Of a stretch of DNA of 54,532 nucleotides, positions 1-54,532 are shown one piece after another. Made by a program: the position numbers and the translations under genes. The notes beneath the pieces are model-generated. The model worked only from the letters and a program-made list of their open reading frames with translations. It made no database searches and was not told where the DNA came from. The stretch covers positions 1 to 54,532 of the forward strand of contig CACZIO010000015.1 in the NCBI GenBank assembly GCA_902781215.1. Reading direction: 5' to 3'. This DNA is from an uncultured Lachnospiraceae bacterium (GTDB lineage Bacteria > Bacillota > Clostridia > Lachnospirales > Lachnospiraceae). The stretch's first letter is position 1; every line of letters starts with the position of its first letter.

Positions 1-341
1 TTGACCTTGGTCGCCAGGTCGTTGGTGTCGATATTGGGAGAAAGACGGATCTCCTTGATCTCGACGGTATGCTGCTTGCGCTTGGCGTCCTTTTCCTTGC
101 GCGTCTTCTCATACTTGTATTTGCCGTAATCAATGATCTTGCATACGGGCGGCTTCGCGTTCGGGGAGATCTTGACCAGGTCAAGATTTGCTTCCTCCGC
201 CAGCCTGAGCGCATCCCTGGTGGGCATGATTCCCAGCTGCTCGCCGTCCGCAGAGATCACACGAACCTCTCTGTCGCGGATCCGCTCATTGATGAACAAA
301 TCGTCTCTGTCCCTGCCTCTGTTATTATTATTTACTCTCAT
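1..341 (-). CDS. infC: Translation initiation factor IF-3, N-terminal part (cut by window edge)
   Basis: The minus-strand frame starts with ATG at 341 and runs off the left edge, giving about 113 residues. After an Asn-rich start it reads FINERIRDREVRVI, then GEQLGIMPTRDALRLAEEANLDLVKI and PPVCKIIDYGKYKYE, which is the IF-3 N-terminal domain and the beginning of the linker to the C-terminal domain. IF-3 binds the 30S subunit and controls start-codon choice. The start is preceded by AAGGGG close to the ATG; unlike E. coli infC it does not use ATT. A long leader with an intrinsic terminator precedes it, which fits attenuation of an infC-rpmI-rplT operon, but the later genes lie outside the window. 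Confidence 0.96.
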   Translation of the reverse strand, partial: MRVNNNNRGRDRDDLFINERIRDREVRVISADGEQLGIMPTRDALRLAEEANLDLVKISPNAKPPVCKIIDYGKYKYEKTRKEKDAKRKQHTVEIKEIRLSPNIDTNDLATKV

Positions 342-554
342 AATCCCCTTGCGCTCTTGCGCAGAAAAAAACAGTGATGCAAAGCACCACTGTCATAACC
401 ATGAACACATCCCTTCCGTGCGCTTCCATCCTGAACTCCTGTCAACAGGATTCCGGAAGCCCGTACGGGATCAACCATAGATAAACACCAGAAGCCTGCG
501 CCGCTGGGTGAGAGTAATGCTCTGCTTGATTGTATGCAAGTGTCTCTCGACACA
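342..554 (-). ncRNA. infC operon leader (candidate L20-type autoregulatory leader)
   Basis: Roughly 210 nt separate the promoter at 561-589 from infC. The transcript can form several stem-loops and ends with an intrinsic terminator just before the gene. In Bacillota the infC-rpmI-rplT operon is often controlled by an L20-binding leader that chooses between a terminator and an antiterminator. Position and the terminator support that reading. I could not match the L20 consensus by eye, so the ligand is inferred. The open frames crossing this stretch have no coding character. Confidence 0.5.
364..393 (-). terminator. Leader terminator (attenuator) before infC
   Basis: On the minus strand ACAGTG pairs with CACTGT around a short loop (371-393), followed by seven U residues (370-364). 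It lies between the infC promoter and the infC start, so it must be bypassed for infC to be expressed. Confidence 0.75.
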
Positions 555-560
555 AAGGAT

Positions 561-589
561 ATACTACCATTACAGCTGCCGGATGTCAA
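561..589 (-). promoter_or_regulatory. Promoter of the infC operon
   Basis: Minus strand: TTGACA (589-584), 17-nt spacer, TAGTAT (566-561). This is a strong sigma-A type match placed about 210 nt upstream of infC. Confidence 0.75.
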
Positions 590-717
590 CGGCAAAAAGA
601 AAAACTTTTTACAGCCGGCTTTTACCGGGCCGCGGGAGCCACAGGGCCGGCTCTCCCGGTTCCTCCCGGCCGGTCACTTTTCGTGCCGCGGGAAAGCTTG
701 TCCGGGTTCTTTACAAG

Positions 718-1065
718 TCAGCCGGGATCCCTGCTTCTCTCTATTTCTCTCGAGACCGCCTCCTCCATCCTGGCGCGTTCCTCCGGATTGGAGTCCAGAA
801 TGTCCAGGCTGGCCATGGATCTTTTGTGACGGAGATACCCGACGCACCAGATCAGGACCCAGAGAAAGATCGGCAGAAAAATGGTCATGCCGAAGCAGAA
901 GCGCAGTAGCTGTATACTGCGGGCATCCCCCAGGACGGCCAGAAAAAAGGTCACCAGGTAGAGGGCGGCCAGCAGGATGATGCCGGCCAGGGCCAGAATT
1001 CGTTTCAGTCTCCCGCTCCGCGGGCCTGCCGGTCTGTCCGGGCCGGATGAATATGTATGGTTCAC
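718..1065 (-). CDS. Small two-helix membrane protein, unknown function
   Basis: 115 residues starting at GTG 1065, chosen because AGAAGG lies 6 to 8 nt upstream. The longer in-frame ATG at 1176 would overlap the end of purA by 74 nt. The protein has a polar, Pro/Arg-rich N-terminus, two hydrophobic helices (LALAGIILLAALYLVTFFL and a second rich in Phe/Leu/Trp), then a charged C-terminal helix. It follows purA by 37 bp on the same strand and may be co-transcribed. A GC-rich foldback at about 598-660 followed by U-rich sequence may end the transcript. I recognise no family. Confidence 0.6.
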   Translation of the reverse strand: MNHTYSSGPDRPAGPRSGRLKRILALAGIILLAALYLVTFFLAVLGDARSIQLLRFCFGMTIFLPIFLWVLIWCVGYLRHKRSMASLDILDSNPEERARMEEAVSREIERSRDPG

Positions 1066-1102
1066 GTTGTATTCCTTCTGCGCCCGGGCGCATGGCCGGG
1101 CT

Positions 1103-2380
1103 TTAACGGTATATGATATCCTCTCTTCCGGGGCCGTTGGAGACCATGGTGATGGGATAACCGATCTCCTTTTCAATGAACTCGATGTATCTGCGGCAGT
1201 TTTCGGGGAGATCCTCGTACTTCTTGATGCCGCGGATATCGGTCTTCCAGCCGGGGAGCTTCACATAGACGGGTTTTGCCCTGGCCAGGAGCCTGGTGAC
1301 GGGGAATTCCTTCGTCTGTACGCCGTCGATCTCGTAGGCGACGCAGACGGGGATCTCGTCCAGGTAGCCCAGGACGTCAAGGACGGTGAAGGCGACATCG
1401 GTCGCGCCCTGGAGGCGGCAGCCGTAGCGGGAGGCGACGCAGTCGTACCATCCCATGCGGCGGGGCCTGCCGGTCGTGGCGCCGAATTCGCCGCCGTCGC
1501 CGCCGCGCCTGCGCAGCTCGTCGGCCTCGTCCCCGAAGATCTCGGAGACGAATTCACCCGCGCCGACCGCGGAGGAATAGGCCTTGTTGACGACAACGAC
1601 CTGGCGGATATCGTAGGGGGCGATCCCGGCGCCGATGGCGCCGAAGGCGGCCAGGGTCGAGGAGGACGTCACCATGGGATAGATCCCGTGGTCCGGATCC
1701 TTGAGTGTCCCCAGCTGGCCCTCCAGCAGGACCGTTTTGTCCTCACGGACAGCCTGCTCCAGATACTCGCTGACATTGCCGACATAGGGTTCCACCATGT
1801 CGCGCCAGCTGTGGATGGTCTCCAGCAGCGCCATGCGGTCGATGGGGTCTCTGTGGTAGAGATGGGTCAGGAGAATATTCTTCTGGACACAGACCCGGTC
1901 GATCTTCTCCAGAAGTGTGTCGTCATCCTGGAACAGCTCGTTGACCTGCCAGCCTACCTTTGCGTATTTATCCGAGTAGAAAGGGGCGATGCCGGACTTG
2001 GTGGATCCGAAGGACTTGCCGGCCAGGCGCTCCTCCTCGCACGCATCAAAGAGAATGTGGTAGGGCATGACGACCTGACAGCGGTCAGAGATCATCAGCT
2101 GCGGCGCGGGCACACCGCGCTCCTCGATGCTCCTGAGCTCCTCCATCAGGATCGGGATATTGAGCGCGACACCGTTTCCGATGATGTTCATGACATTCTG
2201 ATGAAAGACGCCGGAGGGCAGGGTGTGCAGGGCAAATTTCCCATAGTTGTTGACGATGGTGTGACCGGCGTTCGCGCCGCCCTGAAAACGTACGACGACA
2301 TCCGCCGAGTCAGCGAGCGTATCCGTGATCTTGCCCTTGCCTTCATCTCCCCAGTTTGCGCCGACAACTGCTTTTACCAT
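1103..2380 (-). CDS. purA: Adenylosuccinate synthetase
   Basis: 425 residues, the normal length. It joins IMP and aspartate using GTP to give adenylosuccinate, the first committed step to AMP. The N-terminus carries the diagnostic P-loop WGDEGKGK (about residues 10-17) and GGANAGHT (about 35-42) with the substrate-binding His. The conserved SGIAPFYSDK region and VTGRPRRMGWYD-type segment follow. The start at 2380 has GGAGGAAATAAACT upstream. purB lies 63 bp upstream on the same strand, so the two enzymes that make AMP from IMP are adjacent and probably share the promoter at 3972-4000. Confidence 0.97.
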   Translation of the reverse strand: MVKAVVGANWGDEGKGKITDTLADSADVVVRFQGGANAGHTIVNNYGKFALHTLPSGVFHQNVMNIIGNGVALNIPILMEELRSIEERGVPAPQLMISDRCQVVMPYHILFDACEEERLAGKSFGSTKSGIAPFYSDKYAKVGWQVNELFQDDDTLLEKIDRVCVQKNILLTHLYHRDPIDRMALLETIHSWRDMVEPYVGNVSEYLEQAVREDKTVLLEGQLGTLKDPDHGIYPMVTSSSTLAAFGAIGAGIAPYDIRQVVVVNKAYSSAVGAGEFVSEIFGDEADELRRRGGDGGEFGATTGRPRRMGWYDCVASRYGCRLQGATDVAFTVLDVLGYLDEIPVCVAYEIDGVQTKEFPVTRLLARAKPVYVKLPGWKTDIRGIKKYEDLPENCRRYIEFIEKEIGYPITMVSNGPGREDIIYR

Positions 2381-2443
2381 AGTTTATTTCCTCCAAATCA
2401 AAAAACTGCTGTTTGGATCACAGGACCTGTCACAGGCGGCCGT

Positions 2444-3877
2444 TTATACGTTGATCTGCGCTTCGACGCCCAGCAGGTCTTTGTTGGCGTCGAGGATGGG
2501 CCGGATGACCCCGTCCAGGTAGCGTTCCACCTGGTGGGGGGCACAGCCGATGTATTTGGCCGGCTCCATGGTCTTTTCCAGGTCCTCGAGAGACATGCCG
2601 AAAGCGGGGTCCGCGGCGATGAGCTCGAGCAGATTGTTGTCGAGGCCCTCCTCCTTCACGCGTCTGCCCGCCTCCATGGACAGGGTCCGGATGCGCTCGT
2701 GGAGCTCCTGGCGGTCGCCGCCGGCTTTGACGGCGTCCATCATGATGTTCTCGGTCGCCATAAAGGGCAGCTCGGAGCGGAGACGCTTCTCGATGACCTT
2801 GGGATAGACCTTGAGTCCGTCCGTGACATTCAGGCACAGGTCCAGAATGCCGTCCACTGCGAGGAATCCCTCCGGCACGGAGATGCGCTTGTTGGCGGAG
2901 TCGTCCAGCGTCCTCTCGAACCACTGGGTGCCTGCGGTCACCGCCGGATTCAGAACATCCGCCATGACATAGCGGGCCAGGGAGCAGATGCGCTCGCTCC
3001 GCATGGGATTGCGCTTGTAGGCCATCGCGGAGGACCCGATCTGGGTCTTCTCAAAAGGCTCTTCCACCTCCTTGAGATGCTGCAGGATGCGGATATCGGT
3101 CGCCATCTTCATGGCTGCGGAGGCCGTGATCGCCAGGGCATTGACGACGATGGTGTCGAGAAGCCTGGGATAGGTCTGGCCGGAGACGGCAAAGCACCTG
3201 TCAAAGCCCATCTTCTCTGCCAGCATGGGATCCAGGCGGTCGACCTTGTCCAGGTCTCCGTCGAAGAGCTCCAGGAAGGAAGCCTGGGTGCCGGTCGTGC
3301 CCTTGCTGCCCAGAAGGCGCAGGGTTCCGGCCGCATGCTCGATCTCGGCCAGCGCCAGCTCGAACTCCTGCATCCAGAGGGTGGCGCGCTTGCCGACCGT
3401 CGTGGGCTGGGCGGGCTGGAAATGGGTGAAGCCCAGGGTGGGCATGGCCTTGTACTCGTCCGCGAAGGCGGCCAGCTTGGCCAGCACATTGATCAGCTTG
3501 CGGCGCACCAGGCGCAGGGCCTCCCGCATGATGATGATATCCGTGTTGTCGCCGACGTAGCAGCTCGTCGCGCCCAGGTGGATGATGCCCTTGGCCCTGG
3601 GACACTGCAGTCCGTAGGCATAGACATGGCTCATGACGTCGTGGCGGACGACCTTCTCCCGCGCGCGGGCCTCTTCATAATTGATATCTTCCGCGTGGGC
3701 CTTCAGCTCCGCGATCTGTTCGTCCGTGATATCCAGTCCAAGCTCCTGCTCGATCTCAGCCAGCGCGATCCAGAGCCTGCGCCAGGTCCGGAATTTCATA
3801 TCCTGAGAAAAAATATACTGCATCTCTTTGCTCGCGTACCGCTCGGAAAGCGGACTCGAATATCTGTCTGTCGCCAT
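2444..3877 (-). CDS. purB: Adenylosuccinate lyase
   Basis: 477 residues. It cleaves SAICAR and adenylosuccinate in purine synthesis. The lyase-family signature GSSAMAYKRNPMRSE is present in the middle of the protein, as are GATSCYVGDN and GFTHFQPAQPTTVGKR near residues 105-170. It is of the longer (about 480 residue) ADSL-like class rather than the 430-residue Bacillus class. I chose the start at 3877 (MATDRY) because GAAAGGAAAAAGC precedes it; an in-frame ATG five codons upstream lacks such a site. It heads the purB-purA unit. Confidence 0.97.
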   Translation of the reverse strand: MATDRYSSPLSERYASKEMQYIFSQDMKFRTWRRLWIALAEIEQELGLDITDEQIAELKAHAEDINYEEARAREKVVRHDVMSHVYAYGLQCPRAKGIIHLGATSCYVGDNTDIIIMREALRLVRRKLINVLAKLAAFADEYKAMPTLGFTHFQPAQPTTVGKRATLWMQEFELALAEIEHAAGTLRLLGSKGTTGTQASFLELFDGDLDKVDRLDPMLAEKMGFDRCFAVSGQTYPRLLDTIVVNALAITASAAMKMATDIRILQHLKEVEEPFEKTQIGSSAMAYKRNPMRSERICSLARYVMADVLNPAVTAGTQWFERTLDDSANKRISVPEGFLAVDGILDLCLNVTDGLKVYPKVIEKRLRSELPFMATENIMMDAVKAGGDRQELHERIRTLSMEAGRRVKEEGLDNNLLELIAADPAFGMSLEDLEKTMEPAKYIGCAPHQVERYLDGVIRPILDANKDLLGVEAQINV

Positions 3878-3971
3878 GCTTTTTCCTTTCAATATGAATT
3901 TATACCTGCAAATATGCGGTTTTCAACTGTCACTGCCGGCGCTTCCGAAAGCGCGCGCAATTACGGAACAT

Positions 3972-4000
3972 AGAATATAACACGGTCTCTGATTCGTCAA
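3972..4000 (-). promoter_or_regulatory. Promoter of purB-purA
   Basis: Minus strand: TTGACG (4000-3995), 17-nt spacer, TATTCT (3977-3972), about 95 nt upstream of the purB start. I see no purine riboswitch in the short leader. Confidence 0.55.
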
Positions 4001-4089
4001 GAAAAAGAAAAAAGCCAAAAACGACTGTGAATAGTAAAAAAAAGCCAGAATAAATGGTCAAATATATGAAACAGACGGGAAAGCAGCGT

Positions 4090-4129
4090 AAAAAATACCG
4101 GACTGCAGCCCCGTGCTCCGCAGTCCGGT
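4090..4129 (-). terminator. Terminator after the DUF5717/DUF5716/helical-repeat operon
   Basis: A perfect 10-bp stem, ACCGGACTGC (4097-4106) with GCAGTCCGGT (4120-4129), is followed on the minus strand by A then TTTTT. It lies 77 bp beyond the stop at 4206. Confidence 0.85.
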
Positions 4130-4205
4130 TTTCTGATTGGATGTATTTTTATGCAGCTGATGCGGGGGCAGTGCCCGGACAGGGGCCTGTGCACGCATCC
4201 GCCCG

Positions 4206-5045
4206 TCAGACCGAAGCGGTCACGCGCTGGCGGTAGTCGTCCTGCATGCCCTTGAGGGTGTGCCCCAGACGGGAGGAGAAGGCCTCCTCCTGGTTTTCCC
4301 GCCTGAGCTGGCGCAGGCGCCGCAGCTGCCGGCTCTCGCTCCCCGACTTGAAGCGGCTCTCCGCCCTGGACGCGCGCTGTTCCACCTGGTAGGCGCTCTC
4401 GTAAAACTCCGGATGAACCTCCAGGAAAGCCCTGTACTCCTCTCCGCTCATATACATATATAGAGAGGCGACATACCAGAAGGCATGCTCCGGCGCCGGC
4501 GACAGCTCCCAGGCCTGGCGGAAGCAGTCCGCCGCCCGCTCGAAGAGGAAGCTGTCCGCATAGTGCAGGCCCTTTTCCTTCCAGATCTGGGCGCGGGTCC
4601 CGCGCTCCATATCGGGGAGCTTCTCCAGAAGCTCCGTGTAAGTGGTCTGGGCCTGCCGCATGTGGCCGCGGCCGGCCAGCATCTGCGCGCGGTTGAGGTC
4701 CCTGTTGATCGACGCCATCCCGCTGCCCTTTTCCATGCGCTCCAGGACCCTTGCCGTCTCACCCGCCGGGAGTGTCCCGCACTCCCGCAGGATCGTCGCG
4801 ACAAATTCCTTCGGCGTGTGGCGGCCCCGGAGCTGTCCCCGCAGCAGCCGCGCCAGTTCATGCAGCCCGCAGGACTCCGAGAGCCAGTCCGCCAGCGCGG
4901 GATCCATGATCTCCTCATCGATGAAATCCGCACACTGCGCCAGCGAATAGCACAGTTCCTCGGCGGAATAGACATTCCGCTCGATCCTCCGGATCCTGTA
5001 GGGCGTCTCGGCGAGCCTGCCCGTCACTGTCAATACCCTGCCCAT
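4206..5045 (-). CDS. Helical-repeat (TPR-like) protein of unknown function, third gene of the DUF5717/DUF5716 operon
   Basis: 279 residues, soluble, with no signal peptide or membrane segment. The first 20 residues are beta-like and the rest is helical. Residues about 110-205 contain TPR-like helix pairs (NRAQMLAGRGHMRQAQTTYTELLEKL, then ADSFLFERAADCFRQAWELS). The last 60 residues are Arg/Gln/Glu-rich and probably a coiled coil. It starts 59 bp after the upstream actin-fold gene and ends in a strong terminator, so it is the last gene of the operon. I do not recognise a named family. Context suggests it works with the other two proteins, which is inference. Confidence 0.75.
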   Translation of the reverse strand: MGRVLTVTGRLAETPYRIRRIERNVYSAEELCYSLAQCADFIDEEIMDPALADWLSESCGLHELARLLRGQLRGRHTPKEFVATILRECGTLPAGETARVLERMEKGSGMASINRDLNRAQMLAGRGHMRQAQTTYTELLEKLPDMERGTRAQIWKEKGLHYADSFLFERAADCFRQAWELSPAPEHAFWYVASLYMYMSGEEYRAFLEVHPEFYESAYQVEQRASRAESRFKSGSESRQLRRLRQLRRENQEEAFSSRLGHTLKGMQDDYRQRVTASV

Positions 5046-5104
5046 TTTTTTCTCCTGATCATCTGATCAACGATTGTCGTACAGCCCCTTCCGGAGCTTT
5101 GTCA

Positions 5105-6439
5105 TCACACTTCAAAGGCCGCCTCCCAGACGCCTCCTCCGGAGGGAAAGATCTCCCCGAAGCCCAGGTCCCTGACCTGTACGCGCAGGCGGTCCGCCGC
5201 CGGCATGGTCAGAACGGCCCTGAGCCTGGTCGTCCGGTCCGGCCGCTCCGGCAGCCCGTCCAGCTCCACCGTCAGCGTCCGGGGCTCCCCGCCCGTCACC
5301 GGCGTCTGCACCAGGTTGAATTCTCTGCCCGTGTCCAGGATAAAGTCCTCCTCCACCTCGGCATTGTACCACTTCACGCCCGCGTCCAGCAGGACATGGT
5401 AGCCGACCTGCTCCCGCATCAGCACTTCGATTCCGATGTTGGACCGGAGCGCATCCGGCGACAGGAAGACACTCTCCGGGATCTCGGCGGGCCGGTCCGT
5501 GTGGAGCAGGGCGCTGTAGGCAGCACCCTTGCTGAACAGGTTCTCCCCCTGGAAGACTCTCCGCCCCCGGCACAGGACCGACGCGGATTCCTTCATCCAG
5601 CTCCCGGAAAAGCCCTCCCCGGTCAGATAGACCGCGGAGACCTCCTGGTCCCGCAGGACCTCCTGCACGGTCTCGGCAAAGGCATGGTCGCGGAGACCGC
5701 CCGACAGGTCCGGCGCAAGGGACCTCTCCTCCATCTGTGCCCAGTAGACCACGGGCTCCGCCCTGCGGTTGCAGGACAATGTCGAAAAGGAAAGCGCCCC
5801 GTCCAGGCTGTACTCGCACAGCAGCATCCCCGCCCGGCGCTGTTCGGCGTCCTGCATGAGCATGTAGCTGTAGAAGGATTCCCGGTAGTCCTCACACAGG
5901 ACCTGCTGCACGGGAAGGTCCAGACGTCCGAAGGCCCGCAGGATCACCTGCTCCATGGAATAATCCATTTCGGGAGCCGTGAATACCACCGCTGCGATCT
6001 GCTCCGGGGCGATCTCCGGCTCCAGCATGGCGATACAGCGGCGCAGATAAAGTGCCAGCAGGGCTCCCGCGCCGTACTCCTCCCCGCCGACCCGGATACT
6101 CAGGTCTCTGCGGGCCTTGTCCAGAAGGCCCGTCACCAGCGTCCCCTCGCCCTCCTGTGCCGCCTCGACCGCATCCTGGCCGGCCAGCCAGACGGGAGAA
6201 TCCGTACATTTGCACAGCGCCATGGGAATGTTGTAGGCCTCCTGCCCCGAAACAGTGGAGAAGGTCACCGGCTCCCGGGAGACCCCTCCCGTCGCCGCGT
6301 TGACAAAGCCCTTTCCGAACCGGGCTCTCTTATTATATAGATAGGAAATCTGGCAGTGATCCTGCGTGAGGTCGATCCCCAGCATGAATTTGCCGACCGG
6401 TGATTTGGATATGATCATTTCTGTCGGTATAACCTCCAC
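5105..6439 (-). CDS. DUF5716-like protein with a degenerate Hsp70/actin ATPase fold
   Basis: 444 residues. The order of elements follows Hsp70: MLGIDLTQDHCQISY near the N-terminus (phosphate-1 position), AVVFTAPEMDYS with VLCEDYRESFYSY (the VITVPA and EPxAA positions), VYLTGEGFSGSW (adenosine motif) and NLFSKGAAYSA (GAA helix). The glycine-rich phosphate-2 motif is eroded to EYSLDGALSF, so nucleotide hydrolysis is doubtful. The last 100 residues are beta-rich and are not a DnaK substrate-binding domain. The start is ambiguous: GTG at 6439, or an ATG seven codons later that lies 14 nt after GGAGG. It follows the DUF5717-like gene by 23 bp. The DUF names are recalled from Lachnospiraceae genomes, not searched. 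Confidence 0.72.
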   Translation of the reverse strand: MEVIPTEMIISKSPVGKFMLGIDLTQDHCQISYLYNKRARFGKGFVNAATGGVSREPVTFSTVSGQEAYNIPMALCKCTDSPVWLAGQDAVEAAQEGEGTLVTGLLDKARRDLSIRVGGEEYGAGALLALYLRRCIAMLEPEIAPEQIAAVVFTAPEMDYSMEQVILRAFGRLDLPVQQVLCEDYRESFYSYMLMQDAEQRRAGMLLCEYSLDGALSFSTLSCNRRAEPVVYWAQMEERSLAPDLSGGLRDHAFAETVQEVLRDQEVSAVYLTGEGFSGSWMKESASVLCRGRRVFQGENLFSKGAAYSALLHTDRPAEIPESVFLSPDALRSNIGIEVLMREQVGYHVLLDAGVKWYNAEVEEDFILDTGREFNLVQTPVTGGEPRTLTVELDGLPERPDRTTRLRAVLTMPAADRLRVQVRDLGFGEIFPSGGGVWEAAFEV

Positions 6440-6462
6440 GATCCTCTGACGCCGCCTGCATC

Positions 6463-9400
6463 CTATCTGCGGAAGAGCTCGTTCTCCAGATAGCTTCTGC
6501 GGTAATAACCGGTCAGCAGGGAGAGGGCCTCATCATACTCCCGCAGCGCCGCGGCCCGGGTCGTCTCATTGATCAGGCCGAACCGTCCCGAACAGGTTTC
6601 CAGGATCCGCGCGTCCTGACCGATGATCCCGCTCTGCACGACATGCTTCTGCGCGGCATCGTCAGTGATATAGTAATGCATCTGTTCTCCGTAGAAGAGC
6701 AGGAAACCAGATACAAAAAAGTCCCTGTACATCTCCTTCATGGGGCGGGAGCGGTAGTTTCCCGCCTCGCCTCTCCGTGAAGTCGTGTAATGAAATACGA
6801 TATTCCGTCCCCTCCCGTCATCCTGCGCGGCGGGATGGTACTGGACCAGTGTCTCCTCCGCATAGAGGTCCAACCGGTCATCGTAACCCGGGAACTGCCG
6901 GTAGAAGGGGAAGATGATCCCCTTTGAGAGCAGGGCGGACAGGCTCTCCCTGGCCGCCGTCCGCTCGCGGGTGGAGATATCCCCCTGCCGCATGGACAGC
7001 TCCTTGAGGCAGGCGATCCTGCAGATATCGGGGATCCGGTCCCGCCGGTCCGCTGTCCCCGTGCCCTCCGCAGCTGCGGCGGCTGCAGGGCCTGCGGATT
7101 CATCCGCGATCAGGCCCGCGATCAGCTCCGTCATGCGTCTGCCCATGGATATGCCGCCGGAGAAGGCGAAATCCGCATAGGCGGCGACCGCCGGCAGGAA
7201 GATCTCTCCCGGCCTGCTGCCGGTACTGAGCAGGATCTGCGCGTGCTCCTGCAGGACCGTCCCGGTAAAGAGCATCTGGCGGAGGATCCTGTCGTCCAGG
7301 TCCCCGGTCGGAAGCGCCGCGTCCATACAGCCCTTGCGGAGCCGCAGGAGCTCCCCGGCCAGACCGCTGAAGGAATCCGCCAGCCTGGCGAGCAGGTCCG
7401 GGGATGTATTGCCCCGGGAAAAAGCATCCCAGCCGGCAGAGATCAGAACCGCGCGGGCGCTCCCGTCCCAGGACATCCCCAGGCAGAGCCTCGCCAGCGT
7501 GGGAGCGGCGATCTCCTCACTGCCGTATACGGACAGCCAGCGCAGCGCCTGGTCAAAGGCCTCCGCGTCCGCCAGCGAGGCATAGAGCTCGCCCCTCTCC
7601 TGCGCCGTGCACTGGGCCGGATCCGCCTTGGACAGGAAAAAGCGCTGGAGTTTTTCATCTCCCGCCCCGGCCTCCAGGCAGCTCAGCAGGAGATCTGTGC
7701 GGGCGGAGGAAGTCAGGAGGCCGCTGTCCAGGAGGCGCCCTGCGCCGGCCGCCTGCTCCTGCCCCTCTTCTCCTGTGAAGTTCAGCCGCACGTCCCCCCG
7801 GTTTCCGAAGCCGATCCTCTCTGCCAGAAGATAGGGATTCTCCTCCTGCCGGACAGACCTGTCCGCGCGGCGTCCCCTCTCGGAGCGCACCGTCAGAGCG
7901 ACCGGCGCTGCCGGAGCCGCGGCCTGCGCTTCCTCTGTCATCTCCTGCAGGTCCAGGGCATAGGGGAGACTCTGGGCGTAGCGGTTTCCGTCCTCGTCCT
8001 CCAGAAATACCGTATTGGCATCCCCGTACACCGTCAGAAAGGCGACGCCGCCCCGCAGCGGGACCTTCTCCTCTTCCCGGAAGCGGTCATACAAAAGCAC
8101 TGCCCGGACCGGCCGCCGCGCCGTCGTGCGCAGGATGGCATTTCGCCCCGCGGGCAGACGGCAGCGTGAATCGTCCGCCGGCATGCTCTGCCGCCAGTTC
8201 TCTTCCAGCCTTGTCAGGCCGACGCCGGCCTCCATGGCCCTGTCGTACCATTTGTGGGCCTGCGGGGACAGGTCCTGTCCGCGCACCAGGAGGATGCAGA
8301 TGGCCCGCAGCAGGTCCTCGCGGGGCGCTTCTTCATCCCAGGCAGCGCACAGGGCCTTGAAGAGGACCTTTGAAAAGGTCTTCTTTTTCTCCGCGAGCTC
8401 GATCATGACCTCGACCGCCCTGTCCGTCAGGGCGCCGGCCCGCGCCGCGTACCAGAGCACATGCAGGCCGAAATCGTCCCTGGCCCAGCGCTCCTGGACG
8501 CTGCTGCCGGGCAGCAGGATCCCGGGATCCTCGCGGATCATATCCCAGGCCTCGGTCCAGATCAGGGGACTGCTGCAGCCGTTCTCAAACTGATGCCGGA
8601 GGAAGTTCCACCGGGCAGGTGTTCCCGGCGCGTACTCCTCCGCCAGGTCGAGCAGCATCCAGGCCGTCCGCCAGCTGCCGGTCTGCCTGTAGATCCCCCG
8701 CAGAAAACGCACGACGCGGCTGCGGAGCTGCGTATCCTCCTCCTGGCAGCGCGCGTACAGATACATGCGGTAGCAGTAGGCCTCCTCCTGCTCCCCAGTG
8801 AAGCGGGTGGAAAAATTCTGCGCGGCGTCAGCCCCGGCCTGCCGGACCGCGATGCGGCCCAGCTCCCTCTGTGCCTCGGCATACTGGCCCCGCAGGATCA
8901 GCAGGTGGACACCGTAGAGTCTGGGGATCAGATCCCGGTGGCTCCGCATGGAGATCTCATCGATCAGGCGGTCCGCCTGCAGAAACCACCCCTCGGTATG
9001 TCCGCCCGCGCCGGCATTCTCCTGCGCATCCGCCGCGGAGGGCTGCCGGTCCAGGCGCACGTCGACATACAGGCGCATCAGCTGCAGCTGCAGCAGCTCC
9101 AGCTCCCGTTCCTGTCTGCGGCGAACCTCTGTGCCGCCTCCCGGGCAGTGCACCTCGACCGGCACTGCCGTCTCATTGAAGGGTCCGCGCACGATGACCC
9201 GGCCGAAATTGCGGCCGGCGTGCAGGGCAGCCCGGTCGACCGGGATCCTGGCCTGCCACAGGTCTCCGCTCCCCGGGACCGGTTCCGGCTCTACGCTGCC
9301 GGACAAAAACCGTCCCTCCAGCCTCACAGCGGGCCGCAGGGCACAGGGTGCTGTCCGGCGGATCTGCAGGGTCAGCCAGACCGCCTCCTCCTCTTTCTTT

Positions 9401-10230
9401 TTTTCTCTGGTGACAGGCTCTCCGCCCAGGCCGCTGTTCCGCACCCTCTGGCGGTGGGCCTCCAGCGCGCGTTCCGCCCGGCTCTCCGCCATGCGGCCCT
9501 TGGCGCGGCCCGCACCCGTCCGGGTCTTGATCCTGAGTTCCTTCTCCACGGGTTCAAAGAGGGCCTTCTCCTTGCCGCAGGCCGCGATCAGGAATTCCTC
9601 GACATTCTGCAGGCTGCCCTCCTGCATGGAGAGTCCCCGGTAGAGGGTCCGGTCCTCCTCCGAGGTCAGGATCTCCTCCAGACGCTTCTCGTAAAACAGG
9701 GCCGCCGCCCTCTCGAAATCCTCCTCCGCCAGGGCGAGGAAGTCCTCCTTGCTCCGGATCTGCGGCCGCGCCGCATTCTCTGTTTTCTCCGCTGTCTCCC
9801 TGTCCGCGGATCCTCCGCCGCCAGCCGCTGCCGCCCTGCGCCGGGCTGTCCTTCTGCGCTGCAGGGTCCCTTTTTCAGAGATCTCCACTGTATAGGGGAT
9901 CGTGTATTCCCCGTAGGGAGAGATCACACGAAAACAGCCGCGGACCGTCCTGCCCGGCGCGGCGCCGCGGGCGTCAAACTGCCAGCGGATATAGCCTGTC
10001 CCGTCCGCCGCGGGCGCGAACTGCTCGCGAACGCCGTGCATACAGGGTTCGGATGGGTAGACATATCCCCTCGCCGGCTTCCCCGCCCTGTGGCGGACCC
10101 GGATCACACCCTCCCGGCCCGTGCCGCTCTCGGCCTCAAAAGCCAGCCGGTCAGGCTCGAAGACCAGTCCCGCATCCGGCACGTGGAAGGTCTCTCCCTG
10201 CATGTTTTCTTTCGTGTAATAATCTCTCAT
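6463..10230 (-). CDS. Very large DUF5717-like protein, unknown function
   Basis: 1255 residues with no signal peptide or clear membrane helix, so probably cytosolic. Residues 1-120 read as a beta-sandwich, residues about 125-140 are a basic and then Gly-rich linker, and residues about 283-365 form a second beta-rich segment. The bulk from about 370 on is alpha-helical and reads like repeats. It is the first gene of a three-gene operon that ends at 4206, and it starts about 270 nt downstream of a possible extended -10 promoter. The start at 10230 has only a weak GGAAAT site. The layout resembles a scaffold with helical repeats. A role together with the neighbouring Hsp70-fold protein is inferred from gene order alone. 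Confidence 0.7.
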   Translation of the reverse strand: MRDYYTKENMQGETFHVPDAGLVFEPDRLAFEAESGTGREGVIRVRHRAGKPARGYVYPSEPCMHGVREQFAPAADGTGYIRWQFDARGAAPGRTVRGCFRVISPYGEYTIPYTVEISEKGTLQRRRTARRRAAAAGGGGSADRETAEKTENAARPQIRSKEDFLALAEEDFERAAALFYEKRLEEILTSEEDRTLYRGLSMQEGSLQNVEEFLIAACGKEKALFEPVEKELRIKTRTGAGRAKGRMAESRAERALEAHRQRVRNSGLGGEPVTREKKKEEEAVWLTLQIRRTAPCALRPAVRLEGRFLSGSVEPEPVPGSGDLWQARIPVDRAALHAGRNFGRVIVRGPFNETAVPVEVHCPGGGTEVRRRQERELELLQLQLMRLYVDVRLDRQPSAADAQENAGAGGHTEGWFLQADRLIDEISMRSHRDLIPRLYGVHLLILRGQYAEAQRELGRIAVRQAGADAAQNFSTRFTGEQEEAYCYRMYLYARCQEEDTQLRSRVVRFLRGIYRQTGSWRTAWMLLDLAEEYAPGTPARWNFLRHQFENGCSSPLIWTEAWDMIREDPGILLPGSSVQERWARDDFGLHVLWYAARAGALTDRAVEVMIELAEKKKTFSKVLFKALCAAWDEEAPREDLLRAICILLVRGQDLSPQAHKWYDRAMEAGVGLTRLEENWRQSMPADDSRCRLPAGRNAILRTTARRPVRAVLLYDRFREEEKVPLRGGVAFLTVYGDANTVFLEDEDGNRYAQSLPYALDLQEMTEEAQAAAPAAPVALTVRSERGRRADRSVRQEENPYLLAERIGFGNRGDVRLNFTGEEGQEQAAGAGRLLDSGLLTSSARTDLLLSCLEAGAGDEKLQRFFLSKADPAQCTAQERGELYASLADAEAFDQALRWLSVYGSEEIAAPTLARLCLGMSWDGSARAVLISAGWDAFSRGNTSPDLLARLADSFSGLAGELLRLRKGCMDAALPTGDLDDRILRQMLFTGTVLQEHAQILLSTGSRPGEIFLPAVAAYADFAFSGGISMGRRMTELIAGLIADESAGPAAAAAAEGTGTADRRDRIPDICRIACLKELSMRQGDISTRERTAARESLSALLSKGIIFPFYRQFPGYDDRLDLYAEETLVQYHPAAQDDGRGRNIVFHYTTSRRGEAGNYRSRPMKEMYRDFFVSGFLLFYGEQMHYYITDDAAQKHVVQSGIIGQDARILETCSGRFGLINETTRAAALREYDEALSLLTGYYRRSYLENELFRR

Positions 10231-10381
10231 GATTTCCGGAACATCCCTTTTTTATATTGATTTGATGGACGGTCTCCCGATCCGGTCACAGCCGGTCTGA
10301 CTCAGCCTCTCTCCTCCGGCCCTGTAAAAGCCGGCCGCGCCGCCGCGCCGTGCTCCTCAGCCAGCCGGATCAGCCTTTACA

Positions 10382-10432
10382 GTAAAAGAAACAGGTGCCG
10401 CGTCCTCACAGAACCGGGCGCTGTACCTGTCT
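10382..10432 (-). terminator. Hairpin with U-rich tail in the leader of the DUF5717 operon
   Basis: ACAGGT (10391-10396) pairs with ACCTGT (10425-10430) with further GC pairs inside. On the minus strand it is followed by TTCTTTTACT. It lies between the candidate promoter at 10506 and the 10230 start, so it could be the htpG terminator, an attenuator, or both. The stem is short. Confidence 0.4.
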
Positions 10433-10505
10433 CTTTGACTACTGATGTCTGAATGCCATCGTAATACCGTTTATTTACGCACCGTCGAAAAACCCGTCAA
10501 CGGAA

Positions 10506-10514
10506 ATTATAACA
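10506..10514 (-). promoter_or_regulatory. Extended -10 promoter candidate for the DUF5717 operon
   Basis: Minus strand reads TGTTATAAT, an extended -10 with a perfect TATAAT. The -35 position 17 nt upstream (AGACGA) is poor. The surrounding 10231-10707 interval holds no gene. Confidence 0.4.
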
Positions 10515-10594
10515 CATTCCCGTCCTCTTCGTCTCTGCGGCTGTAATTTCCGTACACTGTTTTTACGCGGTCCGGTCCGGCAGAGAGCCGGAGG

Positions 10595-10668
10595 AGAACC
10601 CTTCTCGCCCGTCCCGGATCAGGCCGGTCAAAGAACCCTTCTCACCCGTCCCGGATCAGGCCGGCAGA
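10595..10668. repeat. Two tandem copies of a 37-bp unit downstream of htpG
   Basis: Copies at 10595-10631 and 10632-10668 share AGAACCCTTCTC, then CCCGTCCCGGATCAGGCCGG, with about three differences. They lie just beyond the htpG stop codon (10708). Confidence 0.75.
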
Positions 10669-10707
10669 AATGTCTTTTCACTTACCCGGTGACGGATCTC
10701 CGGAAGC

Positions 10708-12879
10708 TCACTTGTTTTCTCCGGTCAGCAGGAGAAGGATCTCATTGCTGCGGGAGACAAACTTCGCCATCTCGTCTCCGGTCAGGGGCTCGTTCTGCAG
10801 GACGGCCAGGTCGTAGAGCTGCTCACAGATGAGTTTCGTGTTTTTGGCTTCCTCTTCCTCGCCATGGGTCAGGACATACTGGACCAGGGGATGGGCGGCG
10901 TTGAGGATGAGGGTCCGGCCCTCTTTTTCCATTCCGGTGGGGCCAAAGCCCATACCGTTGGCCGCATACATCTTCATCATGTCCGTCATGCGGCGGGTCT
11001 GCTCGTTGACGGTGAGCATGGAGGAGACCGCAGGGTCCTTGAGGGTCTCGAGCTTCACCTCCAGCTTGTCGTCGTCCAGGGCCTTGCGGACGATCTTCGT
11101 GATCTTCTCGCCGTCAGCCTTTGCCTGCTCCTCGTCCTGTGCCTGCTCCTCGTCCGCGCGCAGGGCATCCTGGATGTCCGCGTCGATGCGGGCGAAGTGG
11201 ATCCCCTCGTTTTTAGCCTCCAGCTGGGAGATGAAGGGCTGATCGATGTTGTGGGTCAGGACGAAGGCCTGCATGTTGTTCTCGCGGAACATGCGCACAT
11301 ACTGGCTCTGCTGTTCGGGATCGGTCACATAGTAGATCGTGCGGTCCTTCGGGTCTTCTTTCTCAGAATCTGCGGACTCTTCTTTCGCGGAATCTGTTCC
11401 TGCTGTCTTTTCCGCGTCGCCGCCGGAGACGACCTCAGCCTCGACCCTGTCGCCGTTCTCGTCCACGGCGGTCTCGTCGGACTCGGCGTCCTTCGCGTTG
11501 ATCTCCAGGGCCTCGGGCAGGGTGTGATACTTGCCGTCCAGGTCCTTGAAGAGGATGTAGTCGGTCATCTTCTCGCAGAACTTGTCGTCGCGCAGGCACC
11601 CGTACTTGATGAAGGGACTGATGTCGTCCCAGTACTTGTCGTAGTTTTCCTTGTCGGTCTTGCACATACCGGCCAGCTTCTCCGCGACCTTCCTGGAGAT
11701 ATAGTCGGAGATCTTCTGGGCGAAGCCGTCGTTCTGCAGGGCACTTCTGGAGACGTTCAGCGGCAGGTCGGGGCAGTCGATGACGCCCTTGAGCAGGAGC
11801 AGGAACTCCGGGATGACCTCCTTGATGTTGTCGGCGATGAAGACCTGGCTGTTGTAGAGTTTGATCACGCCCTCAGCGGACTCGTACTCGAGATTCAGGC
11901 GGGGGAAGTAGAGGATGCCCTTGAGGTTGAAGGGATAGTCCATGTTCAGATGGATCCAGAAAAGGGGCTCCTTGTAGTCGTGGAAGACCTTCCTGTAGAA
12001 CTCCTTGTACTCCTCGTCCGTGCAGTCCTTGGGGGTCTTCGCCCAGAGCGGATGGGGATCGTTGCACAGGACAGGGCGGCGGCGGATCTTGAGACGCTTC
12101 TCGGCGGGCTTGTCCTCTTCCGCCTTGTCGGCTTCATCTTCGCCGTCCTTCTTGGCGGGCTCGGGCTTCTTTTCGGGCTCGATCACCTCGAGAACGACAT
12201 CGTCGGGCCTGCGCTCGGACTCATCGATGGTCTCGGTCATCTTGGTCTCGTGCTCGGACAGGTAGATCTCGACCGGCATGAAGGAGCAGTATTTCTCGAT
12301 GACCTCCTGGGCCCGGTAGTAATTGGAGAATTCCACGCAGTCCTCGGACAGGTGCAGGGTGACGGTCGTGCCGATCTCCTTTTTCGTGCCCTCGTCCATG
12401 GCATAGGTGCTGCCGCCGTCGCACTCCCAGTGGACTGCCTTGGCGCCGTCCTGGTAGGACAGGGTGTCGATCTCGACCAGCTCCGCGACCATAAAGGCGC
12501 TGTAGAAGCCCAGGCCGAAATGCCCGATGATCTGGTCGTCGCTGGCCTTGTCCTTGTACTTCTCCATAAAGGCTTCCGCGCCGGAAAAGGCGATGTTGTT
12601 GATATATTCCTTCACCTCGTCCGCGGTCATGCCCAGGCCATTGTCGGTGACCTTGATGGTCTTCTCCTGCGGGTCGACCTCGATGTCGATCCTGGCCTTA
12701 TAACCTTCCGGCAGCTCGTAGTCACCCATCATATCCAGCTTTTTGAGCTTGGTGATGGCGTCACAGCCGTTGGAGATCAGCTCCCTGTAGAAAATATCGT
12801 GGTCGGAATACAGCCACTTCTTGATGATGGGGAACATATTCTCGCTGTTGATCGATAAAGGTCCTCTTTCCATTGCCAT
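10708..12879 (-). CDS. htpG: Hsp90-family chaperone HtpG with acidic insertions
   Basis: 723 residues, against about 620-630 for typical HtpG. ATPase motifs are clear: YRELISNGCDA (about 31-41), DNGLGM (79-84) and GHFGLGFYSAFMV (119-131). The middle domain has NLKGILYFPRL and LPLNVSRSALQ. The extra length lies mainly in two acidic, low-complexity stretches. Residues about 212-265 sit at the junction of the N and middle domains, where eukaryotic Hsp90 has its charged linker. Residues about 463-512 interrupt the middle domain just before TIYYVT. The start has GGAGGTAGACAA upstream. Transcription is probably from 13014-13042 under HrcA control through the CIRCE element. E. coli and Bacillus HtpG lack a linker of this size. 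Confidence 0.96.
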   Translation of the reverse strand: MAMERGPLSINSENMFPIIKKWLYSDHDIFYRELISNGCDAITKLKKLDMMGDYELPEGYKARIDIEVDPQEKTIKVTDNGLGMTADEVKEYINNIAFSGAEAFMEKYKDKASDDQIIGHFGLGFYSAFMVAELVEIDTLSYQDGAKAVHWECDGGSTYAMDEGTKKEIGTTVTLHLSEDCVEFSNYYRAQEVIEKYCSFMPVEIYLSEHETKMTETIDESERRPDDVVLEVIEPEKKPEPAKKDGEDEADKAEEDKPAEKRLKIRRRPVLCNDPHPLWAKTPKDCTDEEYKEFYRKVFHDYKEPLFWIHLNMDYPFNLKGILYFPRLNLEYESAEGVIKLYNSQVFIADNIKEVIPEFLLLLKGVIDCPDLPLNVSRSALQNDGFAQKISDYISRKVAEKLAGMCKTDKENYDKYWDDISPFIKYGCLRDDKFCEKMTDYILFKDLDGKYHTLPEALEINAKDAESDETAVDENGDRVEAEVVSGGDAEKTAGTDSAKEESADSEKEDPKDRTIYYVTDPEQQSQYVRMFRENNMQAFVLTHNIDQPFISQLEAKNEGIHFARIDADIQDALRADEEQAQDEEQAKADGEKITKIVRKALDDDKLEVKLETLKDPAVSSMLTVNEQTRRMTDMMKMYAANGMGFGPTGMEKEGRTLILNAAHPLVQYVLTHGEEEEAKNTKLICEQLYDLAVLQNEPLTGDEMAKFVSRSNEILLLLTGENK

Positions 12880-13013
12880 TTGTCTACCTCCATTCTATCA
12901 AGAGATCGTCCCACGGGGTAAAAACTGCCTGCTGCCGCCTTTGCGGCCGTCCCCTGCGGGATCCCTTTTGCAGATTCTGCTGCAGAATCTTTTCTTTTTT
13001 ATGGACAAAGAAG

Positions 13014-13042
13014 ATTGTAGTCTCCTGCAGGACAAATGTCAA
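13014..13042 (-). promoter_or_regulatory. Promoter of htpG
   Basis: Minus strand: TTGACA (13042-13037), 17-nt spacer, TACAAT (13019-13014), about 135 nt upstream of the htpG start. The CIRCE element abuts the -35 box on its upstream side. Confidence 0.85.
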
Positions 13043-13049
13043 TAAAAAA

Positions 13050-13076
13050 TTAGCACTCAGCATACCTGAGTGCTAA
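13050..13076. promoter_or_regulatory. CIRCE operator (HrcA binding site) upstream of htpG
   Basis: TTAGCACTC (13050-13058), nine bases, then GAGTGCTAA (13068-13076), an exact match to the CIRCE consensus. CIRCE is bound by the repressor HrcA and usually controls groESL and dnaK operons. Here the only nearby gene reading away from it is htpG. Confidence 0.95.
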
Positions 13077-13114
13077 CAAAAGGCTGGGGTTCACGTCCTA
13101 TCGAGGATGGAACT

Positions 13115-13205
13115 TGCGAAAAACGCATTTCAATGCGCTTCCGCGCGCGATTTACGCCGTTCCACGCGGGTTTTTCGCAAAAAGCGCGAAAACTCCTCGA
13201 GTTTT
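13115..13205. repeat. Nested inverted repeats between the YdcF-like gene and htpG
   Basis: TGCGAAAAAC (13115-13124) pairs with GTTTTTCGCA (13170-13179), enclosing CGCATT/AATGCG. A separate hairpin, AAAACTC-CTC-GAGTTTT (13189-13205), is followed on the minus strand by CGCGCTTTTT and could terminate the 13236-17044 operon. The rest of 12880-13235 holds only the htpG promoter and CIRCE. Confidence 0.55.
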
Positions 13206-13235
13206 CAGGTGGGTCTGTACAGATAACACAAAAAC

Positions 13236-14093
13236 TCACAGAAAGATCTGGTACAAAAGCCCGTAGAGCTCACGTACATAGAAGGTGGGCAGCAGCCACC
13301 ATGGGCTGCGGGAGCAGACAAAGCCGGTCCTGATTCCAAGCTTCCCGGCGATCAGGCCTGCCCGGCAGGCGTGAAATTCATTGGTGACGACCGCGATCCC
13401 CCCTTCTGTGGAAATCCCCTTCTCTCTCAGGATCTGAGAGGAAAAGAGGATGTTTTCCCTGGTCGACGTGGACCGATCCTCGCACAGGATCCGGTCCGGT
13501 GAGATGCCGGCCGCAGTCATATACCGGTACATGCACTCCGCCTCGGAGATCAGCTCATTCTCTCCCTTTCCTCCACTGACCACACACACGCCGGCGGGAT
13601 TTTTTCGCAGGTGATCGATCGCCGCGTCCATGCGGCCCCTCAGCATCCGGCTGGGCCGGTCGCCCTTTACTTCACAGCCCAGGACGATGACCGGAGCCCC
13701 GGAGGCCGGGGGGCGGAGTGCCGCCCGGACCATCATGGCCGTGAGGATCAGGGCTGTCAGGGCAATCACCGTCAGAATGGCGGCTGCCCCTGTCAGCAGG
13801 ATCCGCGGCAACGGCCCCTGCCGCCACAGCCTGACACACAGGGAAAAGGCCCGCCGCCGCAGGATCCAGGCTGACAGCAGGCACAGGCAGACGCTAAAGC
13901 CCGTCACATTTCCTATATTGATAATCCTCCCGGTGAAGACCGGGAGGATAAACAGCACGATCCCTGCCGCGCCAGCCAGCGCAGGCAGGTTATGGAACAT
14001 ATTCAGCAAGTTGAACGAACTCCTCTGATGAAAGCAAGGGCAGCAGGGACTTCCCGCCGCGTAAAACTCTTTTTCGTCTGCGCACCGGCTCAT
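13236..14093 (-). CDS. YdcF/DUF218-family membrane protein
   Basis: 285 residues from ATG 14093, which directly follows the TGA of the upstream lipoprotein gene (translational coupling likely). An internal ATG at 14000 is an alternative start. Residues about 30-125 hold several membrane helices. From about 130 comes the DUF218 domain: APVIVLGCEVKGDRPS, MDAAIDHLRKNP, VVSGGKGENELISEAECM, DRILCEDRSTSTRENILFS and VVTNEFHACRA. DUF218 members such as SanA and ElyC act in envelope integrity in E. coli; the reaction is unknown. It is the last gene of the nuclease-folA-lipoprotein operon. Confidence 0.85.
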   Translation of the reverse strand: MSRCADEKEFYAAGSPCCPCFHQRSSFNLLNMFHNLPALAGAAGIVLFILPVFTGRIINIGNVTGFSVCLCLLSAWILRRRAFSLCVRLWRQGPLPRILLTGAAAILTVIALTALILTAMMVRAALRPPASGAPVIVLGCEVKGDRPSRMLRGRMDAAIDHLRKNPAGVCVVSGGKGENELISEAECMYRYMTAAGISPDRILCEDRSTSTRENILFSSQILREKGISTEGGIAVVTNEFHACRAGLIAGKLGIRTGFVCSRSPWWLLPTFYVRELYGLLYQIFL

Positions 14094-14942
14094 TCAGGGA
14101 TTCTGTGCTTCCGCACTCTCAGCCGGCACGGCTGATGCCGGCGCTGCCTGGTCCGCGGGGGTCTCTGCCGCAGGGGCCATCTGGTCCGCGGGGGTCTCGG
14201 CTGCCGGCGCCGTCTGGTCAGCTGTCGTGCCCGTATCAGCCGCGCCCGCCTCCGCGGGTGCCTGCTGCTGTGCCCGGTCCCTCGCATCCAGCATGTCCGC
14301 GCAGCACTGCAGGAAGCCGGGCGCCGCCAGGTCTCCCTCCAGCCTCTCAAGGGTGACCTTCTGCCAGTATCTGGTGTTCAGGTCGCACTGGGTCTTATCA
14401 ATGTAATCGTTGTAGACCGCTTCCGCGGACTCCCCCAGGCTCCGCCAGGTCTTATCCGCGAGCGAATATTCCCGGAACATGCGCTGGAGGTTTTTTTCAT
14501 CCAGGCCCAGGTATTTCTGTTCCGCCGAGGACAGGCCCGCGTAGTAGGTGTGCTCCGCCTCCTCCGCCAGCCGCTCCTCATCCATGGTCAGCATGACATT
14601 GCGGCTGACGCCGATCCTGTTCAGGGCCTTGATCCGGGTGATCTGTGACAGGGCCTGGTCCTTGACGGCCTGCTGCATGGTCCCGCCGGCCTCACTCTCC
14701 CAGATCGCGTTTCCGTACATCGCTTCGCTCTGCTTCTGCAGGTCGAGCATGTAGACCCTGACCTCACCGATCTTACATCCGGTATTGCCAATCCGGAACA
14801 CCTCTCCCCGGCCGAAACCGGTCGTGATGACCAGTGACCTGCCGCAGCCCGACAGAAACAGGATGCACAGCAGAATGCTGAGGATGGAAAGGCAGCCGCG
14901 CCGCAGGGGCAGTTTATGATTCAATGTTCTTCTTCCTCTCAT
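14094..14942 (-). CDS. Lipoprotein with a SurA/PrsA-like N-terminal helical domain, no PPIase domain
   Basis: 282 residues. A basic N-terminus and hydrophobic stretch end in FLSGCG, a lipobox, so the mature protein should be anchored to the membrane. The segment after EVRVYMLDLQKQSEAMYGNAIWE resembles the chaperone domain of SurA/PrsA foldases, but no parvulin domain follows. The C-terminus is Ala/Pro-rich with a repeated ADQTAPAAETP-type unit. The first ATG overlaps folA by 29 nt; a TTG at 14924 with AGAGGAAG upstream is a good alternative. Its place between folA and the YdcF-like gene suggests an envelope role, but no specific function can be assigned. Confidence 0.75.
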   Translation of the reverse strand: MRGRRTLNHKLPLRRGCLSILSILLCILFLSGCGRSLVITTGFGRGEVFRIGNTGCKIGEVRVYMLDLQKQSEAMYGNAIWESEAGGTMQQAVKDQALSQITRIKALNRIGVSRNVMLTMDEERLAEEAEHTYYAGLSSAEQKYLGLDEKNLQRMFREYSLADKTWRSLGESAEAVYNDYIDKTQCDLNTRYWQKVTLERLEGDLAAPGFLQCCADMLDARDRAQQQAPAEAGAADTGTTADQTAPAAETPADQMAPAAETPADQAAPASAVPAESAEAQNP

Positions 14943-15417
14943 ATTTTACAAACTGATAAGCAAGATCAAAATAGGTCTGCTCATCGCTGTCCGCCGTGAT
15001 CTCCCACTCCGGATCCTCATCGAGATTGGGAAACCAGGCGTCCGCTTCATATTCATAGTCGATCTTCGTGATGTGGGCCGTATCGCAGTAGGGCAGGAGC
15101 TGCCGGTAGACACTCGCGCCGCCGATGATATAGATATCCCCGGACGGATATGCCCTGCAGGTCTCCAGCAGTTCGTCGATGCTGTGGACGACCTGCGCGT
15201 GCCGGACCACCAGGTCCGGATTGGCGGACAGAATGATGTTGACCCGCCTGTCCAGGGGCTGCGCCAGCGGGAAGGTCTCCAGGGTCTTGCGCCCGTATAC
15301 AACGACCTTGTCCAGGGTCTCCTGGCGGAACATCTTGTGGTCATTGGGAATGCGGACCAGAAGCTGTCCCTTGTTTCCGATCGCCCAGTTGCGGTCTACT
15401 GCTGCAATGAGATTCAT
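14914..15417 (-). CDS. folA: Dihydrofolate reductase
   Basis: 167 residues, normal length. It reduces dihydrofolate to tetrahydrofolate with NADPH. Visible landmarks are AAVDRNWAIGNKGQLL at the N-terminus, IPNDHKMFRQETL with the catalytic Asp in the PND position, VVYGRKTLETF and DIYIIGGASVYRQLLP. The Trp that usually sits in the LPW motif is replaced (LLVRIP). GGAGTAAACAT precedes the start. It lies 25 bp after the beta-CASP nuclease gene and overlaps the lipoprotein gene. Thymidylate synthase is not in view. Confidence 0.95.
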   Translation of the reverse strand: MNLIAAVDRNWAIGNKGQLLVRIPNDHKMFRQETLDKVVVYGRKTLETFPLAQPLDRRVNIILSANPDLVVRHAQVVHSIDELLETCRAYPSGDIYIIGGASVYRQLLPYCDTAHITKIDYEYEADAWFPNLDEDPEWEITADSDEQTYFDLAYQFVKYERKKNIES

Positions 15418-15442
15418 ATGTTTACTCCTCGGGAATCCCGCC

Positions 15443-17044
15443 TTATGTGCGGTATTTTTCCATCAGTTTCTCAAGCTCCTTCGAGAACTTGTCGAGATCC
15501 TTGTTGGGAAGGCCGGTGCTCTCCTCCACCAGCTCCTGCAGACGCTTTGTCGTCAGTTTGAGCCTGGTATAGGAATCGGAGACGGTCCTGCCCTTTGTGC
15601 TCCTGGCGAGCGGCACGCCCTTCGTGATCTCGATGAATTTGCCGGTCGCCAGGTCAAACCGCGTCCCGCTGTAGGGGGCCATGGCGGAGTAGCCCTTGTC
15701 TCCCAGCAGCATGGCAAAGCCGGTGGCCACTTCGTCGTCTCCATGGACGACGAAGACCTGGCGGGGCTTCCTTGTAAAGCCGCCCAGCCAGTCCAGCAGG
15801 CCGTCCCGGTCCGCGTGGCCGGACAGGCTCTTGAGACTCTCGATCCTGGCCTGGACCGCCACGGATTCACCGAAGATCTTGATCTCCTCCGCGCCGTCCA
15901 GGATCCGGCGCCCGGGAGAACCGACCGCCTGATAGCCGACGAAGAGGACCGTGCACTCGGGCCGCCAGAGGTTGTGCTTGAGGTGGTGCTTGATCCGCCC
16001 CGCGTCGCACATGCCGGAGGCGCTGATGATGACCTTGGGATCGTAGTCCTCCAGGATCATCTTGGACTCCTCGGTCGAGATCGTGAGCTTGAGTCCCGGG
16101 AAGGTGATGGGATTGACGCCGTCCCTGAGCAGGGCCAGGGCCTCCTCATCATAGCAGGTCTGCTCATTGGCCAGGAAGATCTCCGTCGCGTCGACCGCCA
16201 GGGGGCTGTCGACATAGACAGGGAAGTTTTTGTACTCCGGGATCAGGTTGTGCTGCTTGATCTGGCGCAGGTAATAGAGGATGACCTGGGTCCTGCCCAC
16301 TGCGAAGGACGGGATCACCACGTTGCCGCCCCGGGCGAAGGTATCGCGCAGGATCTGGGCCAGCTCCTCCACCGGCGGCGCCCAGTCGCCCTCGTGCAGG
16401 CGGTCGCCGTAGGTCGATTCCATGACGACATAGTCCGCCTCATCCGTATAGGCCGGATCCTTGAGCAGGGGCTGGTCCTTGTTGCCGATGTCGCCGGAAA
16501 AGACGATCTTTTTCTCCGTCCGGCCCTCGGTCAGCCACAGCTCCACGCTGGCGGATCCCAGCAGGTGGCCGATGTCCGTAAAGCGGAAGCGGACGCCCTC
16601 ACAGAGGGTATAGACCTTGCCGTAGGAATAGGGGGCGATGAGACGGATCAGGTTCATCGCGTCCTCCATCGAATAGACGGGCTCGAAGGGTTCGATCCCG
16701 ACACCCCGCTTCTCCTTTTTGTTTCTCCACTCGGCCTCCATGGTCTGGATGTGGGCGGAATCGCGCAGCATGATGTCGCACAGGCTGGCCGTCGCCTCCG
16801 TCGCGACCACCTGGCCGCGGAAGCCGTCCTTATAGAGTTTGGGCAGCATGCCCGTGTGGTCGATGTGGGCATGTGTCACGATGACGAAATCGATCTTGTC
16901 CGCGGACACAGGGAGCGGGGAATTCTCAAATTTGTTTCCTCCCTGCCGCATGCCGCAGTCGATCAGGATATTCTTGTTTCCAACCTGCAGATAATGACAG
17001 CTCCCCGTCACTTCATGGTCGGCGCCGATAAATTTCAGTTCCAT
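15443..17044 (-). CDS. MBL-fold beta-CASP RNA-processing nuclease
   Basis: 533 residues. The zinc motif THAHIDHTG is near residue 58, followed by FSGDIGN, VMESTYGD, the beta-CASP segments around FPVYVDSPLAV and SASGMCDAGRIKHHL, and the closing LSGHADRDGLLDW. This is the CPSF/RNase J-related class, close to bacterial TTHA0252-type RNA nucleases. The start is the second ATG of an ATGATG pair, with GGGAGG placed correctly; the first is too close. It is the first gene of a four-gene operon with folA. The substrate cannot be told from sequence. Confidence 0.92.
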   Translation of the reverse strand: MELKFIGADHEVTGSCHYLQVGNKNILIDCGMRQGGNKFENSPLPVSADKIDFVIVTHAHIDHTGMLPKLYKDGFRGQVVATEATASLCDIMLRDSAHIQTMEAEWRNKKEKRGVGIEPFEPVYSMEDAMNLIRLIAPYSYGKVYTLCEGVRFRFTDIGHLLGSASVELWLTEGRTEKKIVFSGDIGNKDQPLLKDPAYTDEADYVVMESTYGDRLHEGDWAPPVEELAQILRDTFARGGNVVIPSFAVGRTQVILYYLRQIKQHNLIPEYKNFPVYVDSPLAVDATEIFLANEQTCYDEEALALLRDGVNPITFPGLKLTISTEESKMILEDYDPKVIISASGMCDAGRIKHHLKHNLWRPECTVLFVGYQAVGSPGRRILDGAEEIKIFGESVAVQARIESLKSLSGHADRDGLLDWLGGFTRKPRQVFVVHGDDEVATGFAMLLGDKGYSAMAPYSGTRFDLATGKFIEITKGVPLARSTKGRTVSDSYTRLKLTTKRLQELVEESTGLPNKDLDKFSKELEKLMEKYRT

Positions 17045-17217
17045 CATTCCCTCCCGTCACGGTCCGGATCCCCGGCCCTCCGATCATCGTCGAAACTGAA
17101 CCTTAAAAAGGTTGAAAACTCTTGTTGATACTAGATTTTTCACTCCGGTGCTTGTGCCGCGGGCCCAGGCACCTGCGATCGCATCGGACTGTCCCCGCGG
17201 GCTGGCCGCAGCGGCTC

Positions 17218-18168
17218 TCACGGAAACAGCAGGACCCGCAGCCCCCACAGCAGCGCCAGATGCGCCGGATAAAACGCGTAGAAAAAGTATTTCTGCTGTC
17301 TGCCGCGTTTCCCATTGTAGCATGCCAGCAGCAAAAAAGCAGGCGCGGCATAAATCTCAAATTGATTATACCACCCCAGCCACAGCCAGGAAAAGAACAA
17401 TGCACAGATTCTGTAGTCACGCAGCAGGTAGAGCAGTATGATCAGTACGATCCCGCCGTAGCTGTAATCAGTGCGGACCAGGATGCCGAGCCGGCAGAAG
17501 CCGTATACAGTACCTGCGGCCGCCAGGAGGAAGATTCCCCGCCGCAGAAGGCTCTCCGCGGCTTTCCCGCCCGGCAGTTCACAGAAAACCCGGGCCAGGA
17601 CACTTTTCTCCTCTTTCCCGGCAGGCCCCGCAGCCTCCCGGATGTTCGGATTCTTTTCAACTCCCGCCGGCGCGCCATGGCCGTCGGTATATCCGGGCTC
17701 CGCATGCACTCCGTTCCCCGGGGGATCCTCCAGGAATACAGTCCCCAGGGCGTCGATACACCAGATCGCCAGCAGCCCCAGCAGCAGTGTGCACATCACG
17801 TTGGCATGCAGCTGATCCGACCGGGGGAAAATACACTGCCGGAAGGGCTCCTGGGAAAGCAGGGCAAAGACAGCCAGTCTGATCAGGTAGCGCACCCTGC
17901 TGCGCGTATAGAAGAAGCCCTCTACCAGAAAAAAACAGAAGACCGGGAAAGCCTGTCTCCCCATAGCCCGCAGGATCCTGTCCAGCAGGGCACCGCCGGC
18001 CAGTACATCCATCAGATATCGGCCGTCCGCCGTCTGTGTCCGCTCCAGGAAAACACATGCGGCGTGATCGATCAGCATGGTGACCACCGCAACATATTTC
18101 AGCTTCGCCGCATCCATAGGCGGCAGGCTGACTCTCGTTTTCTCGATCGATTCCAGAAACTGTCCCAT
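17218..18168 (-). CDS. TraX-family membrane protein
   Basis: 316 residues with multiple membrane helices. It starts at ATG 18168, with AAGGAAAC upstream. The TraX signature is clear: KYVAVVTMLIDHAACVF, then MGRQAFPVFCFFLVEGFFYTRS and a late WYNQFEIYAAPAFLLL. TraX of the F plasmid acetylates pilin, and chromosomal Clostridia homologues are probably acyltransferases of unknown substrate. A hydrophilic insert of about 45 residues (EDPPGNG to EEKSV) separates the two halves. It is transcribed alone, downstream of the tRNA-Gly pair and its terminator. Confidence 0.88.
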   Translation of the reverse strand: MGQFLESIEKTRVSLPPMDAAKLKYVAVVTMLIDHAACVFLERTQTADGRYLMDVLAGGALLDRILRAMGRQAFPVFCFFLVEGFFYTRSRVRYLIRLAVFALLSQEPFRQCIFPRSDQLHANVMCTLLLGLLAIWCIDALGTVFLEDPPGNGVHAEPGYTDGHGAPAGVEKNPNIREAAGPAGKEEKSVLARVFCELPGGKAAESLLRRGIFLLAAAGTVYGFCRLGILVRTDYSYGGIVLIILLYLLRDYRICALFFSWLWLGWYNQFEIYAAPAFLLLACYNGKRGRQQKYFFYAFYPAHLALLWGLRVLLFP

Positions 18169-18263
18169 TTGTTTCCTTTCCGGCGGCACCCGGCCGGTTG
18201 CACCGGTGTCATTTTAACAGGTATTGCTCTTCACAAAACAGAATATCTGCGCGCTGTTCTGCA

Positions 18264-18298
18264 GAAAAAAATCCCGGAAGCCATCGCTGGTTTCCGGG
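18264..18298 (-). terminator. Terminator of the tRNA-Gly pair
   Basis: Minus strand: CCCGGAAACC stem pairing with GGCTTCCGGG (18273-18298), followed by ATTTTTTT. It sits 9 bp beyond the 3' end of the second tRNA. Confidence 0.85.
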
Positions 18299-18306
18299 TT
18301 TGAAAG

Positions 18307-18379
18307 AGCGATAGACGAGGCTCGAACTCGCGACCTCCACCTTGGCAAGGTGGCGTACTACCAACTGTACTACTATCGC
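18307..18379 (-). tRNA. tRNA-Gly (GCC), copy 2
   Basis: 73 nt. The acceptor stem is GCGATAG/CTATCGC with discriminator U. The anticodon stem-loop CCACC-TTGCCAA-GGTGG gives anticodon GCC. The T-arm contains GTTCGAG. CCA is not encoded. It is identical to the copy at 18419-18491. Confidence 0.95.
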
Positions 18380-18418
18380 ATATGAACTTGGACGGCAGCT
18401 CCCGAAGGATCTCACCAG

Positions 18419-18491
18419 AGCGATAGACGAGGCTCGAACTCGCGACCTCCACCTTGGCAAGGTGGCGTACTACCAACTGTACTACTATCGC
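18419..18491 (-). tRNA. tRNA-Gly (GCC), copy 1
   Basis: Identical in sequence to 18307-18379, 39 bp upstream of it, and first to be transcribed from the promoter at 18535-18563. The anticodon is GCC and CCA is not encoded. Confidence 0.95.
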
Positions 18492-18534
18492 ATTTCTTTT
18501 TTGTTTTCCTTTGCTTCCGCAACGGACAATAGAT

Positions 18535-18563
18535 AATATACCGCACTTCCAAAGCGATGTCAA
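18535..18563 (-). promoter_or_regulatory. Promoter of the tRNA-Gly pair
   Basis: Minus strand: TTGACA (18563-18558), 17-nt spacer, TATATT (18540-18535), about 45 nt upstream of the first tRNA. Confidence 0.85.
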
Positions 18564-18659
18564 CCGCTTTTTTCGAAAAACAGTTTTCGGTTTTTTTGCG
18601 GGAGGAAGGCCGTTTTGTCAGTCTTTTGTCAGCTTCCTGTCAGTCCGTAGAACGGAGCG

Positions 18660-18710
18660 AAACCGGAACCCTCTGCGGAACGCTCTTCCGACAAGTGCGG
18701 GTTCCGGTTT
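18660..18710. repeat. 12-bp perfect inverted repeat downstream of prsW
   Basis: AAACCGGAACCC (18660-18671) and GGGTTCCGGTTT (18699-18710) form a long hairpin. No T-tract follows in either direction, so it may protect mRNA ends rather than terminate transcription. Confidence 0.6.
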
Positions 18711-18760
18711 ACGAAATATCTGCCTGCGGCAGGTGTCCGAAAAACAGCTGTCAGCCGGCC

Positions 18761-19480
18761 TCAGTACATGCGCACATCATTTTTCGAATAGCGCCTGAGT
18801 GAGCGTATGGCGGCGATATCCAGCAGGACAATGTAGACAAAGAAGAGACAGACGAGGATCTCATTCTCGGAGGTCGCGATAAAATCATAGGCGCCATGGA
18901 TGATCACAGGGATCAGAATGCTGCGCCGCAGCATGCGGCCGCGGACGGCATAGTCATGATAAATATCCGCCACCTTGGCGATCCCGTAATAATGTCCCAT
19001 GAAAATACCGGTGATGCAGTGCAGGGGGATGGCGGTCCAGGCCCGCACCCCGGCCGTGACAAGGCCGCTGTCCAGGACATAGAGTACATTCTCCAGGGCA
19101 GCAAAGCCCAGTGAAGCCGTCACGCCGTAGACCACGCCGTCAAAGACGTAGTCAAACTCGGGATTTTTCCAGGTCGGGATCCGCATAGCCCAGTATTTGA
19201 CCAGTTCCTCCGCGCCTCCTACGACGATAAAATAAAAGAGGAGGTTGAAGACGGTGACTGTTCCGCCAAAAGAGGACGCATCCGCCCCGGGGTTGATAAA
19301 AGCCGCGAGGACGTTCTGGCCGATCCCCTCCAGGATGCCGGCAGGCAGGGTGGAAAGCATGCCGCACAGAAAGATCGTGACCAGAAGGCCCACCGGTTCT
19401 TTTTCGATACTGTCGCTTTTGTAAACTCTCCACAGCAGGTACAGGGGCGGCAGAAGACTGGCAGCCAGTATGATCGTCAT
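18761..19480 (-). CDS. PrsW-family intramembrane metalloprotease
   Basis: 239 residues with seven to eight hydrophobic segments. Family motifs are all present: GGAEELVKYW (about residue 88, with the catalytic Glu pair), FDGVVYGVTASLGFAALEN (about 113), HCITGIFMGHYYG and IIHGAYDF, which supply the metal-binding His. In Bacillus subtilis PrsW cleaves the anti-sigma factor RsiW at site 1. No sigma/anti-sigma pair is in the window, so its substrate is unknown. The start at 19480 has AAGGAAGGAACAAAG upstream. Confidence 0.93.
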   Translation of the reverse strand: MTIILAASLLPPLYLLWRVYKSDSIEKEPVGLLVTIFLCGMLSTLPAGILEGIGQNVLAAFINPGADASSFGGTVTVFNLLFYFIVVGGAEELVKYWAMRIPTWKNPEFDYVFDGVVYGVTASLGFAALENVLYVLDSGLVTAGVRAWTAIPLHCITGIFMGHYYGIAKVADIYHDYAVRGRMLRRSILIPVIIHGAYDFIATSENEILVCLFFVYIVLLDIAAIRSLRRYSKNDVRMY

Positions 19481-19668
19481 CTTTGTTCCTTCCTTTCCTG
19501 TTTGTCATCCACTTTACCGGAGACAAACTGTATCGTTATCTTTCGTTCCTTCCGGCTGTGCCGGCTGTCGCCAGTACCATCAGCGCCATCCGGCCGGCTT
19601 CCTGTAATTCTGATACCCGCAGCAGCTGACCCCCGCAGGGGCGTCCCCATTCCTTTTAGTCAAATTGC

Positions 19669-20172
19669 TCAAAAAAAGGGGCTCCGGGGCAGGTATTTGA
19701 ATTTCACGTCCAGTTTTCCGTCCTCATCGACCGTCATCACGGCGTAGCTCTTGCGCCAGCCCTGCTGACGGGGCTTGGCGATGCTGCCGGGATTGATCAC
19801 CAGCACGCCCTCCTCCGTCCCGTAGTCGGGGACATGGATGTGCCCGTAGACGGCGATGTCCGCCCCCTTCTTCCGGGCCCTCTCGACCAGCCTGTATGTC
19901 CCGCTGTGGACACCCAGCCGGTGGCCGTGCGTGAGATAGACACGATGATGGTCTCCGATTGGAAAACACAGCTCATCCTCCAGCTGGTCCGACCAGTCCA
20001 TATTGCCTGCGACAACACGCAGCTCATAATCCCGGCCGGGTCCGAGGACCTGCTCCAGGTCTCCCTCCACATCGCCGGCATGGATCAGCATGTCGATCGG
20101 GGCCTCCTGGCCGATCGCCCGGCGGACCAGGTCGTGGTGGCCGTGCGAATCACTCATGATCAGAATCTTCAT
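19669..20172 (-). CDS. YfcE/MJ0936-family metallophosphoesterase
   Basis: 167 residues. The binuclear metal motifs are MSDSHGHHD at the N-terminus, IHAGDVEGD, AGNMDW (in place of the usual GNCD), LTHGHRLGV and YGHIHVPDY. The family hydrolyses phosphodiesters in vitro, with natural substrates mostly unknown. In many genomes it neighbours the inosine triphosphatase RdgB, but not here. The start at 20172 has AAGGATCG upstream. The 188 bp to prsW hold no gene that I can see. Confidence 0.92.
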   Translation of the reverse strand: MKILIMSDSHGHHDLVRRAIGQEAPIDMLIHAGDVEGDLEQVLGPGRDYELRVVAGNMDWSDQLEDELCFPIGDHHRVYLTHGHRLGVHSGTYRLVERARKKGADIAVYGHIHVPDYGTEEGVLVINPGSIAKPRQQGWRKSYAVMTVDEDGKLDVKFKYLPRSPFF

Positions 20173-20289
20173 CGATCCTTATATCCTCTGCTTTCTGTGT
20201 CTTTTACGCGTTGTAATTTCCTGTATCCCGTTATAAAATGCACTGAAGACGCCCGCACAAATAAGGGCTGTTTTGCTCATTTGCTGAAA

Positions 20290-20524
20290 ACTTCGCAAGC
20301 TCGGCATTTGATGAACTGCTATGCAGTTCATTTCCGCTATGACTCGCTGTTTTTGGCTCATCTGATGAAAACCCCGCATTGCTTCGCGCCAAGGGCGCTC
20401 ACGCAATGCTTCACACATTCGGATTCCGCTCGTTTTGCGCGTTAAACCTGCGCAAAACGGCTCCTTCCTCATGTGTGACGCTCGTCAAATGTCCGCAAAT
20501 GCTCGAGCAAGCTCGGCATTTGCG
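20290..20524. repeat. Dense array of inverted repeats upstream of the recombinase gene
   Basis: At least five perfect stems occur in 235 bp. They are ATGAACTGC-tat-GCAGTTCAT (20311-20331); GCATTGC/GCAATGC enclosing GCGCC/GGCGC (20376-20409); TCACACAT/ATGTGTGA (20411-20478) enclosing CGTTTTGCGC/GCGCAAAACG (20431-20459); TGACG-ct-CGTCA (20476-20487); and CGCAAATGC/GCATTTGCG enclosing CGAGC/GCTCG (20494-20524). GCAAGCTCGGCATTTG also occurs twice (about 20295 and 20507). No gene is supported in 20173-20568. Confidence 0.75.
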
Positions 20525-20529
20525 TCCGC

Positions 20530-20558
20530 TTGACTCGCTGTTTTCATCATATTATAAA
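20530..20558 (+). promoter_or_regulatory. Promoter of the tyrosine recombinase gene
   Basis: TTGACT (20530-20535), 17-nt spacer, TATAAA (20553-20558). The start codon is at 20569, only 10 nt beyond the -10 box. Transcripts from here would be nearly leaderless, and another promoter upstream of the stem-loop array is possible. Confidence 0.5.
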
Positions 20559-20568
20559 GGTAGGAAAC

Positions 20569-21663
20569 ATGGCTGTCAAAAAACATGAGGAAATTCGGAC
20601 AGAGAAATACGCCCGCGCACAGGATATCCGCAGCACGCAGAAAATGCGGGAGATCCTGGACGGGCTGCCGCGCTTCTGCCGCCAGTATTTCAGGGGGATC
20701 GAGGGGACGACCGGGGCGCGGACGCGTCTGGCCTACGCCTACGATTTGCGGGTCTTTTTTGAGTTTCTCAGAAATGAAAACAGCACGCTGCGGGATACGC
20801 CGCTTCGCGACTTTCCCTTCTCTGTCCTGGAGCAGATCGGCAAGGAGGACATCGAGGAATTCCTCGAATACCTCAGCTGCTACGAAAAGGACGGGCAGGT
20901 CTTCACCAATGACGCGCGCGGCAAGGCGCGCAAGCTCTCCGCGGTCCGGAGCCTCTTCAAATACTTCTACACATCGGAGATGCTGGACAAGGATGTGACC
21001 GCCCTGGTTCCCCTGCCCAAACTCCACGAAAAGCCCATCATCCGGATGGACTCCGAGGAGGTCGCCCGCATGCTGGACAAGGCAGAGACAGGGGCGGACC
21101 TGACACGGAACCAGCTCCGCTTCCACGACAAGACAAAGGTCCGGGATGTGGCCCTGCTCACCCTCCTTCTGGGGACGGGCATCCGCGTCTCCGAATGTGT
21201 CGGCCTGGATCTGGATGACATCGATTTCAAGGACAAGGGCCTGCGCGTCCACCGCAAGGGCGGTTACGAGTCCATCGTCTACTTTGGAGACGAGGTCGAG
21301 GAGGCTCTCCGGGAATACCTGGAGGAGCGCGCCCGGATCCTGCCCAGGGAGGGCCACGAGCGGGCGCTCTTCCTCTCCCTTCAGAACCGCCGCATCACGG
21401 TGCGCGCCGTCGAAAACCTGGTCAAAAAATATGCCGGCCTTGCGACCGCGCTCAAAAAGATCACGCCGCACAAGCTCCGCAGCACCTACGGCACCAGCCT
21501 CTACCGGGCGACCGGCGACATCTACCTGGTCGCCGATGTCCTGGGGCACAAGGACGTCAATACCACCCGCAAGCACTATGCAGCGGTCGAGGAGGACCGC
21601 CGCAGGAGTGCGCGCAACATCGTACAGCTCCGCGGCCCCGCTGAGGAGGACACACCCACATAA
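20569..21663 (+). CDS. Tyrosine recombinase (XerC/XerD-like)
   Basis: 364 residues. An N-terminal SAM-like core-binding domain (about 40-155) is followed by the catalytic domain. Catalytic residues are visible: Arg in LGTGIRVSECVGLDLDD, Lys in the RVHRKGGYE hairpin, HKLR (the HxxR motif), GHKDVNTT and the nucleophile Tyr in KHYAAVEED. The family cuts and rejoins DNA through a 3'-phosphotyrosine. ATG 20569 was chosen for AGGAAAC upstream; an in-frame ATG at 20530 overlaps the promoter. No excisionase or att-site duplication is visible, so it looks like a housekeeping Xer-type enzyme rather than an element integrase. murT follows 81 bp later. Confidence 0.93.
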   Translation: MAVKKHEEIRTEKYARAQDIRSTQKMREILDGLPRFCRQYFRGIEGTTGARTRLAYAYDLRVFFEFLRNENSTLRDTPLRDFPFSVLEQIGKEDIEEFLEYLSCYEKDGQVFTNDARGKARKLSAVRSLFKYFYTSEMLDKDVTALVPLPKLHEKPIIRMDSEEVARMLDKAETGADLTRNQLRFHDKTKVRDVALLTLLLGTGIRVSECVGLDLDDIDFKDKGLRVHRKGGYESIVYFGDEVEEALREYLEERARILPREGHERALFLSLQNRRITVRAVENLVKKYAGLATALKKITPHKLRSTYGTSLYRATGDIYLVADVLGHKDVNTTRKHYAAVEEDRRRSARNIVQLRGPAEEDTPT

Positions 21664-21744
21664 ATCCAAATTAATCCACATGAATCCACAGAACTGTATG
21701 TGTAAACCATATATGTTTGTGAACAGGAGGTCACAGCCAGCAAT

Positions 21745-23271
21745 ATGAAAAAGAAGAACTCCGTCATGACCATACCCGCCGTTGCCGCCGGGAAGCTCAC
21801 CCGGCTCATCCTGCGCAAAACAGGGCGCGGCGGCACCGCCATCCCCGGGATCGTGGGGCTCAGGCTCTCCCCGGGCGTCCTCACCGCCGTCTCGCGGGGC
21901 ATGAAGATCATCGTTGTCACCGGGACCAACGGCAAGACCACGACCTGCAACATGATCGAGCATGCGCTCAGCTCCGCCGGCCACGACTGCCTGCGGGACA
22001 AGTCCGGCGCCAACCTCCTGCACGGCATCGCCTCCGACCTCATCTGCAGCACGGACTGGCGGGGCCGCCCCCTGCACGACTACGCCGTTATCGAGTGCGA
22101 CGAGGCCGCCCTTAAACAGGTCGTCCCCTTCCTGCGCCCGAAGGCCATTGTTGTCACCAACCTCTTCAGCGATCAGGTCGACCGCTACGGCGGTGTCCAG
22201 AACACGCTGAAGGAGATCCGAACCGGTGTCGAGCGAAGCCCCGGATCCGTTCTGGTCCTCAATGCCGACGAACCCCTCTCCGCCTCCCTGGCGATCGGGG
22301 TCCCCAACAAGGTGGTCTGGTACGGCATGGACGCCGCGGTCGGGGAACAGGGCAATGTCGATCTCTCCGATGCCGGCAGCTGCCCCAAGTGCGGCGGCGC
22401 CTATGAATATGACTATCACATCTACGCCCACCTGGGCGGCTACCGCTGCCCCGAGTGCGGCTACCGCCATCCCGATCCGGATGTGTCGGTCCTCTCGATC
22501 GATGAGATGACTCCCGCCGGCAGCCGCGTCCGGATGCAGTTCCGGCCGCTCGGCAGCAGGAAGGCTGCGGCGGACCAGGATCCGATATCCCCTTCCGGAG
22601 CGGACGCCGGCTCCACTGCACAGCAGGCTGCGGCCGGTCTCACCGCCGCAGACGATGGATCCGCGGCCTCACAAAAAGGCCAGCCGGCGGCAGCCCGCAC
22701 GCAGGAGGTCATGATTGCCCTGCCGGCTGTCTACAATGTCTACAATGCCGCTGCCACGGTGGCCGCCATCCGGGCCCTGCGCCTGCCCGCCCGGGAGGCT
22801 GTCGAAGGCCTGGCGACCGTCAGGTCCGCCTTCGGCCGGATGGAGACCTTCGACCTGCACGGCATCCGCCTGCAGATGATCCTGGTCAAAAACCCCGCCG
22901 GCTGCAATCAGGCCTTCTCCTATGTGACCGGCTTTGACGAGGATTTCTCCGCCGTCCTCTGCCTCAATGACCGGACCGGCGACGGACATGACATCTCCTG
23001 GATCGAGAACACGGACTATGAGAAGCTGGTCTCGGACCCGCACCTGCGGCATCTGTATGTGGGCGGTGACCGGGCACAGGACCTCTACGCCCGCCTGCAG
23101 CGGGCCGGCGCGGCAGAGGACCGCACGGAGCTTGTCACCGATTACAGTCTCCTGGTGCAGAAGCTGAAGGAAGAGACCTGCCCCGTCTTCCTCCTGCCCA
23201 ATTACACAGCCATGATGGAACTGCGCGACGCGCTCAGCCCCGAGACCGGCGCAAAGGACTTCTGGGAATAA
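21745..23271 (+). CDS. murT: Lipid II isoglutaminyl synthase, MurT subunit
   Basis: 508 residues. It has the Mur-ligase ATP motif VVTGTNGKTTTCNM (about residues 58-71), the MurT-specific four-Cys zinc ribbon CPKCGG and CPECGY (about 214-238), and a C-terminal DUF1727 domain that includes FGRMETFDLHG, KNPAGCNQAF and LCLNDRTGDGHDISWI. MurT with the glutaminase GatD amidates D-Glu of lipid II. No gatD follows: the next gene is on the opposite strand beyond a strong terminator. A linker of about 50 residues, rich in Ala, Asp and Ser (LGSRKAAADQD to AARTQ), is inserted after the zinc-ribbon region. GGAGGTCACAGCCAGCAAT precedes the start, with long spacing. Confidence 0.93.
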   Translation: MKKKNSVMTIPAVAAGKLTRLILRKTGRGGTAIPGIVGLRLSPGVLTAVSRGMKIIVVTGTNGKTTTCNMIEHALSSAGHDCLRDKSGANLLHGIASDLICSTDWRGRPLHDYAVIECDEAALKQVVPFLRPKAIVVTNLFSDQVDRYGGVQNTLKEIRTGVERSPGSVLVLNADEPLSASLAIGVPNKVVWYGMDAAVGEQGNVDLSDAGSCPKCGGAYEYDYHIYAHLGGYRCPECGYRHPDPDVSVLSIDEMTPAGSRVRMQFRPLGSRKAAADQDPISPSGADAGSTAQQAAAGLTAADDGSAASQKGQPAAARTQEVMIALPAVYNVYNAAATVAAIRALRLPAREAVEGLATVRSAFGRMETFDLHGIRLQMILVKNPAGCNQAFSYVTGFDEDFSAVLCLNDRTGDGHDISWIENTDYEKLVSDPHLRHLYVGGDRAQDLYARLQRAGAAEDRTELVTDYSLLVQKLKEETCPVFLLPNYTAMMELRDALSPETGAKDFWE

Positions 23272-23381
23272 GCGGGGTGCACGGAAGTTCCGGAAACAGG
23301 AAGCTGCACAGCGCAGGCAGACTGACAGAATCCGGAAAGAAAAACTGCCTGGAAACATATTGACAGGCAGCAGAAACATAC

Positions 23382-23416
23382 AAAAAAGCCCGGAGGATTT
23401 GACCGATCCTCCGGGC
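23382..23416. terminator. Bidirectional terminator between murT and the YARHG gene
   Basis: A perfect 11-bp stem, GCCCGGAGGAT (23388-23398) with ATCCTCCGGGC (23406-23416). On the minus strand it is followed by TTTTTT; on the plus strand by TCCGTTTT. Confidence 0.9.
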
Positions 23417-23505
23417 TCCGTTTTGATATGCCGTCAGTTTTCTTTTTTTCAAGCCCTGTTCGGTAAGCGCTGTAAAGAGCAAAGAGCGTTTACCGCCGCA
23501 CCTCC

Positions 23506-24579
23506 TCACTGCATGGCAGTGAACACCAGGGGCTCGGTCGCATAGGACGCGCGCAGCTCCATGGCCTTCTTCTCTTCAATGGGGGCGTATTCCTGGTCCG
23601 GGATCCAGGAGGTTCCCGTCGCGTCGGGGTCCGCGTCCTCCCAGATCATCTCCGCGTTTTTGACGATAAACCAGGGATTTGCCGCGTTCCGGCTCTCATC
23701 CATGATGAGCAGGTCCTTGTAGATCAGCTCACCGTCGACAAGCTTGTAATAGTCCAGCTCCCACTTTCCGTCGGAGAAGACCTTTTCCCGCAGGATGGTA
23801 TTGTCGCCGCAGAGATAATACATGCTGTTCTCTGAACTGGAGGCAACCTCCACGGGCAGGCCGTCTTCGATCGTGTAGATCTCGAAGACCGCTCCGCTTC
23901 CGTACAGCTGGCTGTCCGAGGGGCCGATCAGGAGCTCCGCCTTCCCGTCGCCGTCGAGGTCGCGGTAGAGATAGCCGGCATCCGCGGGCTGGTCCAGTTC
24001 GCCTGTCAGCGAATTGACGCCGGACAGCGTGAGTTCCTCATCCGACCAGTCCTCCCGGATGGAGTCCGCATACAGGCTTGTCAGCCCCGTGTACTCATCC
24101 GTCTCTGTAGACGGCGGCAGCTGCTGGAGCACAGTGACTTCCTGGGAGGATGCCTGCTTTTTCTGCTGGCGTTTATTCTCGTAGGCGACGATAAAATCAA
24201 CGTTTGCCTGCTCATACCGGTTGAAGAGGTCCGGGGAGAAGGCGTCCGGTTCGATCGTTCCGTGGTACCAGCCCTGACGCTCAAAATACTCGCGGATGGA
24301 TTTGGTGACGAACTTGCGTCCCTTGCGCGCATAGAATTCATTTCTGGCCAGCATCAGTTCATTGTCATCCATCCAGCTGATGTCCGCCTCGGTGATATAG
24401 TAGGTATCACTGTCCGGCAGCAGGTAGGTGCTGTTCATGGTCTGCGCTGTCAGCTCGCGGTCCGACCTGGCTCCCGCGATGCAGGCCGGCTGCGGTGCCG
24501 CTGCTGCGGGGAAAGCCATCAGACCCGCGAACATGAGTGCGGCGGCGGCCGCTGCAGTCTTTTTCCTTCTGTTCTTCAT
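23506..24579 (-). CDS. Secreted YARHG-domain protein
   Basis: 357 residues from ATG 24579, which has GGAGGAAGGAAA upstream. MKNRRKKTAAAAAALMFAGLM followed by AFPAAAA is a Sec signal peptide with an AxA cleavage site. Residues about 60-105 are the YARHG domain, containing LMLARNEFYARKGRKF and REYFERQGWY. The rest (about 150-357) includes YRDLDGDGKAELLIG, a calcium-binding-like or VCBS-like motif. YARHG proteins are extracellular and often cell-wall associated, with no known reaction. A terminator lies between it and murT. Single-gene unit. Confidence 0.85.
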   Translation of the reverse strand: MKNRRKKTAAAAAALMFAGLMAFPAAAAPQPACIAGARSDRELTAQTMNSTYLLPDSDTYYITEADISWMDDNELMLARNEFYARKGRKFVTKSIREYFERQGWYHGTIEPDAFSPDLFNRYEQANVDFIVAYENKRQQKKQASSQEVTVLQQLPPSTETDEYTGLTSLYADSIREDWSDEELTLSGVNSLTGELDQPADAGYLYRDLDGDGKAELLIGPSDSQLYGSGAVFEIYTIEDGLPVEVASSSENSMYYLCGDNTILREKVFSDGKWELDYYKLVDGELIYKDLLIMDESRNAANPWFIVKNAEMIWEDADPDATGTSWIPDQEYAPIEEKKAMELRASYATEPLVFTAMQ

Positions 24580-24754
24580 TTTCCTTCCTCCATGTATCTT
24601 CTGAAAAGACAGACCGGCGGCTAAGACCTGCCTGCGTGTCCTGCGCCGGATACGGCCTGCCCGCATGAACAGCGTCCTCCGCCTGTCTGTGTGAATGCCT
24701 TACACTCATAGAGTCGGAAGCCCCCGCGTACAGGTTACAGGTTTTGTAAAAAAA

Positions 24755-24855
24755 GAATGCTCCGCGTTCCGGACGCTGCCGGTGCTGCGGAGCATTTGGT
24801 CTGATCTTCCGCGTTCCGGACGCTGCCGGTGCTGCGGAGCAATGGGTCTGGTCTT
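24755..24855 (-). terminator. Terminator hairpin carried in two tandem 47-bp copies
   Basis: Copies at 24762-24808 and 24809-24855 share a 33-bp identical core (CCGCGTTCCGGACGCTGCCGG and on). Each forms a hairpin in which GCTCCGC or CCGC pairs with GCGGAGC. On the minus strand the distal copy ends in TTCTTTTTTT (24757-24748), so it can terminate the gene at 24891. The remainder of 24580-24890 shows no gene. Confidence 0.7.
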
Positions 24856-24890
24856 CCGTCACCTGGTGCCGGCACCGGCCGGAGATGGTT

Positions 24891-25319
24891 TCAGGCCCTT
24901 TCAAGATCACTGAGAAGGCTGGCCAGATACTGGATCTCCTTCTCCAGTGAATCCTTCTGACGGTTCAGGTCATCCAGCTGAGAGAGCTGTGTCTCCATCT
25001 CCTCATCCTGCAGATGCATGAAACCGCCGGCGACAACAAAGGGAAGCTTCTGTTTTTTGACGGATGTGCCGTAGCACACCGTGATCACAGCGCCCTGCTG
25101 TGCCTCAACTGTCCCGCTTCCGTACTGCGTGTGCTCCACAGCGGCGCCCGTCAGATCCGGCAGCGTAAACCCGCTGCGAAGTGCGTCGACTGCGGCCAGC
25201 CGGCTCTGCAATGCGCTTCGCTGCGCAGTGAGCTTTTCGGCCTTTTCCCTCTTTTCCTCTTCCTTCTGACGTTGTGTAGCTGTCTTCTTCCTGCTCTCTG
25301 TTCCTGCTCTTGCTGCCAT
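24891..25319 (-). CDS. Small coiled-coil protein with a Tudor-like middle, unknown function
   Basis: 142 residues, no signal peptide. A Lys/Glu/Arg-rich helix (residues 8-45) is followed by a beta segment, GAAVEHTQYGSGTVEAQQGAVITVCYG with KKQKLPF. Its pattern (G..V.H...G.G.V....G..I.V) resembles the small SH3/Tudor-like barrels at the C-terminus of PcrA-type helicases and in CarD. A second coiled coil closes the protein (about 108-142). GGGGTGAAAAA precedes the start. No partner gene is adjacent and I cannot name a family. Confidence 0.7.
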   Translation of the reverse strand: MAARAGTESRKKTATQRQKEEEKREKAEKLTAQRSALQSRLAAVDALRSGFTLPDLTGAAVEHTQYGSGTVEAQQGAVITVCYGTSVKKQKLPFVVAGGFMHLQDEEMETQLSQLDDLNRQKDSLEKEIQYLASLLSDLERA

Positions 25320-25435
25320 TTTTTCACCCCTTCTCGTCGATTGGAGCGCTGTAAGAAGATTCCCCGATGACAGATCCTGTTTTCCTGACTGCGCTCCCTC
25401 CGGCAGTTAATAATAAAATACTCATAGTCTATTTT

Positions 25436-25444
25436 ATTATACCA
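25436..25444 (-). promoter_or_regulatory. Extended -10 promoter for the coiled-coil gene
   Basis: Minus strand TGGTATAAT in an AT-rich region about 115 nt upstream of the 25319 start. The -35 box is weak. Confidence 0.4.
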
Positions 25445-25606
25445 CAAATTATCAGAAAATATCTACGAATTCGCGAAAATTTTGTGACGAAGGATAGAAA
25501 ACCGAAGGATAGAAAACAGGCTTCTTAACAGACCCGGATGGATAATCAGAGGACCGTTTGCCGCGGTGTTTTTGCCGGCAGCCCCGCATGAAACGGCGCG
25601 GGCTGA

Positions 25607-26467
25607 TCAGTAGTCTTTTTCCATGCCGCACATACTGCAGACCTTGACCCCCTTGAGGCCTCCCTTGAAGAAGCCGCCGCAGTACTGGCAGCGTCCCTGG
25701 CGGCGCCAGACGGGCCTGCGGCTGCGCAGGTACTCCGCGTCCTTGGCCTCCGCCTCCTTGCGGCGCAGGAACTCCGTGACCGCCGGAAGCTCCGGGCAGG
25801 CGGAGAAGGCCGCCTTGTCGATCTCCTGCAGGCTGGCGGGAAGGGCGATGTCGGACAGGGAGATACAGCTCTGGAAGGCGTTTTTGCGGATGACCAGCAG
25901 GCGTGTGGACAGACGGATGCGCTCGAGGTGCTCACAGCCGCTGAAGGCGCCCTCGCGGATCTCCGTCACGCTGTCGGGGAGTTCGACACTGACGACGCGC
26001 GCATTGTGGAAGGACTCCGCGCCGATATTGATGATCCCGTCGGGCACGCGGACATATTCGCTCTGGCCGATGTAGCGGACCAGGGTGGATCCGTCGATGA
26101 GGAAGTCCCCCTCCTGGCGGCCTGTCTGGCCCAGGCTGTTCAGAAGATTCTGGCCCGCGCCCGCCGCAAGGCCGTTCACAGCCGTGCCCATAGCCGGATC
26201 CTGCTGCGCCGCTTCCCGCACCGCCGTCCCATACAGCTGCACATGGAAGCGCCCGGTCCCGTCCGCCAGCGGAACCGCCGCCTGGCGAAGTCCGATCACA
26301 GCGTCCGCCTCGAGAAGGGCCGCGCTCTTTTTGATCTCCCGCAGTGCTCCCAGAAAGGCCTGGTCGGGATCCGACTGCGACAGGCTCGACCCGCAGACCG
26401 TTCCCACGACTTCATAGCCCGTGTGAAGGTCCAGCGTTGTCACCGTCATGTTCATCATATCTGCCAT
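25607..26467 (-). CDS. YbjQ-like / leucine-rich repeat / zinc-ribbon fusion protein
   Basis: 286 residues from ATG 26467, preceded by AAGGAG at a spacing of 9. The first 110 residues resemble the YbjQ/UPF0145 pentameric domain: TTLDLHTGYEVVGTVCGS, EIKKSAALLEADAVIGLR and FHVQLYGTAV. Residues about 150-235 are BspA-type (LRR_5) repeats: VRVPDGIINIGAESFHNA, SVELPDSVTEIREGAFSGC and NAFQSCISLSDIALPASL. The end has a zinc ribbon, CQYCGG and CSMCG (about 259-281). There is no signal peptide, so it is cytosolic, unlike most BspA proteins. The function of this combination is unknown. It diverges from the transglutaminase gene. Confidence 0.75.
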   Translation of the reverse strand: MADMMNMTVTTLDLHTGYEVVGTVCGSSLSQSDPDQAFLGALREIKKSAALLEADAVIGLRQAAVPLADGTGRFHVQLYGTAVREAAQQDPAMGTAVNGLAAGAGQNLLNSLGQTGRQEGDFLIDGSTLVRYIGQSEYVRVPDGIINIGAESFHNARVVSVELPDSVTEIREGAFSGCEHLERIRLSTRLLVIRKNAFQSCISLSDIALPASLQEIDKAAFSACPELPAVTEFLRRKEAEAKDAEYLRSRRPVWRRQGRCQYCGGFFKGGLKGVKVCSMCGMEKDY

Positions 26468-26691
26468 TGTTTTTTGCTCCTTATATGTACACCTTTTTAT
26501 GCCCTGCAAAGGGTTTGACGTCCCGTACTGTTGCCGTGTAAGATAGGAGGAAGGCTCTGCACAGGTTGCCCGGCACGCCGCCGCGCCCTGACGAATGCAG
26601 AAGGGCGGAAGGTTTTTCCGCGCACGCCATAAGACCCCCGCAGCAGTCTGACCGGCTGTGGTCATGCCGCTGCAATTTCTTAGTTTACCAC

Positions 26692-28203
26692 ATGGAGGGT
26701 TTTTTGAAAAAGCTTATCCGCCTGTTCATCGCAATATTCTGTATCTTTTTTGTCCTGCAGGCCATGCCGGGCAGCTTTCTGCCCTTCATGAGGACCCTTC
26801 TGGACAGGTCTGCGCAGGCCGTGAGCGACATGACTCTCCTGCTGGCCGGGAAGATCGACGAGATCAGCGGTGAGGAGCATGACACGCAGGATGGACCTCC
26901 GGGTGGACCCGGTGCAGAAAAGAAGGGGGACAGCGCAGACGGCGAAGACTTGGAAGACGACAGTCACAGGTCCGGGGACGGATCCGGCTCCGGGGATGCG
27001 GGCAGTCAGGCCGCAGAGAACGGGCCGGCAGACGATGACGCGGAGGAGGACAGCACTGACGCCGCGCCGGCAGATGACGGATCCGGGGACGGGGAGGACC
27101 GCAGCGCCGACCAGACGGCGGATCCCCCGGCAGAGGACAGCAGCCGGGCCGCCCTGACCGACGAGGACATCGAATATTTTTATTATACGAAGATCTCCCG
27201 CGAGGAGCGCCTGCTCTATGACGCCATGCTGGCCCTGGCGCAGAGTCCGGAGGCGGGACAGGGCGCGGAGGAATCCCGGCTGCTCAGCATCAATCCCTCT
27301 TCGGAAGAGTTCGCGCAGAGCTATACCCGGGCCTACAACGCACTGACAAGCGACCACCCCGAGCTCTTCTGGGTCGCCCAGGGAAGGGCCAGATACGAGT
27401 GCCGCTACTATCTGCTGCCCTCCCTCGGCGGCCAGTACAGGATCATGCTCTCGATGACTGCGGACGACAGCAGCGGTTCGGAATCCGGCGGTGACCAGAC
27501 GGCTCTGTTTGAATCCTTCCACGAGGAGGAAAAGGAGCTGGACGAAGCCGCGCGGGCCCTGCTCGATCAGGTGGACCTGTCCCTGTCGGACGCCGCCATC
27601 GCGCTGCAGCTTCATGACCTTTTGATCGACACCGCGTGGTATAATATTGAAGCGGGCGCGGACGATTACGCCCATACCGCCTACGGAGCCCTGGTCGAAG
27701 ACAGCGCAGGCAATCCGGGGGGTGCGCTCTGCGACGGATACGCCCTCGCCTACGAATACCTGCTGCAGCGGGCGGGCGTGACCAGCACCATGGTGTGCGG
27801 CTATGCCGGCTCCTCCGAAGAGGATACGGAAAAACATGCCTGGAACCTGGTGCAGCTGGACGGGGACTGGTATGAGGTCGACGCCACCTGGGACGACCTC
27901 GACTTCCTGCTCTCCCCGGATGAGGAGGGCTACGACCTCCTGGCGGAGGCCCTGTCAGACGAGGACTACATGCGGCGGATCCGTCACTATATGTTCAACC
28001 GCACGACAGACCAGATGCGGTCCTTCACCCCCGGCGACGAATACACCTACTCAAGCTACAACGGATGGGTCACCCTCCTGCAGCCCTCGGTCCACATCCG
28101 CTTCAGCGCGGATGAGAGCGAACAGACCCGGGACTATGTCACGCCGCTGGCCCCGGTCGCGGAGGGTACCTGGTACAGCTGGGAGACACTGGAAGGCATG
28201 TAG
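26692..28203 (+). CDS. Membrane-anchored transglutaminase-like protein
   Basis: 503 residues. An N-terminal helix (LIRLFIAIFCIFFVLQAM) anchors it. Residues about 60-160 are a very acidic Gly/Ser/Asp linker. The transglutaminase core near residues 345-400 has the triad: Cys in GALCDGYALAYEYL, His in EKHAWNLV and Asp in VDATWDD. Such domains act as peptidases or crosslinkers on the cell surface. The ATG at 26692 has no ribosome binding site; the fifth codon, TTG at 26704, follows GGAGG by 5 nt and is the likelier true start. The amidase lipoprotein gene follows on the same strand, suggesting a shared envelope role. Confidence 0.85.
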   Translation: MEGFLKKLIRLFIAIFCIFFVLQAMPGSFLPFMRTLLDRSAQAVSDMTLLLAGKIDEISGEEHDTQDGPPGGPGAEKKGDSADGEDLEDDSHRSGDGSGSGDAGSQAAENGPADDDAEEDSTDAAPADDGSGDGEDRSADQTADPPAEDSSRAALTDEDIEYFYYTKISREERLLYDAMLALAQSPEAGQGAEESRLLSINPSSEEFAQSYTRAYNALTSDHPELFWVAQGRARYECRYYLLPSLGGQYRIMLSMTADDSSGSESGGDQTALFESFHEEEKELDEAARALLDQVDLSLSDAAIALQLHDLLIDTAWYNIEAGADDYAHTAYGALVEDSAGNPGGALCDGYALAYEYLLQRAGVTSTMVCGYAGSSEEDTEKHAWNLVQLDGDWYEVDATWDDLDFLLSPDEEGYDLLAEALSDEDYMRRIRHYMFNRTTDQMRSFTPGDEYTYSSYNGWVTLLQPSVHIRFSADESEQTRDYVTPLAPVAEGTWYSWETLEGM

Positions 28204-28365
28204 GCCGGCCCTTCCGACATACTTCCGCCGGGGCGGCGGCACCTGCTGTGCCTTTCCACTACACTCCACCCGGCTGTAAAAACGTGGCACCAAACAGCAT
28301 CAATGGATATACCGGATGATTTGCATTCCATACGATCATATGTGAAGGAGGTCCTGATCATAGAG

Positions 28366-29898
28366 ATGAGAAATACAGATTTTTTCAAAAATCATTCCTG
28401 CAGGCCGCTGGCCTGGCGCCTGGCTGCTGTCGCGCTCAGCGCAGGGCTCCTGCTCGCCGGATGCGCGGGCGGTAAAAGCAGGGACCAGGCGCCGGACGGG
28501 GAGGACGAAGTCGTTACCGTGGCTGTCACTGTGAAGGACATGGCGGACGCGGCGGGTACTGCCGCTGCCGGGGCACAGACAGCTGACCCGGCATCCAGTG
28601 ACGACGTCGAAGTGATCGACCACACCGGCGCAGCGGGGACAGGCGCTTTTGCGACAACGATCATTCATGCAGATTCTGAGGAAAAAACCGACGCAGGGCA
28701 CACGACATCTGCCGCGGCGTCCACGCAGGCGTCCGCCTCACAGAACAACCCGGGCACAGACATTCAGGAGTCCGGCGCCGCGTCCACACAATCCTCCGCT
28801 GTGCAGAACTCACCCGACACGAAGGCACAGGAAGGCAGCACTTTTTCCGCAGAGGGAAAAGGTCTGGTCATTGTCCTGGATCCCGGTCACTCCGCACAGG
28901 TACCCGGGACCACGGAACCCATCGGCCCCGGCTCTTCCGAAATGAAGGAGGCGGATACAGTAGGGACCTATGGTCCCTCGAGTGCCACGCACGAGTATGA
29001 ACTGACCATGCGCGTCAGCCAGAAGCTCCGCACCGAGCTCGAAAAGCGCGGTTATATTGTGCGCCTCACCCACCTGGACACAGTCCGCCCCATCAGCTGT
29101 GTGGAGCGCGCCCAGGTCGCCAACGAGAACGAGGCGGACGCCTTCATCCGCATCCATGCCAACGGCGTGGAGGACACCTCCGCGTCCGGTGCCATGACGA
29201 TCTGCATCACGCAGGACAACCCCTTCCACCCCGAGCTCTACAAGGCCTCCTACCGCCTGTCGGAAACCCTGCTTGATGCCTACTGCGCAGGGACCGGCGC
29301 CCGCAGGGAAAAGGTCTGGGAGACCGACACCATGACCGGCAACAACTGGTCCGAGGTGCCCGCCACCCTGATCGAGCTGGGCTATATGACCAATCCCGAC
29401 GAAGACCTCCTGATGGCCATGGATTCCTATCAGAAAAAGATGGTGATCGCCATCGCAGACGGCCTGGACCAGTGGTTTGCACAGATGCCCGACGAAGAGA
29501 AGGCCATGCATCCGGTCCTGACCGGTGAAAAGAGCCCTGAGGAGGTCACCGGCGCTGACCAGGCCGGCCAGGCCTCTCCTGCCGCAGGAAGTCCTGCCGT
29601 GGACAGTCCCGCCGCCGGAACGCCCTCCACGACCGGCACCCCTGCTTCAAACGGTGTCCCTGCCGTCAATCATGAAAACGGTGGTGGCTCTGATTCTGCA
29701 CAGGATACCGGTTCCACACAGGACAGTCAGGACACAGTCCGGGACGAATCCGGCAGTGGACAGGACGACAGCGCCCCCGCCGGTGAAGGAACAGACGGAA
29801 CGGACGTCGATGTCGACGTAGAAACAACTCCTGCAGACGGATCCGGACAGCAGTCCGGGGACAACGAAGATGAGGAGATCATTATTATCGAAGAATAA
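28366..29898 (+). CDS. N-acetylmuramoyl-L-alanine amidase (Amidase_3), lipoprotein
   Basis: 510 residues. The signal peptide ends in LLLAGC (Cys33), a lipobox. A linker of about 120 residues rich in Ala, Thr, Ser and Gln follows. The Amidase_3 domain (about 165-385) shows VIVLDPGHSAQ with a zinc His, ATHEYELTMRVSQKL with the second-position Glu, FIRIHANGVED with the second His, and PATLIELGYMTNPDED with the catalytic Glu. It cleaves the bond between MurNAc and L-Ala in peptidoglycan. The C-terminal 130 residues are low-complexity and acidic, ending IIIIEE. The ATG at 28366 is 14 nt from AAGGAGG; a CTG closer to that site is in frame. Confidence 0.9.
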   Translation: MRNTDFFKNHSCRPLAWRLAAVALSAGLLLAGCAGGKSRDQAPDGEDEVVTVAVTVKDMADAAGTAAAGAQTADPASSDDVEVIDHTGAAGTGAFATTIIHADSEEKTDAGHTTSAAASTQASASQNNPGTDIQESGAASTQSSAVQNSPDTKAQEGSTFSAEGKGLVIVLDPGHSAQVPGTTEPIGPGSSEMKEADTVGTYGPSSATHEYELTMRVSQKLRTELEKRGYIVRLTHLDTVRPISCVERAQVANENEADAFIRIHANGVEDTSASGAMTICITQDNPFHPELYKASYRLSETLLDAYCAGTGARREKVWETDTMTGNNWSEVPATLIELGYMTNPDEDLLMAMDSYQKKMVIAIADGLDQWFAQMPDEEKAMHPVLTGEKSPEEVTGADQAGQASPAAGSPAVDSPAAGTPSTTGTPASNGVPAVNHENGGGSDSAQDTGSTQDSQDTVRDESGSGQDDSAPAGEGTDGTDVDVDVETTPADGSGQQSGDNEDEEIIIIEE

Positions 29899-29984
29899 GC
29901 CTCAGGGAGATCAATCAGCAATCATCATCAGCAAAAAATAATCGACAACATAATCATCATAGAAATCCGGCAAAATAATATTCA

Positions 29985-30037
29985 TCAAAAAAACGCATGC
30001 GGCCCTGCTCTCTGCACCTGTCGCATGCGTTTTTTGA
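29985..30037. terminator. Bidirectional terminator between the amidase and ABC1-kinase genes
   Basis: AAAAAACGCATGCG (29988-30001) pairs with CGCATGCGTTTTTT (30022-30035), giving A/T tracts on both sides, so it serves both converging genes. Confidence 0.9.
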
Positions 30038-30141
30038 TTCTTTTCTTTGATCCCCGAATCCTCTTTGCCTCCCGGTTTCACCCTGGTGCCCGATTCTTCT
30101 TTAATACCCGGATCCTATATTTTTTTTCTGTTCCGGCTTGT

Positions 30142-31731
30142 CTACTTGTTTCTGGTGAGCCAGTGCCGTATAAATATATACAGACAGATCGCAAAGGCCA
30201 GCATATAGCCCATGAAGCCGAGGGCAGGAATGCCCAGCATCTGGGGATGCATATCTGTCGTGCAGATGATGCTGGAGCCGATCAGAAGGGCCATGACCCA
30301 CAGGCCCATGACGATGTTGCGGACCGACCTGCGCACCAGGTCGGTCAGTTCCCGGGTGGAATCCAGCTTCATATTGACCTGGGCCTGGCCCTTGAGATAC
30401 TCCTCGAGGGCGCTCTTGACCAGGGGCGGGATCTCCACAGATTTATAGGCTGCGGTATAGAGCTTTCTGCCGCCCCGCCTCATCTCGTGCCCCAGGTCGA
30501 AATTTTCCATTGCCGTCTCCCGCATCCTGGCGGCGGCGATCTCCATCATGTTGATGTCCGGGCTGATCTCTGTGAGGACGCCCTGCATATGGTTCAGACC
30601 CCGTCCCAGCATGGTCATGCCGTGCGGGAGCCGGAGGCCGTTCTCCTTCATGATCTCCAGGATCTCCATGAAGAAATTGACGATATCGATGCTGCCCAGG
30701 GACATCTTGCCATAGCGGCTCATCAGGGTCCGGAGCTCGCGGTAGAGACGACCGTCGTCGACCTTGCCGGTCTGCTCGCACAGTTCAATGACCGTGCTCT
30801 CCAGGGTGGAGATATCGCTGATGGCAATGGCCTGGATGGCGCGCTCCATGAGCGCCTTGTCCCGGTTGGACAGCCGTCCCATCATGCCCATATCGATCCA
30901 GACGATCTTTCCGTCGTGCACCTTGACATTGCCCGGATGCGGATCCGCGTGGAAAAAGCCGTCCTCCATGACCTGCTTGATGTAGTTGTTGACCAGCTTG
31001 CGGCCGATCTCCTGCAGGTCATAGCCGCGCTCGAGCAGGTGATCCCTGTCATCGATGGCACAGCCGGGGACATACTCCATGACCAGAACCCGGCTGGTCG
31101 TGTACTCGTGGTAGAGGTGGGGCACACGCACATAGGCGATCCCCGCATTGTTGCGGGCAAACTCTTCGACATTGGCCGCCTCTTTGATGAAATCCATCTC
31201 CTCCTGCGCGACCGCCCACATCTCGTCCAGGATCATGCCCAGGTCAATGACGTTCTTGATCCCGCCGACCGAGGGCATGAGCCTGACCAGGCGGTGCAGC
31301 AGGCCTATGTCGCGCGCCATCATGTCGTAGATGCCCTTGCGCTGGACCTTGACGACCACATCCTCCCCTGTCAGCAGCCGGGCCCGGTGGACCTGGGCAA
31401 TGGACGCCGACCCCAGCGGTTCCTTCTCGAAAGAAGCAAAGACCTGGTGCCAGTCCTCCCGGTAGGAGCGGTTGATGACCTCCTCCACCTCCTCAAAGGG
31501 CATGGGCTTCACATCGGAGTTGAGCTTGATCAGCTCGTCACAATATGCCTTTGGCAGGATATCCGAGTGCAGGGACATGATCTGGCCCAGCTTGATATAG
31601 GTTGGACCCAGCTCCTCCAGGATTACACGAAGCTTTTCGGGCGTCACGCCCCTCGTGATATGGTTGCGGAACAATACCGCCCTGATCTCGCTCATCCGGG
31701 AGCGATTGTCCATCTTTGCCTTTTCTTCCAT
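30142..31731 (-). CDS. ABC1/AarF/UbiB-family atypical kinase
   Basis: 529 residues. Family hallmarks are present: the KxGQ motif in GPTYIKLGQIMSLHSDILP (about 44-62), the Ala-rich loop PLGSASIAQVHRA, the Lys in VVVKVQRKG, the catalytic loop FFHADPHPGNVKVHDGK and IDMGMMGRL (metal-binding Asp). Two membrane helices close the protein (VMGLWVMALLIGSS and LGFMGYMLAFAICLYIFI). UbiB proteins support ubiquinone synthesis in aerobes; in Clostridia without ubiquinone the role is unknown. The phasin-like gene lies upstream on the same strand, separated by a terminator. A second ATG seven codons in is possible. Confidence 0.93.
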   Translation of the reverse strand: MEEKAKMDNRSRMSEIRAVLFRNHITRGVTPEKLRVILEELGPTYIKLGQIMSLHSDILPKAYCDELIKLNSDVKPMPFEEVEEVINRSYREDWHQVFASFEKEPLGSASIAQVHRARLLTGEDVVVKVQRKGIYDMMARDIGLLHRLVRLMPSVGGIKNVIDLGMILDEMWAVAQEEMDFIKEAANVEEFARNNAGIAYVRVPHLYHEYTTSRVLVMEYVPGCAIDDRDHLLERGYDLQEIGRKLVNNYIKQVMEDGFFHADPHPGNVKVHDGKIVWIDMGMMGRLSNRDKALMERAIQAIAISDISTLESTVIELCEQTGKVDDGRLYRELRTLMSRYGKMSLGSIDIVNFFMEILEIMKENGLRLPHGMTMLGRGLNHMQGVLTEISPDINMMEIAAARMRETAMENFDLGHEMRRGGRKLYTAAYKSVEIPPLVKSALEEYLKGQAQVNMKLDSTRELTDLVRRSVRNIVMGLWVMALLIGSSIICTTDMHPQMLGIPALGFMGYMLAFAICLYIFIRHWLTRNK

Positions 31732-31889
31732 AGTAGTCTCTGCTTCTCCCCGCGGCCTTCCGTCAGTGATACTTTTAAATCAATTGTGCCATCGTCTTGC
31801 GCGGCCGCCCGCCTTCACAAATATGTATCCGCTCTCACATGCAGACGCGAAAAACATGTGCAAAAAAACCTGCGCAAAAAAACATATGC

Positions 31890-31942
31890 AAAAACAAGCA
31901 GCCCGCTGTGCTGCCGGCTCCAAAAGCCGTCACACAGCGGGC
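31890..31942 (-). terminator. Terminator between the phasin-like and ABC1-kinase genes
   Basis: A 10-bp stem, GCCCGCTGTG (31901-31910) with CACAGCGGGC (31933-31942), plus inner GGCT/AGCC pairs, is followed on the minus strand by TGCTTGTTTTT. Confidence 0.75.
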
Positions 31943-32009
31943 CGTAATTTTTCGTCAGGATGCGGCGCATCGATCCGCGATACGCCCCTGGTCATCTTTT
32001 GCGTTATTT

Positions 32010-32408
32010 TCACTCTTCGGGCTTCGCCTCAGCTTCTTCCTCCGCAGCTGCTTCATCGGAAGGCATATATCCTTCTTCCTTGATATCCTCTTCCATCTCA
32101 GCCGCCTGTTTCTCTTCCTCGGTCTCCTCAGCCGCCTTGATGATCGCCTTCAGAGTCTCGAGCTCCTCCTTGCCCATGTTCGCGATCCTCTCCTCCATGG
32201 TCTTCGCGTCCATCTTGCGGGCATCCAGGGTCTTTTTCACGTTGTGCTGCAGTTCCTTATTGAGCTCCTTGCCTTGCTCGACCGTGATCTCGCCCTTTTT
32301 GACCAACTCGTCGACGATCTGCTGGGACTTTTCCACAGTCACTGCCGCTGCACCGATACCTACAAGCAGGAATTTCTTGAGGCCGTCACCGATAAAATCC
32401 TTTGCCAT
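32010..32408 (-). CDS. Phasin-superfamily small helical protein
   Basis: 132 residues from ATG 32408, with GAGGAAGTTATT upstream. MAKDFIGDGLKKFLLVGIGAAAVTVEKSQQIVDELVKKGEITVEQGKEL is typical of the phasin/PhaF-like family, followed by a long amphipathic helix and a very acidic Glu/Ala tail (about 100-132). Phasins coat polyhydroxyalkanoate granules, but Clostridia homologues often sit beside ABC1 kinases without PHA genes. Here too the ABC1 kinase is the next gene downstream. The pairing suggests shared membrane or lipid work. No PHA synthase is in the window. Confidence 0.82.
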   Translation of the reverse strand: MAKDFIGDGLKKFLLVGIGAAAVTVEKSQQIVDELVKKGEITVEQGKELNKELQHNVKKTLDARKMDAKTMEERIANMGKEELETLKAIIKAAEETEEEKQAAEMEEDIKEEGYMPSDEAAAEEEAEAKPEE

Positions 32409-32791
32409 AATAACTTCCTCTCTTTCCGGAGCGGGCAGGTTTTTTGGGAAGGCATTCCCGCGCCGCTCCTGCACGGGAATTCTTCCGGATTGCTGTTTGT
32501 CCGGGCATGTGTTCAGGAAATCGCCCGCGCATTCTGTGCGTCGCTTGCAGGTCACCCATAAAGGGCGCCGGAAGGGTGACATTCCATGGCTGCCGGACCA
32601 TATATTCCGTCCCCCCGGCCTCACCGGTAATGGACGGGGCGGCGGGAAGCGTTTCCCGCTGTCACCATCAAGATTATCTGCAAAATGTTAAGACTGTGTG
32701 GTCAAAAAATATGCGCACGGGAAGGAATTCGAAACAAATTCTAAAAAACTGCACACGGGTCCTGCCGCGCATCACAGGACTTCACAGAGCC
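32409..32791. other. Intergenic region upstream of the phasin-like gene
   Basis: 383 bp with no supportable gene. It holds a small hairpin (GCGGGAAGC-gttt-CCCGC near 32643) and an AT-rich stretch near 32690-32745 that may contain the phasin promoter, although I could not find a well-spaced pair of boxes. Open frames here run antisense to the neighbours and have no ribosome binding sites. Confidence 0.5.
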
Positions 32792-33337
32792 TCACAGGTG
32801 CAGATGGATCCCCAGTGCCTGAAACAGGCGGGGGACAAAAATGATCAGGCCGGCGATGGCCGCCATGATCGAGGCGATCAGCACCGCACCCGCCGCGGTA
32901 TCCTTGGCCTTTTTGGCGAGGGGGTGGTAGTCCTGCGTCGCCAGATCCACCACCGCTTCCACAGCCGTGTTGACCAGCTCCAGTCCCATGATGAGCCCGA
33001 ACAGAACCAGGCAAATGCACCACTCGGTCACGGTGATTCTGAGCAGGATGCCGAAGATGACGACCAGGGCCGCCACAGTGCAGTGGATCCGCATATTGCG
33101 TTCCTTCAGCCCGGCGCCGATGCCTTCGAAGGCATGCCCGAAGCTTTCCGGGAGAGACTGGCGTCCGTCCTTTCTGCGGCGGCTTCCCGATCCGGCACTG
33201 CCGGTCCTGACGCGCCTTGAGCTCTGCGCGGAGACTGCGGAGCCGGTCCGGAGCCCTGTCCTCTTCGCGGAGACGGCGTCGCCGGTTCCTGCGCGCTTTG
33301 TCTTCTTCGCCGGGTCTTTGTATTCCGTATCTGCCAT
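32792..33337 (-). CDS. dgkA: Diacylglycerol kinase / undecaprenol kinase family, with basic N-terminal extension
   Basis: 181 residues. The DgkA domain occupies about 63-181: SFGHAFEGIGAGLKERNMRIH, three membrane helices, and the signature ELVNTAVEAVVDLATQDYHPLAKKAKDTAAGAVLI. In Gram-positives this enzyme phosphorylates undecaprenol to recycle the cell-wall lipid carrier. The first 60 residues are a Lys/Arg/Ser/Gly-rich extension not found in the usual 120-130 residue enzyme. The start at 33337 has AGGAAAAAAACC upstream. No start codon with a ribosome site is evident at the domain boundary, so the extension looks genuine. Confidence 0.92.
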   Translation of the reverse strand: MADTEYKDPAKKTKRAGTGDAVSAKRTGLRTGSAVSAQSSRRVRTGSAGSGSRRRKDGRQSLPESFGHAFEGIGAGLKERNMRIHCTVAALVVIFGILLRITVTEWCICLVLFGLIMGLELVNTAVEAVVDLATQDYHPLAKKAKDTAAGAVLIASIMAAIAGLIIFVPRLFQALGIHLHL

Positions 33338-33379
33338 GGTTTTTTTCCTATACTATTATTTCACAGAAGACGGCATCGT

Positions 33380-34390
33380 TCAATACCAGTAGGCATTCGA
33401 ACTGATCTGGGCCATCAGGACAGCTTCTTCGATCCTCTGGAGATCCTCCTCGGTCAGCTGGGGCCGTCCCTCCTCCTCCGCGATCATCCGCGTCACGGTG
33501 CGGCAGGCCTTCACATAATCGAGGGTCAGTTTTCTCAGGCGGGAGGAAATATGCCGCAGCAGCTTCATGATGATGACCGGATGGCTGCCGAACATCTCGT
33601 CCAGGCTCTCGTCGGTGATCCGGTTCAGGATGGTCCCGTTCTCCAGGGAGACCGCCGTGGCAGAGCGGGGAAGTTTCTCGATCAGACCCAGTTCTCCGAA
33701 AAACCGGTCTTCACTGAGCGTGGTCAGTTCTTTCTGCGTGTCCCTGCCATAATCCGTGTAAATACCGACGGTTCCCCAGGCAATGTAATAGATGCTGTCC
33801 CCGGGATCCCCCTGGCGGAAGATGATCTGGTTCTGATCAAAACGGACACCCTCGGCCTCCTCGCCCTTCTGAGCCTTGATCTGCTCGATGGTATCATAGG
33901 TCTCCATGGCTTCCAGCACCTTTCTGGATCCCAGATAATGGCTGTAGATGCTCATAAAACGTCCGATCTTCGCCAGCAGGCCCTCTTCTCTGTTGTCGGT
34001 CTCGCCGCGGGTCTCTTTGATCTGATGGATCGTCGCGCAGACCTCTCTGTAGTCATCGGTCAGTTCGCGGAGCCTCCGGCTCAGATTCGACATGATCAAG
34101 CGAACCTGGGCGGGATCCTCCCGAAAAAAAGCCTCCATTTCGTCGCTGCTGATCTCCCTGAGGACCGTGTGGTCATCGGCGGACACAGCTGTCGCGGACC
34201 GGGGCCAAGACTCCAGGACAGCCATCTCACCGAAGACTCTGCCGGCCTCCAGCGTGGTCAGCTTCTTTTCATCCGCCTCCCCGTAACCGAGGACGATGTC
34301 GACACTTCCCTGTCCGATCTCGTAGAGGCACTCACCCAGGTCTCCCTCCCGGAAAATCACTTCGCCCTTTTTATATTCCAGATTCTGCAT
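33380..34390 (-). CDS. Protein with two cyclic-nucleotide-binding domains, no DNA-binding domain
   Basis: 336 residues. CNB domain 1 (about 1-115) has the phosphate-binding cassette FGEMAVLESWPRSATAV; CNB domain 2 (about 183-300) has FGELGLIEKLPRSATAV. Both keep the Glu and Arg that hold the cyclic phosphate and ribose, so both should bind cAMP or cGMP. Between them lies a helical linker (about 118-180). No helix-turn-helix, kinase or channel segment is present, so the output is probably by protein contact. GAGGAGGAAAAAACG precedes the start. The nucleotide cyclase gene is two genes upstream on the same strand. Confidence 0.9.
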   Translation of the reverse strand: MQNLEYKKGEVIFREGDLGECLYEIGQGSVDIVLGYGEADEKKLTTLEAGRVFGEMAVLESWPRSATAVSADDHTVLREISSDEMEAFFREDPAQVRLIMSNLSRRLRELTDDYREVCATIHQIKETRGETDNREEGLLAKIGRFMSIYSHYLGSRKVLEAMETYDTIEQIKAQKGEEAEGVRFDQNQIIFRQGDPGDSIYYIAWGTVGIYTDYGRDTQKELTTLSEDRFFGELGLIEKLPRSATAVSLENGTILNRITDESLDEMFGSHPVIIMKLLRHISSRLRKLTLDYVKACRTVTRMIAEEEGRPQLTEEDLQRIEEAVLMAQISSNAYWY

Positions 34391-34540
34391 CGTTTTTTCC
34401 TCCTCTATACCGGCTCGACGTTATGATCAGGGCCGTTCTTTTCCCGGATCATCACGCACGCTCAGATGGTGCGGATCTTCCGGGACAGTCTGTTCTGTAA
34501 TACTTACTCTATTGTATAAAAAACACCCGTTCAGGTCAAT

Positions 34541-35374
34541 TCAAGACTCGCCTGCGAGCATCTCGCGGATGTCCTCGTGCAGGGCGGGGCCTGCCAGGTC
34601 TCTCCTTGTGTATTCAATGATCAGGTCCGCGTCCGGCGTCCGGCGCCGGATGGTCTGTATGAGGGGTGTAAAATCGATCGTCCCGTCGTGCAGACGATTG
34701 TGCTGATCATGGATGCCGTCATTGTTGTGCAGGTGATAGGCGCGGATCTGCGGCGCCAGGTCCTCGATCAGCCTGTACAGGTCCCAGCCGTTGGCATTGG
34801 CGTGGCCGATGTCGATCAGGACATCAAACTGCTCCCGCCGGCACAGGTCCGTAAATTCATCCTGGTCCAGCAGGACATTGCCCTGCAGCTTCGTCCCGGT
34901 GTTTTCCACAAACACCCTGCAGTCAAAGGCACCGCACAGGTCCCGCAGCTCACAGTAATTGTCCAGGGCATTTGCCAGCATCCGGTCCCTGTCGGCCGGA
35001 TCGACCCTGCAGTTGTTCAGGTGCATGACAAAGTGTTCGCTGTGGAGGATCCTGGCATATTCCAGGGTCTTGCGGACATGCCACATGGTCTCCTCATACT
35101 GCGCAGAGCCCCGCGGCGCGGAGTGCTCCGCGCAGTATACCGGCCCGTGAAAAGAAATGCTGTAGTCTGCCAGAAGATCCAGGTTCTCCCGCAGCCTGTC
35201 CTCGAAGACGGGTAGGTCAAACATGGCCAGGATCTCAAAGCCGATCCTGTCCCCGTAGGCAGCCGCATATTCCCGGACATCGGAAAAATGTTCCGCCCCG
35301 AACACACATGTGTTGATCAGAAGCGGCTTCCGGCCGGATGACTCCTGCCTTTTATCCTTGAAATCAGTGGTCAT
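34541..35374 (-). CDS. Sugar phosphate isomerase/epimerase-like TIM barrel protein
   Basis: 277 residues. The sequence follows the xylose-isomerase-like/AP-endonuclease 2 barrel: GFEILAMFD, SISFHGPVYCAEHS, HFVMHLNNC, RVFVENTG, DVLIDIGHANANGWD, IRAYHLHNNDGIHDQH and DLIIEYTR. The His, Glu and Asp of these strands would bind one or more metal ions. Substrate cannot be told. It lies between the cyclase (stop 35396) and the CNB protein on the same strand, 21 bp after the cyclase gene, so co-transcription with the cyclase is likely. GGAGGCC is very close to the ATG at 35374. Confidence 0.85.
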   Translation of the reverse strand: MTTDFKDKRQESSGRKPLLINTCVFGAEHFSDVREYAAAYGDRIGFEILAMFDLPVFEDRLRENLDLLADYSISFHGPVYCAEHSAPRGSAQYEETMWHVRKTLEYARILHSEHFVMHLNNCRVDPADRDRMLANALDNYCELRDLCGAFDCRVFVENTGTKLQGNVLLDQDEFTDLCRREQFDVLIDIGHANANGWDLYRLIEDLAPQIRAYHLHNNDGIHDQHNRLHDGTIDFTPLIQTIRRRTPDADLIIEYTRRDLAGPALHEDIREMLAGES

Positions 35375-35395
35375 GGCCTCCTGTCTCCCTTCTTT

Positions 35396-36982
35396 TTACT
35401 GACCGGCACAGCCGCAGGCGGACAGCCACTGGAGGAAGTCCTCCGGCTTCGCCGTAAAGCGAAGTGTCAGGCAGTTTCCCTCCCGGCGGGTCACCCGCGC
35501 GTAGAGGCCGTCTCCGACTTCCAGCATAATGTTTTCGGGGAATGCGCCATCCGCACCAGTCTCTCCCTCCCAGGGAGCAGCGTCTTCGGAAACCTCCGAA
35601 GACGGGTTCGCCGTTTTCCAACTCCGCGCAGCCCGGTTTTCATCTTCCCGGGCAGTTCCCCTCCCGGCTTCTGAGTCCGGACGTCCGGATTGCTCCGATG
35701 GAGGTGTTTCCAACAGAGCCCCGCGGGCAGACAGGGCGGTGATTTTCCCCTCCAGCTCTGCCGGGTCGACAATCTTGCCCCGCAATACGCGGTAACGGAC
35801 ACGGACCGGTGCCGGCAGGGGCCGCGGCGGATCCTCCGCGGCTTCATCCCGTGGCAGATAAACCTCATAGGGGGCGCCGATCCCCGTGACGACCGCCGCC
35901 TCGACCGGATCCTTCACTCCTTTGGCGGAGACCAGCATGGTGTCCGCGATCACAAGGGGCGATCCGGTCATGGCCCTGGTCGACGGGGTGATGATGACCT
36001 GTCCGCCGGCCGAACAGGACTCGAGCCTGCCGGCCAGATTGACGGCGGCGCCCATCACGCCGTATTTTGTCCGCCTGTCAGACCCCAGATTCCCCAGGAT
36101 CATTTCGTCCGTATTGATTCCGATCCCCATGGTCAGTTCCGGATATCCGTGCGCCGCATTCCATTCATTGACCTCCCGCATGCGACGCTGCATCCCCAGG
36201 GCGGCCGCCACCGCGTCCGACGCGTGCGTATCGGTACGGACAGGCGCGCCGAAGATCACGAACATGCCGTCCCCCAGAAACTCAATGAGCGTCCCCCTGT
36301 ACCTGCTGATCTCCCCGTACATGACGGTGAAATAGTGATTGAGCATGCTGACCATGTCACCGGGATCCATGTGCTCGCACATCATGGTAAAGCCCCTGAG
36401 GTCGCTCATCAAAACGGTCAGGACCCTCTTCTGTCCGCCCAGTTTCCAGCCGCCGGGCGTATCGAGGATCTCCTTGACAATATCTTCGGACAGATAGCGT
36501 CCGAAGGTCTCCTGCAGGACGCGGTTGCGCAGCTCCAGTTCCCGGTTCAGGCCCTGGATCGTCTCCATGGCCTTGACGGCATCCCGCATCTCGGTCAGCT
36601 CCGTGATGTCGCTCAATGTCAGGATCACCCCGATGGTCGTCTCTTCTTTTTTCAGAAAGGAGGAGACAATGCGGAGCTGTCTGACCCTGCCCTCTGCACG
36701 ATAGGGAACATACCGCTCCTGCCGCCTGGCCTTGCTGTAGATGACGTCCAGCACACACTCGGTAAAAGCGTCATTGCCGCCTCCCGCCGCCGGATCCTCC
36801 CCGTCAAAAAAGCACCGGGCAAAGGAATGGCCCTCCAGCTCCTCCCGCGTCCGGGCAAGGATCTCCAGGGCGGCATCATTGACCAGTTCGATCTTTCCGT
36901 CGAACCGGATCGCCATGACGCCCTCCGACATATCCGAGATGATGCTGTTCGTGATGATCTGTCTGTTGTCCATGTTTTTCAA
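35396..36982 (-). CDS. PAS - class III nucleotide cyclase - PilZ-like protein
   Basis: 528 residues, counting from TTG 36982 (GAGG 5 nt upstream); ATG at 36973 is an alternative. PAS domain about 10-130 and a coiled helix 130-165. The class III cyclase domain is about 185-345, with metal Asp194 (MSDLRGF) and Asp238 (FLGDGM) and the transition-state pair Asn315/Arg319 (VNLAGR). The purine-specifying positions, Lys and Asp in adenylate cyclases, are Glu234 and Gly308, which points away from ordinary ATP use. A C-terminal beta domain (about 385-520), split by a low-complexity insert, looks PilZ-like. No membrane segments. Its likely receptor is the dual-CNB protein at 33380. Confidence 0.88.
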   Translation of the reverse strand: MKNMDNRQIITNSIISDMSEGVMAIRFDGKIELVNDAALEILARTREELEGHSFARCFFDGEDPAAGGGNDAFTECVLDVIYSKARRQERYVPYRAEGRVRQLRIVSSFLKKEETTIGVILTLSDITELTEMRDAVKAMETIQGLNRELELRNRVLQETFGRYLSEDIVKEILDTPGGWKLGGQKRVLTVLMSDLRGFTMMCEHMDPGDMVSMLNHYFTVMYGEISRYRGTLIEFLGDGMFVIFGAPVRTDTHASDAVAAALGMQRRMREVNEWNAAHGYPELTMGIGINTDEMILGNLGSDRRTKYGVMGAAVNLAGRLESCSAGGQVIITPSTRAMTGSPLVIADTMLVSAKGVKDPVEAAVVTGIGAPYEVYLPRDEAAEDPPRPLPAPVRVRYRVLRGKIVDPAELEGKITALSARGALLETPPSEQSGRPDSEAGRGTAREDENRAARSWKTANPSSEVSEDAAPWEGETGADGAFPENIMLEVGDGLYARVTRREGNCLTLRFTAKPEDFLQWLSACGCAGQ

Positions 36983-36993
36983 TTATGCCTCGA

Positions 36994-38133
36994 TCAGCGG
37001 TCAAATACGGCCGCGCAGTCCTGCAGGCGCTCGATGATATGGATCCTCTGGGGACATGCGCCCTCGCACTGGCCGCATTCGATGCAGTCGGAAGCCTTTC
37101 CCTTTTCCTTTGTATCCCAGTCGTAGGACCGCTGACCCTCCTCCATTTTTCCATAGACCATCTGCTTGTTGCGGGCCTCGAAAATGTCCGGGATGGGAAT
37201 ATTCATGGGACATCCGGGCGCGCAGTAATTGCAGCCGGTGCAGGGGATGGACGGAATGGCAGCCAGGGCCGCCTGGGCCCTGCGGATGGTCTCCTGTTCC
37301 GCCTCATCCAGGGGGCGGAAAGCTTCTTTTTTCATATAGGACAGGTTGTCCGCCATCTGTTCCACATTGGACATGCCCGAGAGAACGGTGAGGATTCCGG
37401 GCAGGGAGGCCACGTAGCGGATCGCCCAGGAGGCCATGGATGCCCCGGGGTCGGCCGCCTCCAGGATCTCCCGCACGGGCGCGGGCGGGTTGGCCAGGGT
37501 TCCGCCCTTGACGGGCTCCATGACCACGATCGGCTTGTTGTGGCGGCGCGCCACCTCATAGTTGGCGCGGGCGGTGACGGAAGGGTTTTCCCAGTCGGCG
37601 TAGTTGATCTGGAGCTGGAGGAAGTCCACTTCCGGATGCTCGGTCAGGACCCTGTCCAGGAGCTCCGGCGAAGCGTGAAAGGAAAAGCCCATGTTTTTGA
37701 CCAGGCCCTGCTTTTTCAGGTCCGCGACATAATCCCACAGGTGATACTCATCATATTTTTGAAATGTATTGGACTGAATCGCGTGCAGGAGGTAGTAGTC
37801 AAAATAGCCTGCGCCCGTCCGTTCCAGACTGGTGTAGAACTGGGCCCTGGCCGCCTGCTCATCCTCTGCCATCAGCCAGGCGTTGATCTTGGTCGCCAGC
37901 GTGAAGCTCTCCCGGGGATAGCGGTCCACCAGGCAGGCCTTCGCCGCCCGTTCGGAAGCGCCGTCCTTTCCGTACACATAGGCTGTATCGTAATAGGTCA
38001 GGCCCGCCTCCATGAACATGTCGACCATGCGGCATACCTGCTCATAGTCGATCTCATCCGGCCTGCCCTCCAGGGTGGGGAGCCGCATCAGGCCGAAGCC
38101 GAGTTTGGGCGTATCCAGAAGATTTTTATACAT
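36994..38133 (-). CDS. Aldo/keto reductase with two C-terminal 4Fe-4S clusters
   Basis: 379 residues from ATG 38133, preceded by GAAAGGAAAGCACC. The AKR barrel shows GFGLMRLPT, YYDTAYVYG (catalytic Asp and Tyr), ATKIN (Lys) and DYYLLHAI (His). The C-terminus carries a ferredoxin-like double cluster, CTGCNYCAPGCPMNI and CIECGQCEGACPQRI (about 320-365). This type is common in Clostridia as a putative oxidoreductase with an unknown substrate. It ends 12 bp before the cyclase start region and follows tcdA by 71 bp on the same strand. Confidence 0.93.
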   Translation of the reverse strand: MYKNLLDTPKLGFGLMRLPTLEGRPDEIDYEQVCRMVDMFMEAGLTYYDTAYVYGKDGASERAAKACLVDRYPRESFTLATKINAWLMAEDEQAARAQFYTSLERTGAGYFDYYLLHAIQSNTFQKYDEYHLWDYVADLKKQGLVKNMGFSFHASPELLDRVLTEHPEVDFLQLQINYADWENPSVTARANYEVARRHNKPIVVMEPVKGGTLANPPAPVREILEAADPGASMASWAIRYVASLPGILTVLSGMSNVEQMADNLSYMKKEAFRPLDEAEQETIRRAQAALAAIPSIPCTGCNYCAPGCPMNIPIPDIFEARNKQMVYGKMEEGQRSYDWDTKEKGKASDCIECGQCEGACPQRIHIIERLQDCAAVFDR

Positions 38134-38204
38134 GGTGCTTTCCTTTCTTCTGCTGTTATTGTTGCTGCTGCCGCCGGGACTTTGCTGATACGTCTGCGCA
38201 TGGC

Positions 38205-38927
38205 TCACTGCTCGCACAGGTCTTTGACGACCTCGCCGGCGATGATGAGTCCCGCGACGGACGGCACAAAGGCCAGACTTCCGGGAACGGACCTGCGGGA
38301 GGATCCTTCCGGGGCCTCACCTGCCTCTTGTCCGGCCGGCCTGCGGGGTTCTTCTTTTGAGTATACGACCTTGAGGGACTTCACGCCCCGTTTTTTCAGT
38401 TCGCGGCGCATGACCCTGGCCAGGGGGTCGACAGAGGTCTGATAGATATCGGCCACCTCAAAGCGGGCAGGATCCAGCTTATTGCCGGCGCCCATGGCGC
38501 TGATGACGGGGACGCCCGCCGCCTGCGCCTGGAGGATGAGCTGGATCTTGCCTGTCACGGTGTCGATGGCGTCCACGACATAGTCGTAGGCGGCAAAATC
38601 GAACCGGCCCGCCGTCTCCGGCAGGTAAAAGCATTTGTGGGCATGGACCACAGCATCCGGATTGATGGACCGGATCCGCTCCGCCATGACCTCGACCTTG
38701 TCCCGGCCGACCGTGTCCACGGTCGCGATGATCTGGCGGTTGAGGTTGGACAGGGCGACAGTATCATTGTCGACAATGTCCAGGGTCCCGACACCGCAGC
38801 GCGCCAGCGCCTCCACGACATAGCCGCCGACACCGCCGACGCCGAACACGGCGACCCTGGCGGACGCCAGCCTGTCCATAGCCGCATCCCCCAGCAGCAT
38901 CCTGCTGCGCGAAAAACGATCTTCCAT
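38205..38927 (-). CDS. tcdA: tRNA threonylcarbamoyladenosine dehydratase
   Basis: 240 residues from ATG 38927, with GAGGAAGCTTTGT upstream. It is an E1-like ThiF-family enzyme: the nucleotide loop GVGGVGGYVVEALARCGVG is near residue 30, followed by DNDTVALSNLNRQI, YVVDAIDTVTGKI and the closing LAFVPSVAGLIIAGEVVKDL. TcdA converts t6A at tRNA position 37 to its cyclic form using ATP. Between these, an insert of about 25 residues (KEEPRRPAGQEAGEAPEGSS) is more polar than in E. coli. It is the first gene of the unit that continues into the aldo/keto reductase. Confidence 0.93.
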   Translation of the reverse strand: MEDRFSRSRMLLGDAAMDRLASARVAVFGVGGVGGYVVEALARCGVGTLDIVDNDTVALSNLNRQIIATVDTVGRDKVEVMAERIRSINPDAVVHAHKCFYLPETAGRFDFAAYDYVVDAIDTVTGKIQLILQAQAAGVPVISAMGAGNKLDPARFEVADIYQTSVDPLARVMRRELKKRGVKSLKVVYSKEEPRRPAGQEAGEAPEGSSRRSVPGSLAFVPSVAGLIIAGEVVKDLCEQ

Positions 38928-39061
38928 ACAAAGCTTCCTCGACGATTCCTCGACTCTTTTTTGCTTTTTTGTCCTGCTGCCGCCCTCTTCAAACGGCCGG
39001 GCTCCCGGATCATCTGTCTGCCGGGCAACTCGATCTCCCATCTGCCGGACAGCCTGTTCTT

Positions 39062-39096
39062 CGGATGGTCTGTCCGCCGGATGGTCTGTCCGCCGG
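39062..39096. repeat. Tandem 16-bp repeat upstream of tcdA
   Basis: CGGATGGTCTGTCCGC occurs at 39062-39077 and 39078-39093. It lies in the leader between the tcdA promoter and gene. The remainder of 38928-39310 holds no gene, and I see no cobalamin riboswitch ahead of cbiM. Confidence 0.7.
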
Positions 39097-39108
39097 GCAG
39101 ATACAGGT

Positions 39109-39137
39109 ATTATAACATGCAGGGAAGCTCTGTGAAA
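39109..39137 (-). promoter_or_regulatory. Promoter of tcdA
   Basis: Minus strand: TTTCAC (39137-39132), 17-nt spacer, TATAAT (39114-39109), about 180 nt upstream of tcdA. Confidence 0.5.
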
Positions 39138-39310
39138 TATCCCCCCGGCGGGCTTCTTTGGCCGTTTTTTTTCAGCTAAAATGATAAAAGCCGGGTTAAA
39201 AAGCCTGTGTCTCTATGTGCCTGGGCATACAGCAGAAAAGAGCCTGCGATCCGGAATGAAAAGATCATCGCTTACAGCAATTCACCATCAAGTATTACAG
39301 GAGTAAAGAA

Positions 39311-40447
39311 ATGCATATTCCCGATCATTATCTGAGTCCGCAGACCTGCGCGGTCATGACCGCCGCCGTCGCCCCCGCCTGGGTGGTCTCCATCAAAAGG
39401 ATCCGCCTGGACCTCCCCCTCAACAAGATCTCCCTCATGGGCGTCGGGGCAGCCTTTTCCTTCCTGGGGATGATGTTCAATATCCCCCTGCCCGGCGGAA
39501 CGACCGGACACGCGGTCGGAGGAACCCTGATCGCCCTGCTTCTAGGCCCCTATGCCGCCTGTATCAGTGTCAGCATGGCCCTGCTCCTGCAGGCCCTGCT
39601 CTTCGGAGACGGCGGGATCCTGGCCTTCGGGGCCAACTGCTTTAACATGGCCTTCGTCCTGCCCTTCGTCGGCTACGCCGTGGCCTGCCTGCTCGCGCCT
39701 GAGCTGCGAAACGGTGTCGGCAACACAGCGGCGGGTTCCGGTTCGCACACCGATCCGAAGACCGGCATGCTGACCGGGGCATCTTCCGCCGGTCAGACCC
39801 GGAAAAAACTGATCGCCGCCGCCGTGGGATCCTATGCGGGCATCAACGCCGCCGCCCTGTGCGCCGCGATCGAATTCGGCATCCAGCCCATGCTCTTTCG
39901 CGACGCGGCGGGGAACGCCCTCTACTGCCCCTACGGCCTGAACATCTCCATTCCCGGCATGATGATCGGCCACCTGACCATCTTCGGCCTTGCGGAGGTG
40001 ATCTTCACCGTCGCCATCTACGCCTTTGTCGCGGCCTCCGCCGCGGACGGCTCCTCCGCCTTCTCCGCGGCCGGTACTTTTACCGCATCCAGCGCTGCCG
40101 CGCATTCTGCTGGCGGCGCCTCTGCAGAGCAGTCCGGCACACCTCTCCCCGTCAAGATCCTGCTGGGCGCGCTCATCGTGCTCACCCCCCTGGGCCTGAT
40201 CGCCGAGGGCACCGCCTGGGGCGAATGGGGCGTGGACGAGATCGCCGCGACGGGCGCAGGATATACACCTGCCGGCATGGCGAACGGCTTTTCATTTAAT
40301 GCGATCCTGCCCGACTACTCCCTCGAGGGGCTTCCGGACTGGACCGCCTACATCCTGGCTGCCGTCATCGGCACAGCCCTGCTCCTGATCATTTTCCGCC
40401 TTGCAGGCATGTTGGGATCGAAAAAAACCGGAGCATCAGCGGCATAA
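39311..40447 (+). CDS. cbiM: Cobalt/nickel ECF transporter, CbiM substrate-binding subunit with fused CbiN/PDGLE-like C-terminus
   Basis: 378 residues. The mature N-terminus MHIPDHYLSP carries His2, which coordinates the metal in CbiM/NikM. Membrane helices follow, with GGTTGHAVGGTLIALLLGP and LLFGDGGILAFGANCFNMAF. After a low-complexity loop (about 235-275), the C-terminal part reads LTPLGLIAEGTAWGEWGVDE and ILPDYSLEGLPDW with a last helix. This matches the CbiN/PDGLE-type module that is separate in some species. It imports Co2+ or Ni2+ together with CbiQ and CbiO. ACAGGAGTAAAGAA precedes the start. Confidence 0.93.
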   Translation: MHIPDHYLSPQTCAVMTAAVAPAWVVSIKRIRLDLPLNKISLMGVGAAFSFLGMMFNIPLPGGTTGHAVGGTLIALLLGPYAACISVSMALLLQALLFGDGGILAFGANCFNMAFVLPFVGYAVACLLAPELRNGVGNTAAGSGSHTDPKTGMLTGASSAGQTRKKLIAAAVGSYAGINAAALCAAIEFGIQPMLFRDAAGNALYCPYGLNISIPGMMIGHLTIFGLAEVIFTVAIYAFVAASAADGSSAFSAAGTFTASSAAAHSAGGASAEQSGTPLPVKILLGALIVLTPLGLIAEGTAWGEWGVDEIAATGAGYTPAGMANGFSFNAILPDYSLEGLPDWTAYILAAVIGTALLLIIFRLAGMLGSKKTGASAA

Positions 40448-40503
40448 AAGCGAACCGTTGAGATACGTCCCGGACGGTTTTCCACATACAGGCACAGAAA
40501 AAC

Positions 40504-41289
40504 ATGACTGAAACGATCCTGCGGGTCCTGGCCCTCCTCGCCGAGGGCGATGATGATCCCGCCCTTTCTCCGGGCCAAAAAGGCCGATACAGCCCTTATG
40601 GAAGGCAGGGCCTGCTGCGACGCGCGGCACCACCGCTCCGCCTGGTCACGGTCCTGTGGTGCATCCTTTTGAGCGCCCTGTCGCGCAACGCGGTCTTCAC
40701 CACAGGCATCCTGGCGGCAGGCCTGCTGCGCCTGGCCCTTTTGCCCGGCCGCAGTCTGATCCGGGTGCTGCAGCGCGTCCTCCCGCCCCTTGGGTTTTCC
40801 GTCCTGATCCTGCTGCCGGGCGTCTTTCTGGGTCACCCCCGGACCATGCTGACCATCTCGCTGAAGGTGCTGACCAGCCTGCTCCTCCTGGCCCTGATGA
40901 GCATCGACCTGTCCTGGAAAGAGGTCACCGCCTCTCTCGGCGCCCTTCACCTTCCGCAGGTCCTGATCCTGACCCTGGACATGACCATCCGCTTTCTGGT
41001 CCTGATGGGCAGGCTGTGCCAGTCCATGTACGAGGCCCTGACCCTGCGCACGGTGTCCGCCGGCGGCCGTCGCTACGACCGGGCCAGGATGGAGGCGGCA
41101 GGCGGTATCCTGGGGACAGTCTTCCTGCGGTCCGGCGAGATGGCCGCGGAAGTCACCGAGGCCATGGAATGCCGCTGCTTCAACGGAACCTTCCGCACCT
41201 ATGAAAAGCACCGGCTCTGCGGGGCGGACCTGGTCTGCGGACTTCTCCTGCCCCTGGTGACCGCCGCCTTTTTCATTACGGGACGCTGA
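40504..41289 (+). CDS. cbiQ: Cobalt/nickel ECF transporter T component CbiQ
   Basis: 261 residues with five or six membrane helices. The coupling helices that contact the ATPase are recognisable: SMYEALTLRTVSAGG and EVTEAMECRCFNG, matching the paired ARG-type motifs of EcfT proteins (here LRT and CRC variants). The N-terminal 40 residues are polar and longer than usual. It lies 56 bp after cbiM. Its ribosome site is weak (AGGCACAGAAAAAC). It should link CbiM to the ATPase CbiO. Confidence 0.88.
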   Translation: MTETILRVLALLAEGDDDPALSPGQKGRYSPYGRQGLLRRAAPPLRLVTVLWCILLSALSRNAVFTTGILAAGLLRLALLPGRSLIRVLQRVLPPLGFSVLILLPGVFLGHPRTMLTISLKVLTSLLLLALMSIDLSWKEVTASLGALHLPQVLILTLDMTIRFLVLMGRLCQSMYEALTLRTVSAGGRRYDRARMEAAGGILGTVFLRSGEMAAEVTEAMECRCFNGTFRTYEKHRLCGADLVCGLLLPLVTAAFFITGR

Positions 41290-41297
41290 CTGAATAC

Positions 41298-41348
41298 ATG
41301 CAGCGCGCGGGACAGCCCGGCACCGAGACAGGCAGGCTGCATTTTTTA
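41298..41348 (+). terminator. Terminator between cbiQ and cbiO
   Basis: ATGCAGC (41298-41304) pairs with GCTGCAT (41336-41342), followed by TTTTTT. It lies 9 bp after the cbiQ stop and would uncouple cbiO from cbiMQ unless read through. Confidence 0.6.
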
Positions 41349-41478
41349 TCCCACCGCTTATAGAAGCGGGGCTTCCCCCGCTGAGATAAAAAAAGAAAAA
41401 CATCCCCTGTTCCGTAGATGGTCGCTGCTCTGACCAGGCGTTACAGTTCAGGCCCACCTGAAAACCCGAGCTTAAGGG
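41349..41478 (-). mobile_element. IS200/IS605-like right-end remnant (possible TnpB guide-RNA scaffold)
   Basis: Read on the minus strand this stretch goes: TTTTCAGGTGGGCCTGAAC, TGTAACGCCTGGTCAGAGCAGC, a T-rich segment ending TTTTTTTATCTC, then AGCGGGGGAAGCCCCGCTTC and TATAAGCGGTGGGA. The run of a GGTC/GACC stem, a U-rich stretch and a terminal subterminal palindrome is what I recall for the right ends of IS605-family TnpB elements in Clostridia. No tnpA or tnpB gene is left. It sits inside the cbi operon. The match is from memory, not from a search. Confidence 0.45.
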
Positions 41479-41512
41479 CGCCGCCGGAGACATATAAAAA
41501 GAGGACCTATCC

Positions 41513-42187
41513 TTGATCCAGCTTCACGACATCACTTATCACTATCCCGACGGCACACCCGGCCTGTCCCATGTCGACCTGACCCTGCACAAAGGCGAGT
41601 GCTGTGTGGTCACAGGCCCCAACGGCTGCGGCAAGTCCACCCTCTTCCGCGTCCTGAACGGACTGGCCTTCCCTCAGTCCGGATCCTACCTGCTGGACGG
41701 GCAGCCCGTCACAGAGCGTTCCCTGCGCAGCCGCAGCAATGCCGCTGCCTTTCACCGTCGGATCGGCTACCTCTTTCAGAACAGCGAGGCCCAACTCTTC
41801 ACCCGGAGTGTGGAGGACGAGATTGCCTTCGGCCTCTGGCAGCTGGACCTGCCCGAAGAGGAGGTACACGCGCGCACGGAAAAATATCTCCGCATGCTGT
41901 CTCTGGAGGCCATGCGCCACCGCGCCCCCTTCCACCTCAGCGGAGGCGAAAAAAAGCGGTGTGCCCTGGCCGCGGTCCTGGCCATGGAGCCGGAGGCCCT
42001 GATCCTGGACGAGCCCCTGGGCGGACTCGACGAAGAAGGCCAGCAGTGGATCTCCGACTGTATCCGGTCCCTGAAGGGTCCGGACCGCCTCATTCTCCTG
42101 GCGACCCACAGCCGGTCGCTGGCAGACAGCATCGCCGACCGCAGGCTGACCATGGACAAGGATCACAGGCTCTACAGCGCGGAATGA
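41513..42187 (+). CDS. cbiO: Cobalt/nickel ECF transporter ATPase CbiO
   Basis: 224 residues from TTG 41513, with GAGGACC upstream (weak site, rare start). Walker A is GPNGCGKST, the Q-loop YLFQNSEAQLF, the signature LSGGEKKRCALA, Walker B ALILDEPLGGLDEEG, and the switch His is in LLATHS. It powers CbiMQ uptake. It is separated from cbiQ by 223 bp that hold a terminator and an IS605-like remnant, so its expression may depend on read-through or on a promoter inside that insert. It is somewhat short for CbiO (about 270), lacking the C-terminal extension. Confidence 0.93.
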   Translation: MIQLHDITYHYPDGTPGLSHVDLTLHKGECCVVTGPNGCGKSTLFRVLNGLAFPQSGSYLLDGQPVTERSLRSRSNAAAFHRRIGYLFQNSEAQLFTRSVEDEIAFGLWQLDLPEEEVHARTEKYLRMLSLEAMRHRAPFHLSGGEKKRCALAAVLAMEPEALILDEPLGGLDEEGQQWISDCIRSLKGPDRLILLATHSRSLADSIADRRLTMDKDHRLYSAE

Positions 42188-42286
42188 CGCAGCCTGCGGA
42201 TAAGAGGCCTTCGCAATAAAAAGGGGTGCACATGCAGTATAAACCGGGATGCTGCGCATATTCCATGCTTGTATCTGACCTGATAA

Positions 42287-42424
42287 GGGGCTATTCTGAA
42301 ACTGAATCTGAATGATGATGTTTATGTCAATGCGGATCAGCGCAGTGACCTGTGGATATAGACCAAGGTCCGCAATGTGATCACCGGCTATGTAGAGGCA
42401 AGATATGTGAGTATCAAGGCCTGA
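42287..42424 (+). pseudogene. Relic of an SH3b-type wall-binding domain, with in-frame stop
   Basis: The frame reads LKLNLNDDVYVNADQRSDLWI, a TAG (42359), then TKVRNVITGYVEARYVSIKA and TGA. DDVYVNAD and GYVEARYVSI match the first and last strands of bacterial SH3 repeats. No start codon or upstream domain remains. The resemblance is short. Confidence 0.35.
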
Positions 42425-42444
42425 CCACATTCGAAGAACGCACC

Positions 42445-42483
42445 ATACAAAAACAGGGGGCTGTCCCCCTGTTTTTTGTATGC
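42445..42483. terminator. Bidirectional terminator between the cbiO and csoR-like genes
   Basis: A near-perfect palindrome: AACAGGGGG (42452-42460), ctgt, CCCCCTGTT (42465-42473), with flanking A and T tracts on both sides. Confidence 0.9.
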
Positions 42484-42542
42484 CCTGTTTTGCTGCTTCT
42501 TTTTCATCGTTTCCTTCATCAATAACCCGACAAAGCAGTCCA

Positions 42543-42983
42543 TTACTTGATGAAGCGGTCAATTGCCCTGTTGAGGGCTTCCACGGCCTCCATGTCGTCC
42601 TCTTCGATCGCGTCGACGATACAGTGGCTGATATGGTTCTTCATGATGACCTTGCCGGTATTGTTGATCGCGTTTCGGACGGCCGCCAGCTGGATCAGGA
42701 CATCGCTGCAGTCCTCATCGCGCTCGACCATGCGCCTGACGGATTCCAGATGTCCGATGGCACGGGAAAGGCGGTTGATCACAGCGCGTTTTTCTTCTTC
42801 ACTGTGGACATGATGGTGGCTGTGTCCTTCCTGCTGATGGTGGGTATGCGCATGCGGATCCCCGGCCTCCTGCGAGTTGTGAGCGTGTGCATGGGAAACC
42901 GCAGGCCCCTGCGCAATGTTCAGATGCGCATGCGTTTGCCCCTCCCCATGCTCATGTATATGGCCGTGATTATGTTCATTCAT
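42543..42983 (-). CDS. CsoR/RcnR-family metal-sensing repressor with a His-rich N-terminal tail
   Basis: 146 residues. The C-terminal 85 residues are the all-helical CsoR/RcnR fold: INRLSRAIGHLESVRRMVERDEDCSDVLIQLAAVRNAINNTGKVIMKNHISHCI. The metal positions read Cys (EDCSD), His and Cys (NHISHC), which is the Cu(I)-type C-H-C set of CsoR. The first 62 residues hold about twenty His, as in nickel/cobalt-handling proteins. Metals would release DNA. It lies convergent to cbiMQO, so regulation of cobalt/nickel uptake is attractive but inferred. AAGGAATACCAATCTG precedes the start. Confidence 0.9.
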   Translation of the reverse strand: MNEHNHGHIHEHGEGQTHAHLNIAQGPAVSHAHAHNSQEAGDPHAHTHHQQEGHSHHHVHSEEEKRAVINRLSRAIGHLESVRRMVERDEDCSDVLIQLAAVRNAINNTGKVIMKNHISHCIVDAIEEDDMEAVEALNRAIDRFIK

Positions 42984-43095
42984 CAGATTGGTATTCCTTT
43001 TGTTATCATACAGTCGGGCCGGGCTTCGTATCGTCTCCCGGTTTCAAGCCTTACACGGTCATGTCCGCAGGGATATAGGAGCTGCCGGTATTTGA

Positions 43096-43683
43096 TCAGA
43101 TTTCCATCCCCCATCCCCAGAAGGCCATGTCAAACATGCGCCGGTTCTCATCGGGGTCATCGGAGATGTCGAACTGGTGCAGCAGGTCATAGTCCTCGTC
43201 AAAGACCAACCGGAGCTGATACCACTGCGCGCCTCCGTGCACGGAATCGGAAAGTCCCTCGTTCATGAATCCGAACCTCTCATAGAAAGGGATCATCTCC
43301 TCCTTGCAGGTCAGGACGACGCCCTTCCGGTCTTTGCTGCGGGCCTCGCGGATCGCCCTGTTCAGGATCCAGGACCCCAGCCCCTGGCGGCGATGATCCG
43401 GCAGGGTGCAGACGCTGAAGATCATCTGCCATCCGCCGTCCTCCCGGTGACAGGACGGGTCGGCATACATCTGATCTGTCAGGTCTTTCTCCTCTGTCAC
43501 GGGTCCGCCCGCATAACAGATCAGCTGATGGAAATCATCGAGCCCCAGCCAGAACCCCTCGGGGTAGCGTTCGATCCGCTCCGCGAGCCGCTCCCTGGAC
43601 GCTGCCTCCGCCTCCGGAAAGCAGGCGGCTTCCACGGCCGCGATCATGTCGATATCCTCAGGTTTTGCTTTTCTGATATACAT
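43096..43683 (-). CDS. GNAT-family N-acetyltransferase
   Basis: 195 residues from ATG 43683. The fold starts with MYIRKAKPEDIDMIAAVEAACFPEAEAA. The acetyl-CoA loop is SVCTLPDHRRQGLGSWILNRAI (about residues 108-130), and the late GFMNEGLSDSVHGGAQWYQL segment matches other Clostridia GNATs of this subgroup. The substrate is unknown. GGAGG sits 14 nt from the ATG, so the exact start is not certain; longer in-frame starts reach back to 43875 but add residues that do not look like the fold. Confidence 0.88.
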   Translation of the reverse strand: MYIRKAKPEDIDMIAAVEAACFPEAEAASRERLAERIERYPEGFWLGLDDFHQLICYAGGPVTEEKDLTDQMYADPSCHREDGGWQMIFSVCTLPDHRRQGLGSWILNRAIREARSKDRKGVVLTCKEEMIPFYERFGFMNEGLSDSVHGGAQWYQLRLVFDEDYDLLHQFDISDDPDENRRMFDMAFWGWGMEI

Positions 43684-43906
43684 ATTTCTGTTGATAACCT
43701 CCAGTTCTGACGATTTATTTACCCTCTTCCGCAGCATGCCGGAGCACGTAAGTGCGCAGGCATCGATCATTTTCATTCCGGTTTTCCCTTCCGGCAGACT
43801 GCTGAAAAAAGGAAAAACGTATCTGCCCGCCTCCCGTGAGGTGGTGGACAGATACGTCAAATATAGCATACTCACATTTTCTTTACAATGTTCAGGCCCC
43901 GGACCT

Positions 43907-45262
43907 TTACAGGGTCTTCACGGTCCTGTTGTACAGGCGCAGGAAGAAGATGATGGAGAGCACCGTCGACATGAGCTCGGCGATGGGAAAGGCCCACCAG
44001 ATGAGCGTGACCTCACCGAAGGAGGCCAGGAACATGGCGACAGGGATCAGGACGACCAGCTGACGTCCCACGGAGACGATCAGTGAGTAGTAGCTGTAGG
44101 AAAAGGCCTGGAAGATGGATCCCATGGCAATGCAGGCGCCCGCCAGCCCGAAGGACAGGGAGATGATGCGGAGAGCCGGCACGCCGATCCGCAGCATTTC
44201 CTCCGAGGCGTTGAACATGCCCAGCAGGGCCTGGGGCACCAGGTGGAAGACCAGGGTCCCGCAGAGCATGATGCCGACCGCCAGGGACATGGCGAATCTC
44301 AGAGCCTCCTTGATGCGGTCGCTCCTGCGCGCGCCGTAGTTGTAGGCCAGGACCGGGATCAGGCCGTTGTTGAGGCCGAAGACCGGCATGAAGAAAAAGC
44401 TCTGCAGCTTGAAGTAGACGCCGAAGACCGCCGTCGCCGTCTTGGAGAAGGCGCCCAGGATCTGGTTCATGGCATAGGTCATGATGGATCCGATCGACAT
44501 CATGAGGATGGAGGGCACGGCAACAAAATAGATCTTCCTGATGACCTCCGCGGAGGGGCGCATGATCTGCGGCAGGGAGATATGGATGTCCTCGTTCTTC
44601 TTCAGGTTGAGGAAGAGGCTGATGCAGGCGGCGATCACCTGGCCCAGGACGGTCGCCAGAGCGGCGCCCGCCACGCCCATCTTGGGGAAACCGAACAGGC
44701 CAAAGATCATGATGGGGTCAAAGATGATATTGATGATGGCACCCGTCGCCTGGGAGATCATGCTGTAGAAGGTGCGGCCGGTGGACTGCAGGAGGCGCTC
44801 AAAGGTCACCTGGTAGATGGCGCCGAAGGACAGGCACAGGCAGACCTTGAGATAAACCGTCCCGTATTCCTGGACGACCGGGTCCTTGATCTGGGTCCCG
44901 ATGAAGGGACCGGCGGCAAACAGGCCCAGCAGCAGGAAAAGGATGTAGGTCAGAAAGGCCAGGAAGAGACCGTTGTTGGCCGCCTCGTCCGCCCGGTCGA
45001 ACCGCTTCTCGCCCAGTGACTTGGACAGGAGGGCGTTGATGCCGACGCCGGTTCCGGCCGCAAAGGAGATCAGGGCATTCTGCATGGGGAAGGCCAGCGT
45101 GACCGCCGTCAGCGCGTCCTCGGACATGCGCGCGACGAACATGCTGTCTACGACATTGTAGAGTGCCTGGACCAGCATGGAGATCATCATCGGCAGTGAC
45201 ATTGAGATGATCAGCTGTTTCACGGGCATGACGCCCATCTTGTTTTCCCTCTGGTTCTCCAT
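43907..45262 (-). CDS. MATE-family multidrug/toxin efflux transporter
   Basis: 451 residues with twelve predicted membrane helices in two halves. It starts at ATG 45262, with GAAAGGAAACACAACCC upstream. Typical MATE sequence includes LPMMISMLVQALYNVVDSMFVARM, NALISFAAGTGVGINALLSKSLGE, QSTGRTFYSMISQATGAIINIIFDP in the first half and a matching second half with GLNNGLIPVLAYNYGARR. It exchanges cations for toxic organic compounds. A promoter and a palindromic operator precede it (45291-45340), suggesting inducible control by a MarR- or TetR-type repressor that is not in the window. Confidence 0.94.
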   Translation of the reverse strand: MENQRENKMGVMPVKQLIISMSLPMMISMLVQALYNVVDSMFVARMSEDALTAVTLAFPMQNALISFAAGTGVGINALLSKSLGEKRFDRADEAANNGLFLAFLTYILFLLLGLFAAGPFIGTQIKDPVVQEYGTVYLKVCLCLSFGAIYQVTFERLLQSTGRTFYSMISQATGAIINIIFDPIMIFGLFGFPKMGVAGAALATVLGQVIAACISLFLNLKKNEDIHISLPQIMRPSAEVIRKIYFVAVPSILMMSIGSIMTYAMNQILGAFSKTATAVFGVYFKLQSFFFMPVFGLNNGLIPVLAYNYGARRSDRIKEALRFAMSLAVGIMLCGTLVFHLVPQALLGMFNASEEMLRIGVPALRIISLSFGLAGACIAMGSIFQAFSYSYYSLIVSVGRQLVVLIPVAMFLASFGEVTLIWWAFPIAELMSTVLSIIFFLRLYNRTVKTL

Positions 45263-45290
45263 GGGTTGTGTTTCCTTTCCTGTATGATCC

Positions 45291-45304
45291 TGTATTGCAA
45301 TACA
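45291..45304. promoter_or_regulatory. Operator-like perfect palindrome before the MATE gene
   Basis: TGTATTGCAATACA is a 14-bp perfect palindrome placed about 7 nt downstream of the -10 box, covering the expected transcription start, a typical repressor site (MarR-like ATTGCAAT core). Confidence 0.55.
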
Positions 45305-45311
45305 AATGGAT

Positions 45312-45340
45312 ATCTTAACATACGGAAAAGAAACACACAA
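45312..45340 (-). promoter_or_regulatory. Promoter of the MATE gene
   Basis: Minus strand: TTGTGT (45340-45335), 17-nt spacer, TAAGAT (45317-45312), 50 nt upstream of the start codon. Confidence 0.5.
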
Positions 45341-45384
45341 CACGGATTATTCTTTCATTTTGTACAGGATGTCGTGCCTGTTTC

Positions 45385-45501
45385 CTATAGTTCCAGTTCC
45401 TCCTCGATCTCCTGCGCGTTGAGCTTGTTTTTGTTCAGGAGGGCTGTGACCAGGCGGTCCATGCGGGGCCGGTTGTCGCGGATCAGGTCCACGGACGATA
45501 T
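45385..45501 (-). pseudogene. C-terminal relic of an FtsH-like protease
   Basis: Minus-strand frame, opened after a TGA at 45504-45502, reads SSVDLIRDNRPRMDRLVTAL, then LNKNKLNAQEIEEELEL and a stop at 45387-45385. The pattern of a helix with LI..NR..MD.L...LL and then L...EIEE.L matches the extreme C-terminus of FtsH. Nothing of the AAA or protease domains is left. The rest of 45263-45665 holds the MATE control region and AT-rich sequence with no other gene. Confidence 0.45.
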
Positions 45502-45665
45502 TCACTTGATGCCGGATCTTTTGCGTGCCCGTTATATTATATTATAACTGTCCAATTTTTCGTTTTTAATCTACTGGAAGGCATATTTCAGCCTGGCTCC
45601 TGGTGGGTTTCCATCTTACATTGCTGTTTCTCATACCTGAAAACAACCCGTATCCTTTGGAATTC

Positions 45666-46616
45666 TCAATCTTCACTTCCGTTCACCGTCATTTGCCTGC
45701 AGATTCCCGCAAAATCCACGCTGACCTGTCTGCCGGAAATGCCTACGGGGACTTCATCCGCAAAGGTCCAGGTCTCAGGATCTTCCTTCCCGTCTCCCCA
45801 AAGATAGACCTGTACCTTTTTGTTTAAAGGCGATACGAGCCATACTTCCCTCACGCCCGCAGCCCGGTATTTGTAGAGCTTCTGGTACCGGTCCTTAAAT
45901 GCAGTCGATCGGGAGAGCACCTCCACGACCAGATCCGGTCTCTCTCCTGCACGCTCAGAAAAAGCCTGCCCCGGATCTGTTGAAAAAACCATGATATCCG
46001 GCTGTACGACTGTAAGATCATCGAGCCGGGCATGAAAGGGGAAGGTCTGTACAGTCCACGGAAGTTCCCGATCCTCCAGGTTTTGCATCAGCTGACAGCA
46101 GATCCGCATTGCGATCTGCTGGTGCAGGCCGTCCGGCGCGGGCATCTCATAGAATCTGCCGCCGATCAGTTCCATCCGGCAGGAATCCGTGTTCGCCAGA
46201 TATTCCTCCGCCGTGTGCTGCGGCATCTTTTCCAGGATCCCGTCATTGCTGACAATCTCCCGTTCAACGTCCTCCATTACGACTGAATAACCATAGAGCT
46301 GACAGGCCTCCCCTTCCCCGGCCTGCGTTTTCGCCTGCGTTTTTACGCGCGGCATTCCGGATTCCGCACGGCTGCCAACTGCAGCGTTTGTATTTGCATC
46401 TGCGTGAACAGACTGATCATCGCCGCTGTTTTTCCGGGACTCCGCTGTCATCCCCAGTGCTTTTTCCAGAGCCCGCACCGTATCGCTGCGCGGCCGCGTC
46501 GTAGCGCCGCACAGGATCTTCCCGATAGTCGAAATTGGAACGCCTGACAGGAAAGCCAGTTCCTTGGTCGTCAGCCGCAGTTCCCTTTTCCGTCTCCTCA
46601 TTTCCTCCAGTCTCAT
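45666..46616 (-). CDS. XRE helix-turn-helix fused to a Uma2-family (PD-(D/E)XK) domain
   Basis: 316 residues. Residues 1-60 are an XRE-type HTH: MRRRKRELRLTTKELAFLSGVPISTIGKIL, then TRPRSDTVRALEKALGM. A low-complexity linker follows (about 60-105). Uma2/DUF820 occupies about 125-310, with YLANTDSCRMELIGGRFYEM, HQQIAMRICCQL, VVQPDIMVF and DLVVEVLSRST (the nuclease-fold Asp and Glu), then KYRAAGVREVWLVSP. Uma2 proteins are common in cyanobacteria and are putative nucleases of unknown role; a fused DNA-binding domain is unusual. The start is uncertain between 46616 and an ATG five codons later with GGAGGAA close by. Confidence 0.85.
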   Translation of the reverse strand: MRLEEMRRRKRELRLTTKELAFLSGVPISTIGKILCGATTRPRSDTVRALEKALGMTAESRKNSGDDQSVHADANTNAAVGSRAESGMPRVKTQAKTQAGEGEACQLYGYSVVMEDVEREIVSNDGILEKMPQHTAEEYLANTDSCRMELIGGRFYEMPAPDGLHQQIAMRICCQLMQNLEDRELPWTVQTFPFHARLDDLTVVQPDIMVFSTDPGQAFSERAGERPDLVVEVLSRSTAFKDRYQKLYKYRAAGVREVWLVSPLNKKVQVYLWGDGKEDPETWTFADEVPVGISGRQVSVDFAGICRQMTVNGSED

Positions 46617-46865
46617 CTGTTCACGCCTTTCATCCAGCTCTCAGGAAGGATTTCCAAAGATCCCTTCTATTTTCGTCTTTCCACTGTGGAGCCATGTTGA
46701 TACTTTTACCGGAAAAAACCTCTCTTCAACATTATCCGTATTGACGGTATTTTCGTCTTGTATATCAACTATAAACGTCAGCCAGGGCTGTGTCAACGAA
46801 GTTTTTATTCCATTTGCGATCATTCAATTTCAGTATTCTGACTTAATGGAATCGTTTCAGGGTAT

Positions 46866-46901
46866 AAGAAAACCCATGACAGGTCTTGTTCCTGTCATGG
46901 G
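46866..46901 (-). terminator. Terminator after the small membrane protein gene at 47003
   Basis: A perfect 11-bp stem, CCCATGACAGG (46873-46883) with CCTGTCATGGG (46891-46901), followed on the minus strand by TTTTCTT. Confidence 0.85.
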
Positions 46902-47002
46902 CTCTGAAATTCATTCCATATGCAGCTATGGTCTCACAACCGCTGCTGCATATCCGTGATGGCTTTTTAGATTTCCACCTGCTTCCCAGGCAGCAGATTC
47001 TG

Positions 47003-47383
47003 TCACTGAGAATCCTCTTTTCCGTCAGATTCCGAGCCCGCAGATCCCGCTGCTGTTTCCTCGACAACAGGTTCCGCGTCGGCTCCGGTTTCGGCACCGA
47101 CTGCAATTTCAGAAACGGCTCCGGCGTCTGAAGCAGCAACGGCTTCCTCATACGGCTCGTCCGGCTCCTGGAAATACTTCTTGTCGATATAGTATCCGAT
47201 TGCCAGGCCGACACATGCGAAAATGATCTCCTGGAACTGGGACTGCAGGCGCAGGGCGCCGGTCACGAACAGACCGATCGCGTAGCCCAGGACAAAGCCG
47301 TAAAATTCCGAGCGCGGAACGGTCCCGAAATACTTCTTCTGTGTTGTATGTGTTTTTACCTTCTTTTTGTCTTTGTCACTCAT
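47003..47383 (-). CDS. Small membrane protein, unknown function
   Basis: 126 residues. A basic N-terminus is followed by two hydrophobic segments (FYGFVLGYAIGLFVTGALRL and IIFACVGLAIGYYI), then KKYFQEPDEPYEE and an Ala/Glu/Gly-rich acidic tail of about 50 residues. The ribosome site is weak (TTGGTTAAAAA). It lies 81 bp downstream of the PRTase-like gene on the same strand and ends in a strong terminator, so the two may be one unit. I recognise no family. Confidence 0.65.
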   Translation of the reverse strand: MSDKDKKKVKTHTTQKKYFGTVPRSEFYGFVLGYAIGLFVTGALRLQSQFQEIIFACVGLAIGYYIDKKYFQEPDEPYEEAVAASDAGAVSEIAVGAETGADAEPVVEETAAGSAGSESDGKEDSQ

Positions 47384-47464
47384 TTTTTAACCAATAGATG
47401 ATAGCCGGTCAAATGACAACCGGTCAATTGAATCGAAGCCGGTCAGCCTTTTCGGAGATGATCG

Positions 47465-48103
47465 TTACAGCCTCGAATAGCCGAAGCCGTTGCAGATCGC
47501 GTCGATGGGCTCGTGGTTCTGGCACATCTTGCAGTTGTTGGGCTGGTAGGACTTGTAATCCGGCAGGTCCGCCGTGGTGTAGAGGGCGTGGACCGGATAG
47601 TCCATGACCTTGCTGACTGCGGAATAGATGGCGGAGATTCCCTCGATCGTCCCGCCGTAGTAATTGATCGACTTGCCGGCGCGGGCGATGGTCTGGCCTG
47701 TCGTCGCGGAGGCCAGCAGGAGCAGACAGTGTTTACCGCGCACCATCATCAGGTTGTTCTCGCGGACGATCATCTGGCCCGCCAGGTCATACTCGGGCGT
47801 CATGATGTAGATCGTCTTGTGGGCGTTCATGGACATGATGCCGGCCTTGGTCAGCTCCTGGGCCATATAGGCACCGATGACCTCCATGCCGTCCATGCAG
47901 ACAATGGTGTCCACGACCGTACTGGATACATAGACCTCACTCATAGCGCGGGCGGCCGCCTGCGCTTCGTTCGCTCTGGTCTTCATCGTCGTCATATCGA
48001 TGTAATAGTTGATATGTGAGTTCGGTGTTACGAAATGTCCGGGGATCACCTTCATGATCACGTCGTGATGACGGGTAGAACGCATCTTGGTATAACTCTG
48101 CAT
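47465..48103 (-). CDS. Phosphoribosyltransferase-fold protein (orotate PRTase-like) with an eroded PRPP loop
   Basis: 212 residues from ATG 48103, with GGGAGGTTCATTT upstream. Order and spacing fit type I PRTases: HFVTPNSHINYYIDMTTMKTRANEAQAAA, VDTIVCMDGMEVIGAYMAQEL and the position of the PRPP loop at CLLLLASATTGQTIARA, followed by GTIEGISAIYSAV. The loop lacks the two acidic residues that normally precede TTG (LLASATTG in place of a DD-type TTG), so catalysis is uncertain. A zinc-knuckle-like pair, CKMCQN and a later Cys, occurs at the C-terminus. Clostridia genomes often label this family orotate phosphoribosyltransferase. A regulatory role is possible. Confidence 0.75.
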   Translation of the reverse strand: MQSYTKMRSTRHHDVIMKVIPGHFVTPNSHINYYIDMTTMKTRANEAQAAARAMSEVYVSSTVVDTIVCMDGMEVIGAYMAQELTKAGIMSMNAHKTIYIMTPEYDLAGQMIVRENNLMMVRGKHCLLLLASATTGQTIARAGKSINYYGGTIEGISAIYSAVSKVMDYPVHALYTTADLPDYKSYQPNNCKMCQNHEPIDAICNGFGYSRL

Positions 48104-48313
48104 AAATGAACCTCCCTTTGCGTAAACACTGCTGCCGTCCCGCACGAAGCGGGACTTTCCGGCCTGCAGACCTTTGGTCCGCGGGTCCTTGCCTCTTTGC
48201 CGCCAATCATCGTCCCTGACGATGTTTTGTTCTCCTTTCCGAAATTGATAGTACTATTATACAATAATTCTTGCTGTCGTGAACATTTTTTTGTGGGAGT
48301 TTTACAGACGAAG

Positions 48314-48421
48314 GGCCACGGGGACGGTTCTCCGGTTCCTTTCGTAAAGTCATGAGAAGCCAGAGAACCGTCCCCCTGGTACCCATGAAAAGGGACCACA
48401 GAACCGTCCCCGTGGTTCCGG
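48314..48421. repeat. Cluster of GGGACGGTTCT-type palindromic repeats
   Basis: The motif GGGGACGGTTCT or its complement AGAACCGTCCCC occurs three times (48319-48331, 48363-48374, 48400-48412), with flanks CCACGGGG and CCCCGTGG that can pair. Related copies lie at 50827-50838 and 53003-53093. This fills most of 48104-48434 together with the AT-rich upstream region of the PRTase-like gene. Confidence 0.75.
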
Positions 48422-48434
48422 GGCAACATGGTCC

Positions 48435-49793
48435 CTACATCATATAGCCGCTGACCAGGAGGCAGACACAGGTGATTGCCGCCCCGATCAGGGAATAAGG
48501 GATCTGGGTGAAGGCGTGCTCCATGTTCTCAATCCGGGCCGCAGCCGAGGCCAGGACGGTCGCATCTGAATAGAAGCAGGCGTGGCTGCCGAAGGTGCTG
48601 CCGGACAGGATGGCCGCCATGGTCAGGATCATGTTGGCGTCCACCGCCGCCCCCAGGGGAATGATGATGGGAATGACAATGGTGGAAATGCCCCAGGTGG
48701 AACTGGTCGCAAAGGTCAGAACCGACACGACCAGGAAGATGATCAGGGGATAGGTCTGTGGCGTCACGTAGGGCTGCACTGTGGAGATCACATACTCCGG
48801 CAGCTCCATGGCGTTGCAGCAGCGGGCCACGGTGAAAGCCCCCGCCAGGATGGCCAGGGTCGGCATCATCTCGCAGAAGCCGCTGATCAGGAGCTCGCTC
48901 CACTGGGTGAAGGTCATCCGCTTGCGCGGGATATAGAGGACCAGGCACAGGACCAGGGTCAGGATCACCGCCGCCAGGATATCGTCCGCGACGATGGTCG
49001 CCACGATGAGGAAGGCGACCGGCAGGAGGAAATCGATGACCCTCCCCTCCTTGCCGGTATCCTCGGGCTCCGTGTTATAGCGGTCGCTCTCTTCGCTGTA
49101 GGTCCGCCCGGTCGTCCGGACCCGGTCATAGGCCTTTTTCATGGGGCCGATCTTGGGCAGCCATCCCATGGCGAACAGGAAGACCATGAGCACGGTCACG
49201 CTCGCGTAAAAGATATAGGGAATGGTCTGGATGTACATGGACAGGCCGGAGGAAAAACCCATGTTCCGGATGGCCTCCTCCTTCATAAAAAGAGAAATAT
49301 AGAAGGCCGTCCAGGTCGAAAAGGGCAGGAGAACGCAGATGGGCGTTCCCGTCGAATCCAGCAGGTAAGCCAATGATTCCCGCGGCACCTTTCTCCGGTC
49401 GCAGATCGCCCGCATACATGTCCCGACCGTCAGCATGTTCAGGTAGTCGTCAACAAAAATAACGACTCCCATCACAAATGTCCCCAGCAGGGCCCCCCGC
49501 TCCGTCCTGCACAGCCGCTCCCCGATCCGGATAAAGCCCCCGGTCCCCTTCGACTCGCGCAGCAGCGCGATCAGGCTCCCGAACAGACCGCAGACCAGGA
49601 TCACCCACTGGTTTTCCGGGTCTGACAGGGCCTCCATCAGCATATCCACCCAGGGCAGGAAAAATCCGGTCCCGTGCATGATGATACTCGCGATCACCGA
49701 GCCGGCCAGCAGCGATTCAAACGACTTTCTCGTCACTACCGCCATGGCAATAATAAAAACGATCGGGATCAGAGTCAGGGCTCCATATTCCAT
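48435..49793 (-). CDS. Na+/H+ antiporter, NhaC family
   Basis: 452 residues with about twelve membrane helices. Start ATG 49793 follows GGAGGCAGGT. NhaC-type features include VVTRKSFESLLAGSVIASII, the charged membrane segment MGVVIFVDDYLNMLTVGTCMRAI, DSTGTPICVLLPFSTWTAFYI, and late ATSSTWGISTIVIPIIIPLG and STFGSHACFYSDATVLAS. The Asp pair in VDDYLN and the STFG/SHAC region are the likely ion path. These proteins exchange Na+ or small organic solutes for protons. A promoter at 49917-49945 gives a leader of about 115 nt. Confidence 0.92.
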   Translation of the reverse strand: MEYGALTLIPIVFIIAMAVVTRKSFESLLAGSVIASIIMHGTGFFLPWVDMLMEALSDPENQWVILVCGLFGSLIALLRESKGTGGFIRIGERLCRTERGALLGTFVMGVVIFVDDYLNMLTVGTCMRAICDRRKVPRESLAYLLDSTGTPICVLLPFSTWTAFYISLFMKEEAIRNMGFSSGLSMYIQTIPYIFYASVTVLMVFLFAMGWLPKIGPMKKAYDRVRTTGRTYSEESDRYNTEPEDTGKEGRVIDFLLPVAFLIVATIVADDILAAVILTLVLCLVLYIPRKRMTFTQWSELLISGFCEMMPTLAILAGAFTVARCCNAMELPEYVISTVQPYVTPQTYPLIIFLVVSVLTFATSSTWGISTIVIPIIIPLGAAVDANMILTMAAILSGSTFGSHACFYSDATVLASAAARIENMEHAFTQIPYSLIGAAITCVCLLVSGYMM

Positions 49794-49916
49794 ACCTGCC
49801 TCCACTGTATTCCTGAAAAAATACCGCTCTGCACTTACGCGGATGCTGTCACTGCACACAGTTTATTCATATCCTGCGCACAGGACCTGCAGGCGGGTCT
49901 CAAACCACACTTTATC

Positions 49917-49945
49917 AGAATAAAGCATTTCCTTCTGATGTGCAA
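49917..49945 (-). promoter_or_regulatory. Promoter of the NhaC-family gene
   Basis: Minus strand: TTGCAC (49945-49940), 17-nt spacer, TATTCT (49922-49917). The 49794-50276 interval otherwise holds AT-rich sequence, this promoter and the divergent promoter at 50183, with no gene. Confidence 0.55.
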
Positions 49946-50182
49946 TGCAAAATAATATACAGACAACACGTGCAAAAACATATTCGGGAATCCTGTGAAG
50001 GCAATCATGTCGCAAAGGGATATTATAATGGGGTGCACAGCTGGTATTGTGCATGGTGCGCATCGATTTATCCACTGGATGACGAATGTTAACTGTTTGA
50101 TAACCGTTTTATAAATAATCCTTAAACAGCAAAAAAAACGCCTTCGTTTGTAATAAATACTCTGTCAATTCATTTGAAAAAC

Positions 50183-50211
50183 TTGACATCCAAAAATAAT
50201 CATACTAAATT
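50183..50211 (+). promoter_or_regulatory. Promoter of the DUF6465 gene
   Basis: TTGACA (50183-50188), 17-nt spacer, TAAATT (50206-50211), about 65 nt upstream of the start, in very AT-rich sequence. Confidence 0.7.
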
Positions 50212-50276
50212 ATTGTGCGTAATCCCATTTATTCTTTTTAATTATTTATTTTTATTTATTACAGGAGGCGAAAAGT

Positions 50277-50534
50277 ATGCCCAGAGCAAAGAAAGTTGTT
50301 GAAGAAGCTGCCGTTAAGGCTCCCGTCAAGAGGACCCGCAGGAAAAAGGTCGTTCCGAATTTCGTGATCCAGTCCGCAGCTGACCAGAGTGTCACCTACG
50401 ACGCAGTCATCGAGAAAGTCAAGGCTGCATTTGACGGCGAAGTCACTTCCATCGACATCTATGTAAAGGCTGAAGAGGGCAAGGCTTATTATGTGATCAA
50501 CGGCGACGTGACCGGTGATGTTGATCTGTTCTGA
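50277..50534 (+). CDS. DUF6465-family small protein
   Basis: 85 residues. The first 30 are very basic, with MPRAKKVVEEAAVKAPVKRTR and RKKVV; the rest is a compact alpha/beta piece, NFVIQSAADQSVTYDAVIEKVKAAF and VTSIDIYVKAEEGKAYYVINGDVTGDVDLF. This matches a conserved Lachnospiraceae family known to me as DUF6465. The basic tail suggests nucleic-acid or surface contact, without proof. AGGAGGCGAAAAGT precedes the start, and a strong promoter and terminator frame the gene as a single, probably well-expressed unit. Confidence 0.8.
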   Translation: MPRAKKVVEEAAVKAPVKRTRRKKVVPNFVIQSAADQSVTYDAVIEKVKAAFDGEVTSIDIYVKAEEGKAYYVINGDVTGDVDLF

Positions 50535-50610
50535 TCACCGCATCATCTTTACATTTACAGCATAAGCACATTGTTTACAGCGGACAGTTTTGATGTCTGA
50601 CATTGAAAAC

Positions 50611-50649
50611 GGCGGAATCTCACCTTACGAGTGGGATCCCGCCTTTTTT
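50611..50649 (+). terminator. Terminator of the DUF6465 gene
   Basis: GGCGGAATCTCAC pairs with GTGGGATCCCGCC (two mismatches) around CTTACGA, followed by TTTTTT. Confidence 0.85.
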
Positions 50650-50752
50650 CTCTGCGTTGCAGCCTACATATCTGGCTTTCAGCAGATTGCATTATTTTCG
50701 TCTCTTCTCAATCCCAACTCTTTATAAAAGCGAGGATTTCCCGATGAGACCA

Positions 50753-50786
50753 GAATTCCCGCTACACATTTGTACAGCGGGAATTT
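50753..50786. repeat. 10-bp inverted repeat downstream of galM
   Basis: AATTCCCGCT (50754-50763) and AGCGGGAATT (50776-50785) form a hairpin; no T-tract follows on either strand. Together with the terminator at 50611 and a GGGACGGTTCT-type motif at 50827-50838, it accounts for the structure visible in 50535-50843. Confidence 0.6.
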
Positions 50787-50843
50787 CATCGTTTTATGCC
50801 CTTCCGGGTGCTTTGTGAACCGGTTAGAACCGTCCCAGGTGGC

Positions 50844-51902
50844 TTACTCCACGGAGAAGCTGTAGACTGTCTCAGACCGGTAGACCTGGCCCTTCTTGAA
50901 GACGGGCTGCTGCCAGTCCGGTTTGTTCACGGCATCGGGATAGAACTGGGTCTCGAAGCAGACGCCAGTTCGGGGCAGGTAGTCCGCGCCGTCCTTGCCG
51001 GGATAGGTGTTTTTCAAACCGTTGCCGGTATAGAACTGCATGCCGGGAAGGTCGGTGTAGACATCCATCCTCCTGCCGGACACGGGATCCGTGAGGAGGG
51101 CCGCATGGCGGAGACCGGTCCCCTGTTCGTTCAGGGCAAAGTTGTGGTCATAGCCGCCCGCAAACTTCAGCTGGTCATAATCCGCGCCGATGTCTCTGCC
51201 GATTTTCTTTTTCTCTGTGAAGTCAAAGGGCGTCCCCGCGACAGGCCGGATCTCACCGGTCGGGATCGACCACTGGTCCGCCGGTGTGAATGCGTCCGCA
51301 TTGATCCACACCTCCTGCTGGAGGATGTCTCCGCTTCCGTTCCCCGCCAGGTTGAAATAGGCGTGGTTGGTCGGGTTGATCACCGTGGTCTGATCCGCGG
51401 ACGCCTCATAGACGATCCGCAGTGCGTCCTCCTCGGTCAGCGTATATGTGACCGAGAAATCCAGGTTGCCGGGAAAGCCCTGCTCGCCGTCCGGAGAGAA
51501 CTTGGTGAAGCGGACACTGTTCCCCGCTTCTCCGTCCGGCAGGCTTCCCTTGAACAGGTGCGTGACCCACTTATCGGGACCCGAGTGCAGGTTGTTGTCA
51601 TTGTTGTTTTTGGCCAATTGATAGCGGATGCCCTCCAGCTCGAAGGCCGCACCGCCGATCCGGTTCGCGTTCCGCCCGACACATTCGCCGCAGCTGGTGG
51701 GATTGTGGTAGTAGGCCTCCGCATTGTCATAGCCGATCACAACATCCGCGAACGTCCCGTTCCGGTCCCGGACCTTCATCGTGACCCAGGCCGCCCCCAG
51801 ATCGATCAGGGAGCACTCCGTGCCCCTGCCGTTGGTGATCGTGTACAGGGTCACCTCCACACCGTTTTCTGTTTTCCCGAAGGACTGGATCTTTACTGCC
51901 AT
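50844..51902 (-). CDS. galM: Aldose 1-epimerase (galactose mutarotase)
   Basis: 352 residues from ATG 51902, with AGAGGAGAAGCAA upstream. It interconverts alpha and beta anomers of glucose or galactose. The catalytic base and acid are visible: His in INPTNHAYFNLAG (about residue 170) and Glu in GVCFETQFYPDAVN (about 320). Substrate contacts include VGRNANRIGGAAF, LHSGPDKW and GGYDHNFAL. No other galactose genes are nearby, so it stands alone. It ends 58 bp from the hairpin at 50753. Confidence 0.95.
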   Translation of the reverse strand: MAVKIQSFGKTENGVEVTLYTITNGRGTECSLIDLGAAWVTMKVRDRNGTFADVVIGYDNAEAYYHNPTSCGECVGRNANRIGGAAFELEGIRYQLAKNNNDNNLHSGPDKWVTHLFKGSLPDGEAGNSVRFTKFSPDGEQGFPGNLDFSVTYTLTEEDALRIVYEASADQTTVINPTNHAYFNLAGNGSGDILQQEVWINADAFTPADQWSIPTGEIRPVAGTPFDFTEKKKIGRDIGADYDQLKFAGGYDHNFALNEQGTGLRHAALLTDPVSGRRMDVYTDLPGMQFYTGNGLKNTYPGKDGADYLPRTGVCFETQFYPDAVNKPDWQQPVFKKGQVYRSETVYSFSVE

Positions 51903-52026
51903 TTGCTTCTCCTCTCTTGTTCTGTTAACAACCAACCTTTATGCCGACAGCTCAATGCTGCCTGCCTGTATTCTCTGTTTTCCCCTATTTCCTGTTCCTG
52001 TCCGCGCACACTTGTCTCACGCACTT

Positions 52027-52056
52027 ATCTTATCGTACTTTTACAGTTCTTGTAAA
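52027..52056 (-). promoter_or_regulatory. Promoter candidate of galM
   Basis: Minus strand: TTTACA (52056-52051), 18-nt spacer, TAAGAT (52032-52027), about 125 nt upstream of galM. The rest of 51903-52224 holds no gene that I can support. Confidence 0.35.
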
Positions 52057-52224
52057 TGCCCGGATAAGCGGCTAAAATATGCAATGTGGTCATGGCCTGA
52101 TGCTGTTTTTTGTTCAAGGACATATGCTTACGCGTATAGTCTCCGGCATCTAGCTTCGGACATAAAAATAATCATCCTATCAGTCTGCTGCTCCGTGAGC
52201 GGCATGGCGGGAAAGCAGGTAAGC

Positions 52225-52956
52225 ATGGAGACGATTCAGTCAGAGCAGTTCACCATAGATGGCAACAAGGACCCCAGTGTCAAGGAATCTCTTTTCTACA
52301 TGATTTTTCTGCTGACCATCTATCCCATGATCATGGGCCTTCTGAGCGATTATTTCTCCCTGCAGCATCTGAGTGAGACAGACATATCCACAATGGGGAT
52401 CACCGGCTCCATTGATACGCTGACCACGGCTATGTCAGCGGTGTTTGCAATCGGCGCACAGGCAGTGTGCGCAAAATATGTGGGAAGCAGGGATGAAAAA
52501 AAGTCATCCGAAGCCTATACATCGATTCTTCTTACAGAAACCGGGATCCTGCTGGCCTTCCTCTATCCGCACCTGGCCGATCTTTTCCTGGGAAATATCG
52601 GCGCAAACAGGGATATGATCCTCTATCACGCAGACTATTTCCTGATCTGCACCTGCATCGGCCTGCCCTTCTACGTGGGGAATAATATCTTTACCAGCAT
52701 CTATGAGGTCCGGGAAATGCTGGCCCACGCCCATTTGAGCTACTTCCTGGAAATATTCGGAATGGTCACGATCTACTCGCTGGCTCTGGGGACCCTGATC
52801 GGTATCAAAGGAGTCTGGATTGCCTACCCGCTCGCAGAAGCGACCGTATTTGTCCTGAACATCGTCCTTCTCATCCTGCATACCGGGGACCTGCCCCGAA
52901 GATGGCTGGACCTCAGCTTTCCAAAGCCGGAGACAGCGGAGAAGGGGAATGCATGA
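52225..52956 (+). pseudogene. N-terminal half of a MATE-family transporter (truncated)
   Basis: 243 residues from ATG 52225, preceded by CAGGTAAGC. The sequence matches the first six helices of MATE proteins: ESLFYMIFLLTIYPMIMGLL, LTTAMSAVFAIGAQAVCAKYVGSRDE, a YLICTCIGLP-like helix and the loop to helix 6. It stops after a polar tail (LPRRWLDLSFPKPE to NA) at the midpoint. The second half is absent: the next 240 bp are repeats and non-coding sequence. A half-size transporter acting as a dimer is conceivable, but a decayed gene is more likely given the surroundings. Confidence 0.6.
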
Positions 52957-53002
52957 TTGACCGCCAGTGATTTTATTATCGCCTTAACCTTAGATGACGG
53001 CG

Positions 53003-53093
53003 AAACCACTCGGAAACCACCCGGGACGAAACCACCCGGGACGGTTCTCCTGGTCCTCATATGAACCGGAGAGATACGTCCCGGGTGGGATAC
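53003..53093. repeat. CCACCCGGGACG-type palindromic repeat cluster
   Basis: GAAACCACCCGGGACG occurs twice (with an imperfect earlier copy), followed by GGGACGGTTCTCCTGGTCC and GACGTCCCGGGTGGG-like complement, which pairs back. It shares the GGGACGGTTCT core with 48314-48421. It directly follows the truncated MATE gene. Confidence 0.7.
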
Positions 53094-53194
53094 TCCATCT
53101 GCAGTTCTACGAACTGCCATGCATCAACAGCCCCTAAATATGCAATGTCAAAGATGAGGATCAGGATGGTTCCAGAGCCGCTGCTAAAGATATC

Positions 53195-53530
53195 TTATCT
53201 CATCACGTTATTCGGATCCTGTAATTCATGATACATCGCATCTACAATAGCCGTATCATCTTCGATCCTATACAGAAAATAATAACCGTGCCGTTTGAAG
53301 TTGATTCTTCTGTAACCCAGCTTAGCAAGTCGCGGATTGTCAACAGGTTTCAATGATCCAGCAACTCTCTCCAGTTCATCAAGCGTTTCATCGTAGTCTT
53401 CGAGCACAGCATCTGCGGCCTGCTTGCTCATCTTCTCGAACAGCAGGTACTGTACAAACTCAGACAGATCTTCCTCAACGTCATCTGTCGCAAGTACTTT
53501 CCATGTTTTAAGCGAATCTCTAGAGTCCAT
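53195..53530 (-). CDS. RelE/ParE-type toxin
   Basis: 111 residues. WKVLATDDVEEDLSEFVQYLLFEKMSKQAADAVLEDYDETLDEL is the ParE/RelE opening, followed by AKLGYRRINFKRHGYYFLYRIEDDTAIVDAMYHELQDPNNVM, the usual beta-sheet and final helix. ParE toxins poison gyrase and RelE toxins cut mRNA at the ribosome; sequence alone does not decide, though the length and tail suggest the ParE branch. It overlaps its upstream partner by 11 bp on the same strand, the normal antitoxin-toxin order. Confidence 0.88.
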   Translation of the reverse strand: MDSRDSLKTWKVLATDDVEEDLSEFVQYLLFEKMSKQAADAVLEDYDETLDELERVAGSLKPVDNPRLAKLGYRRINFKRHGYYFLYRIEDDTAIVDAMYHELQDPNNVMR

Positions 53531-53753
53531 ACTTCGCCCTCACATCTGAAGATATCCTCTTTGCGTCCTTCAGTTTCCCTTCCTCTGCATGTTTTCTTGA
53601 TCTTTCAAGCTGCGCATATATCTCTTCCTCTGTCAAAGGAGAAAAGGGATTTGATGTCTCCGGAAAAAAGAGCCTGATAAATGCCTGAATTTTAAGCAGA
53701 TCCTTCTCAGGTAATTGTTCCAGCATTGATACTGTCGCTTCTAATGTGCCCAT
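53520..53753 (-). CDS. Antitoxin of the ParE/RelE system
   Basis: 77 residues from ATG 53753, with GAAAGGAAAGATAA upstream. The N-terminal helices (TVSMLEQLPEKDLLKIQAFIRLFF) and the charged second half (LTEEEIYAQLERSRKHAEEGKLKDA) fit small helical antitoxins that dimerise and wrap the toxin. No clear ribbon-helix-helix motif is seen. The upstream XRE gene ends 32 bp before its start and may be part of the unit. Confidence 0.75.
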   Translation of the reverse strand: MGTLEATVSMLEQLPEKDLLKIQAFIRLFFPETSNPFSPLTEEEIYAQLERSRKHAEEGKLKDAKRISSDVRAKYGL

Positions 53754-53784
53754 TTATCTTTCCTTTCTAACGTGTTCCCGGTGA

Positions 53785-53991
53785 TCAGCAGATCTCCATG
53801 ATCTGATCGACGCTGCAATCCAGGACCTTACAGATCTTTGTAATAACATCAAGCGATACATAGTCATTTTTTCCCATTTTCCACATGGTTGATCTGGAGA
53901 CGCCTGCTTTCTGCTGAAGTTCATGTCGGGTGATATCGCGGTCAATCAGCAGTTTCCAAAGTGGTTTAAATGATATATCCGGTGTGATCAT
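53785..53991 (-). CDS. XRE-family helix-turn-helix regulator
   Basis: 68 residues consisting only of the Cro/CI domain: FKPLWKLLIDRDITRHELQQKAGVSRSTMWKMGKNDYVSLDVITKICKVLDCSVDQIMEI. It resembles the YozG-like small repressors of Bacillota. It lies 31 bp upstream of the antitoxin on the same strand and could control the pair. The ribosome site is weak (GAAAG). Confidence 0.88.
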   Translation of the reverse strand: MITPDISFKPLWKLLIDRDITRHELQQKAGVSRSTMWKMGKNDYVSLDVITKICKVLDCSVDQIMEIC

Positions 53992-54167
53992 CTTTCATAA
54001 TTCTCCATCAAGGTTCAAGGTTTTCAATATTTTTCAATCATTCAGATCCAGTATTAACGTCTTGATTATCTTCACGATTTTTCTTTCATCCCTGCTATCA
54101 TGAACATAGCATATCTCATCTTAAATCTCAACCATTTGTTTTAGTTCTAAAACAGTTGATGTCATAA

Positions 54168-54532
54168 GGAAGGCTGACCCAGACCGTAACCCGGCAGTCT
54201 GATATCGCCGAGTGGGTATTCCTGACCATCGATAACACGAACCCCGTGCTGGCGGGATTAAGCGCCAAGCGCCGGTCAATGCTTTATGCTCATGTCGCAT
54301 GCAAAGGCATCTACAACCCGGAGCTTAGCCTGACAACTGACTACGCTACCGCTCCATCTCCGCGCATGAAGAAAGAGATCGCGCAGTGGGAATTCAGCAA
54401 TCTGGATGGCGGCGACGGGGATCACTTCATACAGTTGTACAGGGAACTTGATCAGCTTAGGAAAAAACCGGATGGAGCTATCCCTGCTTCCCTGCAGGAA
54501 GTCATTGACGCCACGTCCGATGCCAGCGATGA
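54168..54532 (+). pseudogene. Reading frame without a proper start, running off the right edge
   Basis: The frame opens right after a TAA at 54165 and runs to the window edge, at least 121 codons: GRLTQTVTRQSDIAEWVFL, DNTNPVLAGLSAKRRSMLY, then KGIYNPELSLTTDYATAPSPRMKKEIAQWEFSNLDGGDGDHFIQLYREL. Composition is coding-like. There is no ATG or GTG near the 5' end; the first ATG is in KRRSMLYAH (about residue 37 of the frame), without a ribosome site. It is either the 3' part of a truncated gene or begins inside. I do not recognise the family. Confidence 0.45.

Follow-up and report, generated by a model that had tools for sequence, protein, structure and literature searches.

The three-gene set on the minus strand of the 54,532-nucleotide stretch that we analysed (hereafter the window; contig CACZIO010000015.1 of an uncultured Lachnospiraceae bacterium) is most simply explained as what remains of a larger operon with several Hsp70s after the loss of its motors. 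We assign a probability of roughly 0.45 to the reading that the trio is a reduced Lachnospiraceae multi-Hsp70 system, in which a DUF5716-family protein would act as an Ssz1-like pseudo-Hsp70 on a DUF5717 scaffold with a TPR adaptor. Pfam already lists DUF5716 (PF18980) and DUF5717 (PF18984 and PF18983) as families of unknown function; their Hsp70 descent, the SBD-beta and the eight-gene operon described below come from the present analysis. Literature searches on the two families returned no paper on them and one unrelated paper, and those on Hsp70/GrpE/vWA operons gave an eLife 2020 conflict-system paper as the sole relevant find.

The first gene of the trio (6463..10230, minus strand) encodes a 1255-aa DUF5717-family protein, the scaffold candidate, with Pfam E-values of 5.1e-109 for PF18984 (DUF5717_N) and 8.1e-48 for PF18983 (DUF5717) (365.8 and 163.6 bits against a gathering score of 25). 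It is followed by the DUF5716-family degenerate Hsp70 (5105..6439, minus; 444 aa from the GTG at 6439; PF18980, DUF5716_C, 5.3e-86, 288.7 bits against a gathering score of 34.7) and by a TPR-like protein (4206..5045, minus; 279 aa), whose best TPR_2 match (3.7e-4, 20.8 bits) lies under the gathering score of 27. The coordinates and Pfam matches agree with the initial annotation, which had described three genes spaced 23 and 59 bp apart and followed by a single terminator. This terminator consists of a hairpin and then a T run at ∼4129-4091 (minus; -22.3 kcal/mol, z -5.3), and none of 200 shuffles was equally stable; a simple terminator scanner missed it because its loop of 9 exceeds the scanner limit of 8. 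As the DUF5716 homologues L008, L013 and L017 and the family profile begin at residue 8 of the window protein, the ATG at 6418 is a likelier start of this gene than the GTG at 6439, and with this start the first intergenic gap becomes 44 bp.

Upstream of the trio, 477 bp away on the same strand, lies htpG (Hsp90; 10708..12879, minus; NCBIfam HtpG, 649 bits), which was absent from the initial annotation. One reading of this neighbourhood is that the trio forms a dedicated Hsp90 co-chaperone module that supplies HtpG with clients, the TPR protein being the docking adaptor. Eukaryotic Hsp90 cochaperones often use TPRs, and among 81 loci (the best 80 of 574 relatives plus the window) 34 have htpG in the upstream flank and on the strand of the trio; in 14 of these, the window included, it lies no more than 1.3 kb away, and in L109 the gap is ∼20 bp. 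These counts are not independent, because neighbouring loci share ancestry. However, of 20 loci belonging to other genera (5–6 kb of upstream flank), just one had htpG near the trio, and the HtpG profile had no match in the fetched eight-gene loci. In the window, moreover, a strong hairpin (core ∼10385..10436, minus; -26.3 kcal/mol, z -4.2), possibly the terminator of htpG, parts this gene from the trio. We consider the co-chaperone module unlikely, and HtpG was rejected as a fixed partner of the trio, the link being lineage-specific.

The initial annotation had assigned an Hsp70 fold to the 444-aa protein and proposed structure prediction as a check, with the lack of an actin-like fold speaking against it. 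The AlphaFold model (pLDDT 90.6; alignment of the window protein with 73 of the 79 named homologues of full length) indeed has the Hsp70 fold, with an NBD at residues ∼16–320 and an SBD-beta-like domain, nearly all beta, at ∼322–443. The predicted model stops after the beta domain and has no helical lid (SBD-alpha). In Foldseek, the best solved match was DnaK (2v7y, E 6.2e-20; also 7kru, 1.9e-19), and the top matches were DnaK chains including the SBD. Among the 50 matches listed, the alignments extended over 516–585 columns for entries with NBD and SBD versus 380–425 for those with the NBD only. Profile comparison aligned DUF5716 over residues 12–436 with HspB, an Hsp70 of the eight-gene operon (E 1.7e-19), the beta-domain motifs GLPxRP..TRL and DLGFGE being common to both, and its result with HspV was weak (12.8% probability). 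Model, Foldseek and the HspB alignment thus argue for an Hsp70 NBD fold combined with an SBD-beta. The earlier statement that the protein has no DnaK substrate domain has to be corrected: its C-terminal ∼120 residues match the Hsp70 SBD-beta in both structure and profile, and only the lid is absent. At the level of sequence, the window DUF5716 gave no HSP70 (PF00012) Pfam match at E ≤1, and the DUF5716 profile matched none of the sequences of solved structures; 15 of 21 DUF5716 proteins from the larger operons had an HSP70 Pfam match at E 0.001.

An actin-like filament or cytoskeletal system, also entertained in the initial annotation, would draw on the Hsp70/actin fold common to both and on the matches of the MreB Pfam model to HspB and HspV. 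The MreB model, however, is not among the matches of DUF5716 itself, and 48 of the 50 solved matches listed for DUF5716 are Hsp70-family proteins or complexes with one, the closest structures being DnaK, Hsc70, BiP, Hsp110 and RAC. The remaining two matches are to chains in entries of the ciliary central apparatus, the molecule being unnamed in the list. The filament-like system was therefore not borne out, and we regard it as very improbable.

The eroded phosphate-2 loop that had been noted from the sequence was confirmed by the motif table, the model and Foldseek. At the sites of the catalytic motifs (the lysine, EP and GGGT), the window DUF5716 has DAVEAA, DYRESFY and EYSLDGA. EP and GGGT were lost in all 21 larger-operon and all 18 Lachnospiraceae-type DUF5716 proteins of the table, which comprised HspA, HspB, HspV and larger-operon DUF5716 within set length ranges and 18 of 103 Lachnospiraceae-type sequences chosen for spread. 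In two of these 18 (L054 and L060), the residue aligned with the catalytic lysine is itself a lysine, and 3 of the 21 retain the glutamate of EP. The adenosine-side stretches YLxGDGF (3.5 bits) and VFQGNNLYSKGAC (3.9 bits) were among the most conserved of those measured (average 2.5 bits), and the P2 loop (2.1 bits) was the least conserved. Since the adenosine-side loops are highly conserved, nucleotide binding may persist in DUF5716. The same pattern would suit a nucleotide-sensing switch, in which DUF5716 binds the adenosine side of ATP or ADP and signals via the scaffold without chaperone activity. However, the conservation on this side may be structural, and the retained beta domain with its conserved DLGFGE and LPxRP points to partner binding; we consider such a switch rather improbable. 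The idea that the SBD-beta is the best-conserved part of DUF5716 was also dropped, as its difference from the NBD was not significant (permutation p 0.15). In two species of the window's genus (L043 and L044), neither the SBD-beta nor the first half of the TPR protein is present, and the remainder is joined to the NBD, so not every member of the family needs the SBD-beta.

Other families of the order have DUF5716 within an eight-gene operon. Besides DUF5716, this operon encodes two Hsp70s with catalytic motifs, one of them VWA-fused, a third without the catalytic lysine, a protein with a GrpE domain, another with TPRs, and a DUF5717 that is split (composition by Pfam on one example, L032). All the parts were present in 9 of 28 loci fetched from outside Lachnospiraceae (24 genomes). 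EP and GGGT are kept in HspA (20/20), HspV (16/16) and HspB (18/18). Both HSP70 and DUF5716_C matches were found in 18/18 HspB scanned (of 19; truncated L035 left out), HSP70 and VWA_4 matches in 16/16 HspV scanned (of 18 frames; two pieces of L031 left out), and a GrpE match in 15 of the 16 GrpE-domain proteins scanned (of 22; those that were truncated or short were excluded). A J domain was absent from the Pfam matches of the scanned operon proteins (the window trio and one larger operon). In PADLOC, HspB and HspV touched one candidate family and the L032 TPR protein a PrimPol model, which we read as cross-matches. In an unrooted, long-branched tree of 34 hand-chosen rows (HspV trimmed to 520 residues), the Lachnospiraceae DUF5716 grouped in a single clade (100/100), and its sister was the DUF5716 of genome G039. 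The locus of G039 holds the complete set of eight genes, of which two are in split frames. On parsimony and this one tree, reduction of the operon rather than a separate gain of the trio is likely.

The larger operon bears some likeness to known gene neighbourhoods. Those of GAP1-N2 can hold an HSP70, GrpE and a second HSP70 without a peptide-binding domain, as well as an FNIII protein to which a TPR or DnaJ is fused (PMC7159879). The eight-gene operon resembles this HSP70-GrpE theme as described there, including a second, truncated HSP70 and a beta-domain/TPR protein, and the trio could accordingly be a conflict or immune-type system derived from such neighbourhoods. However, the larger operon has four Hsp70-fold paralogues, and no GTPase or GAP1 was recognised among its Pfam-scanned genes (most flanking genes were judged by eye). 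The trio is present in one copy in almost every Lachnospiraceae genome sampled, unlike sporadic defence genes, and the window's three proteins had no PADLOC match. We therefore hold a conflict system to be decidedly improbable. With DnaK-GrpE, the likeness consists of the fold of DUF5716 and the Hsp70 and GrpE domains of the larger operon; the window DUF5716, however, has neither catalytic motifs nor lid, and the genome encodes a separate DnaK.

Ssz1 is portrayed as an atypical Hsp70 of the eukaryotic ribosome-associated complex (RAC), tightly bound to its partner, that binds ATP with little or no hydrolysis and has an SBD-beta-like domain but no SBD-alpha (PMC8476630). DUF5716 likewise has a lidless SBD-beta and, by sequence and model, no hydrolysis-competent active site, and RAC structures were among its Foldseek matches. 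On the other hand, the partner of Ssz1, Zuotin, is a J-protein, whereas the neighbours of DUF5716 are Ig-solenoid and TPR proteins. The catalytic motifs are lost in DUF5716, and the ATP binding of Ssz1 may or may not extend to it.

A Kineothrix homologue of the DUF5717 protein, 26% identical to that of the window, was predicted by AlphaFold with pLDDT 87.4 and pTM 0.58 (alignment of the window protein with 51 of the 66 sequences of the length range selected). The model of this homologue comprises a pair of Ig-like (PapD/ASH-like) domains, two stretches of alpha-solenoid and more beta domains. Its Foldseek matches to TPR scaffolds and to a HYDIN PapD-like domain were weak, and the DUF5717 profile gave one chance-level match only against the sequences of solved structures. 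The 279-aa protein is a homologue of the TPR protein encoded last in the eight-gene operons (phmmer, 3e-9 for L040 and 3.5e-6 for L041), and the TPR homologue in L032 passes the gathering score. Three near full-length natural DUF5716-TPR fusions were found, picked as likely fusions from five frames of 690–727 aa in L051–L070 (20 loci hand-picked from 145 DUF5716 matches, mostly for long contigs). The initial guess of a scaffold, a pseudo-ATPase core and an adaptor fits these fusions and the Ig-solenoid model of the DUF5717 homologue.

Co-occurrence of the three families had been proposed as a further check, and the genes were found to be conserved together. The gene order of the trio was intact in 78 of 80 named loci; these are the best 80 of 574 relatives, so the sample leans towards the window's kin. 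Among 150 Lachnospiraceae genomes (one per genus), DUF5716 was present in 145, DUF5716 and DUF5717 were both present in 144 and both absent in 2. Three of the discordant genomes (G322, G429 and G447) are 67–69% complete; the fourth (G399) is 99% complete and has its DUF5717 match at a contig end. In the class samples, DUF5716 was found in 9 of 245 genomes, all 9 Lachnospiraceae, and DUF5717_N in 17 of 391, 16 being Lachnospiraceae and one a weak match elsewhere under the cut-off. In the order sample, DUF5717 was found in 145 of 295 genomes, across 16 of the 25 families numbered. The fold and this shared conservation support an undescribed chaperone-like gene set around a degenerate Hsp70 in Lachnospiraceae.

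So far the trio has been found in a single anaerobic order with many spore-forming members, and a SpoIVA match was obtained in 102 of the 150 Lachnospiraceae genomes (one, G363, under the cut-off; genomes not among the matches were counted as negative). DUF5716, however, was present in 99/102 genomes with a SpoIVA match and in 46/48 without, and the genome of the window belongs to those without. A role of the trio as a sporulation factor was rejected, and we give it next to no probability. A two-TM coiled-coil protein (∼394 aa) encoded next after the TPR gene was considered as a fourth partner. It was found in 57 of the best 80 of 574 relatives by clustering and in 58 by profile, and its gene closes some larger operons (L031, L036, L072, L075 and L076). 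It had no match in any of the 37 genomes of the window's genus, and a match was obtained in 19 of the 24 genomes from other families, 8 of the 19 being without a DUF5716 match (G037, G041, G045, G048, G049, G055, G056 and G057; in G041 the operon, L088, is cut by a contig end). Therefore, it is neither part of the window system nor exclusive to it.

In the preferred reading, that of a reduced multi-Hsp70 system, DUF5716 would be a pseudo-Hsp70 made of an NBD without catalytic motifs and a lidless SBD-beta, most likely Ssz1-like, with a fixed shape and no ATP cycling. A partner or client would be held by its beta domain and interdomain groove. DUF5717 would provide the scaffold through its Ig-like domains and long solenoids, and the TPR protein would be an adaptor bound to DUF5716. 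As the motors are missing from the examined Lachnospiraceae operons, the trio may hold clients without ATP or hand them over to the general chaperones DnaK and HtpG.

More broadly, we tentatively propose a bacterial Hsp70 machine, undescribed to date and distributed across one order, that would combine four Hsp70-fold paralogues encoded in tandem, one of them VWA-fused, with a GrpE-type exchange factor of its own and an Ig-solenoid scaffold. The Lachnospiraceae may have shed every motor of this machine, and their near-universal pseudo-Hsp70 complex would work without ATP or on borrowed DnaK/HtpG. If true, this would be a bacterial parallel to Ssz1, an Hsp70 descendant retained after the loss of its ATPase engine. 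For this near-universal Lachnospiraceae gene set the searches gave no described function, and the larger operon is an unusual chaperone assembly open to biochemistry. Because the larger-operon relatives reveal a likely origin, the function of the trio is now testable. The likely descent from a multi-Hsp70 operon thus raises the question of what role is played by an Hsp70 that keeps its substrate domain without ATP hydrolysis, and a second one, why the whole family of Lachnospiraceae, common in the gut, keeps a motorless Hsp70.

The trio lies on the minus strand of the window. The gene for the 1255-aa DUF5717 protein (6463–10230) is followed after 23 bp by that for the 444-aa DUF5716 protein (5105–6439), and after a further 59 bp by the last gene, encoding a 279-aa protein (4206–5045); a hairpin with a T run marks the 3' end. 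Several homologues begin at the position of residue 8 in the DUF5716 protein as listed, so its true start, judged from sequence, is probably ATG 6418. Upstream, htpG (10708–12879, minus strand) is separated from the DUF5717 gene by 477 bp. As a second stable hairpin parts htpG from the trio, the latter may have its own promoter in this genome; a simple scan of the gap found no sigma-70 promoter. The gap also contains two 33-nt direct repeats (10595–10664), 97% identical and with their starts 37 nt apart.

The AlphaFold model of DUF5716, made with 74 sequences of the family, had a pLDDT of 90.6 and a pTM of 0.86. Among the 50 structure matches listed, the closest solved structures were DnaK chains that include the substrate-binding domain (Geobacillus DnaK, 6.2e-20; the DnaK 'stimulating' state, 1.9e-19, TM 0.55), followed by Hsc70, BiP, Hsp110 and the ribosome-associated complex. 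Because, among these 50, entries with both the nucleotide-binding domain (NBD) and the substrate-binding domain gave alignments of 516–585 columns versus 380–425 for NBD-only entries, residues about 322–443 of the predicted structure are best read as a lidless substrate-binding beta domain (SBD-beta). The same reading is indicated by HspB, an Hsp70 paralogue of a larger operon: the profile alignment of the DUF5716 family with HspB covered residues 12–436 (E 1.7e-19), GLPxRP..TRL and DLGFGE of the beta domain being common to the two, and all 18 HspB scanned matched both the HSP70 and DUF5716_C models. The initial annotation was thus mistaken in denying the protein a DnaK substrate domain. Two species from the same genus as the window have lost the SBD-beta; their proteins (L043:704-2203 and L044:6393-7964) are NBD-TPR fusions that also lack the N-terminal half of the TPR protein.

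The eroded phosphate-2 loop noted in the initial annotation was confirmed in the motif table, and the erosion extends to EP, GGGT and the catalytic lysine. EP and GGGT were absent from all 18 Lachnospiraceae-type DUF5716 examined, including the window protein, and the lysine from 16 of them (in L054 and L060 a lysine aligns with that site). Of the stretches measured within the family, the adenosine-side loops, DLGFGE and DAGxNWYE were the most conserved and the phosphate-2 loop the least. Since the window protein is not matched by the PF00012 model and lacks the catalytic motifs, we have classed DUF5716 as a degenerate descendant of Hsp70 outside PF00012.

In families of the order other than Lachnospiraceae, DUF5716 belongs to an array of eight genes. 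In L032, the genes encode, in order, DUF5717_N (388 aa), the remainder of DUF5717 (900 aa), the HSP70 protein HspA (559 aa), a 630-aa protein ending in a GrpE domain, DUF5716 (523 aa, with an HSP70 match as well, 1.8e-14), the second HSP70, HspB (546 aa), the third HSP70, HspV (691 aa), which has a VWA domain at its C terminus, and a TPR protein of 387 aa. Using profiles from the operon parts, we found all parts in 9 of the 28 loci fetched outside Lachnospiraceae (L032, L034, L036, L038, L071, L073, L074, L083 and L084; in L071 DUF5717 is one 1326-aa frame) and most parts in others. The exceptions were L072, L075 and L076, without a separate DUF5717_N match (in L076 the TPR position is also taken by an unrecognised gene of 308 aa); genome G040, with the parts at three places (L039, L040, L081); L087, without HspB, HspV and TPR; L077, without HspV and TPR at the locus; L086, with DUF5717 and DUF5716 only; and L031, with HspV and TPR each in two frames. 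Other loci are cut by contig ends. The GrpE domain was matched in 15 of 16 fourth-gene proteins scanned, and HSP70 with VWA_4 in all 16 HspV. By eye, a valyl-tRNA-synthetase-like gene lies 3' of the operon in L031, L036, L072 and L076; a divergently transcribed upstream gene, which we take to be a CobD-like aminotransferase, is found in L071, L072, L074, L075, L076, L083 and L088.

Catalytic motifs are retained in HspA (lysine in 18 of 20, arginine in two) and HspV (lysine in 16/16). HspB retains EP and GGGT, with the lysine replaced in 18/18. In all 21 DUF5716 of the larger operons, the lysine, the EP pair and GGGT are gone (the glutamate of EP is left in three); on these motifs, DUF5716 was therefore probably already a pseudo-enzyme within the larger machine.

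In a sample of 150 genomes, one per genus, from the window's family, identified as Lachnospiraceae by its named records, DUF5716 was present in 145 and DUF5717_N in 147 (both in 144, neither in G330 and G392). Of the four discordant genomes, three are 67–69% complete and the fourth has a DUF5717 match at a contig end. The order DUF5717, DUF5716, TPR was observed in 78 of the best 80 named loci (by title chiefly from Lachnospiraceae, among them Kineothrix alysoides, Butyrivibrio hungatei, Eisenbergiella tayi and Parablautia intestinalis), the other two being cut by contig ends; among the 78, DUF5716 is in pieces in L094, DUF5717 is in two frames in L096, and some DUF5717 are cut by a contig end. 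In L026 and L094, where DUF5716 is split into separate frames, the neighbouring genes are still there. Twenty hand-picked loci from other Lachnospiraceae genera had the same order, three with DUF5716 and the TPR protein fused into one near full-length frame. In 57 of the best 80 named loci, the gene next after TPR encodes a coiled-coil protein of about 394 aa with two TM segments (e.g. L104:12149-13333); it matched no Pfam family over cut-off, and the 37 genomes searched from the window's genus contained no match to it.

In class samples, both families are essentially absent outside the order. G582 (L078; 86% complete, 5% contaminated), assigned to another family, has a reduced Lachnospiraceae-type trio, possibly from transfer or contamination. 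In the tree of Hsp70-like proteins, the Lachnospiraceae DUF5716 group together in a single clade (100/100); sister to it (100/99) is the DUF5716 of G039, which belongs to another family and carries the larger operon. DUF5716 as a whole adjoins HspB in this unrooted tree, although some DUF5716 have long branches, which limits the inference. On the simplest reading, the motors were lost in Lachnospiraceae. Searched with the HSP70 model, the window's own genome yielded only DnaK and one partial match, in a 651-aa Hsp70/actin-like protein on another contig (C12, L169:6758-8713; also in L050). This protein has a phosphate-2-like stretch, DMGSSTTDF, and, by eye, what looks like a membrane segment close to the C-terminal part.

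The predicted structure of the Kineothrix DUF5717 homologue (1197 aa; pLDDT 87.4, pTM 0.58) contains a pair of Ig-like domains, two long stretches of helical solenoid and additional beta domains. Foldseek gave weak matches only, to TPR scaffolds (such as those of the SKI, NatA and PAF complexes), ciliary central apparatus chains and the HYDIN PapD-like domain. The 279-aa protein falls under TPR cut-offs and is homologous to the TPR proteins ending the larger operons.

Our search of the open-licence literature found no relevant paper on DUF5716 or DUF5717, and for Hsp70-GrpE-vWA operons led only to the conflict systems of PMC7159879. In the portions of that paper on GAP1-N2 neighbourhoods, HSP70-GrpE occurs with GTPases and GAP1, whereas neither was recognised in the DUF5716 operons, where most flanking genes were judged by eye. 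The trio's single-copy, near-universal occurrence does not resemble that of a defence island.

The closest functional likeness of DUF5716 is yeast Ssz1. PMC8476630 describes this Hsp70 as binding ATP while hydrolysing little or none of it, as having an SBD-beta-like domain but lacking SBD-alpha, and as holding its partner where NBD and SBD meet. Counting against the model proposed here, no J domain was found in the scanned operon proteins, and the SBD-beta has been lost in L043 and L044. From predicted anatomy, motif loss and conservation, we propose that DUF5716 would be a non-cycling subunit that binds a client or partner; we infer a complex in which DUF5717 would be its scaffold and the TPR protein the adaptor. 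ATP-driven work would then be done elsewhere, by DnaK or HtpG, or not at all.
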